From Anaerosolibacter sp. (GTDB taxonomy: Bacteria > Bacillota > Clostridia > Peptostreptococcales > Thermotaleaceae), in assembly GCF_029240175.1 (NCBI RefSeq), contig NZ_JARBTM010000008.1, positions 62,001-126,000 of the forward strand: a DNA stretch of 64,000 nt, given 5' to 3'. Position 1 is the first letter of the stretch. The number at the start of each line of letters is the position of its first letter. A program made the translations under genes and the position numbers. Below, piece after piece: positions 1 to 64,000 of this stretch. Under the pieces are notes generated by a model. It was not told where the DNA came from, did not search any database, and was given only the letters and a program-made list of their open reading frames with translations.

Positions 1-2
1 TT

Positions 3-209
3 GGCGTTTCTAAGGTAGCGAGAATCGATGTGGTGACTGGGCCTGATGGTGTGGTGATTACCATGGATGCCATCATGGTCTATGGGAATCCATTAAGGGT
101 ATTGGCAAAGCAAATTCAACAGCAGGTAAAAAAAGAAGTGGAATATATGACTGCGTTGAATATTCTGTCAATTAACATCACTGTAAAAAGTTTAGTCGTT
201 TTGAGTTAG
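3..209 (+). CDS. Asp23/Gls24 family protein, C-terminal part
   Basis: Partial gene cut by the window start, read in frame from base 3 to a TAG at 207-209 (68 residues). The peptide has an alternating beta/helix pattern with MVYGNPLRVLAKQIQQQV, then EVEYMTALNI and a final INITVKSLVV strand. That is the usual C-terminal half of Asp23/Gls24 (alkaline shock, DUF322) proteins, which are small cytoplasmic or membrane-associated envelope-stress proteins of Gram-positive bacteria. The N-terminal half lies outside the window, so the start and operon are unknown. A hairpin terminator follows. Confidence 0.72.
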   Translation, partial: GVSKVARIDVVTGPDGVVITMDAIMVYGNPLRVLAKQIQQQVKKEVEYMTALNILSINITVKSLVVLS

Positions 210-222
210 AGTGTTTACAAAG

Positions 223-303
223 AAAAAAGGGTGTGATATTATAATCTAGGAACTGAGGCCATAAGAATAATCCTCAGAGGAAAACATTTTCACACCCTTT
301 TTG
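223..303 (+). terminator. Two-level hairpin terminator after the Asp23 gene
   Basis: The outer arms AAAAAGGGTGTGA and TCACACCCTTTTT enclose an inner CTGAGG/CCTCAG hairpin and end in a T-run. The symmetry means it could work in both directions. Bases 304-569 upstream of gdhA show no gene or clear regulatory motif. Confidence 0.7.
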
Positions 304-569
304 TATGCTTTTGCATTTTTTTTTAATAGGCCTGGGTTAAAAAATTAACAAAATCAGATAATTGAATGAAACAAGGACAAAAAATGCAATACTATTCAAG
401 AGAAAATGTAGATGTGGTGTGAACTCTACGAACTTTAAGGTTTTGATTTATTAACATGGCAATGCATCGTGTTTAGATGAAGCTTAAGAAAAACAAACTT
501 GCATGGGTGTCTAAATCGCTGGTACATGCCGTGGGATTATTTTAAATAAAAAAAGGGAGAAGTGATGTC

Positions 570-1916
570 ATGAATACTTACGTTCAACAAGTGCTTGAAA
601 CTGTAAAACAAAGAAATGCCAATGAACCTGAATTTTTGCAAGCAGTTGAAGAAGTACTACACTCTTTAACACCTGTTATCGAGAAAAGACCAGAATATCA
701 AGAAGCAGGGATTCTAGAAAGAATGGTTGAGCCTGAGAGACAAATCATATTCAGAGTACCTTGGACAGATGACAACGGGAAAGTACAAGTAAATAGAGGT
801 TTCAGAGTACAGTTCAACAGTGCAATCGGACCTTATAAAGGTGGAATCAGATTCCATCCTACAGTAAATGTTTCAGTAATGAAATTCCTAGGATTTGAGC
901 AAACTTTTAAGAACTCTTTAACAGGTCTTCCAATTGGCGGCGGTAAGGGTGGTTCTGACTTCGATCCAAGAGGAAAATCAGATGCTGAGATCATGAGATT
1001 CTGCCAAAGCTTTATGACAGAATTATATAGACATATCGGACCAGATGTAGACGTTCCTGCTGGAGATATCGGTGTAGGCGGAAGAGAAATCGGTTTTATG
1101 TATGGACAATACAAGAGAATTAAAGGTGCATTCGAGAATGGAGTACTTACTGGAAAAGGCTTAACATATGGCGGAAGCTTAATCAGACCTGAAGCTACAG
1201 GATTTGGTGTAACATATTTTGCCCATGAGATATTAAAGCATGAAGGTGATACTTTCGAAGGCAAAACTGTTGCAGTATCAGGTTTCGGTAACGTAGCTTG
1301 GGGTGCATGTCAAAAAGTTGAAGAACTAGGCGGTAAAGTTGTTACACTTTCTGCGCCAGACGGATATATCTATGATCCAAATGGTGTAACTGGTGAAAAA
1401 ATTCAATTTATTGCACAATTATTAAATGAAAATAAAGGCGCAAGCATCAAGCCTTATGCTGATAAATATGGCGTAGAGTTCTTCCCAGGACAAAAACCAT
1501 GGGGTGTAAAAGTAGATATCATTATGCCATGTGCGATCCAAAATGATATTCAGATGGAACATGCTAAGCAAATCGTTGCTAATGGTGTTAAGTACCTAGT
1601 TGAAGGTGCAAACATGCCTACAACAAACGAAGCTGTTGAATATTTACTAGAGAATGGTGTAATTGTAGGACCTGCTAAAGCAGCAAATGCTGGTGGTGTA
1701 GCTACTTCAGCTCTAGAAATGTCTCAAAACAGCATGAGAATGGCTTGGACAGCTGAAGAAGTAGATGCGAAGCTTCACCAAATCATGATCAACATCCATA
1801 ACAACTCCATGAAAGCTGCGAAAGAGTATGGCTTTGGATACAACTTAGTAGCAGGAGCAAATATTGCTGGATTCTTAAAAGTTGCAGAAGCAATGATCGC
1901 TCAGGGAATCGTATAG
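570..1916 (+). CDS. gdhA: Glutamate dehydrogenase, NADP-type hexameric
   Basis: 448 residues, the normal length for the hexameric bacterial enzyme that interconverts glutamate with 2-oxoglutarate and ammonia. Substrate-site motifs are present: GPYKGGIRFHP around K90, GGGKGG with the catalytic lysine at 126, and AGDIGVGGREIG with the catalytic aspartate at 166. The Rossmann glycine motif SGFGNV starts near residue 237. ATG 570 follows GGGAGAAG with good spacing. The gene stands alone between terminators. In an organism with a histidine-to-glutamate pathway a few kilobases away, it probably handles fermentation glutamate, but cofactor preference is inferred from family resemblance only. Confidence 0.95.
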   Translation: MNTYVQQVLETVKQRNANEPEFLQAVEEVLHSLTPVIEKRPEYQEAGILERMVEPERQIIFRVPWTDDNGKVQVNRGFRVQFNSAIGPYKGGIRFHPTVNVSVMKFLGFEQTFKNSLTGLPIGGGKGGSDFDPRGKSDAEIMRFCQSFMTELYRHIGPDVDVPAGDIGVGGREIGFMYGQYKRIKGAFENGVLTGKGLTYGGSLIRPEATGFGVTYFAHEILKHEGDTFEGKTVAVSGFGNVAWGACQKVEELGGKVVTLSAPDGYIYDPNGVTGEKIQFIAQLLNENKGASIKPYADKYGVEFFPGQKPWGVKVDIIMPCAIQNDIQMEHAKQIVANGVKYLVEGANMPTTNEAVEYLLENGVIVGPAKAANAGGVATSALEMSQNSMRMAWTAEEVDAKLHQIMINIHNNSMKAAKEYGFGYNLVAGANIAGFLKVAEAMIAQGIV

Positions 1917-1947
1917 AACCGAGGTTGAGGCTGAGGTTAAGGTTGAT

Positions 1948-1984
1948 AAAAGAAGAAGAACCCGGAAGGGTTCTTCTTCTTTTA
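1948..1984 (+). terminator. gdhA terminator
   Basis: Perfect 16-bp stem AAAAGAAGAAGAACCC with a GGAA tetraloop and a T-rich 3' arm, 32 bases past the gdhA stop. Confidence 0.9.
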
Positions 1985-2073
1985 TTTCAGTTTGGCAACG
2001 AATATTACATTTTAGAGACAATAGGAAAAAATGACTAATTTTTATATTACAATAGAAGAGAGGAGGGATGTAA

Positions 2074-3774
2074 ATGAGAAATAGATGGATATATAAAGTC
2101 TTATTGACATGTATAATATTTATTTTCGCTTGGAGTGGAACTGTCTTTGGTGAAGGGGTATCCTTATATACGCCAATGCCCCAAGGCAATGTTATGGTAT
2201 CAAAGCCAACGATCAGCTGGCAGATCATCCTAAATAATAATGTAATTGAAAATATTGATATGAAGCTGGATGGTAATAAGGTAGAGGCGAAATATAATAA
2301 GGAGACAGCGTCTATCGAGTACATACCATCAGAAGCTATTAAAGGAGGGCGCCATACCGTAGATGTCAGTGTAGTATTAAAGGAATGGTCTAAACCTATT
2401 AGTCGGAGTTGGCAATTTACGGTGAGTGATCAGGCTGTAGAGCAGCTCTCCGCTCCCAATACAGAACAAAAAACGGCACTCGAATATGCGAATCAATATC
2501 GTGGACAATTTCAACTCACGCCATTTCAATTAGATCCATCGCTGAATGCAGCGGCTTCAGCCCATGCTGATTATATGACGATCAATCAAGAGCTTACCCA
2601 TGTAGAATCAGCAAATCGAAAGGGTTTTGTGGGAACAAATCCTCAGGATCGGGCAGCCAGCTTCGGGTATACCAGCAGTTTTATCAGTGAAAATGTCAGC
2701 AGTGGGCAGAAAGACTATAGGGAGGCTGTTAATGGTTTGGTAGATGCTCCTTACCATCGATTTTCATGGTTAAATCCTTATCTGTCTGATTTGGGCTATA
2801 GCAGCCGTGACAAATATTATTCTTTCCTATTCGGCGGGAAAACGGCAGGAGAAGATCAACTGGTCGTATATCCCTTAGATCATCAAAAGGGAGTGACTGT
2901 TTCTTGGGACGGAAATGAAACACCAGATCCATTAAGAATTCATAGAAAAAAAGAAAAAGTTGGGTATCCTGTAACCCTATCTTATTTTACAGGAAAAAAT
3001 ATTGTCAAATTCTCTATAGATAAGGCCACGTTAAGCAACAGTCAAGGAAAGAACGTAGAAGTCTTCTTGAATACACCTCAGAACGACGATAATTTGAAGG
3101 ATAGTATCATTATGATTCCCGTAGATTCTTTTGATATGGGTGAGAAATATACAGCCACAGTCAAGGGAAGCATCATTTTTGAAGATAAGACAGAGAAGAA
3201 GATTGATAAGACCTGGACCTTTGAAACTGCAATATTCACAGATGTATTTGATCATTGGGGAAGGAACGATATTCTTGACTTGGGAAGCAAAAAGATTATT
3301 ACGCCAAAGAAAGGCTCGGAATATAGACCTGAGGATAAGATTACCAGAGCAGAGTTTGCTGAGTTTATCGTAAATGTTTTGGAAATTCCTGTAAAGGACT
3401 ATGAAGGAATTTTCAAAGATGTAGGAAAAGAGACCAATAAGGCAGTCTTTGTTGAGGCAGCTTATCGAGCTGGTGTTGTAAAGGGAATGGGTGATGGAAG
3501 TTTTGCGCCAAATCGGTGGATTACGAGGGAAGAAATTTCTGCTCTTGTGATCAGGGCCTATGAGAAAAAAGGAAATATGGATAAGATTAAGGAACTGCCA
3601 GCCATTACCTTTGCCGACCGCTACTATATTAGTCCGTGGGCCTTAGGGGATATTAAGGCTGTGGTTCGACTAGGTATCATGAAGGGACGTTTAAACAATG
3701 AATTTGCGCCAAAGGATTACGCCACTAGAGCGGAAGCTGCTGTAATCATGAAAGGCTTATTGGGAGCATTATAG
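2074..3774 (+). CDS. Secreted CAP-domain protein with three SLH domains
   Basis: 566 residues. It has an N-terminal signal peptide (hydrophobic residues 8-20, likely cut near residue 26) and a beta-rich stretch to about 120. A CAP/SCP domain at about 134-255 carries H164, the E206 pair region (SEN) and H228, the usual CAP cleft residues. A second Ig-like region follows, then three S-layer homology repeats from about 389 to the end (starting FTDVFDHWG, FKDVGKETN and FADRYYISPW). SLH repeats bind secondary cell-wall polymer, so the CAP domain is probably displayed on the surface. ATG 2074 has GAGGAGGG upstream. The ligand and exact role of the CAP domain are not predictable. Confidence 0.88.
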   Translation: MRNRWIYKVLLTCIIFIFAWSGTVFGEGVSLYTPMPQGNVMVSKPTISWQIILNNNVIENIDMKLDGNKVEAKYNKETASIEYIPSEAIKGGRHTVDVSVVLKEWSKPISRSWQFTVSDQAVEQLSAPNTEQKTALEYANQYRGQFQLTPFQLDPSLNAAASAHADYMTINQELTHVESANRKGFVGTNPQDRAASFGYTSSFISENVSSGQKDYREAVNGLVDAPYHRFSWLNPYLSDLGYSSRDKYYSFLFGGKTAGEDQLVVYPLDHQKGVTVSWDGNETPDPLRIHRKKEKVGYPVTLSYFTGKNIVKFSIDKATLSNSQGKNVEVFLNTPQNDDNLKDSIIMIPVDSFDMGEKYTATVKGSIIFEDKTEKKIDKTWTFETAIFTDVFDHWGRNDILDLGSKKIITPKKGSEYRPEDKITRAEFAEFIVNVLEIPVKDYEGIFKDVGKETNKAVFVEAAYRAGVVKGMGDGSFAPNRWITREEISALVIRAYEKKGNMDKIKELPAITFADRYYISPWALGDIKAVVRLGIMKGRLNNEFAPKDYATRAEAAVIMKGLLGAL

Positions 3775-3812
3775 AAAAAGGATGGTAACGAAAATGTTAC
3801 CATCCTTTTTCT
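3774..3812. terminator. Bidirectional terminator between convergent genes
   Basis: GAAAAAGGATGGTAAC and its complement flank a GAAAAT loop. It serves the CAP/SLH gene and cobT, which converge here. Confidence 0.88.
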
Positions 3813-3829
3813 ATACTACTATAATATTG

Positions 3830-4876
3830 CTATAATGAAATTCCTGATTCTTCTAGGGTAATCATTTCTTTTACCATGTAGGTAGCCGCTTCCACGATGT
3901 TGAAGGCGATGGCAGCTCCTGAACCTTCACCTAGGCGCATGCCCATGTCAAACATGGGTTGAAGTCCGATAAGATTTAATGCAGCTTTCCCGCCTTTTTC
4001 AGCTGAACAGTGGGAGGGAATCAAGTAATTCTTTACCTTTGGCTCGATAGAACAAGCAATGATGGCAGCTGCCGTAGAGATAAAACCATCTACGACCACA
4101 GGAACACCATGGGCAGCTGCAGCCAGCATGGTGCCAGCCATACCTCCAATTTCAAAGCCTCCAACCTTTGCAAGGACATCAATGCCATCCTTGGAATCTG
4201 GTTTATTATGGGCAATGGCTTTGCAGATGACGTTGGCCTTATGGGATAACTGGTCTGTTGGCAGTCCAGCACCTATACCGACAACTTCTGAAGGATCATA
4301 GTTGCCCATAACGGCCACTATGGCAGCACTGGCTGTGGTATTTCCGATACCCATTTCTCCTGTGCCGATGAGGTTCTTTCCAGCCTTGATTTGAGCTTCG
4401 GTGACTTCGATACCTATTTCTAAGGCTTGAATGGCTTCTTCTCGAGACATGGCAGGACCTTCTGCCATATTGCTCGTCCCATAACGTATCTTATGCTTGA
4501 GGACATCAGGGTGGTCGATATCAACAGCGACACCAATGTCAACGATGACTACTTCAGCTCCTGCTTGCTTAGCGAAGGCACACACCCCTGTCACACCCTT
4601 GGCGAAGTTTGGGGTTTGTATCGCAGTGATGATCTGTGGATTAGGTGCAATACCTTCTTGGTACACACCATGATCAGCAGACATGACAATCACGACTTTG
4701 TTATCTACCGTTGGGAAGGGGTTTCCTGTGATGCCTGCCAGTTGGACTGCTAAATCTTCCAATCTTCCAAGACTTCCAGGGGGTTTAATAAGGGCGTCCA
4801 CGCGAGCTCTAGTTTTTGTCATGGCTTCCTGGTTTAGTTCAGAAATCATTTGTAGGGTTTGGTGAAGCTTTTCCAT
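3830..4876 (-). CDS. cobT: Nicotinate-nucleotide-dimethylbenzimidazole phosphoribosyltransferase
   Basis: 348 residues from the ATG at 4876, chosen because AAGGAGG lies 8 bases upstream; an in-frame extension to 4924 lacks a site. CobT makes alpha-ribazole phosphate for the lower ligand of cobalamin. The full family length is present, with TRARVDALIKPPGSLGRLE near the N-terminus, the MSADHGVYQEGI segment, the glycine-rich IGTGEMGIGNTT, and GEGSGAA near the C-terminus whose glutamate falls at residue 317, the catalytic-base position of Salmonella CobT. No other cobalamin gene is in the window. A B12 riboswitch and terminator lie in its leader, so it is expected to be shut off by adenosylcobalamin. 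Confidence 0.96.
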   Translation of the reverse strand: MEKLHQTLQMISELNQEAMTKTRARVDALIKPPGSLGRLEDLAVQLAGITGNPFPTVDNKVVIVMSADHGVYQEGIAPNPQIITAIQTPNFAKGVTGVCAFAKQAGAEVVIVDIGVAVDIDHPDVLKHKIRYGTSNMAEGPAMSREEAIQALEIGIEVTEAQIKAGKNLIGTGEMGIGNTTASAAIVAVMGNYDPSEVVGIGAGLPTDQLSHKANVICKAIAHNKPDSKDGIDVLAKVGGFEIGGMAGTMLAAAAHGVPVVVDGFISTAAAIIACSIEPKVKNYLIPSHCSAEKGGKAALNLIGLQPMFDMGMRLGEGSGAAIAFNIVEAATYMVKEMITLEESGISL

Positions 4877-4910
4877 TTGATATTCCTCCTTGTATTGGAT
4901 AGTAGTTAAG

Positions 4911-5004
4911 AGGCTGCTCGCCACTCGCTGTTTGCTTCTCGCAAAAGACTTTTGTGTGTTGCACTTATTAGAAGCGAGTAGCTAGTGGCCAGTAGCGAGC
5001 AGCC
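4911..5004. repeat. Intergenic dyad repeat, family AGCGAGTAGC, copy A
   Basis: The left arm GGCTGCTCGCCACTCGCTG and the right arm CAGTAGCGAGCAGCC are near-complementary, separated by a spacer with CTTTTG. It lies inside the cobT leader, between riboswitch terminator and start codon. Same family as copies near 5.4, 12.9, 15.3, 17.6, 55.1, 59.1 and 61.1 kb. Confidence 0.75.
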
Positions 5005-5036
5005 TATTTATAGTAGCTAAAAGCTAAAAAGCAAAT

Positions 5037-5083
5037 AAAAAAAGTCCACAGTTTTTTTGCATAGGCAAAAAAACCATGAACTT
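5037..5083 (-). terminator. Riboswitch-controlled terminator of cobT leader
   Basis: On the minus strand, AAGTTCATGGTTTTTTTGC pairs with GCAAAAAAACTGTGGACTT (19 pairs with a few G-U), followed by T7. Its position just after the B12 box fits an expression platform. Confidence 0.8.
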
Positions 5084-5107
5084 TACCATCCTTCATGTAC
5101 TTCTAAA

Positions 5108-5266
5108 GCTTATAGGCAGGTCTCCTGGCTTGACATCTTTGTCTTTCACACCTTCCCGGATGAACCAGTGGTATCTTGTGATTGACTCCGTCCTACAGTG
5201 GCGGGACCGCTGAAGATTTTCACTTCATTCCCTATTCTCCCCCTTGGGGCACCTATAACCTCTAAT
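5108..5266 (-). promoter_or_regulatory. Cobalamin riboswitch
   Basis: On the minus strand the B12 box AGCCAGGAGACCTGCC (5115-5130) sits at the 3' end. Upstream are the typical GGGAA-GAAGTGAAAATCTTC and GCGGTCCCGCCACTGTA core elements and a GCCCCAAGGGGGAGAATAG stem. This is the classic adenosylcobalamin aptamer, located directly ahead of a terminator and cobT. Confidence 0.95.
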
Positions 5267-5337
5267 GGTTCTATAGAAGATTATATTCGACAGAGATGAA
5301 AAAAATCCTTCTAGAAAAAAGAAAAGTTAGTGTTAAC

Positions 5338-5533
5338 GCTACTCGCTGTTCGCTTCTCGCTTCTCGGAAAAGATTTGTGTTTTGGGTTTGTGATGGGCAA
5401 CTGGGTAGTGGTTAAAATATTAATGACTGGTGACTGGTGACTGGTGACTGGTGACTGGTGACTGGTGACTGGTGACTGGTGAGGATTTTTTCAGGGTTTT
5501 GCGAGAAGCGAGTGGCCAGCAGCGAGCAGCCAG
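5338..5533. repeat. Dyad repeat copy B interrupted by a TGACTGG tandem array
   Basis: The arm CGCTACTCGCTGTTCGCTTC (5338-5357) is answered by GCGAGAAGCGAGTGGCCAGC at 5501-5520. Between them, eight exact head-to-tail copies of TGACTGG run from 5424 to 5479. The stretch 5270-5623 has no gene. Confidence 0.75.
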
Positions 5534-5623
5534 CATTCAAAAGAGTAGAACATAAGATATAGGGTAAAAATAGAAGAAGGTGGATAATCTTTTTCATAGG
5601 ATAAAAGCAAAGGAGGAAATACC

Positions 5624-6505
5624 TTGAACTATAAAGTAATCGAAGAGAAGGATAGAGTGATATTAGAAGGGGTAGAGGATTTTGAGCTGCAGCATATTCT
5701 AGAATGTGGACAGTGCTTCCGTTGGTATCGGGAAGTTGACGACAGCTATACTTTGGTGGCTCATAACAGAATATTAAATATTGCAAAGCAAAAGGATCAA
5801 ATTCTCTTCAATCATACAAATATTGAGGATTTCTATGGGATTTGGAAGGCATATTTTGATTTGGATCGAGATTATAGAGGCATTAAAAAAGTTCTCTGTG
5901 AAAATGATCCCGTCATGGAAAGAGCCATTGAAAAAGGGCATGGTATTCGAATCCTTAAACAGGATGAATGGGAAACCTTGATTTCTTTTATCATATCCTC
6001 CAACCGTGGTATCCCCCTCATTAAAAAATCTATAGAAGAGCTCAGTGAAAAATATGGACAGTTCATCGGGATTTATGGAAATCGAAAGCACTATGCTTTT
6101 CCACAACCAGAAGCACTGCTGAATAGAACCATAGAAGAAATTCAGCTTTGCCGCACGGGATATCGTGCCAAATATATCGTAGATGCAGCTGCCATCGTAG
6201 GAGAGGGGCAAATGGACATTTATGCGATTCATAACTTGGATACAGACATGGCAAGAAGAAATCTTTTAAGAATCAATGGGGTAGGACCAAAGGTAGCCGA
6301 TTGCATATTGTTATTTTCCATGGGTAAATTTGATGCATTTCCTATTGATGTGTGGGTAAAACGCGTAATGGAATATTTTTATTTGCAGGAGGACATGCCC
6401 CTAAAAACGATTCAAGACTATGGTCAGAAACGCTTTGGCAAATACGCAGGCTTTGCCCAGCAGTATCTTTTCTACTATGCCAGAGAATTAGGAATAGGCA
6501 AATAA
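5624..6505 (+). CDS. ogg: 8-oxoguanine DNA glycosylase (OGG1/HhH-GPD type)
   Basis: 293 residues. The start is TTG 5624, preceded by AAAGGAGG at correct spacing. The N-terminal OGG_N region has CGQCFRWY (28-35), like the GQSFRW motif of OGG1. The helix-hairpin-helix GPD part reads INGVGPKVADCILLF with the Schiff-base lysine at K223, and FPIDVWVKRV with the catalytic aspartate at D242. The enzyme excises 8-oxoguanine and nicks the strand. Its own terminator is not obvious. The next gene begins 73 bases later with its own RBS, so the two may be co-transcribed. Confidence 0.9.
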   Translation: MNYKVIEEKDRVILEGVEDFELQHILECGQCFRWYREVDDSYTLVAHNRILNIAKQKDQILFNHTNIEDFYGIWKAYFDLDRDYRGIKKVLCENDPVMERAIEKGHGIRILKQDEWETLISFIISSNRGIPLIKKSIEELSEKYGQFIGIYGNRKHYAFPQPEALLNRTIEEIQLCRTGYRAKYIVDAAAIVGEGQMDIYAIHNLDTDMARRNLLRINGVGPKVADCILLFSMGKFDAFPIDVWVKRVMEYFYLQEDMPLKTIQDYGQKRFGKYAGFAQQYLFYYARELGIGK

Positions 6506-6578
6506 TACAAGAAGGAGTTTTTTGAAGAATAAAGAATATATATTTAGACATACGAAATGAGCAAAGGGGGAAGCAATT

Positions 6579-7280
6579 GTGCTGGGAACAATTGTGAATG
6601 CATTGGCCATTGTAGGCGGAAGTATTATAGGTCTATTTTTCGGGGGAAGAATACCAGAAAAATATAGCGATACGGTGATGAAATCCATGGGATTGGCCAT
6701 CATACTTTTGGGTTTATTGGGTGGTTTTAAGGTTCAAGATCAGGATGTGCTATTGGTGATTTTTAGTTTGGCCATAGGGAGTTTGATCGGAGAGTATCTC
6801 CGCATAGAAGATAAGCTCGAAGATTTAGGAAGATGGGTAGAAAAAAAAGCAGGTAAATCAGAAGGGGGTATTGCCAAAGGCTTTGTCGCTGCTAGTTTAC
6901 TTTATTGTGTAGGTTCCATGGCCATTGTAGGTTCATTGGAAAGCGGCTTGGTGGGAAATCATCAAACTTTATATACCAAAGCTGTGTTGGATGGAATCAC
7001 CTCCATTGCATTTACATCTACCATGGGAATCGGTGTTATGCTGTCTGCTGTGGCAGTTTTTGTGTACCAAGGTCTGATTACCATGACCGCTTCCTTTATG
7101 AAGGTGTTTTTGATTGATGAGGTCATCCGTCAAATGTCAGTGGTGGGGGGATTGTTAATTCTTGCCATTGGATTGAATATGATAGAAGTAAAACGATTGA
7201 AGGTAGGCAACATGCTTCCGGGTATTTTTATACCATGTGTGTACTACATGGGAAAACTACTATATTTGAAGATAATTTAG
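6579..7280 (+). CDS. DUF554 family membrane protein
   Basis: 233 residues, GTG start at 6579 with AAAGGGGGAAG upstream. About six or seven hydrophobic segments, beginning MLGTIVNALAIVGGSIIGLFFG, with the conserved VKSMGLAIILLGL-like segment and the GLVGNHQTLYTKAVLDGITSIAF stretch typical of DUF554 (YdfK-like) proteins. It is an integral membrane protein of unknown function, possibly a transporter. Followed by a small terminator. Confidence 0.85.
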   Translation: MLGTIVNALAIVGGSIIGLFFGGRIPEKYSDTVMKSMGLAIILLGLLGGFKVQDQDVLLVIFSLAIGSLIGEYLRIEDKLEDLGRWVEKKAGKSEGGIAKGFVAASLLYCVGSMAIVGSLESGLVGNHQTLYTKAVLDGITSIAFTSTMGIGVMLSAVAVFVYQGLITMTASFMKVFLIDEVIRQMSVVGGLLILAIGLNMIEVKRLKVGNMLPGIFIPCVYYMGKLLYLKII

Positions 7281-7311
7281 TATATAATTGTTAAATAAGG
7301 GTAGACATTGG

Positions 7312-7336
7312 AGAGAGACAAATGGGTCTCTTTTTC
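7312..7336 (+). terminator. Terminator after the DUF554 gene
   Basis: Stem AGAGAC / GTCTCT with loop AAATGG followed by TTTTTCCTTTT. Confidence 0.65.
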
Positions 7337-7397
7337 CTTTTTAGCATAAAACATGAAAAATTTGGAGAGATATCTCCTCAAAAAACTAGAACCAGGG

Positions 7398-7422
7398 ACC
7401 TAAAAAAGGGTAGAACAGCGTA
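7398..7422 (+). promoter_or_regulatory. Probable SigI-type promoter of sigI-rsgI
   Basis: ACCTAAAAAA, 18 bases from ACC to CGTA, then three bases and CTATAATGTAA. The same block with identical spacing occurs before the gene at 9645. SigI promoters are known to use an A-C-C rich -35 and a CGAA/CGTA-like -10, so this is consistent with autoregulation. Assignment is inference. Confidence 0.5.
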
Positions 7423-7451
7423 CATCTATAATGTAAGGAGGTGCATACGGG

Positions 7452-8207
7452 TTGGCGCGCCTATTGAATTTTCTTAAGAAAGACTCCTTAACAAATCGGT
7501 TAAAGAAAATTAAGGATGGAGATTCCCAGGAAAGAGAAATATTTATTGAGGAATATATACCTTTTATTATAAAAACCATATCCAATACGACCAATCGTTA
7601 TGTAGAATCCGAGAACAGCGAGGAGTATAGTGTGGGACTGGAGGCCTTCAACGAAGCTATTGATAAATATGAGGGATCGAGAGGCACATTTATCAGTTTT
7701 GCGGAGTTGGTAATCAAGAGCAGAGTAACTGACTGCCTTCGCAGGGCCAGCAGACATATGGTTTCTGTTCCCATAAGTCAATATGACGACGAGCAGGAGC
7801 AGCAAATTGAAGCTCAGCTAAAGACCGAGGACTTTACTGTTGCTTTTGAGCTGAAGGATGAAATGAGAGCCTTTGAAGAACAGTTAAAGGCATTTGATAT
7901 TACCTTCTCAGATTTGGTGAATGAAGCACCAAAGCATGTAGATACCAGGGTTAATAGCATACAAATCGCAAAGTTTGTGGCAACTCACCAGGAATTAAAG
8001 GATGAATTATTTCGGAAAAAGACATTGCCTGGGACAAAAATTACAAAAGAATTAAATGTAACATTGAAAATGTTAAAACGAAGCAGGAAATTTATCATCG
8101 CAGCCGTATTGATTCTAGACAGCGATTTAGAACTTTTAAAGAATTATATTTACGAGATAGAAGGGGGTGTTGCGGATGGTATACAGGGGATGCGTGGTAA
8201 AGCTTGA
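7452..8207 (+). CDS. sigI: RNA polymerase sigma factor SigI
   Basis: 251 residues from TTG 7452, chosen because AAGGAGG lies 10 bases upstream. The sigma region 2 signature is seen in EEYSVGLEAFNEAIDKYEGSRG, followed by FISFAELVIKSRVTDCLRR; the C-terminal half carries the SigI-specific VTLKMLKRSRKFIIAAVLIL helix. SigI factors respond to heat or, in cellulolytic clostridia, to extracellular polysaccharide through the membrane anti-sigma RsgI. Here the stop overlaps the rsgI start, so the pair is translationally coupled. Confidence 0.93.
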   Translation: MARLLNFLKKDSLTNRLKKIKDGDSQEREIFIEEYIPFIIKTISNTTNRYVESENSEEYSVGLEAFNEAIDKYEGSRGTFISFAELVIKSRVTDCLRRASRHMVSVPISQYDDEQEQQIEAQLKTEDFTVAFELKDEMRAFEEQLKAFDITFSDLVNEAPKHVDTRVNSIQIAKFVATHQELKDELFRKKTLPGTKITKELNVTLKMLKRSRKFIIAAVLILDSDLELLKNYIYEIEGGVADGIQGMRGKA

Positions 8208-9324
8208 AAATGATTTTGCGGTTGTTCTGACAAGTACCATGGAATACCTAAAGGTTGTAAAAAAAGATGGGTTAGAAGAGGGAAAAGAAATTATCTTTGT
8301 CCAGGAAGACATTTATAGAAGAAGCAAGGTATCCATAAGGACTATTGGTTTAGCCGCAGCAATGTTCCTCATGATGTTTATTTCCATGACTTGGCTAAAT
8401 CCATGGAGTACCACAAAGATTCTGGCAAATACAGCCGCTGTTGTCAGTATAGATATCAACCCCAGTGTAGAGCTTGAAATCAATCAAGCGCAGGAAGTTT
8501 TGAAGGTAATTCCCATCAATGAGGATGGAAAGAAGGTTGTGTCAGAAAAACTGCTTGGCATGGCCATTGATGAAGCAGTCTTAGCCATTGTAGACAGCGC
8601 AAAGACATTAAACTATCTGACAGAGGAGCGAAATATGGTGCTGATTTCTACCACCATGACAGCTGAAAAGGTGAGCCTTGATGGAAAAGAAATCGTTGGG
8701 AGAATTGAACAAAAGCTGGAAGAGAAGCTAGATATTCAAGAAATTCAAGTTGCCTATTTAGAAGGAAAGAAAGAAGATGTAAAAAAAGCTCGAGCACAGC
8801 ATGTATCCATTGGGAAGTATGGTGTTTTGAAAAAAGCGGAAGCTGATGGAGAACAGATTACAGTTGAAGAGATTAAAGAATTAAAGGTACAACAGATTCT
8901 GGACAAAGGTGTTGGAAAATTAAACGTTAAAGAATTAAAGAAAAAAATACAGGATGATGAAATAAATGATGACCAAATAGAGAATAAGGTGACAGATGAA
9001 AAAGAGAAAAAGGAAAATCATCCACCAGGTCAAGAAGCAGCACCCGGTCTCGGAAAGGCGCCTGGACTGCAAAAAGCTCCTGGACTACAAAAAGCACCCG
9101 GCCAAATAAAAAAAGAAGCCTCTGCTGAAAATCAAAATAGTGAAAATAGAAAGCAGGAAGATAAAGACAAGGAAAAAGCGGTAGAAGAAGAGACGAGTAA
9201 GAAAGCACAAGGGAAAACAAAGGATCAGAAAGAAAAGTCCAAGGATGAAGAAAATGCTAAAGATGTGAATTCTAAGGAATGGAAGATATGGCTGGAAAAA
9301 CAAAAACAGAAGAATAAAAATTAG
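8176..9324 (+). CDS. rsgI: Anti-sigma factor RsgI with PG-repeat and charged C-terminus
   Basis: 382 residues from ATG 8176, with AAGGGGG 8 bases upstream; an in-frame GTG at 8167 is too close to that site. Residues 1-50 form the cytoplasmic RsgI_N domain that binds SigI (MVYRGCVVKLENDFAVVLT). A single membrane helix spans about 55-76. An outside domain follows with SIDINPSVELEIN (91-103), conserved in RsgI proteins. The outer tail is lysine/glutamate-rich and contains repeats PGLGKAPGLQKAPGLQKAPG. No carbohydrate-binding module is visible, so polysaccharide sensing is not supported. It overlaps sigI by 32 bases. Confidence 0.92.
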   Translation: MVYRGCVVKLENDFAVVLTSTMEYLKVVKKDGLEEGKEIIFVQEDIYRRSKVSIRTIGLAAAMFLMMFISMTWLNPWSTTKILANTAAVVSIDINPSVELEINQAQEVLKVIPINEDGKKVVSEKLLGMAIDEAVLAIVDSAKTLNYLTEERNMVLISTTMTAEKVSLDGKEIVGRIEQKLEEKLDIQEIQVAYLEGKKEDVKKARAQHVSIGKYGVLKKAEADGEQITVEEIKELKVQQILDKGVGKLNVKELKKKIQDDEINDDQIENKVTDEKEKKENHPPGQEAAPGLGKAPGLQKAPGLQKAPGQIKKEASAENQNSENRKQEDKDKEKAVEEETSKKAQGKTKDQKEKSKDEENAKDVNSKEWKIWLEKQKQKNKN

Positions 9325-9348
9325 GAAATAAGACATATTGGTGGCTAG

Positions 9349-9385
9349 AAAAACTTGTAGTATGCTAAGGCTACAAGTTTTTTAT
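9349..9385 (+). terminator. sigI-rsgI terminator
   Basis: AAAAACTTGTAG and CTACAAGTTTTTT flank a 10-base loop. Its T-run merges into the 5' palindrome of the structured element that follows. Confidence 0.85.
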
Positions 9386-9535
9386 TTAATAGGAAAGTTC
9401 TACTTTCCTATTAAATAAAAAATCAGGGGTGCAGGGGAAGTATTCCCATGCCGTATTCAGAGGGGTGCTCAGGCTGCTTGGCAGCCGTCGAAGGGGAACT
9501 AGGTTCCCCTAGCGAAGCAGCTTTGCTGCTTTTTG
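9381..9535 (+). ncRNA. HEARO/OMEGA-like structured RNA element, copy 1
   Basis: About 155 nt and almost identical in its core to copy 2 at 10.9 kb; copy 3 is at 50.2 kb. Parts in order: a perfect 17-bp hairpin (TTTATTTAATAGGAAAG, loop TTCTA); GGGGTGCAGGGGAAG; TATTCCCATGCCGTATTCAG; AGGGGTGCTCAGGCTG; hairpin GGCTGCTTGGCAGCC; GTCGAAGGGGAAC with its pair GTTCCCCTAGCGAAG; then a terminal GCAGC/GCTGC hairpin with T5. The core resembles, from memory, HEARO RNA, the guide scaffold of IscB/IsrB systems. No HNH nuclease gene is present. The identification needs a covariance-model search; that it is a structured repeated element is clear. Confidence 0.6.
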
Positions 9536-9576
9536 ACATTTATAGACAAATTTTTTTAACAAATAGGTAAAACAGC

Positions 9577-9601
9577 ACCTAAAAAGTAAAAAGAAGTCGT
9601 A
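9577..9601 (+). promoter_or_regulatory. Probable SigI-type promoter of the gene at 9645
   Basis: ACCTAAAAA, 18 bases from ACC to CGTA, then three bases and CTATGATGTAA. It aligns base for base in layout with the block ahead of sigI at 7398. Confidence 0.5.
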
Positions 9602-9644
9602 ATACTATGATGTAAATCAAGAAAACACAAAGGAGGACACAAAA

Positions 9645-10733
9645 ATGAAATGGAGAAAAATAGTTTCATTGACAGTCATTACTGCTTGTATGTTTACGGT
9701 GCCAGTTAGTGCCGCACCAAAGGTCGGCAAGGTGGAAGCACCTAAGGGAAAAGTAGTAAAAGAAGTACAGCTTGATATGGAAAGCACAGTTGAAGCCACA
9801 GATGAAACAGTTGAAGAAAAAGCTAAAGATAAGGCATGGAAAGCAGTGAAAGATCAGTTAGAAGAAAAGAAAAATGAAATAGAAGCTGAGAAAGATGCCA
9901 TAGAAGAGGCGTTAGCAAAATTAGAGGCTGACTATGAGGCTGCAAAAGCCAGCGGTGACGAAGCTGCAATTAAAACTGCTCAAGAAGCGATGGCTGCTGC
10001 CAAGGCTGAAATGACTGAGTTTAAAACACAAATGAGTGCAATCAAGGCAGAAATGAAGGACGTTATCAGAAATAAATATACCCAAGAAGAATTAGATGCT
10101 TTGAAGCAGGTGGCAGCAGAGATTGAGGAAGCGGATGCAGATGTAGAAGTAATTCCAGTGGAAAATATCTACTCTAAGAAAGGAAACTTTAAATTTGATG
10201 TTCCTCCGGTGATCAAGCAGGGAAGAACATTAATCCCTGTAAGAGCAATCACAGAGGGGCTTGGTGCTGAAGTTCAATGGGATGGAGAAAATCAAACGGT
10301 TACTGTGACAAAGGATGGTGTAGAGATTATTTTTGATCTAAAGACCGGTGCAGTAACGGTAGATGGTGAAGCGAAAACAATCGATGTACCTGCGGGACTT
10401 ATCAATAATAGAACCATGGTACCTTTGAGATTTATCGCGGAAGCCTTAAATTTGAAGGTAGGATATGATAGTGAAACAGGTGTTATCGACATCGACGAAG
10501 AAGCTGGCGAAACCACAGAGACAACAGAGGGTACCGATGCCGTAGATACAGCAGAACCGGTTGAAGCAACAGAAACAGCTGAGACAGTAGAGGATACTGA
10601 TGCTGTTGATACTGCTGAACCAGCTGAAACAACAGATGAAGAACAGACTATCGTTGTAGAACCAGTTCAAGACGATGAAGCTGGAGCTGATGTGACTAAT
10701 ACAGAGGTAGAGGATACAGCAGCACAAATATAA
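9645..10733 (+). CDS. Secreted coiled-coil protein with copper amine oxidase N-terminal-like domain
   Basis: 362 residues. Signal peptide at 1-24 (VSLTVITACMFTVPVSAAP), then a lysine/glutamate/alanine coiled coil at about 60-165. A copper amine oxidase N-like (stalk) domain at about 185-285 carries the typical GRTLIPVRAITEGLGAEVQW and RTMVPLRFIAEALN halves. The tail is rich in T, E, D and A and repeats DAVDTAEPVEATETAE-like units. Such domains occur in many surface proteins of clostridia and have no amine oxidase activity by themselves. It follows sigI-rsgI and appears to share their promoter type, so it may be a SigI-regulated envelope protein. ATG 9645 follows AAAGGAGG. Confidence 0.82.
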   Translation: MKWRKIVSLTVITACMFTVPVSAAPKVGKVEAPKGKVVKEVQLDMESTVEATDETVEEKAKDKAWKAVKDQLEEKKNEIEAEKDAIEEALAKLEADYEAAKASGDEAAIKTAQEAMAAAKAEMTEFKTQMSAIKAEMKDVIRNKYTQEELDALKQVAAEIEEADADVEVIPVENIYSKKGNFKFDVPPVIKQGRTLIPVRAITEGLGAEVQWDGENQTVTVTKDGVEIIFDLKTGAVTVDGEAKTIDVPAGLINNRTMVPLRFIAEALNLKVGYDSETGVIDIDEEAGETTETTEGTDAVDTAEPVEATETAETVEDTDAVDTAEPAETTDEEQTIVVEPVQDDEAGADVTNTEVEDTAAQI

Positions 10734-10770
10734 GTACATATCCATTTTCAATGACAGATAAACCTTTCTC

Positions 10771-10799
10771 TTGATAATGAAGAAAGAATACTCTATAAT
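10771..10799 (+). promoter_or_regulatory. Sigma-A promoter of the ZTP riboswitch leader
   Basis: TTGATA, a 17-base spacer and TATAAT; transcription would start near 10806, just ahead of the aptamer. Confidence 0.8.
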
Positions 10800-10812
10800 G
10801 AAAAACATAGTG

Positions 10813-10904
10813 AAATCACACGACTGGCGGAAGTGGAATAAACCACGGGGAGTGTGATGAAGAAAAGCCGACCGCCTGGGCACAAAACCCAGGTGGTTTT
10901 TTTG
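10813..10904 (+). promoter_or_regulatory. ZTP (pfl) riboswitch with terminator
   Basis: The pfl/ZTP motif is seen as ATCACACGACTGGCGGAAG, then GTGG/CCAC, ACGGGGAG, the closing GTGTGA, and the downstream pseudoknot partner CCGACCGCCTGGGC. ACCGCCTGGG also pairs with CCCAGGTGGT (10871-10897) to form a terminator with T7, the usual expression platform. ZTP/ZMP signals 10-formyl-THF shortage. These switches commonly precede fhs, which here begins 320 bases downstream after an inserted repeat element. Confidence 0.92.
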
Positions 10905-11055
10905 TTTATCAGGAAAGTTCTACTTTCCTGATAAACAAAAAAACAGGGGTGCAGGGGAAGTATTCCCATGCCGTATTCAGAGGGGTGCTCAGGCCGCTTT
11001 GCAGCCGTCGAAGGGGAACTAGGTTCCCCTAGCGAAGGCATCGTTAGATGCATTT
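10898..11055 (+). ncRNA. HEARO/OMEGA-like structured RNA element, copy 2
   Basis: The core is nearly identical to copy 1. The 5' hairpin has different but perfectly paired outer arms (20 bp, TTTTTTGTTTATCAGGAAAG, loop TTCTA), and the 3' hairpin is GCATC/GATGC followed by ATTTTTG. Its 5' arm begins in the T-run of the ZTP terminator, so it separates that riboswitch from fhs. No ORF inside. Function unknown; the HEARO assignment is tentative. Confidence 0.6.
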
Positions 11056-11221
11056 TTGTATTGATTAAGATGAAAATAAAAAATATTTTGAAAGCACATA
11101 CTAAAGCCGAATGACGGAAAAAATATTCTGTCTATTTTTAAAATTCGACGCTTTGGTGACGAGGGCTATTATATAATTCAGATATATAATATTGGGAAAA
11201 TACATAGAGAGGGTGGTTATG

Positions 11222-12904
11222 ATGGTAAACAAGGTACCAAGTGATATCGAAATCGCACAGCAGGCCAAAATGAAGGCAATTGGAGAGATTGCCAAGGATT
11301 GGAATATATTAGAGGACGAGCTTGAGCTTTATGGAAAGTATAAAGCAAAAATTAATCCCAGTATATTTACCAGATTAAAAGACAAGGAAGACGGTAAACT
11401 CATTCTTGTTACAGCAATCAATCCTACACCAGCAGGGGAAGGAAAGTCAACGACCACGGTAGGATTAGGTCAGGCCCTAAATAAAATTGGCAAGAAAACA
11501 GTGATTGCCTTAAGAGAGCCTTCTCTTGGACCCGTATTTGGGGTAAAGGGCGGTGCCGCAGGTGGTGGATATGCTCAAGTGGTGCCAATGGAGGATATCA
11601 ACCTTCACTTTACTGGAGATATGCATGCCATCACCACAGCCAACAACCTGTTGTCAGCGACAATAGATAACCATATTAATCATGGCAATGCATTAAATAT
11701 AGATCCAAGACAGATTATTTGGAAGAGAGTTTTAGATATGAACGATAGAGCCCTACGGGAAGTTGTTGTAGGGTTAGGCGGTAAAGCCAACGGATTTGTA
11801 AGACAGGATGGATTTATGATCACTGTGGCATCAGAGGTAATGGCAATCTTATGTTTGTCTTCTGACCTAATGGATTTAAAGGATCGACTTAGTAGAATGG
11901 TTATTGCCTACAATTATGGGGGTCAGCCTGTGACCTGTGGAGATTTAAATGTTCAAGGTGCTATGGCAACTGTATTAAAGGATGCCATTAAGCCGAATCT
12001 TGTCCAGACCCTTGAGAATACGCCAGCCTTAATTCATGGCGGGCCTTTTGCCAATATTGCCCATGGCTGTAACAGTATCATGGCGACGAAGCTAGGATTA
12101 AAGCTAGGAGACTATCTTGTGACAGAGGCAGGCTTCGGTGCAGACCTTGGGGCAGAAAAATTCTTAGATATCAAGTGTAGATATGGTGGACTAAAGCCAG
12201 CAGCTGTAGTGATTGTAGCAACGATACGTGCATTAAAAATGCATGGTGGTGTAAAGAAAACAGAGCTAGGTATAGAAAATGTAGAAGCTATCGAAAAAGG
12301 CTTTGCCAACCTTGCAAAGCAGGTGGAAAATATTCGAAAGTTCGGACTTCCTGTATTGGTGGCTGTGAATCGATTTGTCAGTGATACAGAAGCAGAAATA
12401 GAAATATTAACGAAAAAATGTATAGAATATGGTGTGGAAGTTGCACTAAACGAGGTGTGGTCAAAAGGCGGCGAAGGCGGCGTAGAGATGGCTGAGAAGC
12501 TGGTTCAAATCGTTGAAGGTACATCACCTGACTTTAAACACTTATATTCAGCAGAAGCATCCATTCCTGAAAAGGTTGAAACCATCGTAAAAGAGATTTA
12601 CGGCGGTGATGGTGTTGTATTCTCTTCTAAAGCCTTAAAGGAAATCAAGAAGCTCGAAGAATTAGGATTGGATAAACTCCCGATCTGTATGGCAAAAACC
12701 CAGTATTCTCTATCAGATGATCCAAATCTTTTAGGTGCGCCAAAAGGATTTAAGATTAATGTGAAGGAAGTCAGGGTGTCAGCAGGGGCAGGCTTTATCG
12801 TATGCCTCACAGGGGAAATTATGATTATGCCAGGATTGCCAAAGATACCATCGGCAGAGAAAATTGACATTGATGAAAACGGTGTGATTACAGGATTATT
12901 CTAA
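11222..12904 (+). CDS. fhs: Formate-tetrahydrofolate ligase
   Basis: 560 residues, the normal family length. It converts formate, ATP and THF to 10-formyl-THF, or the reverse when fermenting histidine or purines. The P-loop segment is [18 protein letters not shown] near residue 65. Further family blocks are [31 protein letters not shown], and [24 protein letters not shown] 11222 is preferred over the adjacent ATG 11219 because GAGAGGGTGG is then better spaced. It heads the fhs-hut-ftcD-hutI-fchA run. A ZTP riboswitch lies upstream. TATAAT-like boxes at 11172 and 11185 lack clear -35 partners. Confidence 0.97.
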
Positions 12905-12933
12905 GAGGTTAGAAGTTAGAAGTTAGAGAAAAA

Positions 12934-13021
12934 GACGCTACTTGCCACTCGCTGTTCGCTTTTAGCAAAAGGCTTTTAAGTTAGTCTTTGCTAGTGGCGA
13001 GTAGCGAGCAGCTAGTAGCGA
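12934..13021. repeat. Intergenic dyad repeat, copy C
   Basis: GACGCTACTTGCCACTCGCT faces GTGGCGAGTAGCGAGCAGC further downstream, with CTAGTAGCG at the end. It is preceded by a direct repeat GTTAGAAGTTAGAAGTTAGA at 12909. Confidence 0.72.
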
Positions 13022-13036
13022 CTTCAGTTACGCTAA

Positions 13037-13186
13037 AATACATTACTTATATCAGCTCATCCGATGGCTAACAACTCTAAGGCTCCCGCTCCTACAAGCG
13101 GGAGACAAGAGTTGTACAGCCCCTGGATAACACGACTTGGCGTTCAGGTGGAGTTACAAACTCCATCTGAACTGAGTCTTAGTTGA
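13037..13186 (+). pseudogene. TnpB C-terminal relic / reRNA-like fold upstream of hutU
   Basis: The reading frame is open from after a TAA at 13034 to TGA 13184-13186 and encodes 49 residues including SKAPAPTSGRQELYSPW and GVQVELQTPSELSLS, which looks to me like the extreme C-terminus of IS605-family TnpB. The DNA is strongly foldable: TATATCAGCT (13048) pairs with AGTTGATATA (13181). Inside are CAACTCT/AGAGTTG, CTCCCGCT/AGCGGGAG and GTTCAGGTGGAGTT/AACTCCATCTGAAC. TnpB guide RNAs overlap this part of the gene, with the guide just 3'. The rest of the element is missing. It is only 25 bases from the hutU start. Confidence 0.5.
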
Positions 13187-13210
13187 TATACAAACAAGGA
13201 GGAAAATAAT

Positions 13211-15238
13211 ATGGTTACAAATTATGATATTTCTCAGGCTATGACCATAAAGCTAGACAATGAACTGCCTGAATACCCTAAGTTCATTGAAGGGATTCGA
13301 AGAGCACCGGATCGTGGCTTTAAGCTTACACCAGATCAAACAGAGACAGCACTAAAAAATGCCCTTCGCTATATCCCTGAGGAGCTTCATGAGGTAGTAG
13401 CACCAGAGTTTATGGATGAGTTACTGACGAGGGGGAGAATCTACGGCTATCGCTTCCGTCCAGTGGGAGAACTAAAAGCCAAGTCTATTGATGAATATAA
13501 AGGAAACTGCATTGAAGGAAAAGCCTTCCAGGTAATGATTGACAACAATTTATGTTTTGATATTGCCTTGTATCCCTATGAACTGGTTACCTATGGGGAA
13601 ACGGGAAAGGTATGTCAGAACTGGATGCAGTACCAATTAATCAAAAAGTATCTAGAAGTGATGACCAATGAGCAGACCCTTGTGATCGAATCTGGGCATC
13701 CTTTGGGACTATTCAAGTCTAAGCCTGATGCGCCTAGGGTAATTATCACCAATGCCCTCATGATAGGAATGTTTGACAATCCAAAGGATTGGGATATCGC
13801 AGAACAGATGGGTGTGGCCAACTATGGTCAAATGACAGCTGGTGGTTGGATGTATATCGGCCCCCAGGGAATCGTACATGGAACATTTAATACCCTGCTG
13901 AATGCAGGAAGAAAGATATTAGGTATCCCAGATGATCAGGATTTAAAAGGAAAGCTGTTTGTAACCTCAGGACTAGGAGGTATGAGCGGTGCACAGCCAA
14001 AGGCAGTAGAGATTGCCAATGGCGTAGGTATTGTGGCAGAGGTAGATTATTCAAGAATTGAAACGAGACACAGCCAAGGATGGGTACAAAGAGTAACAGC
14101 GGATTTAAAGGAAGCCTTTGATATTGCCAGGGAGTATATGGATAAAAGAGAGGCCATGTCCATTGCATATCATGGAAATATCGTTGACCTCTTAGAATAT
14201 GCTGCTGAAAATCATATCAAAATCGATCTATTATCCGATCAAACCTCCTGCCATGCGGTATATGAGGGTGGATATTGCCCACAAGGTTTGACCTTTGAAG
14301 CAAGAACAGAAATGTTAAAAAATGATCGACAGCAGTTTGTGAAGCTGGTAGATCAGACATTAAAGCGTCACTTTGAAGTAATAAAGAGCCTTGTCAGTCA
14401 GGGAACCTATTTCTTTGATTATGGCAATGCATTTATGAAGTCTATCTATGATGCAGGGGTAAAAGAAATTTCAAAGAATGGTATTGATGACAAGGATGGA
14501 TTTATTTGGCCGTCCTATGTGGAGGATATCATGGGTCCTGAGCTATTTGACTACGGTTATGGACCGTTCCGCTGGGTGTGTTTAAGCGGCAAGGACGAAG
14601 ACCTAAGAAAAACAGATAAGGCAGCCATGGACTGCATTGACCCAGACCGCAGGGGTCAAGACCGGGATAACTATGTATGGATTCGGGACGCAGAGAAGAA
14701 TAAGCTTGTGGTAGGTACCAAGGCCAGAATTCTATACCAGGATGCCATGGGAAGAACAAAGATTGCATTGAAATTTAATGAAATGGTACGTAATGGGGAA
14801 GTAGGACCGATCATGCTGGGGCGTGACCACCACGATGTAAGCGGTACAGATTCTCCATTCAGGGAAACCTCAAATATCAAAGATGGCAGTAATGTCATGG
14901 CAGATATGGCGACTCAGTGCTTTGCTGGAAATGCAGCGAGAGGCATGAGTTTGATAGCCCTTCACAATGGGGGCGGTGTAGGTATTGGAAAGTCCATCAA
15001 CGGCGGTTTTGGCATGGTGTTGGACGGCAGTGAGAGAGCAGACAATATTCTAAAGACTGCTATGCCGTGGGATGTTATGGGCGGTGTAGCAAGACGTGCC
15101 TGGGCAAGAAATGAAAACTCTATTACAACAAGTATAGAATTCAACAAGGATAATGAAGGCACAGATCATATTACCCTTCCATACATTCCGAAGGAAGATT
15201 TAGTGAAAAGCCTTGTGGCGAAAGCATTTAAGAAATAG
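13211..15238 (+). CDS. hutU: Urocanate hydratase
   Basis: 675 residues, matching the long form found in clostridia and animals rather than the 550-residue proteobacterial form. It hydrates urocanate to 4-imidazolone-5-propionate using tightly bound NAD. Visible family blocks are GRIYGYRFRPVGELKAKSI, TAGGWMYIGPQGIVHGT, TSGLGGMSGAQPKA (NAD site), DLLSDQTSCHAVYEGGYCP and the C-terminal NGGGVGIGKSINGGFGMVLDG. ATG 13211 follows CAAGGAGG at ideal spacing. It is second in the histidine-degradation row; hutH is not in this window. Confidence 0.97.
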   Translation: MVTNYDISQAMTIKLDNELPEYPKFIEGIRRAPDRGFKLTPDQTETALKNALRYIPEELHEVVAPEFMDELLTRGRIYGYRFRPVGELKAKSIDEYKGNCIEGKAFQVMIDNNLCFDIALYPYELVTYGETGKVCQNWMQYQLIKKYLEVMTNEQTLVIESGHPLGLFKSKPDAPRVIITNALMIGMFDNPKDWDIAEQMGVANYGQMTAGGWMYIGPQGIVHGTFNTLLNAGRKILGIPDDQDLKGKLFVTSGLGGMSGAQPKAVEIANGVGIVAEVDYSRIETRHSQGWVQRVTADLKEAFDIAREYMDKREAMSIAYHGNIVDLLEYAAENHIKIDLLSDQTSCHAVYEGGYCPQGLTFEARTEMLKNDRQQFVKLVDQTLKRHFEVIKSLVSQGTYFFDYGNAFMKSIYDAGVKEISKNGIDDKDGFIWPSYVEDIMGPELFDYGYGPFRWVCLSGKDEDLRKTDKAAMDCIDPDRRGQDRDNYVWIRDAEKNKLVVGTKARILYQDAMGRTKIALKFNEMVRNGEVGPIMLGRDHHDVSGTDSPFRETSNIKDGSNVMADMATQCFAGNAARGMSLIALHNGGGVGIGKSINGGFGMVLDGSERADNILKTAMPWDVMGGVARRAWARNENSITTSIEFNKDNEGTDHITLPYIPKEDLVKSLVAKAFKK

Positions 15239-15251
15239 GATAAGGTTGTAG

Positions 15252-15271
15252 GGGCGATTCACGAATCGCCC
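15252..15271. repeat. REP-like palindrome GGGCGATTC-AC-GAATCGCCC
   Basis: Perfect short palindrome preceded by GTAGG, matching those at 22394 and 42018. The last lies inside a RAYT-type transposase relic. Confidence 0.75.
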
Positions 15272-15308
15272 GATAAGATTAAAGATAAGTGATAGGTTGA
15301 AGGTAGAT

Positions 15309-15397
15309 GACGCTGCTCGCCTCTCGCTATTCGCTTCTCGGAAAAGATTATTGTTTTATCTTTTGCCAGTGGCGAGTAGCGAGCAGCGAGTAGCCAC
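15309..15397. repeat. Intergenic dyad repeat, copy D
   Basis: GACGCTGCTCGCCTCTCGCT is answered by GGCGAGTAGCGAGCAGCGAG about 60 bases on, in the hutU-ftcD gap. Confidence 0.73.
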
Positions 15398-15424
15398 TAA
15401 CCCAAAGAGAAAGGTGGATCATCC

Positions 15425-16330
15425 ATGAGTAATGTAAAAAAAATCATCGAGTGTGTACCAAACTTTAGTGAAGGCAGAGACTTAGAAAAAATCGAGAAAA
15501 TTGTGAGCCCTTTCAGAGGTAAAGATGGCGTAAAGCTTTTGGACTACAGTAGGGATGAAGATCACAACAGACTGGTGGTTACTGTGGTGGGAGAACCAGA
15601 AGCAGTAAAAAATGCCGTGGTTGAAGCCATGGGTGTGGCTGTTGAAGTGATTGATATGACCAAGCATCAAGGACAACATCCAAGAATGGGTGCTGTGGAC
15701 GTGGTACCTTTTATTCCAGTAAAAAATGTAAGTATGACGGAGGCAGTAGAGTTAGCCAAGGAAGTTGCTAAGGAAGCATCGGAGAAATATGGATTGCCAA
15801 TCTTCCTCTATGAAAAGGCAGCAACCAATCCTACCAGAGAGAATCTTGCCAATATTCGTAAGGGCGAGTTTGAAGGGATGATTGAAAAGATCAAGCAGGC
15901 AGATTGGACGCCTGATTATGGTCCAGCAGAAATCCATCCTACAGCAGGAACTACAGCAGTGGGTGCTAGAATGCCATTGGTAGCATTCAATGTGAATTTA
16001 AATACAAATGACATAGAAATTGCCAACAAGATTGCAAAAAATGTAAGATTCCTAAACGGCGGGTTACGTTTCTGCAAGGCTATCGGCATTGACCTAAAAG
16101 AACGAGGCATTGTTCAAATCTCCATGAATATGACGGATTATACAAAAACGGCCCTTTACAGAGCATTTGAATTGATTCGCATCGAAGCCAGAAGGTATGG
16201 TGTGAGTATCGTAGGCAGTGAAATCATCGGATTGGTACCGATGGAAGCGCTAATCGATACAGCAGTATATTATCTAGGTGTAGAGGATTTCTCCATGGAG
16301 CAGATTCTTGAAGCCAGGATGATGGAGTAG
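15425..16330 (+). CDS. ftcD: Glutamate formimidoyltransferase
   Basis: 301 residues, the size of the stand-alone transferase. It moves the formimino group from N-formimino-L-glutamate to THF, releasing glutamate. N-terminal ECVPNFSEGRD is the family start motif. QHPRMGAVDVVPF carries the catalytic histidine at 85. The C-terminal half has GGLRFCKAIGIDLKERGIVQISMNMTDY. AAAGGTGG precedes ATG 15425. hutI starts 4 bases after its stop, so the two are co-translated. The paired cyclodeaminase is a separate gene downstream instead of a fusion. Confidence 0.95.
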   Translation: MSNVKKIIECVPNFSEGRDLEKIEKIVSPFRGKDGVKLLDYSRDEDHNRLVVTVVGEPEAVKNAVVEAMGVAVEVIDMTKHQGQHPRMGAVDVVPFIPVKNVSMTEAVELAKEVAKEASEKYGLPIFLYEKAATNPTRENLANIRKGEFEGMIEKIKQADWTPDYGPAEIHPTAGTTAVGARMPLVAFNVNLNTNDIEIANKIAKNVRFLNGGLRFCKAIGIDLKERGIVQISMNMTDYTKTALYRAFELIRIEARRYGVSIVGSEIIGLVPMEALIDTAVYYLGVEDFSMEQILEARMME

Positions 16331-16334
16331 GCTT

Positions 16335-17600
16335 ATGAAAAAGGGAAATGTATTGATCAAAAATGCAGCAGAGTTGGTAACTTGCAGCGGTTTTCATGGA
16401 AAAAAGGGCCAAGAAATGAACGATTTACATGTGATTCCCAATGGTGCAGTGGTGATCGAAGAAGGCGTCATCAAAGCAGTGGGAACCACGGAGGAGATTT
16501 TAAAGAACTATCAAGAAACTGACTATGACGTGATTGATGCTGCAGGAAAGGCTGTATTGCCTGGTTTTGTAGATTCTCATACCCATTTTGTCTTCGGAGG
16601 CTATCGTGCCGAGGAGTTCTCCTGGAGACTTCGTGGCGACAGCTATATGGAGATCATGGAGAGAGGCGGCGGGATTATCAACTCTGTGAGAGCCACCGCT
16701 GAAGCTACCAAGGAAGAACTCCATCGCGCTGGAAAGAAGAGATTGGATTCCATGCTTTCCTTTGGTGTAACAACAGTAGAGGGTAAAAGCGGCTATGGAT
16801 TAGATTATGATACAGAGATCAAACAATTAGAGGTTATGGATGCATTAGATCAAGAGCATCCTATGGATATCGTTAAAACATTCTTAGGTGCCCATGCTGT
16901 TCCTAAAGACTATAAGGGCAGAGAAGATGAATTCATTGATTATATCATTGAGAAGGTACTGCCTACGGTGGCAGAGCGAAATTTAGCAGCCTTTTGTGAT
17001 ATCTTCTGTGAGAAAAATGTATTCTCTGTGGAGCAGTCTAGAAGGCTGTTGACAAAGGCGAAGGAAATGGGGATGCAGGTAAAGCTCCATGCAGATGAAA
17101 TCGTACAGCTTGGTGGCGCAGAGTTAGCAGCTGAGTTGGGTGCTGTTTCTGCAGACCACTTACTGCAAGCTTCCGATCAAGGAATCGCAGATATGGCCAA
17201 GGCAGGGGTTGTGGCTACGTTGTTACCATGTACAGCTTTTAGCTTGCGTGAACATTATGCTAGAGGAAGATACATGATTGACCAAGGCTGTGCTGTGGCA
17301 TTGGCATCAGACCTAAATCCAGGCAGCTGCTTTACAGAGTCGATTCCACTGGTATTCGCGCTAGCTACCTTATACATGAAAATGTCCATCGAAGAGGCTG
17401 TGACGGCGTTGACCATTAATGGTGCTGCCGCTGTGGGCCGTGCCGACCAAATTGGAAGTATTGACGTGGGTAAACAAGGAGATGTCATCATCCTCGAATT
17501 CCCATCCTACAAGTATATTCCATATCACATCGCTGTAAGCACTGTAGAAAAGGTTGTGAAAAAAGGCGTGTTGGTGTTTGATAAAGAAGTGAAGGGTTAG
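16335..17600 (+). CDS. hutI: Imidazolonepropionase
   Basis: 421 residues of the amidohydrolase superfamily. It hydrolyses 4-imidazolone-5-propionate to N-formimino-L-glutamate. The metal ligands H82 and H84 lie in VDSHTHFVFGGYRAEEF. Other motifs are GVTTVEGKSGYGLD, the KLHADEIVQLGGAELAAELGA metal/substrate histidine block, and LASDLNPGS with the late aspartate. ATG 16335 is only 4 bases after ftcD and uses the GATGATGGAG at the ftcD end as its site. It feeds FtcD directly. Confidence 0.96.
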   Translation: MKKGNVLIKNAAELVTCSGFHGKKGQEMNDLHVIPNGAVVIEEGVIKAVGTTEEILKNYQETDYDVIDAAGKAVLPGFVDSHTHFVFGGYRAEEFSWRLRGDSYMEIMERGGGIINSVRATAEATKEELHRAGKKRLDSMLSFGVTTVEGKSGYGLDYDTEIKQLEVMDALDQEHPMDIVKTFLGAHAVPKDYKGREDEFIDYIIEKVLPTVAERNLAAFCDIFCEKNVFSVEQSRRLLTKAKEMGMQVKLHADEIVQLGGAELAAELGAVSADHLLQASDQGIADMAKAGVVATLLPCTAFSLREHYARGRYMIDQGCAVALASDLNPGSCFTESIPLVFALATLYMKMSIEEAVTALTINGAAAVGRADQIGSIDVGKQGDVIILEFPSYKYIPYHIAVSTVEKVVKKGVLVFDKEVKG

Positions 17601-17610
17601 AGGGTGAGAA

Positions 17611-17681
17611 GCGCTACTCGCTGCTCGCCAAAGATTTTTTTAGTCTTTGCGAGAAGCGAAAAGCGAATAGCGAGCAGCCAA
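17611..17681. repeat. Intergenic dyad repeat, copy E
   Basis: GCGCTACTCGCTGCTCGCC pairs with GCGAATAGCGAGCAGCC around a spacer containing CTTTGCGAGAAGCG. Confidence 0.7.
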
Positions 17682-17692
17682 GTATTTTCTGT

Positions 17693-17722
17693 ACCGGATA
17701 CCGTGCACCGCGTACCGAAGGC
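17693..17722. repeat. GTACCGGATACCGTG-type repeat
   Basis: GTACCGGATACCGTGCACCG followed by CGTACCG. Related sequences, in both orientations, fill the guaB-guaA gap at 39.9-40.0 kb. Confidence 0.55.
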
Positions 17723-17787
17723 AGGTGCAGCATAGAGATGGGGATAAAATTATATGCATCAATAAAATACGAATGGGGTGTATACAT

Positions 17788-18405
17788 ATGTTAGCAGAAA
17801 TGAGTGTAAAGGCTTTTTTAGATGAGACGGCTTCCAGTGCACCGGTACCAGGCGGCGGTAGTGTGGCAGCGCTGAGTGCAGGGGTGGCAGCTGCCTTAAC
17901 GGAGATGGTTGCAAATCTAACCATCGGTAAGAAGAACTATGAGGGTGTGGAAGAGGAGATGAAAACCATCTCTGGGTACAGCGCCAAGTTTAGAGCCAAA
18001 TTTGTAGAAGATATCGATCGTGACTCTGATGCATTTAATGAAGTAATGGCAGCTTTCAAGTTACCGAAGGCAACGGACGAAGAAATGGAAGCTAGAAAAG
18101 CAGCAATTCAGGAGGCTACAAAAAAAGCTGCATTGGTGCCGCTAGAAGTGGCAAGGGATGCTTTTGGCATGTTGGAATCCATCGCAGCTGTGGTAGAAAA
18201 GGGTAACAAAAACGCAGTAACAGACGGAGCTGTGGCAGCCATGATGACAAGAACTGCAGTTCTTTCAGCCCTATATAATGTAAAGATTAACTTAGGATCT
18301 ATAAAGGATCAAAGCTTTGTAGAAGAAGTGAGTAAGGAAGTAGAGGCTTTAGAATCTAAAGTAGGAAATCTTGAACAAGAAATATTAGCCAAAGTAGTAC
18401 TTTAA
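17788..18405 (+). CDS. fchA: Formimidoyltetrahydrofolate cyclodeaminase
   Basis: 205 residues from ATG 17788, chosen because GGGGTG lies 8 bases upstream; an in-frame extension to 17725 lacks a site. It converts 5-formimino-THF to 5,10-methenyl-THF and ammonia. The FTCD_C signature APVPGGGSVAALSAGVAAALTEMVANLT is at about residues 17-45. The rest is helical with VVEKGNKNAVTDGAVAAMM, the conserved block. With fhs it recovers formate and ATP from the formimino group. It ends the pathway row and is followed by a strong terminator. Confidence 0.95.
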   Translation: MLAEMSVKAFLDETASSAPVPGGGSVAALSAGVAAALTEMVANLTIGKKNYEGVEEEMKTISGYSAKFRAKFVEDIDRDSDAFNEVMAAFKLPKATDEEMEARKAAIQEATKKAALVPLEVARDAFGMLESIAAVVEKGNKNAVTDGAVAAMMTRTAVLSALYNVKINLGSIKDQSFVEEVSKEVEALESKVGNLEQEILAKVVL

Positions 18406-18406
18406 T

Positions 18407-18446
18407 AAAACCCCCATAGCCCTTCAAAGGGCTATGGGGGTTTTTT
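18407..18446 (+). terminator. Terminator ending the histidine-degradation row
   Basis: AAAACCCCCATAGCCCTT and AGGGCTATGGGGGTTTT form an 17-18 bp stem with loop CAA, then T6. Confidence 0.93.
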
Positions 18447-18506
18447 CCCATCCCATTATCGTATATAATGGATAGTAAGAAACCCATTAGACAGGCTGGT
18501 GATGAG

Positions 18507-21500
18507 ATGGATTCCATTCAAGTAAAGATGCTGCAGGCGCCTATGGTATTTAAAAATCAAGAGCAGATTATATTTCCCTTTCGAAAGGCAGAGGCCTTAT
18601 TCTACTATCTGCTCATCAATGGACAGGCATCCAGGGACGAGCTGGTAGACTTACTGTGGGGTGAGGCGGAGGAGGAGACGGCCAAGAAAAACCTTCGCCA
18701 TGCCATGTATAAAATTCGGAAGGCCTTTGATCTGGATATCATCATATCTCCTCAAAAGTCCTTGGTGATGATCAATCCAGAGATTGAAATGTTTACAGAT
18801 ATTCAAAGGTTCATATCAGATGAGGAAAGTGGAATCGGTGCCTATAGAGGTGAATTTCTCCAAGGGTTTTTGGTGAAGGATGGAGAAAAATTTGAAGAAT
18901 GGATGTTCCGAAGTCGAGAGTATTATCGGGATCTTTATATAGCAAAGCTTTATGATCGGATGTACCAGTACCTAGAAAAAGGAGAACTCCGGCGGGTGGA
19001 ATACTATGGAAAGCTATTGGTAGAGGTAGACCCCTTTGATGAGGGAGCTTATCGCATGCTGATGGATGTTTATAGCAGAGAAGGTGCATATCATAAAGCG
19101 ATAGATCTCTATAAAAGGCTGGAGGAGATACTGAATCAAGAACTGGGTATTACCCCTGATCACGAGACAAAGGCAGTGTATGAGGAGGCCCTAGGGAGAA
19201 GAAATAGAGAGAATACCCAAAAGGAGAAATACGGGAGTCAGGCATTTTTCTATGGACGCCATGGAGAATTGGGCTTGATGGAAAAGCACTATGAAAGCTT
19301 TATACAAGGGCAGAGGGCACCTTCTACACTAATTATCGGAGAAGCCGGGGTTGGAAAAACGAAGCTAAAGGAGCGGTTTTTAGAGGGAATACATGGTTTG
19401 GATACCTATATCCTCCAAGCCAACTGCTACCAGGCAGAAGAAGGATACCCACTGAAGCCCTGGCATCAGATTTTCACAGACCTGGGGGAAATCGTAAGGA
19501 AAGAAAAGATTGCTGTTCCTCAGTTATGGAAGAATATAATCCTCCGTTTGTTTCCAGGGTTTGATCCAGAGGCAACGGGGTTGGGTGATAACCCAGTCGA
19601 AGGAATCGACCGAGTAAAGTATCATACGGCTGAGGAAGCCATCCTGGGCGTATTGAAAAAAATAGCTTTGAAGAAAAAAATAATTTTAGCGTTCGAGGAT
19701 ACCCAATGGATGGATGCAACCAGTATTGGTCTCTTAAGCTTTGTACTGCGTCATCAAGGACAGAATCGAATCATGTTGATAGGTACCTGCAGGAATGGCC
19801 ATGATAGACGGATGGAGCAGTTCATTACAAATATGGTCAAAGATCAGCTGCTGGATAAGATTTGTCTTGCCAGGTTTACCAAGGAAGAGGTTGATGACTT
19901 TATTGAGAAGGCCATTCCAGGGAGTAAGATAGAAAAACCTCTCAAGGAACGAATTTATCAGGAGACAGAAGGGAATGCCTTTTTCCTCATGGAGCTGTTA
20001 AATACCCTCAAAGAGAAGGGGACTGTCGGTGAGATTTCAGGCACAGGTCAGGATATTTTAAAGAGTAGGATTGTGGATATTTCAGAGGAGGCAATGAAAC
20101 TATTAAACATTGCATCTTTATTCTTTGACCGTGTTACCTTGGATATGCTCCAAACCATCAGTGGGAAAGATGAACTTGAGATTTTAGACCGAATGGAGGA
20201 GTTGGAAAAAAGATATATTTTAAAGGAGGTTGAACAGAATGAAGAAATCAGCTTTGAGTTTACCCATCATAAGCTGAGAGAATTTATTTACGGCCTTCAA
20301 TCAATAGGAAGAAGAAAGGTTCTCCACCATCGCATCGGACAAATATTGGAGCAAAACCTGCAGCATGATTATCGTGATAAATTTGTATACTCTAGGTTGA
20401 TTTATCACTTTTCCAATGGAGGTAATCGTCTGGCAGCTTTGAGATATCGTATTAAAAATCTGGATGATTATTCAGATTTCAGCCATGAGCTTTTTCCCAT
20501 TCTTTATGATGAGGAGATGGAGGATGAGAAAATCGTCTATCTCAATCAGGAGGAGTCTATCAAGTACTTAAACGATTTAGAACAGCAGCTAAAGGAAGTG
20601 CAGAAGACAGAGAAGGATCAACAGGAACTGGCGCAATTGGAAATCGCTTTTTATCATACAAAGGGTAGATACTGCATTCAAGAAGGTGAGTATAACCAAG
20701 GGATCGAAGCTATACAAAAAATGATTGAGGGAGCAGAAAAAACAGAGGATTTTGGTTACATGCTCAAGGGATATCGACAAATGGTATACTATGGAATTCA
20801 GGTCCATCAAACCACATTGATGCAAGAATACTTAACCAAAGGGATTTCTTTGGCTAGAAAGACCCAGCATCAGAAAGAAATGGGGATTCTTTTAAGGCTG
20901 CAGGGACTACAGCGGCTGATGGTAGGCGCCTATGAAGAAGCACAAGAAATTTTAAAAGAATCTATTCATATCTTTGAGATGTTGAGCCAACGGGAAGATC
21001 GATATGCATTGAACATTGCTGCAGCTTATAATTATATGGGAGAAATTCGACGATGCAATATGAAATTTGCCGGTGCATTATATTATTATGATAAGGCCAT
21101 GGATATCTGCAATGAAAGAAAGGTATTTCGGGGCATTACTCTTTTTAATACCAATGCGGGGCAGGCAGCCTTCGATATGGGGGACTATGATCGAGCGAAA
21201 AATTATTTTGCCAAAGCCATTGAAACCTATCGCAAAGTTGATACATTTCTGGGCAGATCTACGGCCGAAGGATATATGGCCCTGTTGCTCATTCGAGAAG
21301 GAAAGTATCGGGAGGCCCTAGATTCTTTAAAAAGTGCAGATGAATACGGAAGAAAGCTTCAAAGTCCCTATGAGCAGGGACTAATCTGTAGGGTAAAGGC
21401 GGAGATCAAGGTACAGATGGAGGTCAACAAAAAGGTAAGGGATGTTTTTGGAAAGTATCTTCCCCTAAGTATTCATGCTTATTGTGATCAGGGTATGGAA

Positions 21501-21569
21501 TTGCTGGGCCAGACAAAATCCTGTTATGAAATAGACATACTAAAGGCCTTAGGCAGAGAAAAAAGCTGA
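18507..21569 (+). CDS. BTAD-domain transcriptional activator with AAA ATPase and TPR repeats
   Basis: 1020 residues from ATG 18507. The ATG at 18468 falls in a TATAAT box, so I prefer the later start, though its RBS (GGTGATG) is weak. N-terminal winged helix at about 3-90 (OmpR-like: QASRDELVDLLWGEAEEETAKKNLRHAMYKIRK type), BTAD at about 95-235, STAND/AAA ATPase with Walker A GEAGVGKT (278-285) and Walker B LAFEDTQWMD, and a long helical TPR-like C-terminal half. This architecture is that of SARP/AfsR-like activators. It sits directly after the histidine row and may control it, but no ligand or target is visible. Confidence 0.88.
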   Translation: MDSIQVKMLQAPMVFKNQEQIIFPFRKAEALFYYLLINGQASRDELVDLLWGEAEEETAKKNLRHAMYKIRKAFDLDIIISPQKSLVMINPEIEMFTDIQRFISDEESGIGAYRGEFLQGFLVKDGEKFEEWMFRSREYYRDLYIAKLYDRMYQYLEKGELRRVEYYGKLLVEVDPFDEGAYRMLMDVYSREGAYHKAIDLYKRLEEILNQELGITPDHETKAVYEEALGRRNRENTQKEKYGSQAFFYGRHGELGLMEKHYESFIQGQRAPSTLIIGEAGVGKTKLKERFLEGIHGLDTYILQANCYQAEEGYPLKPWHQIFTDLGEIVRKEKIAVPQLWKNIILRLFPGFDPEATGLGDNPVEGIDRVKYHTAEEAILGVLKKIALKKKIILAFEDTQWMDATSIGLLSFVLRHQGQNRIMLIGTCRNGHDRRMEQFITNMVKDQLLDKICLARFTKEEVDDFIEKAIPGSKIEKPLKERIYQETEGNAFFLMELLNTLKEKGTVGEISGTGQDILKSRIVDISEEAMKLLNIASLFFDRVTLDMLQTISGKDELEILDRMEELEKRYILKEVEQNEEISFEFTHHKLREFIYGLQSIGRRKVLHHRIGQILEQNLQHDYRDKFVYSRLIYHFSNGGNRLAALRYRIKNLDDYSDFSHELFPILYDEEMEDEKIVYLNQEESIKYLNDLEQQLKEVQKTEKDQQELAQLEIAFYHTKGRYCIQEGEYNQGIEAIQKMIEGAEKTEDFGYMLKGYRQMVYYGIQVHQTTLMQEYLTKGISLARKTQHQKEMGILLRLQGLQRLMVGAYEEAQEILKESIHIFEMLSQREDRYALNIAAAYNYMGEIRRCNMKFAGALYYYDKAMDICNERKVFRGITLFNTNAGQAAFDMGDYDRAKNYFAKAIETYRKVDTFLGRSTAEGYMALLLIREGKYREALDSLKSADEYGRKLQSPYEQGLICRVKAEIKVQMEVNKKVRDVFGKYLPLSIHAYCDQGMELLGQTKSCYEIDILKALGREKS

Positions 21570-21633
21570 TGAAACTGTAAAATTATGTATAAATTTTTCT
21601 GTATAGAATAAGTTAATCATGGAGGTGGAAACG

Positions 21634-22320
21634 ATGAAATACGAAATCAGGGGTGGTAGTTTGCCTGTGGTGTTGATGGAGCTCCAGAGGGGTGAAAGTG
21701 TATTCACGGAATCCGGAGGTATGGGATGGATGACAGATGATTTCAACATGGAAACAAACATGGAAGGCGGCTTGTTTGGTGGTATAGCTAGAAAACTGGC
21801 AGGGGAATCCCTGTTTATGACAACCTATACCTGTGCAGCAGCCAGTGGTACCATTGCTTTTCCTTCATCCTTTCCTGGTAAAATCTTACCTATGGCATTA
21901 GGAAACGGACAGAGTGTGATTTGTCAAAAGAAATCATTTCTCTGTGGAGAGCGAGCTGTCAATTTAGAAATCTTTTTCAGGAAGAAGCTAGGATCTGGAT
22001 TGTTTGGTGGAGAAGGATTTATTCTCCAAAAAATTACGGGACCCGGGCTAGCCTTTATGGAATTTGACGGTGAGGTTGTGGAATATACCCTGGGCAGTGG
22101 AGAGGTAATGAAAGTGGATACTGGGCATGTAGCCATGTTTGAGCCAACAGTAAGTTTTGATATTGAGATGCTGAAGGGCTTTAAGAATATGCTGTTTGGC
22201 GGCGAAGGTCTGTTCCTGGCAAGACTGCAAGGACCAGGGAAAGTATGGCTCCAGACCATGCCGATACAAAATCTTGCAAAGAATATCATTCCATTTATAC
22301 CGCCTTCGGGAAAAGATTGA
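21634..22320 (+). CDS. TIGR00266/AIM24 family protein
   Basis: 228 residues. ATG 21634 is chosen because GGAGGTGG lies 5-6 bases upstream and MKYEIRGGSLPVVLMEL is the usual family start; an in-frame ATG at 21619 is upstream of that RBS. A beta-rich protein with GESVFTESGGMGWM, GIARKLAGESLFMTTYTC, GLFGGEGFILQKITGPG and GPGKVWLQTMP, all standard AIM24 blocks. The related yeast protein affects mitochondrial architecture; the bacterial role is unknown. No hydrophobic segments are seen. Confidence 0.86.
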   Translation: MKYEIRGGSLPVVLMELQRGESVFTESGGMGWMTDDFNMETNMEGGLFGGIARKLAGESLFMTTYTCAAASGTIAFPSSFPGKILPMALGNGQSVICQKKSFLCGERAVNLEIFFRKKLGSGLFGGEGFILQKITGPGLAFMEFDGEVVEYTLGSGEVMKVDTGHVAMFEPTVSFDIEMLKGFKNMLFGGEGLFLARLQGPGKVWLQTMPIQNLAKNIIPFIPPSGKD

Positions 22321-22390
22321 TTTAAGGCAAAGATCAGTTGAGAGACTGGTCTTTGATTTTGCAGGAAAATGGGCATTAAGGTTGAGGTTG

Positions 22391-22560
22391 TAGGGGCGAT
22401 TCACGAATCGCCCGCAGACCACAGGATCTAAAGCACCTATCATTATGTAGGGAAGGCCCCCTGTGGCCTTCCGTTTGCAGGCAGGGAATATCCTATGAAT
22501 TATAACGGTGCAATATGGCGGAACGGCACGGGGGCGCGTTCCCTACGATGGTGTTGCCTC
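22391..22560. repeat. Cluster of REP-like palindromes
   Basis: This gene-free gap (22321-22652) holds GGGCGATTCACGAATCGCCC at 22394. It also has AAGGCCCCCTGTGGCCTT at 22453 and a GGAACGGCACGGGGGCGCGT-type palindrome near 22525 closing with TTCCCTACGA. The GTAGGG flanks recur. These look like a REP cluster related to RAYT transposases. Confidence 0.6.
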
Positions 22561-22652
22561 CCTAATAAAATATGCAATGGATGATATCAAAAATTGATAG
22601 AGAGATAACATTTTAACCAAGACTAACGAAAAAGAAAAAAGGGGAATAAGTT

Positions 22653-23342
22653 TTGAACAAGAAAATAAACTTACTAAGGGCTCTGAATGAATTTAAGAGA
22701 TATGCCTTTATAGGTATGACGGTGGCCCTGCTATTGCTATTCATTTTTATACAGTGGATGAACATTACATTGATTGAAAAAAGAATAGATCATATGGATC
22801 AGTTTGTGATGGATAGTATCCACAAATACTATAACCCTGCTCTGACAAAAATCGCCTTGGGAATCACCTATTTGGGAGTAGGAAAGTTTTATGTGGTACT
22901 TTGTCTTGTCCTATTTTGGCTTTTATATAGGAAAAGAAACTACATAGAGATGATTGCCCTAACGACAACCTTGTTAGGGGGATACGGTTTAAATGAATTG
23001 CTAAAGGCAATCATTCAGAGGGAAAGACCGAACCTCTATGATTTGGTCGAGAAGGGGTTTAGCTTTCCCAGTGGTCATGCCATGGTATCCCTATGCTTTT
23101 ATGGCATGGCAGCTTATCTCATATCCAGAAACACAAAAGAAAGCCGATGGAGATGGGTGGTTGGGATATGGGCTAGCCTTCTGATTGCGGCTATTGGACT
23201 TACACGTATTTACCTAGGTGTCCATTGGTTTAGCGATATTGTAGCAGGATTTATTGGGGGCAGTATTTGGCTCATTTGCTGTATTGTAGGCACGGAAGTT
23301 GCCCATAGAGCTTATGGAAATAGGAATGCAGAGAAAAAATGA
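22653..23342 (+). CDS. PAP2 family phosphatase, membrane
   Basis: 229 residues from TTG 22653, with AAAAAGGGG upstream. Five or six membrane helices. The three-part phosphatase signature is complete: KX6RP at K118-P126 (KAIIQRERP), PSGH at 139-142, and RX5HX3D with R185, H191 and D195. Such enzymes dephosphorylate lipid phosphates such as undecaprenyl pyrophosphate or phosphatidic acid at the outer face of the membrane. The substrate cannot be told from sequence. It stands alone, with a possible promoter in the REP-rich gap. Confidence 0.9.
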   Translation: MNKKINLLRALNEFKRYAFIGMTVALLLLFIFIQWMNITLIEKRIDHMDQFVMDSIHKYYNPALTKIALGITYLGVGKFYVVLCLVLFWLLYRKRNYIEMIALTTTLLGGYGLNELLKAIIQRERPNLYDLVEKGFSFPSGHAMVSLCFYGMAAYLISRNTKESRWRWVVGIWASLLIAAIGLTRIYLGVHWFSDIVAGFIGGSIWLICCIVGTEVAHRAYGNRNAEKK

Positions 23343-23472
23343 GAAAAAAAAAGTTATAAGACGTATATGGAATAAAATTGAAGATATTTGCCTAAAATAT
23401 CAAATGTCATTAAAATATGGAAGAAACGGAGATTTGCATATCTGTTTTAGATGGTATACATTATAAATGTGA

Positions 23473-23499
23473 TTAGCACTCAACAGAAGTGAGTGCTAA
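23473..23499 (+). promoter_or_regulatory. CIRCE operator (HrcA site)
   Basis: TTAGCACTC, nine bases, GAGTGCTAA: a perfect CIRCE inverted repeat 55 bases before groES. Upstream TTGCAT (23434) and TATACA/TATAAA boxes give a plausible sigma-A promoter. Confidence 0.96.
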
Positions 23500-23554
23500 T
23501 AAAATAGTCACAAATAATAAAATAATATACAAATCATTCTAAGGAGGGTTTCTA

Positions 23555-23839
23555 ATGAACATCAAACCATTAGGAGACAGAGTTGTTATCAAAAAGCTTG
23601 AAGCAGAAGAGAAAACGAAGAGTGGTATCGTGCTTCCAAGCCAGGCAAAAGAGCAACCACAAATGGCTGAAGTTGTAGCTGTAGGCCCAGGCGGTGTGGT
23701 AGAAGGAAAAGAAATCAAGATGGAAGTAAAGGTTGGAGATAGAGTGATATTCTCCAAATATGCAGGAACAGAAATTAAATATGATGGTATTGAGTACACA
23801 ATCCTAAGACAAAATGATGTTTTAGCGATCGTAGAGTAA
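23555..23839 (+). CDS. groS: Co-chaperonin GroES
   Basis: 94 residues, standard length. [20 protein letters not shown] start, the mobile loop [19 protein letters not shown], and [12 protein letters not shown] end are all typical. It caps GroEL in protein folding. AAGGAGGG precedes ATG 23555. HrcA/CIRCE control is evident upstream, and groEL follows 33 bases later in the same operon. Confidence 0.98.
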
Positions 23840-23848
23840 AAATACTGA

Positions 23849-25507
<1,659 letters not shown>

Positions 25508-25560
25508 CCCCTTAAAGCCCTTGAAATCAATGGGTTGAAGGTTGCTAACAAGTAAGATGA

Positions 25561-25575
25561 TAACATTTTGCTAAC
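25561..25575 (+). repeat. Island end repeat, left (TAACATTTTGCTAAC)
   Basis: Exact 15-base match to 30660-30674; each copy lies about 60-130 bases inside an island edge. Possible integrase arm-binding site. Confidence 0.5.
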
Positions 25576-25585
25576 ATTAGAGATT

Positions 25586-25632
25586 AGAAGCTTTTCATTA
25601 GTTCACTGAACTTTTGAGAAGCTTCTTTTTTC
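25586..25632 (+). terminator. Terminator downstream of groEL, inside the island
   Basis: AGAAGCTTTTCA pairs with TGAGAAGCTTCT (one G-U), followed by TTTTTT. It may have come with the island to end groESL transcription. Confidence 0.75.
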
Positions 25633-25749
25633 ATGTCCTTCGTAACATGAAAAAGCTAAATTCCATAGAATATAAGATTTCTCACCCTTTTTTTATGTAG
25701 TGATTGTTTCGAAAATGAAGGATTAAAAGACACGCTCGATGAGCTGTTC

Positions 25750-25795
25750 CGTTAAAAAATAAGACTAGGAGGTATGCATGCCTTCTGGTCTCATT
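25750..25795 (-). terminator. Hairpin after the left regulator relic
   Basis: An AAATAAGAC-GGAGG / CCTTC-GGTCTCATTT hairpin next to AACGGAACAGCTC (minus strand). The same arrangement, with different stem bases, occurs at 29742-29806. Confidence 0.55.
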
Positions 25796-26012
25796 TATTT
25801 TCATCGATCTTTCTAGTTCTAAGGATATCATCATAAAGACTGCCGATGAGTTTATCCATTGTACACTCAAGAAGTTCACAAAAATGCAAAATAAATCTTA
25901 ACTTAACACTTCCTAAACTATTTGACCTTACTGAAAGAAAAAATAGAAAGTGTCCCACATAGAGTTGCGGCGCATGGGCATCCCCCTGTTCATATAAAGA
26001 TGACTTTGTCAT
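25791..26012 (-). pseudogene. Possible XRE-type regulator tail (decayed)
   Basis: The minus-strand frame ends NSLGSVKLRFILHFCELLEC and TMDKLIGSLYDDIL, which resembles the last helices of small XRE/Cro-type regulators (K-L-x-x-I-x-x-F-C-x-x-L-E-C-x-x-x-D-L). The first 30 residues do not look like a helix-turn-helix, so only a fragment remains. 26013-26265 shows no gene other than the leader of the next one. Confidence 0.35.
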
Positions 26013-26265
26013 GATTGTCTAGTAGAAATATATTTTTGTTATCTATAGGGCAAACAAGCAATCAGTTATCAAAATAATAAATGTATATAGTATTCGTAAT
26101 AATGCTATTAAAAAAGTAAAAAAATAGAAAAAATAATAAAAAACTTACAAAATTCTATAAAATATTAAAGATGATGATGATATAATTTTGAAATGTAAAT
26201 GTGATTACGAATTGTAATTACATTAAGTGTGCCCACATAATTAACATTGAAAGGATGAGTGTATT

Positions 26266-28713
26266 ATGAAAAGGGTAGGAAAATTAATTAGTCTTGTATT
26301 AATCATTTGCCTAATGGTACCTTCTTTTACGCTCGGACAAATGATAAATGCATCACCAAAGGAAAACAATGTGGATGATTTCGCTATTACTGCACCAGAA
26401 GGATATGATTTTAGTATGTCACTAATAGGGGACATAAGATTATCGGAGAAGATTACTTTACGAGCAAACTTTGGGGACAAGTTAAAAGAAAGAGGAGAGA
26501 AATTAAATATCTCTTTATCAAAAGGTATCAAGCACCTAGATGGAGAACTGAAATTCAATCTCGACTCTCAAACAGAGTATAAAGATATAAACGTGCAGGT
26601 AGAAGCGTATGGAGAGTATTATATTTCTATAGACGCTGGAGATAAGAGACGAGCTAAAGAATATTCTTTTGAGATTTATGAGAACTACGCTTCGTTTGGA
26701 CCAAAGTCAAATAAAATTGTATTTGAAAACCTTGAAGAAAATATAAAAAAACTAAAAGCAAATAAGGAGAGTAAAAAGAAAGAAGATAATTCGATTATTT
26801 CTATAAAACAAGTTGGCAAAGAGTTGAAGAAAGCAGAAGTAACAATTAAAGATATTTCCATCTCCGAACCTGTTATTGAAGAAATAAATATAACAAAACC
26901 AATTGATGGACTGCCTGGAATGCCGGAACCTATTGCTGAGGAGTTAGATGCAACTAAAGATAGTATCAGCGATGAGGACACCGAGATTCCTGAGGAAAAC
27001 ACTGTAGTTGATGAAGTCTATGGTGTTAAGACTCCAGTACGAGGGATTGAAAAATCACTAACTCTACAAGAGACTACACTAAACATAGCAACTGCAGCAA
27101 ACAGCAGGGGATTAGTTGCTGCTGATATAGTTCCTAAAGTTGCTCCACCATATATAGTGAATACACAATATCCTTTTGAATTCATTTATGGAAATGAAAG
27201 TTCTACAAGCAAAAGCAATGTAAAAATTGGCTTATATATAAATGAAACTCAAATTCATACTTTTACCACAACATTGGCAGCAAACACATATTATAAACTA
27301 TCGGTAAACTTTGGATTACAAAATCCAGGAGTGCATACTTTAAGTATGAAGGTAGACGAAGACTACATACCTAGTACATGTAGTGAAGATTTTTTATGGG
27401 CTGCAAAAGTTGGAAAGGCAGTAGAATTTAATGTCACCACTAGTCAAAGTTCCCCTCATATTGTAGGAAATTCTACACCATTTAACGTATCAATTAGAAA
27501 TATAGGGACACAGTACACAGGACCTCTTTCCTTAAGGGTATTTGACAATAATGTTTCCCAGGGAGACTTAACATTGGTTGACTTACAGCCTGGATATACC
27601 ATGTCCTTTACAATAGAACTAACAATATACACTGCAGGAAGTCATACTATAAGATTTGTCTTAGATCCTGACCGCTTACAACTTCCTGATTATTATGCAA
27701 AAGCATATACTGGTACATGGAAGGATATAACAGATATTCGTGCTAAGTCCATCAGTCTGCTGGGAACGACTCGACCAAAACAAAAAGAAACTGCTCAAGT
27801 AAGGGTGGAAATATCTAATGAGGGAACCTTAGACATAAATAACTCCTTTTACGGAACGGTAAATGCACAGAACAGAGATACAGGCGAACTTGTTGAATTA
27901 AGAGTATATAGAATCGACGGAATAGCTAAGGGAACTACTCTCGCTGCTACCATTTCATTTGTTGGGCCCGAAAGAGGAAGGTGGACTGTCAGAAATAACG
28001 TTAACTATCCACATCAAATTGCTGAAGACATAATAACTAATAATTCTGTAACAGTCCAAACGGTATTTATACTTCCGATTAGTAATACTTCAGCATATAC
28101 CCAACTCGCGGCTTTAAGCGATATGGCTTATGAAAGCTACAATCCTGAATATATACTAAGGGAGTCTGGATTGAATAATTGGCAACAGATTGAGAACGGT
28201 TCAGGGTCAAGTGGATTTAAATATATCATTATGAAAAACACATTAACGAATGAATATGTAATCGCATTCGCTGGATCAGCAGATATAGGTGATTATATAA
28301 CTGATATAGTTGAAGTTGTAATGGGAAAACATGATGTACAAGTTCCTCAAGCGGAGAATGTAGTACGAAACTTTATTAATGACTATCCAACTGCTAAGTT
28401 TGCAATAACAGGTCATTCTCTTGGTGGCTATTTGGCTGCTTGGACTGCTGCACAGATTCAAGATGAAATCATAACTACTAGCAATTTCACCAAAGCATAT
28501 ACTTATAATGCTCCTGGAATTTTTCCGGGGATGGACATAAGAGAATTATCACCACTGTATAGCGAAACAACCAATTTTATTATAAGACAAGATACATTAG
28601 TCGGTAATAGTTCATTTGCTATTCGGCATTTAGGCAATGAAATATTTTTCGAAAGTCCAGATTCAGGAATAAAGGCTCATTCTATATATCAATTTTACAC
28701 ACATAATTATTAG
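26266..28713 (+). CDS. Secreted protein with CARDB-like repeats and C-terminal lipase domain
   Basis: 815 residues. Signal peptide 1-24 (LISLVLIICLMVPSFTLG), then a lysine/glutamate-rich region to about 260. Two or three Ig-like CARDB-type domains follow, from about 285 to 600. The C-terminal alpha/beta-hydrolase of class 3 lipase type starts near 615. The nucleophile motif GHSLGGYLAAW has S718. FAGSADIGDYITDI precedes it, and the late D in RQDTLVG and H in KAHSIYQF could complete the triad. Base composition is AT-rich compared with the neighbouring genes. Membrane-protein genes follow closely; a secreted lipase with dedicated membrane partners is a possible antagonism module, but this is speculation. 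Confidence 0.75.
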   Translation: MKRVGKLISLVLIICLMVPSFTLGQMINASPKENNVDDFAITAPEGYDFSMSLIGDIRLSEKITLRANFGDKLKERGEKLNISLSKGIKHLDGELKFNLDSQTEYKDINVQVEAYGEYYISIDAGDKRRAKEYSFEIYENYASFGPKSNKIVFENLEENIKKLKANKESKKKEDNSIISIKQVGKELKKAEVTIKDISISEPVIEEINITKPIDGLPGMPEPIAEELDATKDSISDEDTEIPEENTVVDEVYGVKTPVRGIEKSLTLQETTLNIATAANSRGLVAADIVPKVAPPYIVNTQYPFEFIYGNESSTSKSNVKIGLYINETQIHTFTTTLAANTYYKLSVNFGLQNPGVHTLSMKVDEDYIPSTCSEDFLWAAKVGKAVEFNVTTSQSSPHIVGNSTPFNVSIRNIGTQYTGPLSLRVFDNNVSQGDLTLVDLQPGYTMSFTIELTIYTAGSHTIRFVLDPDRLQLPDYYAKAYTGTWKDITDIRAKSISLLGTTRPKQKETAQVRVEISNEGTLDINNSFYGTVNAQNRDTGELVELRVYRIDGIAKGTTLAATISFVGPERGRWTVRNNVNYPHQIAEDIITNNSVTVQTVFILPISNTSAYTQLAALSDMAYESYNPEYILRESGLNNWQQIENGSGSSGFKYIIMKNTLTNEYVIAFAGSADIGDYITDIVEVVMGKHDVQVPQAENVVRNFINDYPTAKFAITGHSLGGYLAAWTAAQIQDEIITTSNFTKAYTYNAPGIFPGMDIRELSPLYSETTNFIIRQDTLVGNSSFAIRHLGNEIFFESPDSGIKAHSIYQFYTHNY

Positions 28714-28778
28714 AATAGGGCATTCAAGAAGGATTAATTTCCTAACTATAGAAATAAATATATAGAAGAGTAAGATTA

Positions 28779-29141
28779 GTGTATGATACAAGGGGGAATG
28801 ATATTATTGTTCTATTAATAACATTTGCATACATGTTTCCTATTTTATACTTATTTAGAATCATATTTGGACTACTTAGGAAGGAATTTATGACTGAAGG
28901 TGGGATAAGGCATTTAAGAAAAATTCGCTTAACATCAATGGTTTATTTATTATTAAATGTTATTTTATGGATTCCCCATTCAGTAGCAGGTGCCATGTAC
29001 TACGGCTCTACAGGCAAAGTTAGTCCTGTAATCGAGTGGATATTTATGTCTTCTTTATGGAGTCCTGTCTTCTCAGCGTTGTGCACAGTCATTTCCAGTA
29101 TAGGTATAATAGTCTATTCAAAAAATCATAAAAGTACATGA
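28779..29141 (+). CDS. Small three-helix membrane protein (paralog 1)
   Basis: 120 residues if read from GTG 28779. AGGGGG at 28791 suggests a start slightly later, but no ATG fits, so the start is uncertain. Three hydrophobic segments: ITFAYMFPILYLFRIIFGLL, VYLLLNVILWIPHSVAGAM, and SLWSPVFSALCTVISSIGII. No family recognised. A second copy of the same kind lies at 29998. It lies 66 bases after the lipase gene, in the same direction, probably co-transcribed. Confidence 0.6.
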   Translation: MYDTRGNDIIVLLITFAYMFPILYLFRIIFGLLRKEFMTEGGIRHLRKIRLTSMVYLLLNVILWIPHSVAGAMYYGSTGKVSPVIEWIFMSSLWSPVFSALCTVISSIGIIVYSKNHKST

Positions 29142-29152
29142 TTTTTGAAAAT

Positions 29153-29202
29153 TTTCCTGCCTGATATATATGTACAAACAATATACATCAGACAGGAAAA
29201 AA
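29153..29202 (+). terminator. Hairpin after membrane protein paralog 1
   Basis: TTTTCCTG-CTGAT and ATCAG-CAGGAAAA arms with a loop of about 20 bases, ending in A/T-rich sequence. Confidence 0.6.
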
Positions 29203-29224
29203 TAATAAGTGTTGAAAAATGCGT

Positions 29225-29275
29225 AAAAAAGGGTAAGCTATTATTTTGAAGATGTTTGATAGCTTACCCTTTTTT
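29225..29275. terminator. Perfect 17-bp hairpin
   Basis: AAAAAAGGGTAAGCTAT and its exact complement around a 17-base loop. It separates the lipase cluster from the resolvase relic. Confidence 0.8.
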
Positions 29276-29388
29276 AGTAGAAGCAGCACTCACATAGCTG
29301 AAAAGAATATGCTCAAGTTATTTGGGAGTACATTGTAATTTTCTTATGGCTATTTTTTACACAAATCGTTGCCACATACCTTGTAAGC

Positions 29389-29685
29389 TTGAAGGAAAGT
29401 ATTGATACAACAACTAGCACAGGTAGACTTGTATTTCACATTTTTGCTGCTTTGGCTGAGTTTGAGAGAGATATTCTTAGAGAAAGAACCATGGCCGGAT
29501 TGGAGTCTGCCAGGGCAAGGGGAAGAAATGGAGGAAGACCTTCTATAATGGATAGTAAAAAAGTATCGTTGGCCAAAACGATGCTATCTGATAAAAATAA
29601 CTCTGCAGACGATATATGCAAAATATTAGGTGTTTCTAGATCAACCCTTTATAGGGCAATTAAAGATGGAGAAAATATGAATTAG
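29389..29685 (+). pseudogene. Serine recombinase (resolvase/invertase), C-terminal fragment
   Basis: 98 residues starting KESIDTTTSTGRLVFHIFAA, then LAEFERDILRERTMAGLESA and a C-terminal HTH (SADDICKILGVSRSTLYRAI). This is the E-helix and DNA-binding part of Pin/Hin-like recombinases. The N-terminal catalytic half, including the active serine, is missing; the similarity starts around VSLKES at 29380. No RBS precedes the apparent TTG. It is a relic of a recombinase that does not itself explain the 18-bp groEL duplication. Confidence 0.85.
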
Positions 29686-29741
29686 TAAAAGCAGTAAAAA
29701 TTTTAATTCTTAACGGTATTTGAAGGGCTGAAAGACATGTA

Positions 29742-29877
29742 TACTGAGCTGTTCCGTTAATAAATAATACCTGAAGGTATGAATATCTTCAGGTATTATT
29801 TATTTTCGCCGATTTTTAATTTTCACAAGACCTATTAAGCAATAACTCGCTTTTAAATTGTTACATAGAAACTCAAA
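29742..29877 (-). pseudogene. Second regulator-tail relic with hairpin
   Basis: The minus strand reads FEFLCNNLKASYCLIGLVK before a stop at 29800-29802, like the end of a small XRE protein. It is followed by a perfect hairpin AATAAATAATACCTGAAG around 29765-29806 and AACGGAACAGCTCA. The arrangement matches 25741-25880. Confidence 0.35.
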
Positions 29878-29997
29878 TAAACTTTGAAAGCCAAGATAGA
29901 GGTAAGGCAACTCATGATATGCTCCAATGTATAAGCATAATTATTAGAGCAAAATTTATAGAAGGGTAAAATGGATAGCTGTTGAATATATCATATT

Positions 29998-30357
29998 GTG
30001 AACACTTTTTGGCGAAAGGATATCACTGTTATGATTATTTTAATTATACTTGCATATATGTTTCCTGTTATGTACCTACCTAGAATTATAGTAGGTTTAC
30101 TAAGGAAAGAATTTATCGGAGCTAACGGAATAATTCGCTTAAAGAAAATATGGTGGATATCTCTCATATATCTAGTAATTAATATCATTTTTTGGTATCC
30201 CCATTTTATGGTTGGAGGAATGGCATTGTACTCTGGGTCTAGACCAATAAGCACCGAAACTAAAATGCTATTTGATGTTTCGCTATGGAGTCCTGTATTT
30301 TCGTTACTATGTTCAATTATAAGTAGTATAGCTTTAAAGATTTATCGAAAACACTAG
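29998..30357 (+). CDS. Small three-helix membrane protein (paralog 2)
   Basis: 119 residues from GTG 29998; an ATG at 30031 with GAAAGGA upstream is an alternative start. It shares with paralog 1 the segments YMFP-x-x-YL, GLLRKEF, LIYLVINIIFWYPH (against VYLLLNVILWIPH) and SLWSPVFS-LC-ISSI. About half of the residues are identical by eye. It stands alone downstream of the resolvase relic, so it is an orphan copy. Family and function are unknown. Confidence 0.6.
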   Translation: MNTFWRKDITVMIILIILAYMFPVMYLPRIIVGLLRKEFIGANGIIRLKKIWWISLIYLVINIIFWYPHFMVGGMALYSGSRPISTETKMLFDVSLWSPVFSLLCSIISSIALKIYRKH

Positions 30358-30787
30358 AATTTCATCTTGCGTTAGAATAAAGATGGCTTATTTCTTTGCA
30401 CAACAAAATAATAGGTTAAAGAAATAAAAAGATTTAACGAAATGTTGTTAGATTTTTTTATGTGTTCTGAATTGTGAGGTAAGGAAATTGCATAATGAAA
30501 GATAAGGACAGTCAATAGAAAGTTGTTTATAAAGGTGTGGATATTAAAATGCATAGTAGTTGTTTATAAGATATAGCATCTGCTATGTTTTCTAAATGGA
30601 GAAGAAAGAGCATGAGTTAAATATACAGTTAAAGCAAAAGAGCAGGCTTTTCATCCTGCTAACATTTTGCTAACGCATTGCCGATGGTTCTATTCACATA
30701 AATGAATTATGAAAATTAGAAATGTGTATTTTACTAGATTTGATGCACATAGATTTTAAAGAATTGATAACAAAACCTCATAAATTT
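30358..30787. other. Gene-free right end of the island
   Basis: No convincing gene; AT-rich with stop codons in all frames. It contains AGCAGG-CTTTTCAT-CCTGCT near 30640 and the second TAACATTTTGCTAAC copy at 30660-30674. Confidence 0.5.
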
Positions 30788-30809
30788 AATGCCAGGAATG
30801 ATGTAATAA
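30788..30809. other. Putative attR
   Basis: AATGCCAGGAATGATGTA, exact to 25486-25503, then ATAA against GTAA. It is followed at once by a strong terminator that was probably the original end of groESL. Confidence 0.65.
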
Positions 30810-30811
30810 AG

Positions 30812-30846
30812 AACCCTCTCTACATGAATGTAGAGAGGGTTTTTAT
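30812..30846. terminator. Strong hairpin terminator, likely the ancestral groEL terminator
   Basis: AACCCTCTCTACA and TGTAGAGAGGGTT around TGAA, then TTTATTTATT. It also serves the minus-strand gene that ends at 30851. Confidence 0.85.
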
Positions 30847-30850
30847 TTAT

Positions 30851-31348
30851 TTAATAAATCTCAACGTTATTGGCATGATAGGTTTCAAGATTTTGAATCA
30901 CCAGTTCCTTGGTGCTGTCATCTAGCTTATGGAGCACCAAAACAACTTCATTCTTGTTCTTCAGCCAGCTTCGCTTGGAGATGAGGGTATTCATCAAGAA
31001 TCCTAACAGAGCACCTGCAGCACCACCATAAAAGATAATAAACATGCTAGCGATAAAGGATAAAGTAGATAAACGAAGCATATCCGTATTTAGATAAACC
31101 GCTGCGAAGGCAGATAGACCACCGATGAGAAAACCGGTAAATACGCCAAACCATACATCCTCTAATCCAGATGGTGCAATCTCCCGGGAACGTTTAATCA
31201 GAACACTGGAGATTTCCTTTTCTGTGTTCTTGGTAATTTCCTTTGGAATTACCGATATGTGGCCTTTAATATTAGGGTTTACTCTCAAAGTTTTCATGCA
31301 ACGGTTTAGGTCGGGCATGTTTTTGAAAGTAGCAATAATATTATACAC
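30851..31348 (-). CDS. Membrane protein with glycine-zipper-like helices
   Basis: 165 residues from GTG 31348, chosen because AAAGGAG lies 7-8 bases upstream. A cytoplasmic-looking N-terminal part (about 1-75), two hydrophobic helices VWFGVFTGFLIGGLSAFAAV and FIIFYGGAAGALLGFLMNTLI, and a C-terminal soluble part with EVVLVLHKLDDSTKELVIQ. The pattern suggests a general-stress (YflT/DUF1269-like) type membrane protein, but I do not recognise the family with certainty. Confidence 0.65.
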   Translation of the reverse strand: MYNIIATFKNMPDLNRCMKTLRVNPNIKGHISVIPKEITKNTEKEISSVLIKRSREIAPSGLEDVWFGVFTGFLIGGLSAFAAVYLNTDMLRLSTLSFIASMFIIFYGGAAGALLGFLMNTLISKRSWLKNKNEVVLVLHKLDDSTKELVIQNLETYHANNVEIY

Positions 31349-31502
31349 AATATCAACTCCTTTCACCTATGAAATTTTAAGCTGCATCCAACACAAAGTT
31401 CTTTATATATCTTATACCCTGAGAAGGTAAAAAATATTTAGAATATTATGTATTTATTTTATTATATATAAAAATCAAAGGGAAAGCAAGGGAGTAAGGA
31501 GG

Positions 31503-31618
31503 GCTAGTAGTTAGTGGTTAGTAGTTAATGGTTTTAGGGTGGACATTGTAAGTACTAAAAAAATAAAGATCTAAAAGATAGACATACAAGCCACTATCTA
31601 CTAGCGACTAACTACTAT
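31503..31618. repeat. CTAGTAGTTAGTGGTTAGTAG dyad repeat (variant family, copy I)
   Basis: The left arm CTAGTAGTTAGTGGTTAGTA is answered by CTACTAGCGACTAACTACTA about 90 bases on. The architecture is the same as the AGCGAGTAGC repeats but with different unit bases. Confidence 0.65.
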
Positions 31619-31650
31619 CCCTTTAGATCTTTTTACCCTTCTATAAAGCT

Positions 31651-31929
31651 TTACTTCAATTCGCTTTTCATCTGATTGAATTTATCCTTGGCTGTCTGTA
31701 CGTCTTGTGTGGGTGCCTTTTTCAAGTTGTACCAGCCTCTTTGAGCCATTGCTTTGAAAATGTCTTCTTGATTTGTAAATACATTTTTTTCACAGCCTTC
31801 TAACACCTGTCTTAGTTTTGGACAAGAGGACTCTGTAATACCTGCGGTATATGCAGAAGAAACCTGTTTTTCAGACATGAGAAGATCATTCATTAATTCT
31901 TTTTCTGTGAAATTTCCTTGGTGCAGCAT
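31651..31929 (-). CDS. CotF-like spore coat protein
   Basis: 92 residues from ATG 31929, preceded by AAAGGAGG at 6-7 bases. FTEKELMNDLLMSEKQVSSAY, then TESSCPKLRQVLEGCEKN and IFKAMAQRGWYNLKKAP, are the standard CotF blocks (a four-helix ferritin-like fold). The W-Y near the end is typical. Deposited in the spore coat or, in clostridia, associated with small-molecule or spore outer layers. Forms an operon with the gene at 31986. Confidence 0.85.
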   Translation of the reverse strand: MLHQGNFTEKELMNDLLMSEKQVSSAYTAGITESSCPKLRQVLEGCEKNVFTNQEDIFKAMAQRGWYNLKKAPTQDVQTAKDKFNQMKSELK

Positions 31930-31985
31930 AGGACAACCTCCTTTGTTTTCCATAGTGGGGGCAATTGTCGTAGGTAAGCGCGTTA

Positions 31986-32201
31986 TTATTGGTGGGAATT
32001 TAAGTAAGTTAATAGGGCGTTATAATTTTGCTTATGCCTTTGAGCACCTTGACGACAAATACTTTTTAACTGAGGATCCCTACAATACGCTGCATATTGA
32101 TCCATTTTTTTGTTCATCATGGATTCGTAGTTCAGCTGATCTTCTAAAACTTTTAGATTGGGTGCATCCAATTGAGGTTTTTGTTGTGTTGAATGGATCA
32201 T
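31986..32201 (-). CDS. Small CotF-related spore coat protein
   Basis: 71 residues from ATG 32201, which follows AAAGGAGG; longer in-frame starts lack a site. LKVLEDQLNYESMMNKKMDQ, then AAYCRDPQLKSICRQGAQRH, forms the two-helix pattern seen in the small partner genes placed before CotF in clostridia. Expressed with the CotF-like gene 57 bases downstream, presumably during sporulation. Confidence 0.72.
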   Translation of the reverse strand: MIHSTQQKPQLDAPNLKVLEDQLNYESMMNKKMDQYAAYCRDPQLKSICRQGAQRHKQNYNALLTYLNSHQ

Positions 32202-32443
32202 GATGAGCCTGCCTCCTTTATATGAAAAAACTAGATAAAAAACGAAGTGTTTAAGATTATTATGTGAAGAATAGTAATAGATATAGCATGCAAAAAATGA
32301 ATAGTAGTCTTGATTATAACGGGAAAAGATAATATTAATAAATTTTGCAAAAATTACTGGAAGGGATGACTGCATAAAAATACCAGTAATCTAGATTCAT
32401 AACCATGGTATGAAAGGAAAAAATAATGATAAGGAGGCATCGT

Positions 32444-32620
32444 ATGGACCACAATAATCAAAGTAGTGACGGATGGGAAAACGTAGAAGAAGCCATAAGG
32501 CAGTATTGGACAAAACATAACACAGATCCAAGTAACAGTTGGAGTGAAGTGAAGGATGAAATACGCTTTGGATGGCTGATGGCAAAGCAATTCAATCAGA
32601 CGAGGGAAAGCATTCATTAA
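32444..32620 (+). CDS. Small hypothetical protein, 58 aa
   Basis: ATG 32444 has a perfect AAGGAGG seven bases upstream, and 58 residues follow: acidic, W-rich (WENVEEAIRQYW, SWSEVKDEIRFGWLMAKQF). No family recognised. It is followed 25 bases later by another small gene with an equally strong RBS, so both are probably real and co-transcribed. Confidence 0.6.
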   Translation: MDHNNQSSDGWENVEEAIRQYWTKHNTDPSNSWSEVKDEIRFGWLMAKQFNQTRESIH

Positions 32621-32645
32621 GCATATTGAAAAGGAGGAAAAGTTG

Positions 32646-32840
32646 ATGAATAACTTTATGAGCAAAATTTTTAATGGTCTTCATATGAATGATATGGCGA
32701 AGCCGAAAAATAAGCCGACAGCAAGCCAAAATGCAGCTGGAATCATTCAAGATATGCCTGAAAATGTATTGTTTGGTGAAGACTCAGGAGCAATTCCACC
32801 AGACGAATTTAAGAATCAATTGGATGACGAGATTCATTAA
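32646..32840 (+). CDS. Small hypothetical protein, 64 aa
   Basis: ATG 32646 after AAGGAGGAAAAGTTG. 64 residues, hydrophilic, with DMPENVLFGEDSGAIPPDEF. No recognised domain, no membrane segment. Likely co-expressed with the 58-residue gene ahead; proximity to coat genes hints at sporulation but nothing more. Confidence 0.55.
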   Translation: MNNFMSKIFNGLHMNDMAKPKNKPTASQNAAGIIQDMPENVLFGEDSGAIPPDEFKNQLDDEIH

Positions 32841-32953
32841 AGAAGTGTCCTTAGGGTTGCTTCTATATGTAAGAAAAAAGATTGTATAAAAAATTAGAAA
32901 ATTTAAAATTTAGTGAAGTCATGAAGAAGTGAAAGAATGCATAAACTTTCATC

Positions 32954-33003
32954 ATAAATGAGTAAAACGATTTCCTGAAAAGGAAATCGTTTTACTCATT
33001 TAT
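32954..33003 (+). terminator. Perfect 23-bp hairpin with GAAA loop
   Basis: ATAAATGAGTAAAACGATTT continues to CCT and pairs completely with its complement around GAAA. It ends the small-gene unit. Confidence 0.85.
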
Positions 33004-33029
33004 AGGGCCAGATAAGTTTTTTCATATTA

Positions 33030-33058
33030 TTGAAAATAGAAAATGAATAGGATATAAT
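33030..33058 (+). promoter_or_regulatory. Sigma-A promoter of pyc
   Basis: TTGAAA, a 17-base spacer and TATAAT, 65 bases before the pyc start. Confidence 0.75.
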
Positions 33059-33123
33059 GAACGTTAATATTAAAATTTATTAATAAATATACGTTTGGTA
33101 TATATAGAATAGGGGAGAAGACA

Positions 33124-36100
33124 ATGCAACAGCATACAAAGTTTAAAAGGGTGTTGGTGGCAAATCGTGGTGAAATTGCCATAAGAGTCTTTAGAGCCTG
33201 CCATGAGTTGGGGATTCGGACTGTGGCAATTTATTCCAAGGAAGATCAATGCGCTTTATTTCGGACAAAGGCTGATGAATCCTATTTAATTGGTAAAAAC
33301 AAAGGCCCTATTGAAGCATATTTAAATATTGATGAAATCATTCGTTTGGCTCTGAAAAAAGGTGTGGATGCCATCCATCCCGGCTATGGATTCCTTTCTG
33401 AAAATCCGGAGTTTGCACGTAAATGTGAAGAATCAGGTATTGTGTTTATTGGACCCCATTATACGATGATGGAAAAGCTAGGAGACAAAATCAAGTCTAA
33501 GATTGTTGCCAAGGAGTGGGGCGTCCCTACGATTCCAGGCATAGAAAAGGCCGTCGTATCAGAACAAGAAGTGATCCATGCTGCCAATCAATGTGGATAC
33601 CCAATCATATTGAAGGCTGCAGCCGGCGGCGGCGGTAGAGGTATGCGAATTGTAAGAAAGGAAAGCGACCTTCTCAAAGAATTCCAAAGTGCGAAGAACG
33701 AAGCAAAAAAGGCATTTGGCATTGATGACATCTTTGTAGAAAAATATCTGGAAAAGCCAAAGCATATTGAGGTACAAATCCTAGGAGATGCCCATGGCAA
33801 CATCGTCCATCTCTATGAACGTGATTGTTCTATCCAAAGAAGACATCAAAAAGTCGTGGAGTTTACACCAGCATTCTCCTTATCAGATGAAAAGAGGCAG
33901 TCAATTTGTAACGATGCTTTAAAAATTGCCAGGGCTGTGAACTATAAGAATGCAGGAACCATTGAGTTTTTGGTGGATACCCATGGAAATCATTATTTCA
34001 TCGAGATGAATCCGCGGATACAGGTGGAGCATACGGTTACGGAGATGGTGACGGGGATTGATATCGTACAGAGTCAGATTTTGGTTGCTCAAGGATATCC
34101 ATTGAATTCTCTGGAGATTGGCATCGCTTCCCAGGAGGATATCCAACCGAGGGGATATGCCATCCAGTGCAGGGTAACCACAGAAGATCCTTCCAATAAC
34201 TTTGCACCAGATACAGGCAGAATTGATGTATATCGAACAGGTTCAGGATTTGGGATTCGTTTGGACGGGGGCAATGGATTTACTGGTTCAGTTGTAAGTC
34301 CTTACTATGACAGCCTATTGGTAAAGACGGTGTCCTACTCAAGAACCTTTGAAGATGCAGCAAAAAAAGCAATCCGTTCCATCAAAGAGCTAACCATTAG
34401 CGGTGTGAAGACCAATGCAGCATTTTTGATTAATGTATTAAATCATGAGGACTTCTTAAAGGGTGAATGTGACACAGGATTTTTGGCGAATCATCCTGAG
34501 CTTTTTGCGATCGGGCACAAAGCCGATAAAGAGCTCCGGGTGCTTCAATATATTGGTGAAAAGGTAGTAAATGAAACAAAGGGACTCAAAAGGGATTTTG
34601 ATGTACCTATGGTTCCAAAAGCACCGATGCCTTCCTCTCTTCACGGCACGAAGCAGATTTTGATCGAAAAGGGACCGGAAGGTGTAGTGAACTGGATCAA
34701 GGATCAAAAAAAGCTATTGCTTACGGATACCAGCATGAGAGATGCCCATCAGTCCTTAATGGCTACAAGGGTGAGAACCCGGGATATGCTGAAAATTGCG
34801 AAGGACACAGCTATTCTTGGTCAAGATTTATTCTCCCTAGAGATGTGGGGCGGCGCTACATTTGATGTGGCCTACAGATTTTTAAAGGAGTCACCTTGGG
34901 TAAGGCTGGAGGAATTAAGAAAGAAAATACCGAATGTACTGTTCCAAATGTTGGTGAGAGGTGCAAACGGCGTTGGTTACCGCAACTATCCAGACAATGT
35001 GATCCGAGAATTCATCAAGGAATCAGCAAACAGCGGCATCGATGTTTTTAGAATTTTTGACTCTTTGAACTGGCTAAAGGGTATGGAAGTCGCCATTGAT
35101 GAGGTATTAAAAAACGAAAAAATTGCAGAAGTATGTATGTGTTATACAGGGGATATTTTAGACGAGAGGAAAGATAAGTATTCCTTAGATTATTATGTGA
35201 AGATGGGGAAGGAGATTGAAAGAGCAGGTGCCCATATTCTTGCCATTAAAGACATGTCCAGCTTGCTGAAGCCCTATGCTGCATCAAAGCTGATCAAGGC
35301 TCTGAAGGATGAAATATCCATCCCTATTCACCTCCATACCCATGATACCAGCGGCAATGGGGTAGCGACCATTCTGATGGCCGCAGAGGCTGGGGTAGAT
35401 ATCGTAGATACAGCCCTAAACAGCTTATCTGGGCTAACGAGTCAGCCAGCGCTTAACTCCATCGTGGCAGCTTTGGAGAATACAGAAAGAGATACGGGCA
35501 TCCGCTTGAAGGATGTACAGAAGCTTTCAGACTATTGGAGCGATGTTAGACCTGTATATGAGCAGTTTGAATCTGGCTTAAAATCTGGAACAACAGAGAT
35601 TTATAAATATGAAATCCCAGGGGGGCAATATTCCAACTTAAAGCCCCAGGTGGAAAGCTTTGGTCTAGGTCATCGATTCAACGAAGTAAAAGAAATGTAT
35701 AAGAAAGCCAATGAAATGCTGGGAGATATTGTAAAAGTAACACCTACGTCCAAGGTGGTAGGGGACCTGGCCATCTTTATGGTACAGAATGATTTGACCC
35801 CAGAGAATATTTGCAGCAAGGGAAAAGATTTAGCCTTCCCTGATTCTTCTGTAGATTATTTTAAAGGTCTTTTAGGGCAGCCCATGGGAGGATTCCCAGA
35901 AGCATTACAGAATCTAGTTTTAAAAGGAGAACCCCATATCACCACTAGACCAGGAGAATTGTTGGAACCGGAAGATTTTTCTAAAATCGAAAAACATCTA
36001 AGCGAAAAATTCAACATTGTGCCGACCATGAGGGATATGCTGGCCTATGCCTTGTATCCTAAGGTCTTTGAAGAATATTTAACCTATATCGCTAAATATG

Positions 36101-36561
36101 GAGACCTAAGCCGTATGGGCAGTGATGTGTTTTTCCATGGATTGTATGAGGGTGAGACCTGCGAAGTAGAGATCGCTGAAGGAAAGGCATTGATCATTAA
36201 GTTGGTAGAAATCGGAAAGGTTAACCATGAGGGCAATCGGCAGATTGTATTCGAAGTCAATGGCAATCGAAGAGAAATTGCCATTGCAGACAAAGCAAGC
36301 CAGGTTCGCCTTGATACGAAGACCGTTGCTATGGCAGATCCTTCGAATAACATGGAGGTGGGTGCAAGTATCCCAGGGACTGTGGCCAAGATCTTTGTGC
36401 AGCCGGGAGAGACCGTAAAAGAGAATCAAACCCTTATGATCATTGAGGCCATGAAAATGGAAACTAGTGTTGCATCTACCGCCGCAGGTACTGTAGAGTC
36501 TGTTTTGGTGAAGGAAGGACAGCAGGTAAAATCAGGAGAATTGTTACTACAGTTAAAATAA
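33124..36561 (+). CDS. pyc: Pyruvate carboxylase
   Basis: 1145 residues, full length for the single-chain enzyme that makes oxaloacetate from pyruvate, bicarbonate and ATP. Biotin carboxylase domain at 1-455, with the ATP-grasp KAAAGGGGRGMRIV near 164 and EMNPRIQVEHTVTE. Carboxyltransferase domain from about 535 (DTSMRDAHQSLMATRVR), with the active-site lysine in AIKDMSSLL near 708 and the LHTHDTSGNG metal histidines. PYC_OADA region follows, and a C-terminal biotinyl domain with EAMKMET, biotinylated lysine K1111. GGGGAGAAG precedes ATG 33124. Monocistronic, with its own promoter and terminator. Role: anaplerosis in a fermentative metabolism. Confidence 0.98.
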   Translation: MQQHTKFKRVLVANRGEIAIRVFRACHELGIRTVAIYSKEDQCALFRTKADESYLIGKNKGPIEAYLNIDEIIRLALKKGVDAIHPGYGFLSENPEFARKCEESGIVFIGPHYTMMEKLGDKIKSKIVAKEWGVPTIPGIEKAVVSEQEVIHAANQCGYPIILKAAAGGGGRGMRIVRKESDLLKEFQSAKNEAKKAFGIDDIFVEKYLEKPKHIEVQILGDAHGNIVHLYERDCSIQRRHQKVVEFTPAFSLSDEKRQSICNDALKIARAVNYKNAGTIEFLVDTHGNHYFIEMNPRIQVEHTVTEMVTGIDIVQSQILVAQGYPLNSLEIGIASQEDIQPRGYAIQCRVTTEDPSNNFAPDTGRIDVYRTGSGFGIRLDGGNGFTGSVVSPYYDSLLVKTVSYSRTFEDAAKKAIRSIKELTISGVKTNAAFLINVLNHEDFLKGECDTGFLANHPELFAIGHKADKELRVLQYIGEKVVNETKGLKRDFDVPMVPKAPMPSSLHGTKQILIEKGPEGVVNWIKDQKKLLLTDTSMRDAHQSLMATRVRTRDMLKIAKDTAILGQDLFSLEMWGGATFDVAYRFLKESPWVRLEELRKKIPNVLFQMLVRGANGVGYRNYPDNVIREFIKESANSGIDVFRIFDSLNWLKGMEVAIDEVLKNEKIAEVCMCYTGDILDERKDKYSLDYYVKMGKEIERAGAHILAIKDMSSLLKPYAASKLIKALKDEISIPIHLHTHDTSGNGVATILMAAEAGVDIVDTALNSLSGLTSQPALNSIVAALENTERDTGIRLKDVQKLSDYWSDVRPVYEQFESGLKSGTTEIYKYEIPGGQYSNLKPQVESFGLGHRFNEVKEMYKKANEMLGDIVKVTPTSKVVGDLAIFMVQNDLTPENICSKGKDLAFPDSSVDYFKGLLGQPMGGFPEALQNLVLKGEPHITTRPGELLEPEDFSKIEKHLSEKFNIVPTMRDMLAYALYPKVFEEYLTYIAKYGDLSRMGSDVFFHGLYEGETCEVEIAEGKALIIKLVEIGKVNHEGNRQIVFEVNGNRREIAIADKASQVRLDTKTVAMADPSNNMEVGASIPGTVAKIFVQPGETVKENQTLMIIEAMKMETSVASTAAGTVESVLVKEGQQVKSGELLLQLK

Positions 36562-36565
36562 TTGA

Positions 36566-36605
36566 AAAGATGCCAGCACAGGGTGAGCCTGGGCTGGCAT
36601 CTTTG
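36566..36605. terminator. pyc terminator
   Basis: AAAGATGCCAGC and GCTGGCATCTTT around a 15-base loop. Confidence 0.85.
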
Positions 36606-36677
36606 ATTCTTACATATAAATTATGTAGTTGAATTCCTTCCTTGATTTGGATAAACTTAAGGATAGGGAGTTTCACT

Positions 36678-36860
36678 TTATTGGGGATCCCGATGGGTAA
36701 GTTTATCAATCTTGTGTACCAGGATTTCCATAGCATCTGCAATTTTTCTATTGGATGTAGCAAGAACATGGAAGAGATAGATCATGTAGATCATGATGCC
36801 AAGATAAACCAAGAAGAACAGACCGCCCATGATAGGGAAACCGTAACCAAGCATATTCAT
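36678..36860 (-). CDS. Small single-pass membrane protein, 60 aa
   Basis: ATG 36860 follows AAAGGGG by 7 bases. One hydrophobic helix GGLFFLVYLGIMIYMIYLFHV, then a charged cytoplasmic helix SNRKIADAMEILVHKIDKL. Hypothetical small membrane proteins of this kind are common in clostridia. It diverges from larC with 84 bases between. Confidence 0.6.
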   Translation of the reverse strand: MNMLGYGFPIMGGLFFLVYLGIMIYMIYLFHVLATSNRKIADAMEILVHKIDKLTHRDPQ

Positions 36861-36944
36861 CGTATCAACCCCTTTCTATATTTATCATAACACTTAAATA
36901 TATATCCGTATATACATACATATGAAAAATTGGAGGAATTTGGA

Positions 36945-37715
36945 ATGAAGAAAATTTTGTTCTTTGATTGTTTTTCAGGTATTAGCGGCGATATGACCAT
37001 CGGTGCCCTATTGGACCTAGGTGTGGATCAGGCCCAGTTTATGAATGAAATCGAGAAGCTTCATGTTCATGGGTATGAGCTGGAAATTGAGAAGTCCATT
37101 AAAAAAGGAATTACAGGTACAAGATTTCATGTGCACCTGACGGATCACCATCATGATCATGATGATGATCATCATCACCACCATCATGATCACCGTAATC
37201 TGTTTGATGTGGAGAAGATTATTGATGACAGCAGCCTAAAGGACAATGTAAAGGTGATGAGTAAGAATATTTTTCGATTGGTGGCGGAGGCAGAAGCCAA
37301 AATCCATGGTAAACCCTTGGATCAAGTACATTTCCATGAGGTAGGTGCCATTGATTCTATCATTGATATTGTGGGTGCTGCCATATGTATGGATCTTTTG
37401 GGTGTCGACGAGGTATATGCATCACCGCTCCATGTGGGAACTGGTTTTGTCCATTGTGCCCATGGGGTGTTTCCTGTGCCAGCCCCAGCTACCCTAGAGA
37501 TATTGAAGGGCGTTCCTATTTACAACAGGGGTATTGAAACAGAGCTGGTTACACCTACAGGTGCTGCCATCATAAAGGCGTTGAGCGAAGGCTTCGGCGA
37601 TGTACCTGCAATGGAACTAAACCGCATCGGGTATGGATTAGGGAAAAAGGATTTGGCGATTCCCAATGTGCTTCGGATATATTTAGGGGAAAAAAAAACG
37701 AGAAAAATAGGCTAA
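36945..37715 (+). CDS. larC: Nickel-pincer cofactor biosynthesis protein LarC, N-terminal frame (LarC1)
   Basis: 257 residues from ATG 36945 (GGAGG 8 bases upstream). LarC inserts nickel into the pyridinium dithioacid mononucleotide made by LarB and LarE. FFDCFSGISGDMTIGALLDLG is the family N-terminus. A His/Asp-rich nickel-binding stretch runs at about residues 65-85. HEVGAIDSIIDIVGAAICMD and GVFPVPAPATLEILKG follow. The frame closes at TAA 37715, but the downstream half lies in the -1 frame, and the slippery run A AAA AAA sits at 37691-37697 in the right register. As in Lactiplantibacillus LarC, the full protein probably arises by a -1 frameshift. larA, larB and larE are absent here. Confidence 0.92.
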   Translation: MKKILFFDCFSGISGDMTIGALLDLGVDQAQFMNEIEKLHVHGYELEIEKSIKKGITGTRFHVHLTDHHHDHDDDHHHHHHDHRNLFDVEKIIDDSSLKDNVKVMSKNIFRLVAEAEAKIHGKPLDQVHFHEVGAIDSIIDIVGAAICMDLLGVDEVYASPLHVGTGFVHCAHGVFPVPAPATLEILKGVPIYNRGIETELVTPTGAAIIKALSEGFGDVPAMELNRIGYGLGKKDLAIPNVLRIYLGEKKTRKIG

Positions 37716-37717
37716 TC

Positions 37718-38152
37718 ATGTTGGAATGCAACATCGATGATATGAACCCTGAAATCTATGGCTATGTGATGGAAAAAGCTTTAGAAGCTGGAGCCCTGGA
37801 TGTTTTTATGGTGCCCATCATCATGAAGAAGAATCGGCCAGGTATTATATTGTCAATCCTGTGTGAGTTAGAAAAGAAGGAAGACATGGAAAAACTAATA
37901 TTCTTGGAAACTACGACCTTAGGCATCAGAAACTATGAAGTGGATCGAAGTGCTTTGGAAAGAAAGGTGCTGCGTGTACGTACAAAGTATGGGGTTGTAA
38001 GCATGAAGATTGGCTTTATGGGGGGAAAAATCCTTAAGTATGCCCCCGAGTTTAATGACTGCAAGGAAATTGCAGAAAGCTTTTGCATACCCTTAAAAAA
38101 GGTGTACGAGGATGTTCAGTTTGCTATGAAAAAATACGTTGAGAGTATGTAG
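37718..38152 (+). CDS. larC: LarC, C-terminal frame (LarC2), read by -1 frameshift
   Basis: 144 residues if started at ATG 37718, but no RBS of its own is seen. When read by -1 slippage at the A9 run, the fused protein would run YLGEKKNEKNRLIMLECNID and on, total about 407 residues, the normal LarC length. MLECNIDDMNPEIYGYVME and the later LGIRNYEVDRSALERK are the usual LarC C-terminal blocks that bind CTP and nickel. A simple inactivating indel in a homopolymer is the alternative. Confidence 0.88.
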   Translation: MLECNIDDMNPEIYGYVMEKALEAGALDVFMVPIIMKKNRPGIILSILCELEKKEDMEKLIFLETTTLGIRNYEVDRSALERKVLRVRTKYGVVSMKIGFMGGKILKYAPEFNDCKEIAESFCIPLKKVYEDVQFAMKKYVESM

Positions 38153-38166
38153 AATATTGCGACTAT

Positions 38167-38205
38167 ATAAAATCCCTTGAATCTGTATTGACAAGGGATT
38201 TTATA
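38167..38205 (+). terminator. larC terminator
   Basis: TAAAATCCCTT and AAGGGATTTTA around a 14-base loop. TTGACA at 38188, inside the hairpin, may be the -35 of the following riboswitch leader. Confidence 0.65.
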
Positions 38206-38237
38206 TTTGATAAGTTATATAAAAATATAAAGAATCA

Positions 38238-38312
38238 ACCCTCATATATGTTTGGGAATATGGCCCGAATGTCTCTACCAGACGACCGTGAATTGTCTGA
38301 CTATGAGTGGAA
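38238..38312 (+). promoter_or_regulatory. Guanine riboswitch
   Basis: CCCTCATATATGTTTGGGAA-TATGGCCCGAA, then TGTCTCTACCAGACGACCGT and TGTCTGACTATGAG give all three purine-aptamer stems. The base before UAUGAG is C (GACTATGAG), the C74 that pairs with guanine or hypoxanthine; adenine switches have U. It precedes guaB. Confidence 0.95.
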
Positions 38313-38340
38313 TTGACGTGGATTTTCTATTGTTTTTGCC

Positions 38341-39907
<1,567 letters not shown>

Positions 39908-39913
39908 TTAAAA

Positions 39914-40011
39914 AACGGTACGCGGTGAGCGGTGCCCCGGATAGAACGATAAACTGAAGATAATGATATAGGCCGTGAAACCGGTAACCGGATACCGTGA
40001 ACCGAGCCTTA
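39914..40011. repeat. GGTACGCGGTGAGCGGT / CCGGATACCGTGAACCG dyad repeat
   Basis: Units such as CGGTACGCGGTGAGCGG on the left and GGTAACCGGATACCGTGAAC on the right fill the guaB-guaA gap. One related unit is at 17693. Confidence 0.6.
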
Positions 40012-40027
40012 TACAAGGAGGAAAAAC

Positions 40028-41563
40028 ATGCATCCACAAGAGTTGATTTTAATTATAGATTTTGGCGGGCAGTATAATCAGTTAATTGCAAGACGTGTAA
40101 GGGAACAGAATGTTTACTGTGAGGTGGTTCCTTATCACACATCGATAGATAAGATTAAGGCTAGGCATCCAAAGGGAATAATTTTTACGGGGGGGCCTGC
40201 CAGTGTATATGCGGAAAATGCACCTACCTGTGATCAAGAAATCTTTCAGTTGGGCATTCCGATTTTAGGTATCTGCTATGGCGGTCAGCTGATGGCTCAA
40301 ATGTTTGGCGGCAAAGTAAACAGAGCGGCCTCTAGGGAATATGGCCGTGTGGAATTAAGCATCATGGACCGTGAGGGAATTTTTCATGAGGTGCAGAATA
40401 ACTCCAAATGCTGGATGAGCCATACGGACTTCATCGAGTCGGCACCAGAAGGCTTCCAGATCACAGCTACGACAGACAACTGCCCTGTGGCAGCCATGAA
40501 GAATAGTGAAAAGAAATTATATGCAGTGCAGTTCCATCCAGAGGTAGAGCATAGTGAAAAGGGTAGAGAAATGATTCGCAACTTCCTTTATGAGGTATGT
40601 GAGTGCTCTGGGGATTGGAACATGCATGATTTTGCAGAGAAAACCATCCAAGAGATCAAAGAACAGGTTGGCGATAAGAAGGTGCTTTGTGCCCTTTCCG
40701 GCGGGGTAGATTCTTCTGTAGCCGCAGTCCTTGTGCATCGGGCCATTGGAGATCAACTTACCTGTATTTTTGTGGATCATGGCCTTTTAAGAAAGAATGA
40801 AGGGGATCAAGTGGAAGAGACCTTCAAAAACCAATTTAACATGAATTTGATCCGTGTCAACGTGGCAGACCGATTCTTGGGCAAACTAAAGGGTGTTTCA
40901 GATCCTGAAACCAAGAGAAAGATTATCGGAGAAGAATTTATCAGGGTGTTCGAGGAAGAGTCTAACCGCCTAGGAAAAATGGATTATCTTGTACAAGGAA
41001 CTGTATATCCTGATGTCATCGAAAGTGGTACCGATACAGCGGCAGTCATCAAGAGCCATCACAATGTAGGCGGTCTTCCAGAGGATATGGACTTCTCATT
41101 AATAGAACCACTACGACAGCTGTTTAAGGATGAAGTTAGAAAAGTAGGGGAAGAATTAGGCATACCTGAGGAAATCGTATGGAGACAACCTTTCCCAGGA
41201 CCAGGACTGGCCATCCGTGTATTAGGAGAGATCACAGAGGATAAGCTTCATATTGTGAGAGAATCCGATGCCATTTTAAGAGATGAAATCAGAAAAGCAG
41301 GATTGCATAGAGACATTTGGCAGTACTTCACGGCTCTGCCAAACATCCGCAGCGTTGGGGTTATGGGTGATGAAAGAACCTACAGCCATACGGTGGCAGT
41401 CCGTGCCGTTACCAGCACCGATGGCATGACATCCGACTGGGCAAGAATCCCCTATGAGGTGCTAGAGAAGATATCCAATCGTATCGTTAATGAAGTGGAT
41501 AACGTAAACAGAATCGTATATGATATCACAAGTAAGCCTCCTTCAACCATAGAGTGGGAGTAG
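40028..41563 (+). CDS. guaA: GMP synthase (glutamine-hydrolysing)
   Basis: 511 residues, normal length. Converts XMP, ATP and glutamine to GMP. Class I glutaminase domain at 1-195 with the nucleophile C83 in [11 protein letters not shown] and [16 protein letters not shown]-pyrophosphatase domain with the PP-loop [14 protein letters not shown] near 225, and the C-terminal dimerisation domain ending [16 protein letters not shown] precedes ATG 40028. Likely read through from guaB under the same guanine riboswitch. Confidence 0.98.
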
Positions 41564-41569
41564 TACCCA

Positions 41570-41740
41570 ATGAACCAAGGGATAGCGAAGGTGAATTGTA
41601 GGTACTACCCCTGTCAGGGTTGGCGAGGCTTGTAGTGACCAGGGAGAGTAACAAGCCCGCAACCTACGGCGGGAGTAGTACCCAGTGAAACAAGCGATAG
41701 TTACTAGTCCGCAACCTACGGCAGGAGTAGGATAGAGGCG
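41570..41740. repeat. Imperfect direct repeats downstream of guaA
   Basis: TACCCAATGAACCAAGGGAT and TACCCAGTGAAACAAGCGAT, and CCGCAACCTACGGCGGGAGT and CCGCAACCTACGGCAGGAGT, form two pairs of near-copies in this gene-free gap. They include CCGCAACCTACGGCGG-type palindromes. No coding potential seen. Confidence 0.55.
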
Positions 41741-41773
41741 TTTGAGATACTGATTTTTAGAGGTAATAACTAG

Positions 41774-41829
41774 CAGGTGAGTTAGATTTCCTTTGTATAA
41801 AGGCTGTCTAAATCACCTGTTTTAATTTT
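41774..41829 (+). terminator. guaA-region terminator
   Basis: CAGGTGAGTTAGA and TCTAAATCACCTG (one mismatch), followed by TTTTAATTTTTT. Confidence 0.65.
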
Positions 41830-41900
41830 TTGGAGGAGAAAAGCGGTAAATATAGAAATAGTTATTGTTAGAAAGAATATTTATATCTAGAGGTGTTATT

Positions 41901-42245
41901 ATGAACAATTTACCTCAGAGAAAGCATCAACGACTAAAAGATTATGATTATTCTCAGGTGGGATACTACTTTGTGACTATTTGTACGCAAAATAGGGTGC
42001 ATTTATTTGGACAAATTGTAGGGGCGATTCGTGAATCGCCCCTACCTAAGAGGTCGTCATTATCAAAATTGATTGGATATTTAAAGATGAATACAGCAAA
42101 GGAAATTCATATTAGTAGTAAAGATATAAGTGTATGGCAACGGGGGTATCATGATCATATCATTAGGAGTGAAAAAGAATACCAAGAAATCAGTAACTAT
42201 ATAGAAACAAACTGCTTAAAATGGGAATTGGATAAGTATTATTAA
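41901..42245 (+). pseudogene. RAYT (REP-associated tyrosine transposase) with internal deletion
   Basis: 114 residues from ATG 41901. The N-terminus RKHQRLKDYDYSQVGYYFVT, the CTQNR that follows and the C-terminal WQRGYHDHIIRSEKEYQEIS with NYIETN are RAYT/Y1-transposase sequence. The usual middle part with the HUH motif (MPNHIHGI-type) is missing: after LFGQIV the reading frame goes straight into VGAIRESPLP, encoded by the palindrome GTAGGGGCGATTC-GT-GAATCGCCCCTAC at 42018-42045. An active enzyme is unlikely. The same palindrome occurs free at 15252 and 22394. Confidence 0.8.
42018..42045. repeat. REP palindrome inside the RAYT relic
   Basis: GTAGGGGCGATTC, GT, GAATCGCCCCTAC: perfect 13-bp arms, in frame within the transposase relic. 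Confidence 0.8.
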
Positions 42246-42284
42246 GACAAAGTAATAGCACAGGAAAATTAGGAGGGTTTTGAT

Positions 42285-42902
42285 ATGGACAGTATTATTT
42301 TCGATTTAGATGGAACGCTGTGGGATTCTACAGATGTGGTATTGATGGCTTGGAATGATGTAGTAAAGAGACATCAACAGATAGCAAAACCCCTAACAAA
42401 AGATGATATAAAGGGCATCATGGGACTTCAAGTCAAAGAAATTGGCAAAAAGCTGTTTCCTGGATTAGGAGAGGATATGCAGCTAAAAATTCTCAATGAA
42501 TGCTGTGAGATAGAATGCGGCTACATAGAGAAGCAAGGGGGTCTATTGTATGATCACTTAGAAGAAGTGCTCCGTGCTCTTTCTCAGAGGTATAAGTTGT
42601 TTATCGTCAGCAATTGTCAGTGTGGTTACATAGAAGCTTTCTTAAAGTATCATAAACTAGAGGGCTATTTTGCTGATTTTGAAAATCCGGGAAGAACGTG
42701 CCTATCCAAAGGGGAGAATATAAGATTGATTATGGAGAGGAATAATCTACAAGGTTCTGTGTATGTAGGAGATACGGCAGGGGATCAAAAAGCTGCAAAA
42801 CAGGCAGGTATTCCCTTTATTTATGCTAGGTATGGGTTTGGCAAAGTAACCGAATTTGACTATGTCATCGACAGTCTGGATAATCTCTTGAAATTATTTT
42901 AA
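42285..42902 (+). CDS. HAD-superfamily hydrolase
   Basis: 205 residues. Motif I IIFDLDGTLWDST with nucleophile D7 and D9, motif II FIVSNCQCGYIEAFL, lysine in LSKGENIRLIMER, and motif IV VYVGDTAGDQKAAKQAGIPFI. The helical cap lies between motifs I and II, as in phosphoglycolate-phosphatase-like enzymes. Substrate unknown. AGGAGGG precedes ATG 42285. The WYL regulator starts 13 bases after the stop, so the two are co-transcribed. Confidence 0.88.
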   Translation: MDSIIFDLDGTLWDSTDVVLMAWNDVVKRHQQIAKPLTKDDIKGIMGLQVKEIGKKLFPGLGEDMQLKILNECCEIECGYIEKQGGLLYDHLEEVLRALSQRYKLFIVSNCQCGYIEAFLKYHKLEGYFADFENPGRTCLSKGENIRLIMERNNLQGSVYVGDTAGDQKAAKQAGIPFIYARYGFGKVTEFDYVIDSLDNLLKLF

Positions 42903-42915
42903 GGAATGGGTTGAC

Positions 42916-43851
42916 ATGAAAAAGGCAGAACGACTCAACGGAATCATATATGCTCTTAAAGAAAAGGGCAAGCTTAATTGTAAGGAGCTATCTGAATTAT
43001 TTGAAGTAAGTGAGCGAACCATATATCGAGACATGGATGCCCTAAGTCAATTGAAAGTTCCTCTGTTTTCCTATGAAGGGAAAAAAGGAGGATATGAAAT
43101 TGATGAAAGTTACTTTATTCCCAGCATCCAGTTGACAGAACAAGAAGTCATTATGTTATTAATGGTGCTAAATATGGGTCAAGCCATAAAGATTCCCAAC
43201 TTGGGCAGCGAATATCAGTTGCTTCGGGCTAAAATCATCAATGTGCTGACTGAGCGTGATCGGAAAAAAGTCAATCAGCTATTGAAGCATGTATCATTTT
43301 ATGTGGATAGATTGTTACCGAAGGACTATTCGGAGAAGGTACTGCCAACAATTTTAGAAAGCTTTATGGAAGGGAGAAACATCTCTATTACTTATTATGT
43401 ACCAGCTAATGGGCGCATGACAGAGAGAAAGGTATCTCCTACAGAATTGTTTTATAGCGATGGTGGCTGGTATGTCTCAGGGTTTTGTCATAAGAGATTG
43501 GAGAAGAGAACCTTTCGTCTAGATCGGATTGACAAGATAGAGCTTATGGATGAGATCAATGCTTACCTGGGAAAATCAATCCATAGTACCTATGACAAAT
43601 TTGTACTTAAGGAATATCATTTTGAAATCAGTAAACCCTTGTATCGATTGATTCGAGAAAACTTTTATATGGAAAATTGTACAGTGCTGGCAGATGGCGA
43701 AAGAATGGAGATTTACGTCCTATCAAAGTATGAGGAGGAGATGACAAATCTTGTTTTGAGCAATCCCCATGATATTAAACTCCTAGGCCCAGCATCCTAT
43801 ATAGAATATATAAGAACATTAATTCATGAACTATATAACAAATATATTTAA
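42916..43851 (+). CDS. WYL-domain transcriptional regulator (YafY-like)
   Basis: 311 residues. N-terminal HTH_11 (ERLNGIIYALKEKGKLNCKE, then LSELFEVSERTIYRDMDALS), middle region, and a WYL domain at about 140-225 with ISITYYVPANGRMTERKVSP and GGWYVSGFCHKRLEKRTFRLDRI, the latter holding the W-Y and R residues that contact ligand. A WCX-like tail follows. WYL regulators often sense nucleic-acid or nucleotide ligands. Paired with the HAD gene. ATG 42916 has AAGGAATGGG upstream. Confidence 0.9.
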   Translation: MKKAERLNGIIYALKEKGKLNCKELSELFEVSERTIYRDMDALSQLKVPLFSYEGKKGGYEIDESYFIPSIQLTEQEVIMLLMVLNMGQAIKIPNLGSEYQLLRAKIINVLTERDRKKVNQLLKHVSFYVDRLLPKDYSEKVLPTILESFMEGRNISITYYVPANGRMTERKVSPTELFYSDGGWYVSGFCHKRLEKRTFRLDRIDKIELMDEINAYLGKSIHSTYDKFVLKEYHFEISKPLYRLIRENFYMENCTVLADGERMEIYVLSKYEEEMTNLVLSNPHDIKLLGPASYIEYIRTLIHELYNKYI

Positions 43852-43862
43852 AATATTTTCAA

Positions 43863-43894
43863 GAAACTCTGACAGGTTTATGTCAGAGTTTCTT
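43863..43894 (+). terminator. Terminator after the WYL regulator
   Basis: GAAACTCTGACA and TGTCAGAGTTTC around GGTTTA. TATAAT at 43898 may be the -10 box of the next gene. Confidence 0.8.
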
Positions 43895-43933
43895 CGTTAT
43901 AATACATGTAGATAATAGAAAAGGGGTGGGAAT

Positions 43934-44866
43934 ATGATATATACAGTGAATGGGCCAATTCTTAAGGAGCAAATGAAGCCCACATTATGCCATGAACACT
44001 TTAAATGGGAAAATGAAGAGAACTACGCCAATCAACTGTACTTTGACAGAGAATACGATGATGAAAAAATTGAGGAGGCTTACCAAAAACTACTGCCTGT
44101 ACTACAAAAGCTATATACAGCTGGATGCAGGTCCATTGTGGAGGCTTCACCACCACTAGGGGGTCAAAATATAAAGCTGCTGAGAAAGCTCTCCATGGCC
44201 TCAGGGATCAATATTATTCCATGTACTGGCCATAGCCTGCCCAACTATGTCCATAGGATTCATCGTGAAAGATATGCCGAGCAGTTGTCGGATCGATGGA
44301 TAAAAGATTTTCAACATGGGCTGGATACCATAGATGGAGTTACCATTAAACCAGGACATATTAAGCTGCTCCTTATGAGGGGAGAACTGTCTGAGGTTGA
44401 CAGAGAATTACTTCGGGCTGCCATCATGACAAATAAGCAGGTAGGAATACCAATTCATTGTCATATACTCGAAGCAGCATTGGCGGATGAAGTGATGGAT
44501 TTATTGGAAGCGGAGAAGGCGAACTTCGATAAGTTTTTATGGTCCCATACCCTTCGGGATAAAAATTATGATACGATCCATCGAGCGCTGGATCTTGGTA
44601 TATGGCTAGGATTGGATTTGATCAAGGCAAATGAATATGGAGAGAATTTGGGTTTCATCAAAGAGGCCATCGTTGATGGTTTTGAAAATCAGATCCTACT
44701 CTCCCAGGACTATGATTTTTATGACGAGGTCGCAGCCCACGGGGAGCATCACCCCTGCGCAGCTTTCTTCACAGATTTCATTCCCTACTGTATAGCCCAT
44801 GGTATTTCACCGGATACACTGGATGACATTATATCGAAGAACCCTGGCGAGTTTTATAATTTCTAA
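43934..44866 (+). CDS. Phosphotriesterase-family metal hydrolase
   Basis: 310 residues. TLCHEHFKW near residue 17-25 gives the HxH metal pair. GHIKLLLMRGELSEVDRELLRAA supplies the bridging lysine region, PIHCHILEAA and SHTLRDKNYDTIHRALDLGI the following histidines, and LLSQDYDFY the final aspartate. These are the phosphotriesterase (PTE/PHP-like amidohydrolase) motifs. Natural substrates of such bacterial proteins are often lactones or phosphodiesters; none is assignable here. GGGGTGGG precedes ATG 43934. Confidence 0.82.
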   Translation: MIYTVNGPILKEQMKPTLCHEHFKWENEENYANQLYFDREYDDEKIEEAYQKLLPVLQKLYTAGCRSIVEASPPLGGQNIKLLRKLSMASGINIIPCTGHSLPNYVHRIHRERYAEQLSDRWIKDFQHGLDTIDGVTIKPGHIKLLLMRGELSEVDRELLRAAIMTNKQVGIPIHCHILEAALADEVMDLLEAEKANFDKFLWSHTLRDKNYDTIHRALDLGIWLGLDLIKANEYGENLGFIKEAIVDGFENQILLSQDYDFYDEVAAHGEHHPCAAFFTDFIPYCIAHGISPDTLDDIISKNPGEFYNF

Positions 44867-45042
44867 GGAATTGGAGAGATCACCGAATATAGCCTATTAA
44901 CATTTCACGAAAAAAATCTTAAGCAGGTTCAATAGCTAGGGACTATATAAGGGAGCTTTTAACATACAAATTGGATACTAAACATCATTTTCAAATCATA
45001 TGATTAGTAGAAGGAATTCGTGAATATAAGGAGTTGAAAAGG

Positions 45043-45627
45043 ATGGTTATGTTTCCAAGAAAACCTACAAATTGTCCGCCGGATGCTGGGAGATATACGG
45101 TTAGACCCGGTGATGTGATGTATCGAATTGCCAGAAATTATCAAATGGATTTGAATCAACTGCTTGAAGCCAATCCCCATATATCTCATCCCGGTCTGAT
45201 TGTACCCGGGGATGTGTTATGTATTCCTAAGATTAAGCTTTCGCCCTACTGTACGATTTTACAACCTGTGGAAGAAGAATATTCCACAGCGAGTGGGACG
45301 GTAATGGTGAGCAAAACCCCAAATTATGAGAAATCTGTAAGTATCATCGCCGTTTTGCCTGGACTGGAGACCCTAAACGATAACTATAAACAATATGAAG
45401 CCTATCTTATTTATACGACGCCAACGGATAATCGTGCCCTGAACAAACCCCTTCATAAAGTCCCAGAGACACCAAATACATGGGCGGCTACCATTGACTT
45501 AACACCTGAAGACATAAAAGAAATACCCAGAAATGTTAAGATCGTGATCAGTGCTACCAGGACGGAATATCCGGAACCACCACCTGGAGATTTAATCATT
45601 CTGGAGGGGAACATCAGCCGATTCTAA
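45043..45627 (+). CDS. LysM-domain protein (SafA/YkuD-like surface or spore protein)
   Basis: 194 residues from ATG 45043, with AAGGAG 9 bases upstream. LysM domain at about 17-65 (YTVRPGDVMYRIARNYQMDL, then NQLLEANPHI and GLIVPGDVLCIP). The C-terminal domain (about 75-194) is beta-rich, with YSTASGTVMVSKTPNYEKSV and PPPGDLIILEGNI. No signal peptide is seen, which fits a spore-coat/cortex LysM protein, but that is inference. A 176-base gap upstream holds nothing I recognise. Confidence 0.8.
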   Translation: MVMFPRKPTNCPPDAGRYTVRPGDVMYRIARNYQMDLNQLLEANPHISHPGLIVPGDVLCIPKIKLSPYCTILQPVEEEYSTASGTVMVSKTPNYEKSVSIIAVLPGLETLNDNYKQYEAYLIYTTPTDNRALNKPLHKVPETPNTWAATIDLTPEDIKEIPRNVKIVISATRTEYPEPPPGDLIILEGNISRF

Positions 45628-45721
45628 TGTGAATATGTCCTGAAAAAATATTCTATCAGCTTGTCACACTTCTATTATTCCTATCATAGCTTGTATTGAA
45701 AAGGAAAGGAGTGTGACATGT

Positions 45722-45946
45722 ATGGGAAGAAAATGTCCAAAAACCCCTACTGCAGTAAGTCCTATGAAAGCTCCTATGAAAGCCCCTATGGAGCGAGTGC
45801 CTGTATTTTATCCAGAGCCACCCCATTACAATCCAACGGGAAATGAATATGATTATGTACCGAGGAAATATAGTGTAGACCAGTATATGAAAACATCGCC
45901 TGCAAAGGCTGATAAACATGGATGCGCAGCTTCAAAGAAGCGCTAA
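45722..45946 (+). CDS. Small proline-rich hypothetical protein, 74 aa
   Basis: ATG 45722 with AAAGGAG ten bases upstream. Repeats PMKAPMKAPME and FYPEPPHYNPTGNEYDYVPR. An overlapping frame from ATG 45718 gives 42 residues rich in S and Y, with better RBS spacing, so the true product is uncertain. Following a LysM gene, it could be a small coat component. Confidence 0.45.
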   Translation: MGRKCPKTPTAVSPMKAPMKAPMERVPVFYPEPPHYNPTGNEYDYVPRKYSVDQYMKTSPAKADKHGCAASKKR

Positions 45947-45984
45947 TCTACAGTTTGTTTTTCAATACTAGTCAGGGCAAAGTT

Positions 45985-46024
45985 TCCAAAAAGTCCAGAG
46001 CAGTACGCTCTGGACTTTTTGGAT
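45985..46024. terminator. Strong hairpin terminator
   Basis: TCCAAAAAGTCCAGAG and CTCTGGACTTTTTGGA, 16 perfect pairs, seven-base loop. Confidence 0.85.
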
Positions 46025-46143
46025 GTAGATAGAGCTCAAGCAGAAATACTAGAAAGGACGCAAAATAATTGAGTGATAATTTACGCAAATCGATCGAACT
46101 CTGCTATAATAATAGATTAAGAAAACAATAAAGGAGAATCATC

Positions 46144-47757
46144 ATGCCTACATTGATATTTGGACATAAGAATCCCGATACAGATTCCGTTACCTCGGCT
46201 ATTGCTTTTTCCTACTTGAAAAATAAGCTGGGAAATCATACCCTTCCCTGTATCTTAGGAAATTTGAATAAAGAATCAAGCTTTGTGCTGGATTATTTTG
46301 GTGTTTCAGTACCAGTGCTGCTAAAAAACGTAAAGATTCAGCTAAGAGATTTGGATTATGATAAGGTTGAAGGAATTTCTCCTAAGGCTTCCATTCTCCA
46401 TGCTTATAAATTGATGGAAGAAAATAATTTGAAAACCCTTCCCATCGTGGATGAGGAAGGAAGACTGGCAGGAATCGTGACCATGAAAGATATTGCCATG
46501 GGCTTGATTAAAGGAGATTTCTATCAATTGGAGAGTTCTCTTGAAAATATAGCCAAGGATTTAAAGGGTGAAATCTTAGTAGACGGTGCTAAGGAAATAC
46601 AAGGACGCATTAAGGTGATGGCTTTTTACCATGAAAGCATCCGAGGAACCTTGAATCAAGAGGATATCATTATCGTAGGAGACCGATATGGGATTATTGA
46701 AAATGCCATCGAATCAAGGGTGAAGCTAATCATTGTCACTGGGGGAAAAGCCCTGCCAAATCAATACATCCATACAGCCAAGGAGAAAGGTGTAAGTATT
46801 ATCGAAGTATCCATGGATACCTTTACTACTTCAAAGCTGATCAATCAGTGTAATTATATTGCTTCTATCATGAAGATTCAGGGGATCATCCAATTTAATG
46901 AAGATGAATATCTAGAAGAGGTAAAGGATGAGTTAATCAATACGGCATTTAGAAATTTTCCAGTCATTGACCATGAACAGAGATTCCTAGGGTTCATCGG
47001 CAGAAGACATATCATCAACCCAAAGAAGAAAAAGGTAATTTTAGTGGATCATAATGAATATGCCCAGAGTGCCGAAGGTTTGTCGGAGGCAGATATTTTA
47101 GAAATTGTTGATCACCATAAAATAGGCGATATTTCTACTTCTATGCCAATCAGTTTTAGAAATATGCCTGTAGGAAGTACCTGTACCATTGTGTATCATT
47201 TGTTCCAGGAAAGCAGGGAAGAGATTCCAAAGGAAATTGCCGGGCTGCTTCTGTCGGGCATCATTTCAGATACCCTGTTGTTAAAATCTCCTACGACCAC
47301 CGATTGGGATAAAACTGCTGTAGAAGAATTAAACAAGCTGCTGGAGTTGGATTTAGAAACCTATTCCATGGAGATGTTCAAGGCAGGGACTTCCTTAGAG
47401 GGGTATAGCATTGAAGAGGTATTCTATAAGGATTTTAAAGAGTTTCAGCTGGAAGGGGTTAAAGTGGGTATCGGACAAGTATTTACCCTGGATATTGAGG
47501 ATGTATTCAATCGAAAAGAACAATTTATTGATTTTATTGGCAGGGTGCATCACCATAACAATTATTATCTGACCCTTTTGGTGATCACAGATATTCTGAA
47601 TAATGGCTCCTATCTGCTCTATCAATGTATGAACCTAAGCCTATTGGTTGTGGCTTTTGATGTTGAACCTGTGCAGGGTATTTTTGTACCAGATACAGTT
47701 TCCCGTAAAAAACAGATTCTTCCCAAGCTTTCAGACGCATTAAAGATGCTGAAATAA
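46144..47757 (+). CDS. ppaC: CBS-DRTGG domain manganese-dependent inorganic pyrophosphatase
   Basis: 537 residues. DHH-family phosphoesterase core split by a regulatory insert: GHKNPDTDSVTSAI at residues 7-20, then CBS 1 (SILHAYKLMEENNLKTLPIV), DRTGG region, CBS 2, then VDHNEYAQSAEG and the DHH motif EIVDHHKIGD. The DHHA2 domain has TSLEGYSIEEVFYKDFKEF. Hydrolyses pyrophosphate to phosphate; the CBS pair binds adenine nucleotides or diadenosine polyphosphates in this subfamily. ATG 46144 follows AAAGGAG. TATAAT at 46105 is a probable -10. Confidence 0.95.
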   Translation: MPTLIFGHKNPDTDSVTSAIAFSYLKNKLGNHTLPCILGNLNKESSFVLDYFGVSVPVLLKNVKIQLRDLDYDKVEGISPKASILHAYKLMEENNLKTLPIVDEEGRLAGIVTMKDIAMGLIKGDFYQLESSLENIAKDLKGEILVDGAKEIQGRIKVMAFYHESIRGTLNQEDIIIVGDRYGIIENAIESRVKLIIVTGGKALPNQYIHTAKEKGVSIIEVSMDTFTTSKLINQCNYIASIMKIQGIIQFNEDEYLEEVKDELINTAFRNFPVIDHEQRFLGFIGRRHIINPKKKKVILVDHNEYAQSAEGLSEADILEIVDHHKIGDISTSMPISFRNMPVGSTCTIVYHLFQESREEIPKEIAGLLLSGIISDTLLLKSPTTTDWDKTAVEELNKLLELDLETYSMEMFKAGTSLEGYSIEEVFYKDFKEFQLEGVKVGIGQVFTLDIEDVFNRKEQFIDFIGRVHHHNNYYLTLLVITDILNNGSYLLYQCMNLSLLVVAFDVEPVQGIFVPDTVSRKKQILPKLSDALKMLK

Positions 47758-47796
47758 ATGAATCCCTGTGAACTTATAAGATCACAGGGATTTATT
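47757..47796. terminator. Bidirectional terminator between ppaC and trpP
   Basis: AATCCCTGTGA and TCACAGGGATT around a ten-base loop, with flanking A and T tracts. Confidence 0.82.
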
Positions 47797-47805
47797 ACCT
47801 TTATA

Positions 47806-48327
47806 TTATTGCTGTACATATTTTGCGCCGGTAACTTTCATGGCAAGCTTAACGGCTTGATAAATCATGGCAGTCAAAAATATATTGGTCACTGAGGTAG
47901 GCAGTACAATACCGAAGAATAATACGCTAAAAGGTGCTGGAAGTCCTGAAATATAAAGGGCTGAGGTTAAGAATACTGTACCGCTGACAACAGTACCTAG
48001 AAAAGAAATGGCACCCCTTACAATTTCTTGCTTTGGTAATTTTTCTGTAGCTTTGATCAATAAGAAGACGATACCACAGGTGATGAGTTTATCAATCAAG
48101 TTTGGAATTTGACCGCCAGGGAATGTGGTGGTCATAGCTGTAATGATACCGCCTAAAAGGGCAGTAACCATTGCATTTTTAAAATCTTTATTGATATATA
48201 AGGACACAAAGATGACAGATAACATGATATCAAATTTCATACTACCGATGGTGCCAGGAACGATTTGGTGTAGGATATAACCGATGGCAATAAGCAATGC
48301 TGACAATATATTTTTTCTTAAATTCAT
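47806..48327 (-). CDS. trpP: Tryptophan transporter TrpP
   Basis: 173 residues from ATG 48327 (AAGGAGAG 6-7 bases upstream). Four or five membrane helices; opening NLRKNILSALLIAIGYILHQ and VPGTIGSMKFDIMLSVIFVS, GGIITAMTTTFPGGQIPNLIDK and the late PTSVTNIFLTAMIYQAVKL are the TrpP/YhaG blocks (ECF substrate-unit-like fold). A T-box with a UGG specifier in the leader supports tryptophan as the substrate. Minus-strand unit of one gene. Confidence 0.93.
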   Translation of the reverse strand: MNLRKNILSALLIAIGYILHQIVPGTIGSMKFDIMLSVIFVSLYINKDFKNAMVTALLGGIITAMTTTFPGGQIPNLIDKLITCGIVFLLIKATEKLPKQEIVRGAISFLGTVVSGTVFLTSALYISGLPAPFSVLFFGIVLPTSVTNIFLTAMIYQAVKLAMKVTGAKYVQQ

Positions 48328-48489
48328 GAGAATCTCTCCTTTTAATTTCAATTTTATTTTTTTCATAGATAAATAACCAATGGGATTCCTCTGATGTTCA
48401 TGGCATGCTTACCACCTCCTATAATATGTATTATCAAGATAGCTACCTTGGCATTAGGCATATGACTATCTAGAGCTTTATCACATCCA

Positions 48490-48550
48490 GGTTAGCAGTT
48501 AGCGGTTAGCAGGTAAGAAAACTTTGCGGCTAACATGCTAACGGCTAACC
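48490..48550. repeat. GTTAGCAGTTAGCGGTTAGC dyad repeat (variant family, copy J)
   Basis: GGTTAGCAGTTAGCGGTTAG on the left, GCTAACATGCTAACGGCTAA on the right. It lies in the trpP leader between T-box terminator and start codon. Confidence 0.65.
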
Positions 48551-48619
48551 ATAGGACAAAATCATCTAAATGCTAGATATAAATTTTGGAAGGCTATTTT
48601 CAACAACCAAGGATGCAAA

Positions 48620-48902
48620 TAAAAAAAGCCCATCATCCCTGTAAAAACAGGGACGAAAGGCTTGCTTCCGCGGTACCACCCAAATTAGATAGATTGATTC
48701 CATCTCGCTTTTCCAGATACGGAGTGTATAAAAACTCGATATCCTGTTTCTATAACGGGAAACCCCCGGCGGCAGCTACTCTACGTTCACCTTGCATCTC
48801 CTAGGTCCATTCAACAAAGATCTAAATATCGGCTTCCACCAAACCCGACTCGCTGTAAGTAGATATTTTGTCTACTACTCCTACTCAAAGAATTTGTTTT
48901 TT
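48620..48902 (-). promoter_or_regulatory. Tryptophan T-box riboswitch
   Basis: The minus strand contains the T-box core TGGGTGGTACCGCGG (48668-48682). Its terminator pairs AGCCTTTCGTCCCTG with CAGGGATGATGGGCT, followed by T7 (48620-48664). Stem I includes GAATGGACC with the specifier UGG (Trp) at 48807-48809, and an AGTAGACAAAATATCTACT stem at the 5' end. Uncharged tRNA-Trp would open trpP expression. Confidence 0.93.
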
Positions 48903-49122
48903 AGATTATACTAATAATAATACAAAAGTAGATCTAAGTCAATAGTTAGAATATTTAAAAATTAAAATAACATGGTGAGGAACTAAACTTGTCATTCAGC
49001 GTGCAGTGAAGGATACGATACATTGACATCTTTATATTCATAAAATACAATGGGGTAGAAATGATTTTGTTTGGAAAAGATAATAATGAGTTTTAAAAGA
49101 ATGGATAAAGCGAGGACTGGTT

Positions 49123-49776
49123 ATGGATATAGAAAAGGAACTGATAAAAACTGGTATCTGTATGGTGAAAAGCGGTTTGGTCAAGGGAACCTGGGGGAAC
49201 GTTAGTATTCGTCATGGAGAAAACATGTGGATTACTCCGTCTGGAATTGCCTATGAAGATTTAATACCGGAAGATATCGCTGTGGTGGAGGTCGCTACGG
49301 GAAAGCAATTGGATGGAAGGCAGAAGCCCTCTAGCGAGATGCCCTTACATTTGATTATTTATCAGAATCTTGAAGAAATCCACAGCGTTGTACATACCCA
49401 TAGTATATATGCCAGCGCCTTTGCAGCCATGCAGGAAGAAATCCCCTGCTATACCGAGGATCATGCCCAAATCATTGGAGGCAGTATTCCCGTTGCCAAG
49501 TACGCCTTTCCAGGTACTGCCGCATTGGGAGAAAATGTGTTGAGGGTATTTAGACGGGATCGTTATGCAGGGCTTATGGCAAAGCATGGTCTGGTGGCCA
49601 TCGGCAGATCCCTAAGGGAGGCTTGGACAGCCGCAGAAATTGCTGAAAAGTCTGCCCAGGTTGCTTCTGTTATCCGTGGGACAGGAAAAAACCCTAAGCC
49701 CATTGATGAAGAAGAAATTGCCCAGATGAGAAAAAATTATTTGGAGAGCTATAGTAAAGAGATCATTAAATATTAG
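49123..49776 (+). CDS. Class II aldolase/adducin family protein (fuculose-phosphate aldolase-like)
   Basis: 217 residues, the normal size of FucA/AraD-type enzymes. The zinc-binding motif VVHTHSIYASAFA gives two histidines, SSEMPLHLIIYQ the catalytic glutamate, and GLMAKHGLVAIGRSLREAW the third histidine. GTWGNVSIR and ITPSGIAYEDL bind the phosphate. Acts on a sugar-1-phosphate, perhaps fuculose, ribulose or methylthioribulose phosphate; the context gives no choice. RBS is weak (GCGAGGA). Stands alone. Confidence 0.87.
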   Translation: MDIEKELIKTGICMVKSGLVKGTWGNVSIRHGENMWITPSGIAYEDLIPEDIAVVEVATGKQLDGRQKPSSEMPLHLIIYQNLEEIHSVVHTHSIYASAFAAMQEEIPCYTEDHAQIIGGSIPVAKYAFPGTAALGENVLRVFRRDRYAGLMAKHGLVAIGRSLREAWTAAEIAEKSAQVASVIRGTGKNPKPIDEEEIAQMRKNYLESYSKEIIKY

Positions 49777-49816
49777 TAAAGAAGAATAGGGAGCCCAGCT
49801 CCCTATTCTTCTTTAC
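49776..49816. terminator. Convergent terminator aldolase / ytfJ
   Basis: GTAAAGAAGAATAGGGAG and its full complement around CCCAG; the stop codon of ytfJ lies inside this hairpin. Confidence 0.85.
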
Positions 49817-50195
49817 AACAACTTTCTTCAGAACAACAGCCAGATTCTTTATGATGCATTTGTACCTTGTTGACGATATCAGGTACCATATCAATCAATT
49901 TTTCCAATCCGCCCTGGGCTTTTATGGGAAGGACTTCAACTTTATCTCCTTTGATGACAATCACGGCCGTAGGAGAAGCTTTTGCGCCAATACCTCCGCC
50001 GCCGCCGAAGCCCTTAGCGCCTTTATCATCGGTGCCATCTCCGCCACCGGAACCTAGACCAAAGGAAAGATTTACGATGGGGATCAAAGTGGTTTCACCA
50101 ATTTGAATAGTTTCACCTACGATGGTTTTTGACTTTAGAAGATTCTCCAGTTTTTCAAATAAAATACTTACATTTTCATCAAAATTAAATGACAT
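49803..50195 (-). CDS. ytfJ: Sporulation protein YtfJ (GerW family)
   Basis: 130 residues. KSKTIVGETIQIGETTLIPI and VNLSFGLGSGGGDG, then a glycine-rich loop, SPTAVIVIKGDKVEVLPI, and a cysteine-rich tail CCSEESCCKEE. The family is needed for normal spore germination in Bacillus. AAGGAGG precedes ATG 50195. Last gene of a sigma/anti-sigma/ytfI/ytfJ row; the structured element of copy 3 separates it from ytfI. Confidence 0.93.
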   Translation of the reverse strand: MSFNFDENVSILFEKLENLLKSKTIVGETIQIGETTLIPIVNLSFGLGSGGGDGTDDKGAKGFGGGGGIGAKASPTAVIVIKGDKVEVLPIKAQGGLEKLIDMVPDIVNKVQMHHKESGCCSEESCCKEE

Positions 50196-50221
50196 ATGCT
50201 TTTTCCTCCTTTTTATTTTAT

Positions 50222-50372
50222 ATAGGAAATTGATTTTTGATTTCCTAGATACGGGGTGTGCAGAGGGGATTCCCCTTTGCCGTATTCAGGAAGGTGCTCA
50301 GGCTGTCTCGCAGCCGTCGAAGGAAACCTAGGGTTTCCTAGCGAAAACAAATTGCCGATAGGCAACTTTGTT
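50222..50372 (+). ncRNA. HEARO/OMEGA-like structured RNA element, copy 3 (diverged)
   Basis: Same parts in the same order as copies 1 and 2, with compensating changes: hairpin TAGGAAAT/ATTTCCTA, GGGGTGTGCAGAGGGGATTC, GCCGTATTCAGGAAGGTGCT, CAGGCTG, GTCGAAGGAAACC/GGTTTCCTAGCGAAA, and a 3' stem CAAATTGCC-GATA-GGCAACTTTG. Oriented opposite to the ytfI-ytfJ genes. Its 3' part overlaps the last codons of ytfI. No nuclease gene is present. Confidence 0.58.
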
Positions 50373-51017
50373 CTTTATAAATTGTATGATAATATTTCTA
50401 CTTGGGTTGGATAACAACAGCTTTATTACCAGTAAAATCAATACACCAATGATAATTCTACCTTGAACAGCAAAATTTCCCTCTAGCTTTTCCTCGTGAA
50501 AGATGGGCACAATCTGAATATCAAAATTCTTTAGCAAGGGATAGAGTATATTTAATCCACCCCAAAATACTCCTGTATGGTAGGGGTCATCAAAGCCTAT
50601 ACTTCCATGGAGTAGGAAGGCTTGTGGCTTCATGTGCTTCAAAACGTCGGCCACGAATCGGCATAGGACCTCAAATAGCCTCTTGTTTAGAAATAAACTG
50701 GCATCAAATCTTCTAGCCTTTTTTTTCTCTTGTTTTATGGATGGATCTTTCTTTTTTTTCAGCTTTTGTTTTTCTTGTCTGGGAGTTTGTGGCGATAGAT
50801 GAAAACCAAAAAGCTGTAGAGAAAAAGAAACTCTTTGACGAGATTCCATGGAAATAAGTCCTTTGAAACCGCCAAAAATCCAGATGATTTTTCCTTCAAG
50901 AAAGTAGGCTTCGTGTTTGTCACCTGAAAAAGCATATTCAAACGGAATCAGACACACTGTCAGCATAAGGATCAATAAGAAAATCAATAGAGTCGAGAGA
51001 ATACTTATCAATATCAT
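50328..51017 (-). CDS. ytfI: DUF2953 protein YtfI
   Basis: 229 residues. N-terminal membrane helix (SILSTLLIFLLILMLTVCL), a basic region KQKLKKKKDPSIKQEKKKAR, the DUF2953 core DDPYHTGVFWGGLNILYPLL, and a second hydrophobic helix near 195-210. The last 15 or so residues (KNKVAYRQFVFARKP) and the stop are encoded by the inserted structured element, so the native C-terminus has probably been replaced. Partner of ytfJ in Bacillus. Its ATG overlaps the anti-sigma stop (ATGA). Confidence 0.88.
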   Translation of the reverse strand: MILISILSTLLIFLLILMLTVCLIPFEYAFSGDKHEAYFLEGKIIWIFGGFKGLISMESRQRVSFSLQLFGFHLSPQTPRQEKQKLKKKKDPSIKQEKKKARRFDASLFLNKRLFEVLCRFVADVLKHMKPQAFLLHGSIGFDDPYHTGVFWGGLNILYPLLKNFDIQIVPIFHEEKLEGNFAVQGRIIIGVLILLVIKLLLSNPSRNIIIQFIKNKVAYRQFVFARKP

Positions 51018-51460
51018 GGTCGATCCCTCAACATGAGCAGCCGTTTTCTTCCTTTGAGGATAGTGTCCATCGTCCTGTATAAAGCCGATGGCGTTTTCTT
51101 AATACCTTTTTCCAAAATGTTTCTACCTGGCTTTATGCCAGGAACCATTTCCAAGAAGGTGCCTGCATTCTCCAGTATGTTCCGCTGTAGACCAGTAAAT
51201 TCCTTTATACCAAAAGTTCTATTGTCATGGGCATCTTGAAGCTGATTTAAGGCCTTATTTCGAAGGAGAGAAATTTCCGATGGCAGTTCAACCGTCTGTA
51301 AAGATTCAAATTCCCACAACAAGAGCTTTAATTCAGTCAGCTCTCTTCTGCATGAAACACAGTGTTTCAAATGCTCTTCGAGAATGATCCTTTCTAACGG
51401 ATCGATGGTTCCATCAAGATATTCATGAAGTAAGAATTCATCAAATTTACATTGTCCCAT
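51014..51460 (-). CDS. Anti-sigma factor with zinc-finger domain
   Basis: 148 residues. LLHEYLDGTIDPLERIILEE, followed by HLKHCVSCRREL, is the ZAS-type anti-sigma motif (HX3CX2C). No membrane helix is evident in the remainder, which is basic near the end. It overlaps ytfI by 4 bases and starts a single base after the sigma-factor stop, so the three are translationally coupled. Presumed to hold the ECF sigma factor inactive. Confidence 0.85.
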   Translation of the reverse strand: MGQCKFDEFLLHEYLDGTIDPLERIILEEHLKHCVSCRRELTELKLLLWEFESLQTVELPSEISLLRNKALNQLQDAHDNRTFGIKEFTGLQRNILENAGTFLEMVPGIKPGRNILEKGIKKTPSALYRTMDTILKGRKRLLMLRDRP

Positions 51461-51461
51461 A

Positions 51462-52025
51462 TCACACCTCCCAAACCCCTGCGTCTTTTAGTTTATCCTT
51501 TAAAAGCTTACGTCCGCGGAATAAATAAGTTTTAACAGTACCGATGGGTAAATTCATAATTTCACCGATCTGCTGGTAACTCATCTCTTCCACATGACGG
51601 AGAATTATGGCTGTTTTCATATCCTCAGGAAGCTCCTGGATTCCTTTGACCACCGATTGCTTTGTATCGAGATAAGCAATTTCCGCTTCTACATTGGAAG
51701 TGGAGGCGATGAGGTCAATCGGAGAGGAACCTTCATCATTGATGAATTGGGTGCTTATCTTTTGCTTTCGAAGATTATTTAGGCAAACATTTACTGTGAT
51801 GGTTTTCAACCAGGGTAGAAGAGGCCGATTGCCATCGAAATGTTGAATACCCTTGTAGATCCTTATGTATACCTCTTGAAGAAGGTCTAAGGAGTCTTCC
51901 TTAGAATGGGTGTAGTAATAGCAGAGGCGATAAATATATTTTTCATATTTTTGGAAAAGTAGGTCATAGCCTTCGCGTTTATTGTTTTTACAGAGATTTA
52001 TTAAGTTTTCATCTGTGAACAGCAA
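51462..52025 (-). CDS. ECF RNA polymerase sigma factor
   Basis: 187 residues from TTG 52025, which has GGGGGG about 8 bases upstream; ATG 52040 lies too close to its GAGGAA. Sigma region 2 (YEKYIYRLCYYYTHSKEDSL, DLLQEVYIRIYKGIQ, RPLLPWLKTITVNVCLNNLR) and region 4 (LPEDMKTAIILRHVEEMSYQ and QIGEIMNLPIGTVKTYLFRG) are complete. Heads the operon with its anti-sigma factor and ytfIJ. Target promoters unknown. Confidence 0.9.
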   Translation of the reverse strand: MLFTDENLINLCKNNKREGYDLLFQKYEKYIYRLCYYYTHSKEDSLDLLQEVYIRIYKGIQHFDGNRPLLPWLKTITVNVCLNNLRKQKISTQFINDEGSSPIDLIASTSNVEAEIAYLDTKQSVVKGIQELPEDMKTAIILRHVEEMSYQQIGEIMNLPIGTVKTYLFRGRKLLKDKLKDAGVWEV

Positions 52026-52127
52026 AAGGCATCCCCCCATTCCTCAAAAGCATTTCATTATTAAATACACATTTTTTTAAAAAAAGTTTCAGGAAAATAG
52101 AAATATTTTTTGTTGTTTTGGTATTTC

Positions 52128-52200
52128 CATTCAGCGGTCGGGGGAACCCCGACCCTAACAATGGGTACAATCTTTTGTAGGGTCAGGGTCATCCTGCCTA
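52128..52200. repeat. REP-like palindrome GGTCGGGGGAACCCCGACC
   Basis: CGGTCGGGGGAACCCCGACC, then TGTAGGGTCAGGGTC, in the gap between the sigma factor and tag. Similar in style to the REP sequences at 22.4 kb. Confidence 0.55.
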
Positions 52201-52298
52201 TCTAACTAAGGATAAAGGCAAGAAGGATTGAGGAAAAGAAGGGAAATGCATGTTAAAATAGAATATTTTATAAGGCTTGAAAGGGAGGCTGGGAACAA

Positions 52299-52865
52299 AT
52301 GAAAAAAAGATGTGATTGGGCAGGACACGAACAGGTCTACATAGATTATCATGATCAGGAGTGGGGTGTACCCATCCATGATGATGTAAGACTTTTTGAG
52401 TTTCTAATTCTGGAGGGTGCCCAGGCTGGACTGAGTTGGATTACTATTTTGAAAAAGCGAGAAAATTATAGGAAGGCCTTTGATGGTTTTGATCCTAAAA
52501 AGGTTGCCCAGTATGATGAGAAGAAATTCGAAGCACTGATGGCCAATGAAGGGATCGTACGAAATCGATTAAAAATCCAAGCAGCCATACAAAATGCAAA
52601 GGCGTTTCTGGTGGTGCAGCAAGAGTTTGGAAGCTTTGATACGTATATTTGGGGGTTTGTAGATGGAAAACCTCAAAAAAATGCTTGGAAAAGCTTGAAA
52701 GAGGTACCCGCTGCAACATCAGTCTCTGATGCTATGAGCAAGGATTTGAAGAAAAGGGGCTTTAAGTTTGTAGGCTCCACCATATGCTATGCATTCATGC
52801 AAGCGATCGGTATGGTAAATGACCACATCATCGATTGTTTCCGATACCATGAAATTGAAATGTAG
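52299..52865 (+). CDS. tag: DNA-3-methyladenine glycosylase I
   Basis: 188 residues, standard length. KKRCDWAGHEQVYIDYHDQE and WGVPIHDDVRLFEFLILEGA hold C5 and the H17 zinc-ligand region, with QAGLSWITILKKRENYRKAF. The C-terminal FKFVGSTICYAFMQAIGMVN with DHIIDCFRY supplies the remaining His and Cys. Removes 3-methyladenine from DNA. AAAGGGAGG precedes ATG 52299 at slightly long spacing. Single gene. Confidence 0.95.
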   Translation: MKKRCDWAGHEQVYIDYHDQEWGVPIHDDVRLFEFLILEGAQAGLSWITILKKRENYRKAFDGFDPKKVAQYDEKKFEALMANEGIVRNRLKIQAAIQNAKAFLVVQQEFGSFDTYIWGFVDGKPQKNAWKSLKEVPAATSVSDAMSKDLKKRGFKFVGSTICYAFMQAIGMVNDHIIDCFRYHEIEM

Positions 52866-52878
52866 ATGGAGAAGGGGA

Positions 52879-52925
52879 ATATATAGAAAGAAGGCTTCGA
52901 AATACGAAGCCTTCTTTCTATATAT
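52879..52925. terminator. Bidirectional terminator tag / AI-2E gene
   Basis: Perfect 21-bp stem (AGAAAGAAGGCTTCG core) with loop AAATA. The 3' end of the minus-strand gene overlaps it. Confidence 0.9.
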
Positions 52926-54030
52926 CCAATTCTTTTCTTTTTAAGCGCTGATCCACTTGATGCTCTAAGAGATTTCTGATTACGGCTAAAATTGGAACCG
53001 CCAAGAACATGCCCAATACCCCAAAGGCACCACCGCCCACGATGATCGCTAGGATAATCCAGAATGGGGATAACCCCACTTTATCTCCCAAAATTTTAGG
53101 GCCAAGCCAAAGACCGTCAAACTGCTGAAGAATAAAAATAAATAGGACTACCCATAGGGCTTTGATCGGGCTGACAAATAGGGTGATAATCCCAGCGGGA
53201 ATCATACCGATCATAGGTCCGAAATAAGGGATCATGTTCGTAATACCAACAATTACACTGAGGAGCATAGGATAACGTACGTCCAATATAATTAGACCAA
53301 TGAAGCACAATATGCCAATGATCAAGGAATCGATAAATTTACCTACAATGTATTGAGAAAAAATCATGTCAACTTCGTTTCCAAAAGCCATTATATTCTC
53401 CGCTTTTTCCTTTGTCATAAAAGCATAGATAAATCGCTTAATGTTCTGGATAAAAATTTCTTTGTCCTTCAATAAATAAATAGAGATGATGAGTCCAATG
53501 ATTAAACTGAAAAGACCCGATGTAAAGCCAAGGATACTGGACAATGCACTGGTTAACAATAAATCGATATAGTCCCGAATATCTTGAATCAATGCATCGG
53601 CGTTTTGCTCGATGATGGATGCAATCCCATAGGTATCAAAGACCTTAAACTCATTGATCCACTTTTCAATTTGTGTTTCAGTTTGGGTGATATATCGAGG
53701 CGTTTCAGCCAAGAGTTCACTGATACTTCGGATAACCCTTGGTGAAATGATGGTAATACCAAGGATGGTGATACTTAGAAAAAACACATAAATGATCAAG
53801 ATGCTCCAAATTCTTTTGGCACCGAGACGCTGTTCGAAATAAATCATCATAGGGTTGAGCAAATAGGCGATGGCAAAAGCCCAAAGCAATGGACTAATGA
53901 TAGAAACAAAGAGATCAATGCCATTCCATATGATATCTGGGTGGTTTACCAGCCTCAAGAGGATAAAGGCGATAAGGAGTATCGGTATAAAACGAAAATA
54001 AGGGATTCTTCTAAATTGAGGCAAAGTCAT
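52918..54030 (-). CDS. AI-2E family transporter (UPF0118)
   Basis: 370 residues with about eight membrane helices. LLWAFAIAYLLNPMMIYFEQ, SLIIGLIISIYLLKDKEIFI, FSQYIVGKFIDSLIIGILCF, GITNMIPYFGPMIGMIPAGI, GPKILGDKVGLSPFWIILAI and GVLGMFLAVPILAVIRNLLE are the family blocks. Members export AI-2 or act as sodium-coupled antiporters; the substrate is unknown here. AAGGAGG sits only one base before ATG 54030 and seven bases before an in-frame TTG (54024), so translation may really begin at the TTG. Confidence 0.9.
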   Translation of the reverse strand: MTLPQFRRIPYFRFIPILLIAFILLRLVNHPDIIWNGIDLFVSIISPLLWAFAIAYLLNPMMIYFEQRLGAKRIWSILIIYVFFLSITILGITIISPRVIRSISELLAETPRYITQTETQIEKWINEFKVFDTYGIASIIEQNADALIQDIRDYIDLLLTSALSSILGFTSGLFSLIIGLIISIYLLKDKEIFIQNIKRFIYAFMTKEKAENIMAFGNEVDMIFSQYIVGKFIDSLIIGILCFIGLIILDVRYPMLLSVIVGITNMIPYFGPMIGMIPAGIITLFVSPIKALWVVLFIFILQQFDGLWLGPKILGDKVGLSPFWIILAIIVGGGAFGVLGMFLAVPILAVIRNLLEHQVDQRLKRKELDI

Positions 54031-54145
54031 TCCTCCTTGGCAAATGAATAGATGTAAAATATTTTAAAATAGAAATGAATCATTCAAAATTATATACTGT
54101 TTTGTCGATTTTTACAATGTCCATCCTGTTAAGTTTGTTGAAAAA

Positions 54146-55027
54146 TTAAAATAATTCTAGAAATTTCTGAACTGATAATGGTACAGGCATTTGTCGATTG
54201 GTGATGATGACTGCCTGGCGTGTAGGAATATGGTCTAACAGCTCGATGATGAAAAGATCATCTTGCCTCAAGGCATCCTTGATCGTATCCTCCATAACAT
54301 AGGAAATGCCAAGGCCGATTTTGGTTAATTCTATGAGTAGATCAATACTGTCTAACTCAATTTCAGGTATCAGGGTGACTTTATGTTTTTCCAATAAGTT
54401 ATCGAAAAATCTTCGTGTTGTAGAATTTTTTTCTAAAAGCAGAAAAGGATAATTGGCCAAAGCTTCAAGGGATATCTTTTTCCCTTTTAATGCGTTAAAT
54501 GCTTTGCCTGCAATGAATGCGTCCTGAATAGACTTAAAAGGGCGTATTTCAAAAGGACCATCTATTTCATGATTTAACATGTTGACCACACTGATATCTA
54601 CAACCCCGCTCTTTAAGAGTTCCATGCAGACCGGCGAAGGGCGATTGGTAATGTGAATCTTGATATGAGGATATTGTTGATGAAATTCCTTTAGGTAGGG
54701 AAGGAGATAATATTTACAAATGGTATCACTGGCAGCTATTTTTACTTCGCCATATTGTAGATCCTGGATGGATTGTATGGTTCGCTCGCCTGCCTTGATG
54801 GCATAGTAGGCTTGTTCAATATGCTTAAAAAGGGCTTCACCCCCAGGGGTGAACTTTATTTTTTTTGTATGCCGCACAAAAAGCTGGGTATTAAGCTTTG
54901 TTTCCAACTGTTTGATCGACTGACTCACAGCAGATTGGCTGATATAGAGATGGTCTGCCGCTTGAGAAAAATTTTGATATTTCCCTGCATAATAAAATAC
55001 CTTATACAACTCAAAATTAATATCCAT
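54146..55027 (-). CDS. LysR-family transcriptional regulator
   Basis: 293 residues. N-terminal winged HTH (FYYAGKYQNFSQAADHLYIS then QSAVSQSIKQLETKLNTQLF), and a periplasmic-binding-protein-like effector domain from about 90 (GEVKIAASDTICKYYLLPYL). GLGISYVMEDTIKDALR near 245. Resembles CysL/CbbR-type regulators. Upstream is the dyad-repeat gap before purL, with no obvious divergent target other than purL. TAGGAG precedes ATG 55027. Confidence 0.92.
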   Translation of the reverse strand: MDINFELYKVFYYAGKYQNFSQAADHLYISQSAVSQSIKQLETKLNTQLFVRHTKKIKFTPGGEALFKHIEQAYYAIKAGERTIQSIQDLQYGEVKIAASDTICKYYLLPYLKEFHQQYPHIKIHITNRPSPVCMELLKSGVVDISVVNMLNHEIDGPFEIRPFKSIQDAFIAGKAFNALKGKKISLEALANYPFLLLEKNSTTRRFFDNLLEKHKVTLIPEIELDSIDLLIELTKIGLGISYVMEDTIKDALRQDDLFIIELLDHIPTRQAVIITNRQMPVPLSVQKFLELF

Positions 55028-55120
55028 ATATAAGCACTCCTAATAAATAATATAATTATCATTAATTTCTCTTATTTATTTTATTATGCTACAATCAAGT
55101 TGTAAAGATGTAAGGGATAA

Positions 55121-55208
55121 TTCTTTCGCTGCTGGCTGCTCGCTACTGGCCACTCGCTTTTAAAAGGCGAATAGCGAGAAGCGAGCAGCGAATAGCGAAG
55201 AAAGAACG
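55121..55208. repeat. Intergenic dyad repeat, copy F
   Basis: TTCTTTCGCTGCTGGCTGCT and CGCTACTGGCCACTCGC face GCGAATAGCGAGAAGCGAGC and AGCGAATAGCGAAGAAAGAA: one of the most complete copies, with TTTTAAAA at the centre. Confidence 0.78.
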
Positions 55209-55287
55209 TAAAAGCTTTATATACCTATATATTTATTTAGCACATAAATACTTATGAATACCTAAATTAGAAAGGGTGGCAAAGAGG

Positions 55288-58200
55288 ATGACAAATAGAG
55301 TGAGACGAATCTTTGTGGAGAAAAAGAAGAATTGCGCAGTAGAAGCGCAACAGATGCTTCAGGCATTACGAGAGGATTTAGGCATCCACCTTGAGAATCT
55401 ACGCATCATCCACCGTTATGATATGACGGGAATTTCTGAAGAAGCATACCAGAATGCCCGAAATACCATTTTTGCTGAACCACCCGTAGATCATATCTAT
55501 GATGAAGAGCTCTGCTTGGCGGAGGGAGACAGGGTTTTTGCCATAGAATATCTTCCAGGTCAATATGATCAGAGGGCCGATTCAGCTGCCCAATGTCTGC
55601 AGATATTAATCCAAAAGGAGAGACCTGATGTTCAAGCAGCAAAGGTGATCGTTCTTCAAGGAAGCATCACCGAGGAAGAATTCATAGAGATTAAAAAATA
55701 TTGTATCAATCCAGTGGATTCTAGGGAGGCATCTTTAGAAAAACCAGAATCCTTAGAGCTGGAGGCTTTGATTCCCGAAGATATAATGATCATAAAGGAT
55801 TTTAATGACAAATCCTACGAGGACCTTTCTGTATATAAGGAGCAGATGGGCTTTGCCATGACATTAGAGGATTTGGCGTTTTGTCAAGATTACTTTAAAA
55901 ATATAGAGAAAAGAAACCCTACCATAACAGAACTAAAGGTAATTGATACCTATTGGTCTGATCATTGTCGCCATACTACATTTTTAACAGAGATTGAGGA
56001 GATACAGATTGAGAAAGGCGCATTTTCAGACATTATCACCCAGGCATATGATGAATATCTGGGATCTAGGGACTTTGTTTACGGTGACAAGAAAAAGGAT
56101 GTTTGTCTCATGGATATTGCCACCATGGGAATGAAGGAACTGCGTAAAAAAGGAAAACTTGAGGATCTGGACATATCCGATGAAATCAATGCTTGCAGCA
56201 TTGTGGTGAAGGCAGATGTGAATGGACAAGAGGAAGACTGGCTGGTTATGTTTAAAAACGAAACCCATAATCATCCCACGGAAATTGAACCCTTTGGAGG
56301 GGCTGCCACATGTTTGGGCGGTGCCATCCGTGATCCCCTTTCCGGAAGAACCTATGTATACCAAGCCATGCGGGTGACAGGTAGTGGAGATCCCAGAACA
56401 CCAATCGAAGATACGCTGGCGGGAAAATTACCCCAGAGAAAAATTACCACGGGGGCAGCAGCAGGCTATAGCAGCTATGGAAATCAGATTGGCCTAGCAA
56501 CAGGTCAAGTGGCAGAAATCTATGATGAAGGCTTTGTGGCGAAACGAATGGAAATAGGCGCGGTAATTGCCGCAGCGCCAAAAGCCAATGTGGTGCGCAA
56601 AAAGCCTCAAGCGGGAGATGTAATCCTCCTGGTTGGCGGAAAAACGGGCAGAGATGGCTGCGGCGGTGCAACGGGTTCATCGAAGGAGCATACGGAGGAT
56701 TCCATCTTGACCTGCGGGGCAGAAGTACAAAAAGGAAATGCACCCACAGAACGTAAAATTCAACGTTTGTTTAGGAATCCTTTAGCCAGTCAAATGATAA
56801 AAAAATGCAATGATTTCGGCGCTGGGGGTGTATCGGTAGCGATTGGGGAATTAGCCGATGGCTTAGAGATTTATTTAGATGCAGTACCCAAAAAGTATGA
56901 AGGGCTGGACGGTACAGAGCTAGCCATTTCAGAATCTCAGGAGCGTATGGCTGTGGTAGTTTCTCGGGAGGATGTGCTCAGTTTCATTGATTTGGCACAG
57001 GATGAAAACCTAGAGGCTGTAGAAGTAGCAAGCGTAACAGGGGAACCACGGTTGAAAATGATTTGGAGAGGAAAGGTCATTCTTGATATTTCAAGGGATT
57101 TTCTGGATACCAATGGGGTAAAGCAGAAAACAAAGGTTTTTATAAAATCCCCAAGGGAAGACAAGAATTATTTTCATAAACATATAGATAAAATAGGATC
57201 TCAGCCAGCGGATTTGAAGCGCGTGTGGCTAGATAATTTACAGGACTTGAATATATGCAGTCAAAAAGGATTGGTAGAGCGATTTGACAGCACCATTGGG
57301 ACAGGGACGGTTTTGATGCCCTTTGGTGGAACCTATCAGAGTACCCCTAGTGAGGCCATGGTAGCAAAGCTTCCTGTTATGAAAGATGAGACGATGACAG
57401 GAACAATCATGAGCTATGGCTATAACCCAAAGCTAAGTACTTGGAGTCCGTTTCATGGTGCCTTCTATGGGGTAATCGAAGCTGTTGCAAAGGTGGTGGC
57501 CCTTGGCGGCGACTATAAGAATATTCGGTTGACCCTTCAGGAATATTTTGAAAAGCTAGGGAAAGATCCTGAAAAATGGGGAAAACCTTTCAGTGCATTA
57601 TTGGGTGCCTTCTATGCCCAGAAGAAGCTGGGTATTCCCGCCATTGGAGGAAAGGACAGTATGTCAGGTACCTTCAAGGATCTAAATGTACCCCCTACTT
57701 TGGTTACCTTTGCAGTAAATGTGGTGGATGTAAATCATGTGGTCTCTCAAGAGTTCAAGGGAGTCGATAACGATGTGATTTATATTCCCATGATTCGAGA
57801 TGTCCATGAAATGCCAGATTTTGAAAGGCTAGAGCAGCAGTATGAGCAAATCACAAGGATGATTCAAAGCGGCAGGGTATTATCTAGTCATACCATTCGA
57901 CTAGGGGGAATTGCAGCTGCCGTAAGTAAAATGACTTTTGGAAATCGGATTGGAATTACTTTTGGAAAAGGCTTAGACTGGGAGAGCTTGTTTGCGCCAG
58001 ATTATGGTGGAATTTTGTTGGAGATCGATGGAGATGCAGACATTCTGAGTGAGTGGAAAGACCTACAGTATCAAGTTATTGGGAAGACTTCAGAAACACA
58101 AGCGATTGCCATCAATGGCATAGAAATTCCGTTGAAGGAAGCTCAGGAATCTTGGGAAAAGCCCTTGGAAAAGATATTCCCTACAAAGATTGAAGCGAAA

Positions 58201-59067
58201 GAAGAGATTTTACCTACAATTCTTTATCAGGGAAAAAGCAGATTGAAGGTCAATGCAAAGATAGCAAAGCCGAGGATCTTCATCCCTGTATTCCCAGGTA
58301 CCAATTGTGAATATGATTCTATTCGTGCCTTTGAAAAGGCTGGAGGCCAAGTGGAGACCTTAATCTTTAAGAATTTATCTGCTAAAGATATTGAGGCATC
58401 AATTGAGCACATGACAAAGAAAATGAATCAAGCGCAGATCGTTATGCTTCCTGGGGGCTTTAGTGCAGGAGATGAACCAGATGGTTCAGGAAAATTCATT
58501 GCCACAGCTTTTCGAAACCCTAGGGTGAAAGAGGCCGTGATGAAGCTTTTGAAACAACGGGATGGTTTAATGCTGGGGATTTGTAATGGCTTCCAAGCCC
58601 TTATCAAACTTGGCTTACTGCCTTATGGAGAAATAAGGGATATGGATGAAAATAGTCCTACTTTAACCTACAATAAAATTGGAAGACATGCCTCTTGTAT
58701 GGTTCATACCAAGGTAGTTTCCAATTTATCCCCATGGATGCAGCGTGTAAAATTGGGAGAAATCCATACGATCCCAATATCCCATGGAGAAGGAAGGTTC
58801 ATTGCTGGTAGAGAAGAGATAGAGAAACTATTGGTCAATGGGCAAATTGCGACCCAGTATGTAGACCTTCATGGAAATCCAACCTATGAAATGCCTTATA
58901 ATCCCAACGGTTCCATGTATGCTGTAGAAGGCATTACAAGTCCCGATGGTCGAATTCTAGGTAAGATGGGACACTCGGAACGGGTAGGCAGCCACATCGG
59001 AAAAAATGTTCTAGGAGAAAAAGAACAACGAATTTTTGAGTCAGGGGTGGCGTATTTTAGGGATTAA
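55288..59067 (+). CDS. purL: Phosphoribosylformylglycinamidine synthase, fused large form
   Basis: 1259 residues from ATG 55288, with GGGTGG 8 bases upstream; an in-frame GTG at 55276 is not RBS-linked. PurS-like N-terminus, two AIRS-type halves (MVMFKNETHNHPTEIEPFGGAAT block, GGAGATGSSKEHTED-type loop, IGGKDSMSGTFKDLN), and a class I glutaminase end with catalytic C1099 in LGICNGFQALIKLG, H1229 and E1231 in GHSERVGSH. Converts FGAR to FGAM in purine synthesis. It lies ahead of the riboswitch-controlled permease-purCFM set. A variant repeat (copy G) follows. Confidence 0.97.
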   Translation: MTNRVRRIFVEKKKNCAVEAQQMLQALREDLGIHLENLRIIHRYDMTGISEEAYQNARNTIFAEPPVDHIYDEELCLAEGDRVFAIEYLPGQYDQRADSAAQCLQILIQKERPDVQAAKVIVLQGSITEEEFIEIKKYCINPVDSREASLEKPESLELEALIPEDIMIIKDFNDKSYEDLSVYKEQMGFAMTLEDLAFCQDYFKNIEKRNPTITELKVIDTYWSDHCRHTTFLTEIEEIQIEKGAFSDIITQAYDEYLGSRDFVYGDKKKDVCLMDIATMGMKELRKKGKLEDLDISDEINACSIVVKADVNGQEEDWLVMFKNETHNHPTEIEPFGGAATCLGGAIRDPLSGRTYVYQAMRVTGSGDPRTPIEDTLAGKLPQRKITTGAAAGYSSYGNQIGLATGQVAEIYDEGFVAKRMEIGAVIAAAPKANVVRKKPQAGDVILLVGGKTGRDGCGGATGSSKEHTEDSILTCGAEVQKGNAPTERKIQRLFRNPLASQMIKKCNDFGAGGVSVAIGELADGLEIYLDAVPKKYEGLDGTELAISESQERMAVVVSREDVLSFIDLAQDENLEAVEVASVTGEPRLKMIWRGKVILDISRDFLDTNGVKQKTKVFIKSPREDKNYFHKHIDKIGSQPADLKRVWLDNLQDLNICSQKGLVERFDSTIGTGTVLMPFGGTYQSTPSEAMVAKLPVMKDETMTGTIMSYGYNPKLSTWSPFHGAFYGVIEAVAKVVALGGDYKNIRLTLQEYFEKLGKDPEKWGKPFSALLGAFYAQKKLGIPAIGGKDSMSGTFKDLNVPPTLVTFAVNVVDVNHVVSQEFKGVDNDVIYIPMIRDVHEMPDFERLEQQYEQITRMIQSGRVLSSHTIRLGGIAAAVSKMTFGNRIGITFGKGLDWESLFAPDYGGILLEIDGDADILSEWKDLQYQVIGKTSETQAIAINGIEIPLKEAQESWEKPLEKIFPTKIEAKEEILPTILYQGKSRLKVNAKIAKPRIFIPVFPGTNCEYDSIRAFEKAGGQVETLIFKNLSAKDIEASIEHMTKKMNQAQIVMLPGGFSAGDEPDGSGKFIATAFRNPRVKEAVMKLLKQRDGLMLGICNGFQALIKLGLLPYGEIRDMDENSPTLTYNKIGRHASCMVHTKVVSNLSPWMQRVKLGEIHTIPISHGEGRFIAGREEIEKLLVNGQIATQYVDLHGNPTYEMPYNPNGSMYAVEGITSPDGRILGKMGHSERVGSHIGKNVLGEKEQRIFESGVAYFRD

Positions 59068-59070
59068 AAT

Positions 59071-59206
59071 AGCGGCTATTCGCTGCTCGCCTCTCGCTAC
59101 TCGGAAAAACTTAAAAAGCATCTGACATCGAGATACAATCCTAATAAAATCACGTTAGCCGTTAGCGAGAGGCAAGTAGCCAGTAGTGGGTAGCGAAAAA
59201 GAAGCG
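59071..59206. repeat. Intergenic dyad repeat, copy G
   Basis: GCGGCTATTCGCTGCTCGCC and CTCTCGCTAC on the left; CGTTAGCCGTTAGCGAGAGG and AAGTAGCCAGTAGTGGGTAG on the right, about 60 bases apart. Confidence 0.68.
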
Positions 59207-59295
59207 ATATCGAACTATTACAAACTTGAACTAATAAAATGTTCGTATTTTATCATATAAAATGTATTAATAATGAAAAAACATTCGAAAAAGTA

Positions 59296-59324
59296 TTGAC
59301 GAAAAAATCCTCCTTTGATATGAT
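59296..59324 (+). promoter_or_regulatory. Sigma-A promoter of the permease riboswitch leader
   Basis: TTGACG, 17 bases, TATGAT. The start would be near 59331, about 30 bases before the first aptamer. Confidence 0.78.
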
Positions 59325-59360
59325 AATAGTGCAAGGACAACTTAAAAATGATGATAAAAG

Positions 59361-59434
59361 TACTCATATAGTTTTGGCAATATGGGCCAAAAGTTTCTAC
59401 AAGACAACCGTAAATTGTCTAGCTATGGGTGAAA
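59361..59434 (+). promoter_or_regulatory. Guanine-type riboswitch aptamer (first of a tandem), variant core
   Basis: ACTCATATAGTTTTGGCAAT, ATGGGCCAAAAGTTTCTACA, and AGACAACCGTAAATTGTCT then AGCTATGGGT form the purine-aptamer stems P1-P3 with intact L2/L3. The base before UAUGGGU is C, as for guanine. Two features differ from the usual: the closing pair of P3 is A/A instead of C-G, and position 73 is G instead of A (TAGCTATG against TGACTATG at 38295). Ligand choice may differ. Confidence 0.85.
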
Positions 59435-59646
59435 GTGTATCTAGGGTTCCGATTTTTTTAGCAAACCGATTGTAGAAATGTCTGTGATGGGCATAATATG
59501 GATAGTTGATTCACGGTTTGCTTGAAAAGTGACTGGTCCGAGTGATACAGGTATTGCAATTTGCAATGCTACACCGAGGGGAGAAAAGCCCGGGCGGGAA
59601 GGTTTCACTTTGTGAGCATATACCTTCCCACTCGGGCTTTGTTTTT
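59430..59646 (+). promoter_or_regulatory. ykkC-family riboswitch (probably PRPP), second of a tandem, with terminator
   Basis: GTGTATCTAGGGTTCCG, later GTGACTGGTCCGAGTGATAC, ACACCGAGGGG and AGAAAAGCCCGGGCGGGAAG are the ykkC core in order. The P2 region carries an extra GCAAACCG...CGGTTTGC stem (59461-59521). AAAGCCCGGGCGGGAAGGT re-pairs with ACCTTCCCACTCGGGCTTT (59585-59640) to give a terminator. A guanine aptamer directly 5' is the arrangement of known guanine-PRPP tandem switches, and the downstream gene is a purine permease, so PRPP is the best ligand guess. Confidence 0.85.
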
Positions 59647-59706
59647 GTCTTATGATGAATACATAAGCCTAGACTTCCCAAAATAGACAAGGAGGATGAA
59701 ATAGAA

Positions 59707-61023
59707 ATGACAAACAAAACAAACAACGGTGCTCTTGACAGTCTATTTAAGTTAAGCGAGCACAAGACAAATGTAAAGACTGAGATTGTTGCTGGAATTA
59801 CGACTTTTATGACCATGGCGTATATTCTGATTGTAAATCCAGACATTTTGAGTGCCACTGGTATGGATAAAGGTGCGGTTTTCACTGCAACGGCATTATC
59901 AGCAGCCATTGCTACTTTCTGTATGGCTTTCATGGCAAATTTACCATTTGCCCTAGCACCTGGAATGGGATTAAACGCATTCTTTGCTTTCTCTGTTGTA
60001 TTAGGTATGGGTTATAGCTGGCAGTTTGCGCTTACGGCGGTTTTGATTGAAGGTATCATATTTATTATTCTTACATTGACCAACGTTCGTGAGGCCATCA
60101 TCAATGGTATGCCGATGGTGATTAAACATGCAGTGAGCGTGGGAATCGGTTTGTTTATTGCATTTATCGGTTTCCAAAATGCAGGTATAATTGTTGATAA
60201 TCCTGCTACTTTGGTAGCATTAGGAGATGTACAAGATATAGGTGTGATTTTAGCAATCTTAGGTATTGTGATTACAGGAATATTATTGATTAAAAATGTA
60301 AAAGGTGCTTTATTGATCGGTATGTTGGTTACAACAGTTTTAGGAATCCTTGTTGGAAAAGCAGCATTGCCGGCTACATTGGTGAGTGCGCCGCCATCTT
60401 TAAAGCCAGTATTCTGGCAGTTTGAGTTTGATAAAATATTTACATTTGATATGTTGTTGGTTGTATTTACTTTCTTGTTCGTAGACTTGTTTGATACCCT
60501 TGGCACTTTGATTGGGGTTTCAACTAAGGCAAACATGTTAGATGAAAGTGGTAAGCTTCCGAAAGCAAGACAAGCGTTATTGGCTGATGCCATCGGAACT
60601 ACAGCAGGAGCAATGCTTGGAACAAGTACAGTTACAACTTTTGTGGAGAGTGCATCAGGTGTGGCTGAAGGTGGAAGAACAGGTCTAACAGCTTTAACAA
60701 CAGGTTTCTTATTCCTCGCTTCTACGGTATTTGCACCAGTATTTACAGCAGTTCCTGCCCAAGCAACAGCGCCAGTATTGATTCTTGTGGGATTATTTAT
60801 GATGAGTCCAATTCTAAAAATAAACTTTGATGATTTCACCGATGCAATTCCAGCATTCTTGACAATCATCGTAATGCCTTTATCTTATAGTATTGCAGAA
60901 GGTCTTGTATTCGGGGTAATCTCTTATGTACTACTAAAAGGCTTAACTGGGAAGGCAAAGGAAGTTCACCCAATGATGTACATCATTGCCATCCTATTCA
61001 TCGCAAAGCATGCACTAAGCTAG
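59707..61023 (+). CDS. pbuG: NCS2/AzgA family guanine-hypoxanthine permease
   Basis: 438 residues, 12 or more membrane helices. TEIVAGITTFMTMAYILIVN near 23-42, LAPGMGLNAFFAFSVVLGMG, FLFVDLFDTLGTLIGVSTKA and STVTTFVESASGVAEGGRTG are the AzgA/PbuG signature blocks for proton-coupled uptake of hypoxanthine, guanine or adenine. The gene sits under a tandem guanine-PRPP riboswitch, consistent with purine import. AAGGAGG lies 12 bases before ATG 59707. A terminator follows, separating it from purC. Confidence 0.93.
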   Translation: MTNKTNNGALDSLFKLSEHKTNVKTEIVAGITTFMTMAYILIVNPDILSATGMDKGAVFTATALSAAIATFCMAFMANLPFALAPGMGLNAFFAFSVVLGMGYSWQFALTAVLIEGIIFIILTLTNVREAIINGMPMVIKHAVSVGIGLFIAFIGFQNAGIIVDNPATLVALGDVQDIGVILAILGIVITGILLIKNVKGALLIGMLVTTVLGILVGKAALPATLVSAPPSLKPVFWQFEFDKIFTFDMLLVVFTFLFVDLFDTLGTLIGVSTKANMLDESGKLPKARQALLADAIGTTAGAMLGTSTVTTFVESASGVAEGGRTGLTALTTGFLFLASTVFAPVFTAVPAQATAPVLILVGLFMMSPILKINFDDFTDAIPAFLTIIVMPLSYSIAEGLVFGVISYVLLKGLTGKAKEVHPMMYIIAILFIAKHALS

Positions 61024-61030
61024 AATTTCA

Positions 61031-61068
61031 TAGCCCGACATAGAAGAATTCTATAGCGGGCTTTTTTA
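61031..61068 (+). terminator. Permease terminator
   Basis: AGCCCG...CGGGCT with an inner ATAGAA/TTCTAT stem and loop GAA, then TTTTTT. Confidence 0.8.
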
Positions 61069-61087
61069 TACCCAAAAATGGGGAAAA

Positions 61088-61175
61088 GACGCTAATCGCT
61101 ACTCGCTGTTCGCTTCTCGGAAAAGATTTTTATCCTGGGTTTTGCCAGTGGCGAGTAGCTAGTAGCGAGCAGCCA
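61088..61175. repeat. Intergenic dyad repeat, copy H
   Basis: GACGCTAATCGCTACTCGCT on the left; GTGGCGAGTAGCTAGTAGCG and AGCAGCC on the right. Very similar to copy C (12934). Confidence 0.74.
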
Positions 61176-61245
61176 AAGGTGTTATAAACATCTTATTTTG
61201 ATTACTGATTTATGATATGAGAAAATAAAAAGGGAGGAACAGCGT

Positions 61246-61950
61246 ATGAAAAAATTAGAAATGCTCTATGAGGGAAAGGCAAAGAAGGTATATAAGACGG
61301 AAGATGAGAAAAAGTATATCGTAGAATACAAGGATGATGCCACGGCTTTCAATGGCTTGAAAAAAGGTACCATTGGAGATAAAGGGATCATTAATAACAA
61401 GATGTCTGCTTTGCTTTTTACGCTGTTAGAGGAAAAAGGTGTTCCTACCCACTTTGAAGGGCAATTAAATGATAGAGAAATGCTGGTAAAAGCTGTTGAA
61501 ATACTTCCTTTGGAAGTGATTGTACGGAATGTGGCAGCAGGGTCATTGGCAAAGCGTCTTGGACTAGACGAGGGTGTGGAAATGAAAACAACCGTATTGG
61601 AATTTTGTTTCAAGAATGATGCCCTTGGTGATCCGATGGTCAATGAGGATCATATCGAGGCCATTGCATTGGCTACGAAAGAACAAGTGGCATTGATTCG
61701 AAGCTATGCGCTTCAAGTGAATCAGTACCTTAGGGCGTTTTTTATTGAGAAAGGCCTAAAGCTCATTGATTTTAAGCTAGAGTTTGGTGTTTATGAGGGA
61801 AAAGTGATTTTGGCGGACGAGATTTCTCCAGATACCTGTAGATTGTGGGATGCAGAGACCAATAGAAAAATGGATAAAGATCGCTTCAGAAGAGATTTAG
61901 GAGAAGTTGAAGAAACCTATCAAGAGGTCTTATCTCGATTACAGAAATAA
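61246..61950 (+). CDS. purC: SAICAR synthetase
   Basis: 234 residues, standard length. [20 protein letters not shown] start, [58 protein letters not shown] and [20 protein letters not shown] with the metal/ATP ligands. Joins CAIR and aspartate. GGGAGG precedes ATG 61246. purF follows after 36 bases; the row purC-purF-purM is the usual clostridial order. Confidence 0.98.
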
Positions 61951-61986
61951 AGTCGCTTTAATTCAGAAAATAATGGAGGTCAAAAC

Positions 61987-63396
61987 ATGTATCCAATTCA
62001 ATGGGATAAATTAAAAGAGGAATGTGGTGTCATTGGGATTTATGGCCCAGGGATAGAAAATATCTCTCAATTGGCCTACTTTGGACTCCATGCCCTTCAA
62101 CACAGGGGACAGGAGAGTGCAGGGATAGCGGTAAATAAAGGTGGAAAGATTACCTATTATAAAGAGATGGGTCTTGTACAGGAGGTTTTTTCCGATACGG
62201 TGCTTCAAAGACTCCAGGGAGATATAGCCATCGGCCACGTTCGTTATTCTACTACGGGAGAGAGCTATGTAACCAATGCCCAGCCCTTGGTTGTCCACTA
62301 CAAGGGAGGAGCCATTGCTTTAGGCCATAATGGAAATCTGGTGAATGCCAATCAAATACGAGAAGAGCTAGAAGACCAAGGGGTGATTTTTCAAACTTCC
62401 ATTGACAGTGAAGTGATTGCCAATCTTGTGGCCCGTTATAATGCTTTGCCCATCCATGAGGCAATTCAAAAAGCATTATCAAAGATCAAAGGTTCTTATG
62501 CATTGGTGATTACCCATGGCGAAAAGCTTATAGGGGTAAGAGATCCTAATGGACTACGGCCCTTATGCCTAGGCAAGATTGAGGGCGGTTATGTGCTGGC
62601 TTCTGAAAGCTGTGCCTTCAATGTGCTAAATGCAGAATTTGTTCGGGATATTGATGCAGGAGAAATGGTGATTATCGAAGGTAGTGAAGTAAAGAGCATT
62701 CGATATGCTGAAGATAAGAAAGCCTTATGCTCCTTTGAATTTGTATACTTTGCAAGGCCTGACAGCACCATGGACGGTCAAAGCGTATACTTGAGCAGAA
62801 GGAATGCAGGTAGAATCTTGGCCCAAGAGCATCCCGTAGAGGCAGATATGGTGATTGCGGTGCCGGATTCAGGGACTGTAGCGGCTATTGGGTTTGCTGA
62901 AGAGTCTAAGATACCCTTCGGAGAGGGCTTAATTAAGAATCGATATGTAGGGAGAACCTTTATACAGCCAGATCAAAAGATGCGTGAATTGAGCGTACGA
63001 TTGAAATTAAATGTATTGAAGGAAAACATAAAGGGCAAGCGATTGGTACTCATCGATGACTCCATCGTAAGAGGAACCACCAGCAGAAGGCTGGTAGATT
63101 TGTTAAAGGCAGCAGGCGCAAAAGAAGTGCATATACGGGTTTGTTCACCACCGGTGAAATTCTCCTGCTATTTTGGGATAGATACGCCAACAAGGAAGAA
63201 CCTGGTGGGTGCTGTCCATTCTATTGAAGAAATTCGCCAGATGACGGGTGCTGATAGTTTAGGCTATCTCAGCATTGAGGGATTGATGAAGTCTATCCAT
63301 ATCGACGGTCAGGGGCTATGCAATGCTTGTTTCAGCGGTGCATACCCTATGGAAGTACCAAAGGAAGGCAATAAGTTCTTATTCGAGAAAAGATAG
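61987..63396 (+). CDS. purF: Amidophosphoribosyltransferase
   Basis: 469 residues. The N-terminal 12-residue propeptide [12 protein letters not shown] is followed by the nucleophile C13 (ECGVIGIYG), which must be exposed by cleavage. Class II glutaminase domain with [16 protein letters not shown] site [19 protein letters not shown]. Cysteines in [19 protein letters not shown] and [11 protein letters not shown] can hold the 4Fe-4S cluster of the Bacillus-type, oxygen-labile enzyme. First step of purine synthesis. purM starts 11 bases later. Confidence 0.98.
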
Positions 63397-63407
63397 GGGT
63401 GAGATAT

Positions 63408-64000
63408 ATGGATAAAAAGCCATTGACATATAAGGACGCGGGCGTAGATGTGAATGAGGGCGCCAGGGCAGTGGAGCTGATGAAGCACCATGTAAAGAAG
63501 ACGTTTACCAGACAGGTGCTATGTGATTTGGGAGGATTTGGAGGACTGTTCGAACTGGATTTAACAGGCTATGAAAAGCCTGTGTTGGTTTCTGGCACCG
63601 ATGGAGTGGGTACAAAGCTAAAGTTGGCCTTTCTGATGGATCGCCATGACACCGTGGGACAGGATTGTGTCGCCATGTGTGTCAATGACATCTTATGTCA
63701 GGGTGCAAAACCGTTATTTTTTTTAGACTATGTGGCAACAGGAAAGCTAGAACCAGAGAAGGTTGCAGATATCGTAAAGGGAATCTCCGATGGATGTGTG
63801 CAGGCAGGATGTGCCCTGATTGGCGGTGAAACAGCGGAAATGCCCGGTTTTTATGGGGATGGGGAATATGACATGGCAGGGTTTGCCGTGGGGATCGTGG
63901 ATAAGTCAAAAATCATAGATGGTTCTAAAATTAAAGCTGGAGATGTTTTAATCGGTTTGCCTTCCAGTGGCATACACAGTAACGGATACTCCATGGTGAG
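63408..64000 (+). CDS. purM: Phosphoribosylformylglycinamidine cyclo-ligase, N-terminal part
   Basis: First 197 codons, cut by the window end. ATG 63408 with GGGGTGAG upstream. [60 protein letters not shown] and [11 protein letters not shown], then [20 protein letters not shown], are the AIRS blocks that bind ATP and FGAM. Follows purF by 11 bases in the same operon. Confidence 0.97.

Follow-up and report, generated by a model that had tools for sequence, protein, structure and literature searches.

Rfam types the Clostridiales-2 family (RF02937) as an sRNA gene and states no function for it. The Rfam model lacks the 5′ hairpin described below and ends before the stem P3 and the terminator part. 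A literature search outside subscription papers found no description of mobility or of terminator targeting for RF02937 or Clostridiales-2. Among mobile repeats, bcr1 of Bacillus cereus is about 155 bp long. It and the other group A bcr repeats are MITE-like, ORF-less and intergenic and have a TTTAT motif, according to the available portions of the cited papers (PMC6542083, PMC3446304), in which neither terminator targeting nor a flank-matched hairpin arm is mentioned. Our element is likened to them by description, as a MITE-like, ORF-less intergenic repeat, and not by sequence.

Group IIC introns insert just behind intrinsic terminators (PMC8919778, available portion), and the insertion sites of group A IStrons lie downstream of TTGAT, ATTAT or TTTAT (PMC4227781, available portion). 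Unlike the group IIC introns, the element is about 150 bp long, has no ORF, includes host sequence in its terminal hairpin, and shows no group II match in the window. With IS200/IS605-type elements, PATEs and group A IStrons it has in common terminal hairpins and a T-rich target, and no long terminal inverted repeats were seen in it either; it differs in the flank repeats of some copies and in a complementary segment 3′ of the hairpin that varies from copy to copy. In kind the element stands near the bcr1-type MITEs and the IS605 derivatives, set apart by its flank-matched arm and its terminator target.

Family assignment and copies in the window

The window is a 64,000-nt stretch of an Anaerosolibacter sp. 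draft genome (NZ_JARBTM010000008.1, positions 62,001 to 126,000). A first-pass annotation of it had placed three copies of a structured element at 9381, 10898 and 50222; these positions are right, the real extents being slightly wider (approximate limits in Table 1), and the motifs that it quoted were found in all three copies. Covariance-model scanning of the window with Rfam gave RF02937 scores of 82.9, 78.3 and 82.9 bits for copies 1, 2 and 3 (gathering threshold 58.6 bits), each spanning all 82 model positions, and all three are members of RF02937. R1, a model of a wider core made from 34 sequences that include the three window copies, matched the window in exactly three places at 108–117 bits (116.7, 114.1 and 108.0 for copies 1, 2 and 3). 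The count of three holds for the window but not for the genome (3.87 Mb draft), with its 43 matches, 38 of them above the Rfam cut-off.

Table 1. Coordinates of the element copies, their targets and adjoining features in the window.
Feature	Positions	Strand	Parts	Basis
Copy 1 target: host intrinsic terminator behind RsgI-like gene	9349-9383	+	Stem 9349-9360/9371-9382; T-tract 9378-9383	Inverted repeat; empty site in G001
Copy 1, with 5′ host T-tract and 3′ T5 repeat	9378-9534	+		RF02937; R1; empty-site comparison
Copy 1, 5′ hairpin	9378-9422	+	21-bp perfect stem, 3-nt loop; 5′ arm of host T6 and element, 3′ arm (A-arm) inside element	
Copy 1, conserved core	9423-9524	+	P1 9431-9451; P2 9472-9486; P3 9492-9510	Covariation; motifs; R1 match
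Copy 1, 3′ terminator-like hairpin with T5	9515-9534	+		
Copy 2 target: ZMP/ZTP riboswitch and its terminator	10810-10888; 10870-10903	+	Riboswitch 10810-10888; terminator and T-tract 10870-10903	RF01750, 60.5 bits; empty in G001
Copy 2	10897-11057	+	Hairpin 10896-10944; core 10943-11044; 3′ terminator 11038-11057	RF02937; R1
Copy 3	50219-50373	+	Subfamily with GGAAACC core and GTTC 3′ end	RF02937; R1; empty in G001
Last codons of DUF2953 (YtfI-like) ORF 50328-51017, read from copy 3	50328-50375	-		

The C-terminal residues of the YtfI-like ORF are element-derived, unlike those of the orthologue in Anaerosolibacter carboniphilus DSM 103526 (G001), which is of the same genus as the window genome. 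Copy 2 lies between the ZTP riboswitch terminator and a formate-tetrahydrofolate ligase gene (11192-12904), placing a second terminator-like hairpin in the riboswitch read-through path. Elsewhere in the window (59344-59598), a xanthine/uracil permease gene is preceded by a purine riboswitch and, directly behind this, a weak guanidine-I-class match (67.1 against 63 bits); the pair may be a guanine and PRPP (ykkC-type) tandem.

Fold and covariation

The first-pass annotation had taken the copies for a structured, covarying element, and this was borne out: by four of five measures, the stems show more covariation than the shuffled and slid controls. The 34 diverse cores compared were the 36 proposed, less L013, L248, L252, L253 and L044, plus the three window copies. 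Paired cells made up 96.4% (87.2% when shuffled), changes on both sides occurred at 11 of 23 pairs (7.4 when shuffled, with 2 of 500 shuffles reaching 11), 84 cells were changed on both sides against 27.4, and the covariation score was 0.336, compared with 0.172 for shuffles and at most 0.145 for slid registers. The remaining measure, further pair types, showed no excess over shuffles (24 against 24.6). Copy 1 folds with z = -6.56. The core alignment shows hardly any variation in three single-stranded motifs, GGTGCTCAG, GTCGAAGG and TAGCGAA.

A parallel change of AGAGGGG/AGGAAGG with AGGGG/AGGAA had also been remarked on, and we see it, across three subfamilies. It is no clean evidence for an extra helix, because the register shifts; pairing of the AGAGGGG segment with P3 was rejected for its register differing between subfamilies. 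In another genome of the class (G130), several matches cover about 126 bases against the 82-position model, so a core variant with an insertion of about 45 nt exists elsewhere in the class.

Distribution and empty sites

Within the lineage, 13 of 59 genomes have RF02937 matches; within the class, 23 of 293 do (18 of 181 genera), the window genome being included in both counts. Several genomes have dozens; the number per genome where present ranges from 1 to at least 63, these counts being lower bounds. By pattern we extracted 140 copies, 132 of them with a recognisable core start; L030 has a divergent core and was missed, so it stands outside the target, arm and pair counts below. One pattern hit in IMG/VR was considered as a sign of viral carriage and is treated as chance, because R1 did not confirm it at E<=10.

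At all seven sites compared, G001 has the homologous place without the element (L009, L026 and L008, which are copies 1, 2 and 3, and L023, L030, L031 and L041), though at L031 the element lacks its 3′ end, with part of the flank also missing, and in G001 the intergenic flank of L041 has diverged. The copy 1 site reads CTACAAG-TTTTTT-GACA in G001; here the element lies between TTTTTT and TTTTT-GACA. Copy 2 breaks the T-tract of the ZTP-riboswitch terminator. L023 splits TTTTTG, with TTTTTG again on the far side, and L030 splits TTTTTC-AT, a target kept in both G001 and G005, without repeating the C. A T-run plus G stands on both sides of L023, L026 and L041; more generally, several copies have T5-T6 or T5G on both sides, an odd base goes unrepeated in L030, L242 and L246, and several copies of the GTTC-ending subfamily have no clear flank repeat. 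That G001 lost copies, instead of the window genome gaining them, could also account for the empty sites. With its many near-identical dispersed copies of about 150 bp, the element is short, ORF-less, multi-copy and absent at orthologous sites, as are MITEs and other non-autonomous mobile elements.

In the complete genome of Geosporobacter ferrireducens (G011), 24 of 26 copies, judged by eye among the matches listed, are co-directional with replication. Long ORFs there also run mostly with replication (249 of 301 in 20 sampled stretches), and we therefore claim no special replication-strand bias. One copy in this genome (L252, G011:C1:2613300-2614200) lies immediately before the start of a gene that, by eye, we take to be for 16S rRNA. 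The 3′ flank of four copies (L199, L221, L227, L270) opens like the start of another copy, which suggests, from the flanks as read, repeated insertion into the same T-run. L014 and L024 have a common extra flank plus an inverted repeat of about 68 nt, perhaps another small mobile repeat.

Terminators as landing targets

T-runs precede all but 7 of the 132 copies. Of the 125 with a T-run, from seven genomes, 89 have a terminator-like hairpin directly before it (26 of 35 in the window genome), so that most scored copies lie directly behind such a hairpin, on its strand. By comparison, 67 of 1080 T-runs in the window have one, a control that includes DNA other than behind genes, as do 10.8% of 1590 random stretches. 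A gene-end control, limited to the 54 T-runs that lie up to 150 nt behind 41 window ORFs and excluding the two window target T-runs, gave a hairpin at 7. By the score used, 36 of the 125 copies have no terminator hairpin, window copy 3 (L008) among them; its score is 0, and its T-rich stretch is antisense to the ribosome-binding site of ytfJ. By inspection, copies that have the common 3′ end themselves close in a small hairpin and T-run. We infer from these positions that insertion would occur at T-runs, mostly those of terminators.

An arm matched to the flank

In copy 1 the outer 5′ strand of the 5′ hairpin is the host T-tract, and its 3′ strand, the A-arm, lies inside the element. Among copies, this inner strand follows the flank: TTTTTG is met by CAAAAA in L023, TTTTTC by GAAAAA in L030, TATTTTCTG by CAGAAAATA in L031 and TTTTTTTG by CAAAAAAA in L026. 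We scored the 12 positions beyond the apical stem in 45 of 78 hairpin-bearing copies, dropping 33 with other leader types or short arms. Flank and arm of the same copy pair at 526 of 540 positions, against a mean of 472.6 (sd 5.1, maximum 498) over 10,000 shuffles of inner strands within genomes. The match is complete in 37 of the 45 copies; the other eight have at least one mismatch, the worst being L048 with 6 of 12.

For L030 and L023 the empty sites in G001 and G005 keep the odd flank base, as does that in G001 for L026, and therefore it is the A-arm that matches the target and not the reverse. A-arms differ in 39 of 77 same-genome pairs whose cores are at most three bases apart, pairs that overlap and are not independent; the cores of L021 and L031 are identical. 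Such near-identical cores with different matched arms argue against an inherited guide: the A-arm seems to be rewritten to match its target, at insertion or by template switching later on. For five copies that have no local partner arm (L014, L024, L034, L039, L043) there was no good distant partner in the upstream flank fetched, which for L034, at a contig edge, is about 110 bases.

A longer relative

Another repeat is present at L041:1313-1642 and at several G001 loci (L317-L322), in a long form of about 340 nt and in shorter and extended forms. Its 5′ hairpin is that of the copy 3 subfamily, its stems follow one another in the same order and its 3′ end is similar; the long form folds with z = -4.59. 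The repeat has no Rfam match of its own in L041, nor any at gathering level in L317, L318, L320 and L322. R1 matches the short form L320 (21.3 bits, E = 0.00085, a rough value) and none of the forms in L041, L317, L318, L319, L321 and L322; in L041 and L317 it matches RF02937 copies instead. Judged by these common ends and architecture, the repeat is a putative structured relative, as yet undescribed. L321 and L322 have a G+C-rich insertion of about 75 nt in the P3 loop.

Interpretation and alternatives

In this lineage RF02937 is rather likely to be a non-autonomous mobile element of about 150 bp that targets terminators, a reading built on comparison of sequences. The element would enter T-runs, mostly those of terminators, where its insertions would stay harmless, and would leave a terminator at its own 3′ end. 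Movement would probably involve pairing of the host T-run with the A-arm, in an intermediate that is single-stranded or a hairpin. Mismatches in this hairpin might then be settled from the host strand, during insertion or in later template switching, and the A-arm be rewritten thereby. An enzyme supplied in trans would recognise the structured ends and the core. No mobilising enzyme was found, nor an autonomous copy among the loci read, which are part of the genomes. Of 16 genomes, 14 have Y1 transposases, namely all six element-rich ones and eight of ten others; these enzymes are possible candidates and, since they are also in those eight, are not implicated.

The first-pass annotation had likened the copies to HEARO, the OMEGA RNA of IscB-IsrB systems, as orphan guides serving a nuclease elsewhere in the genome. 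We consider this highly improbable. The likeness lies in a repeated, stand-alone, RNA-like structure with nearly invariant single-stranded motifs and a loosely similar look, but no HEARO covariance model (RF02033) matched in the window at gathering level, in 9300-11100 (copies 1 and 2) at E<=10, or genome-wide, and the same method did find HEARO in a control genome (G021), next to each of its two RRXRR (IscB/IsrB-type) genes, at 117.4 and 112.7 bits. Among 16 genomes searched, G021 alone yielded RRXRR genes (two); the six element-rich ones (G000, G001, G007, which is Geosporobacter subterraneus, G011, G013 and G034) yielded none, and so there is none in the window genome as searched, a draft, 96.5% complete. 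R1 in turn has no match at the two RRXRR loci of G021. A known unrelated repeat family, which the annotation had itself named as counting against its proposal, is nearly what was found, with a match to RF02937 in place of HEARO. The two RRXRR genes with adjoining HEARO RNAs in G021 (L342, L343) each have one in-frame stop in the matched region. An ordinary trans-acting sRNA gene, duplicated many times, is what the Rfam typing would lead one to expect, and the covariation of the core and its nearly invariant motifs across several genera do speak of structural constraint. The seven empty sites in G001 speak against such a gene, as does the start of most copies directly behind a terminator-like hairpin, with little space for their own promoter; in a scan of 9300-11120, no promoter-like site was found from 9300 to copy 1, and the nearest before copy 2 precedes the ZTP riboswitch. 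We regard this explanation as improbable.

Two further explanations leave the element mobile, or its arm matched, by other means. Flank repeats are not expected from intron reverse splicing. Their presence in some copies weighs against a SINE-like element moved by the reverse transcriptase of a group IIC intron, as does the lack of any intron sequence shown in common, group II introns being absent from the nine gathering-level Rfam matches of the window. The target is nevertheless the same as that given for bacterial class C introns in the available portion of one report (PMC8919778), which makes their reverse transcriptase a real alternative, if an unlikely one. In favour of it there is also one copy at a contig edge (L034, G000:C37:120500-122750): within the 5′ hairpin of that copy, the element is directly adjoined by a sequence that, by eye, we take for the 3′ end of a group II intron. 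The matching of the arm, for its part, could be only the correction of a quasi-palindrome by template switching during replication once the element is in place, and play no part in transposition. For E. coli, template-switch mutation has been described at imperfect inverted repeats (PMC7202029, available portion). Template switching would also account for matched changes in that part of the stem which belongs to the element itself. What makes us hesitate is that so many copies match at every position, those with identical or near-identical cores included, so that correction would need to far outpace core divergence; we hold this account to be quite possible, though somewhat doubtful. Returning to the terminator-targeting mobile element, we would put forward with still less confidence, as a rather unlikely extension, that insertion itself copies the host target, inverted, into the element: the cleaved T-run would fold on the A-arm and serve as template, host sequence would seal the terminal hairpin, and the pathway would be common to RF02937 and the relative of about 340 nt.

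Implications

The reading preferred here would turn an RNA family typed as sRNA into a mobile element that has the intrinsic terminator for its defined safe harbour. Covariation among repeats in one genome can stem from mobile DNA hairpins as well as from functional RNA. Structure-dependent, terminator-directed insertion would be relevant to genome evolution and to the harmless insertion of DNA. The site-matched arm would be a readable record of the insertion step, making the mechanism directly testable by sequencing new insertions. If copying of the target at insertion is true, transposition would follow a pathway that leaves an imprint of the target in the element.
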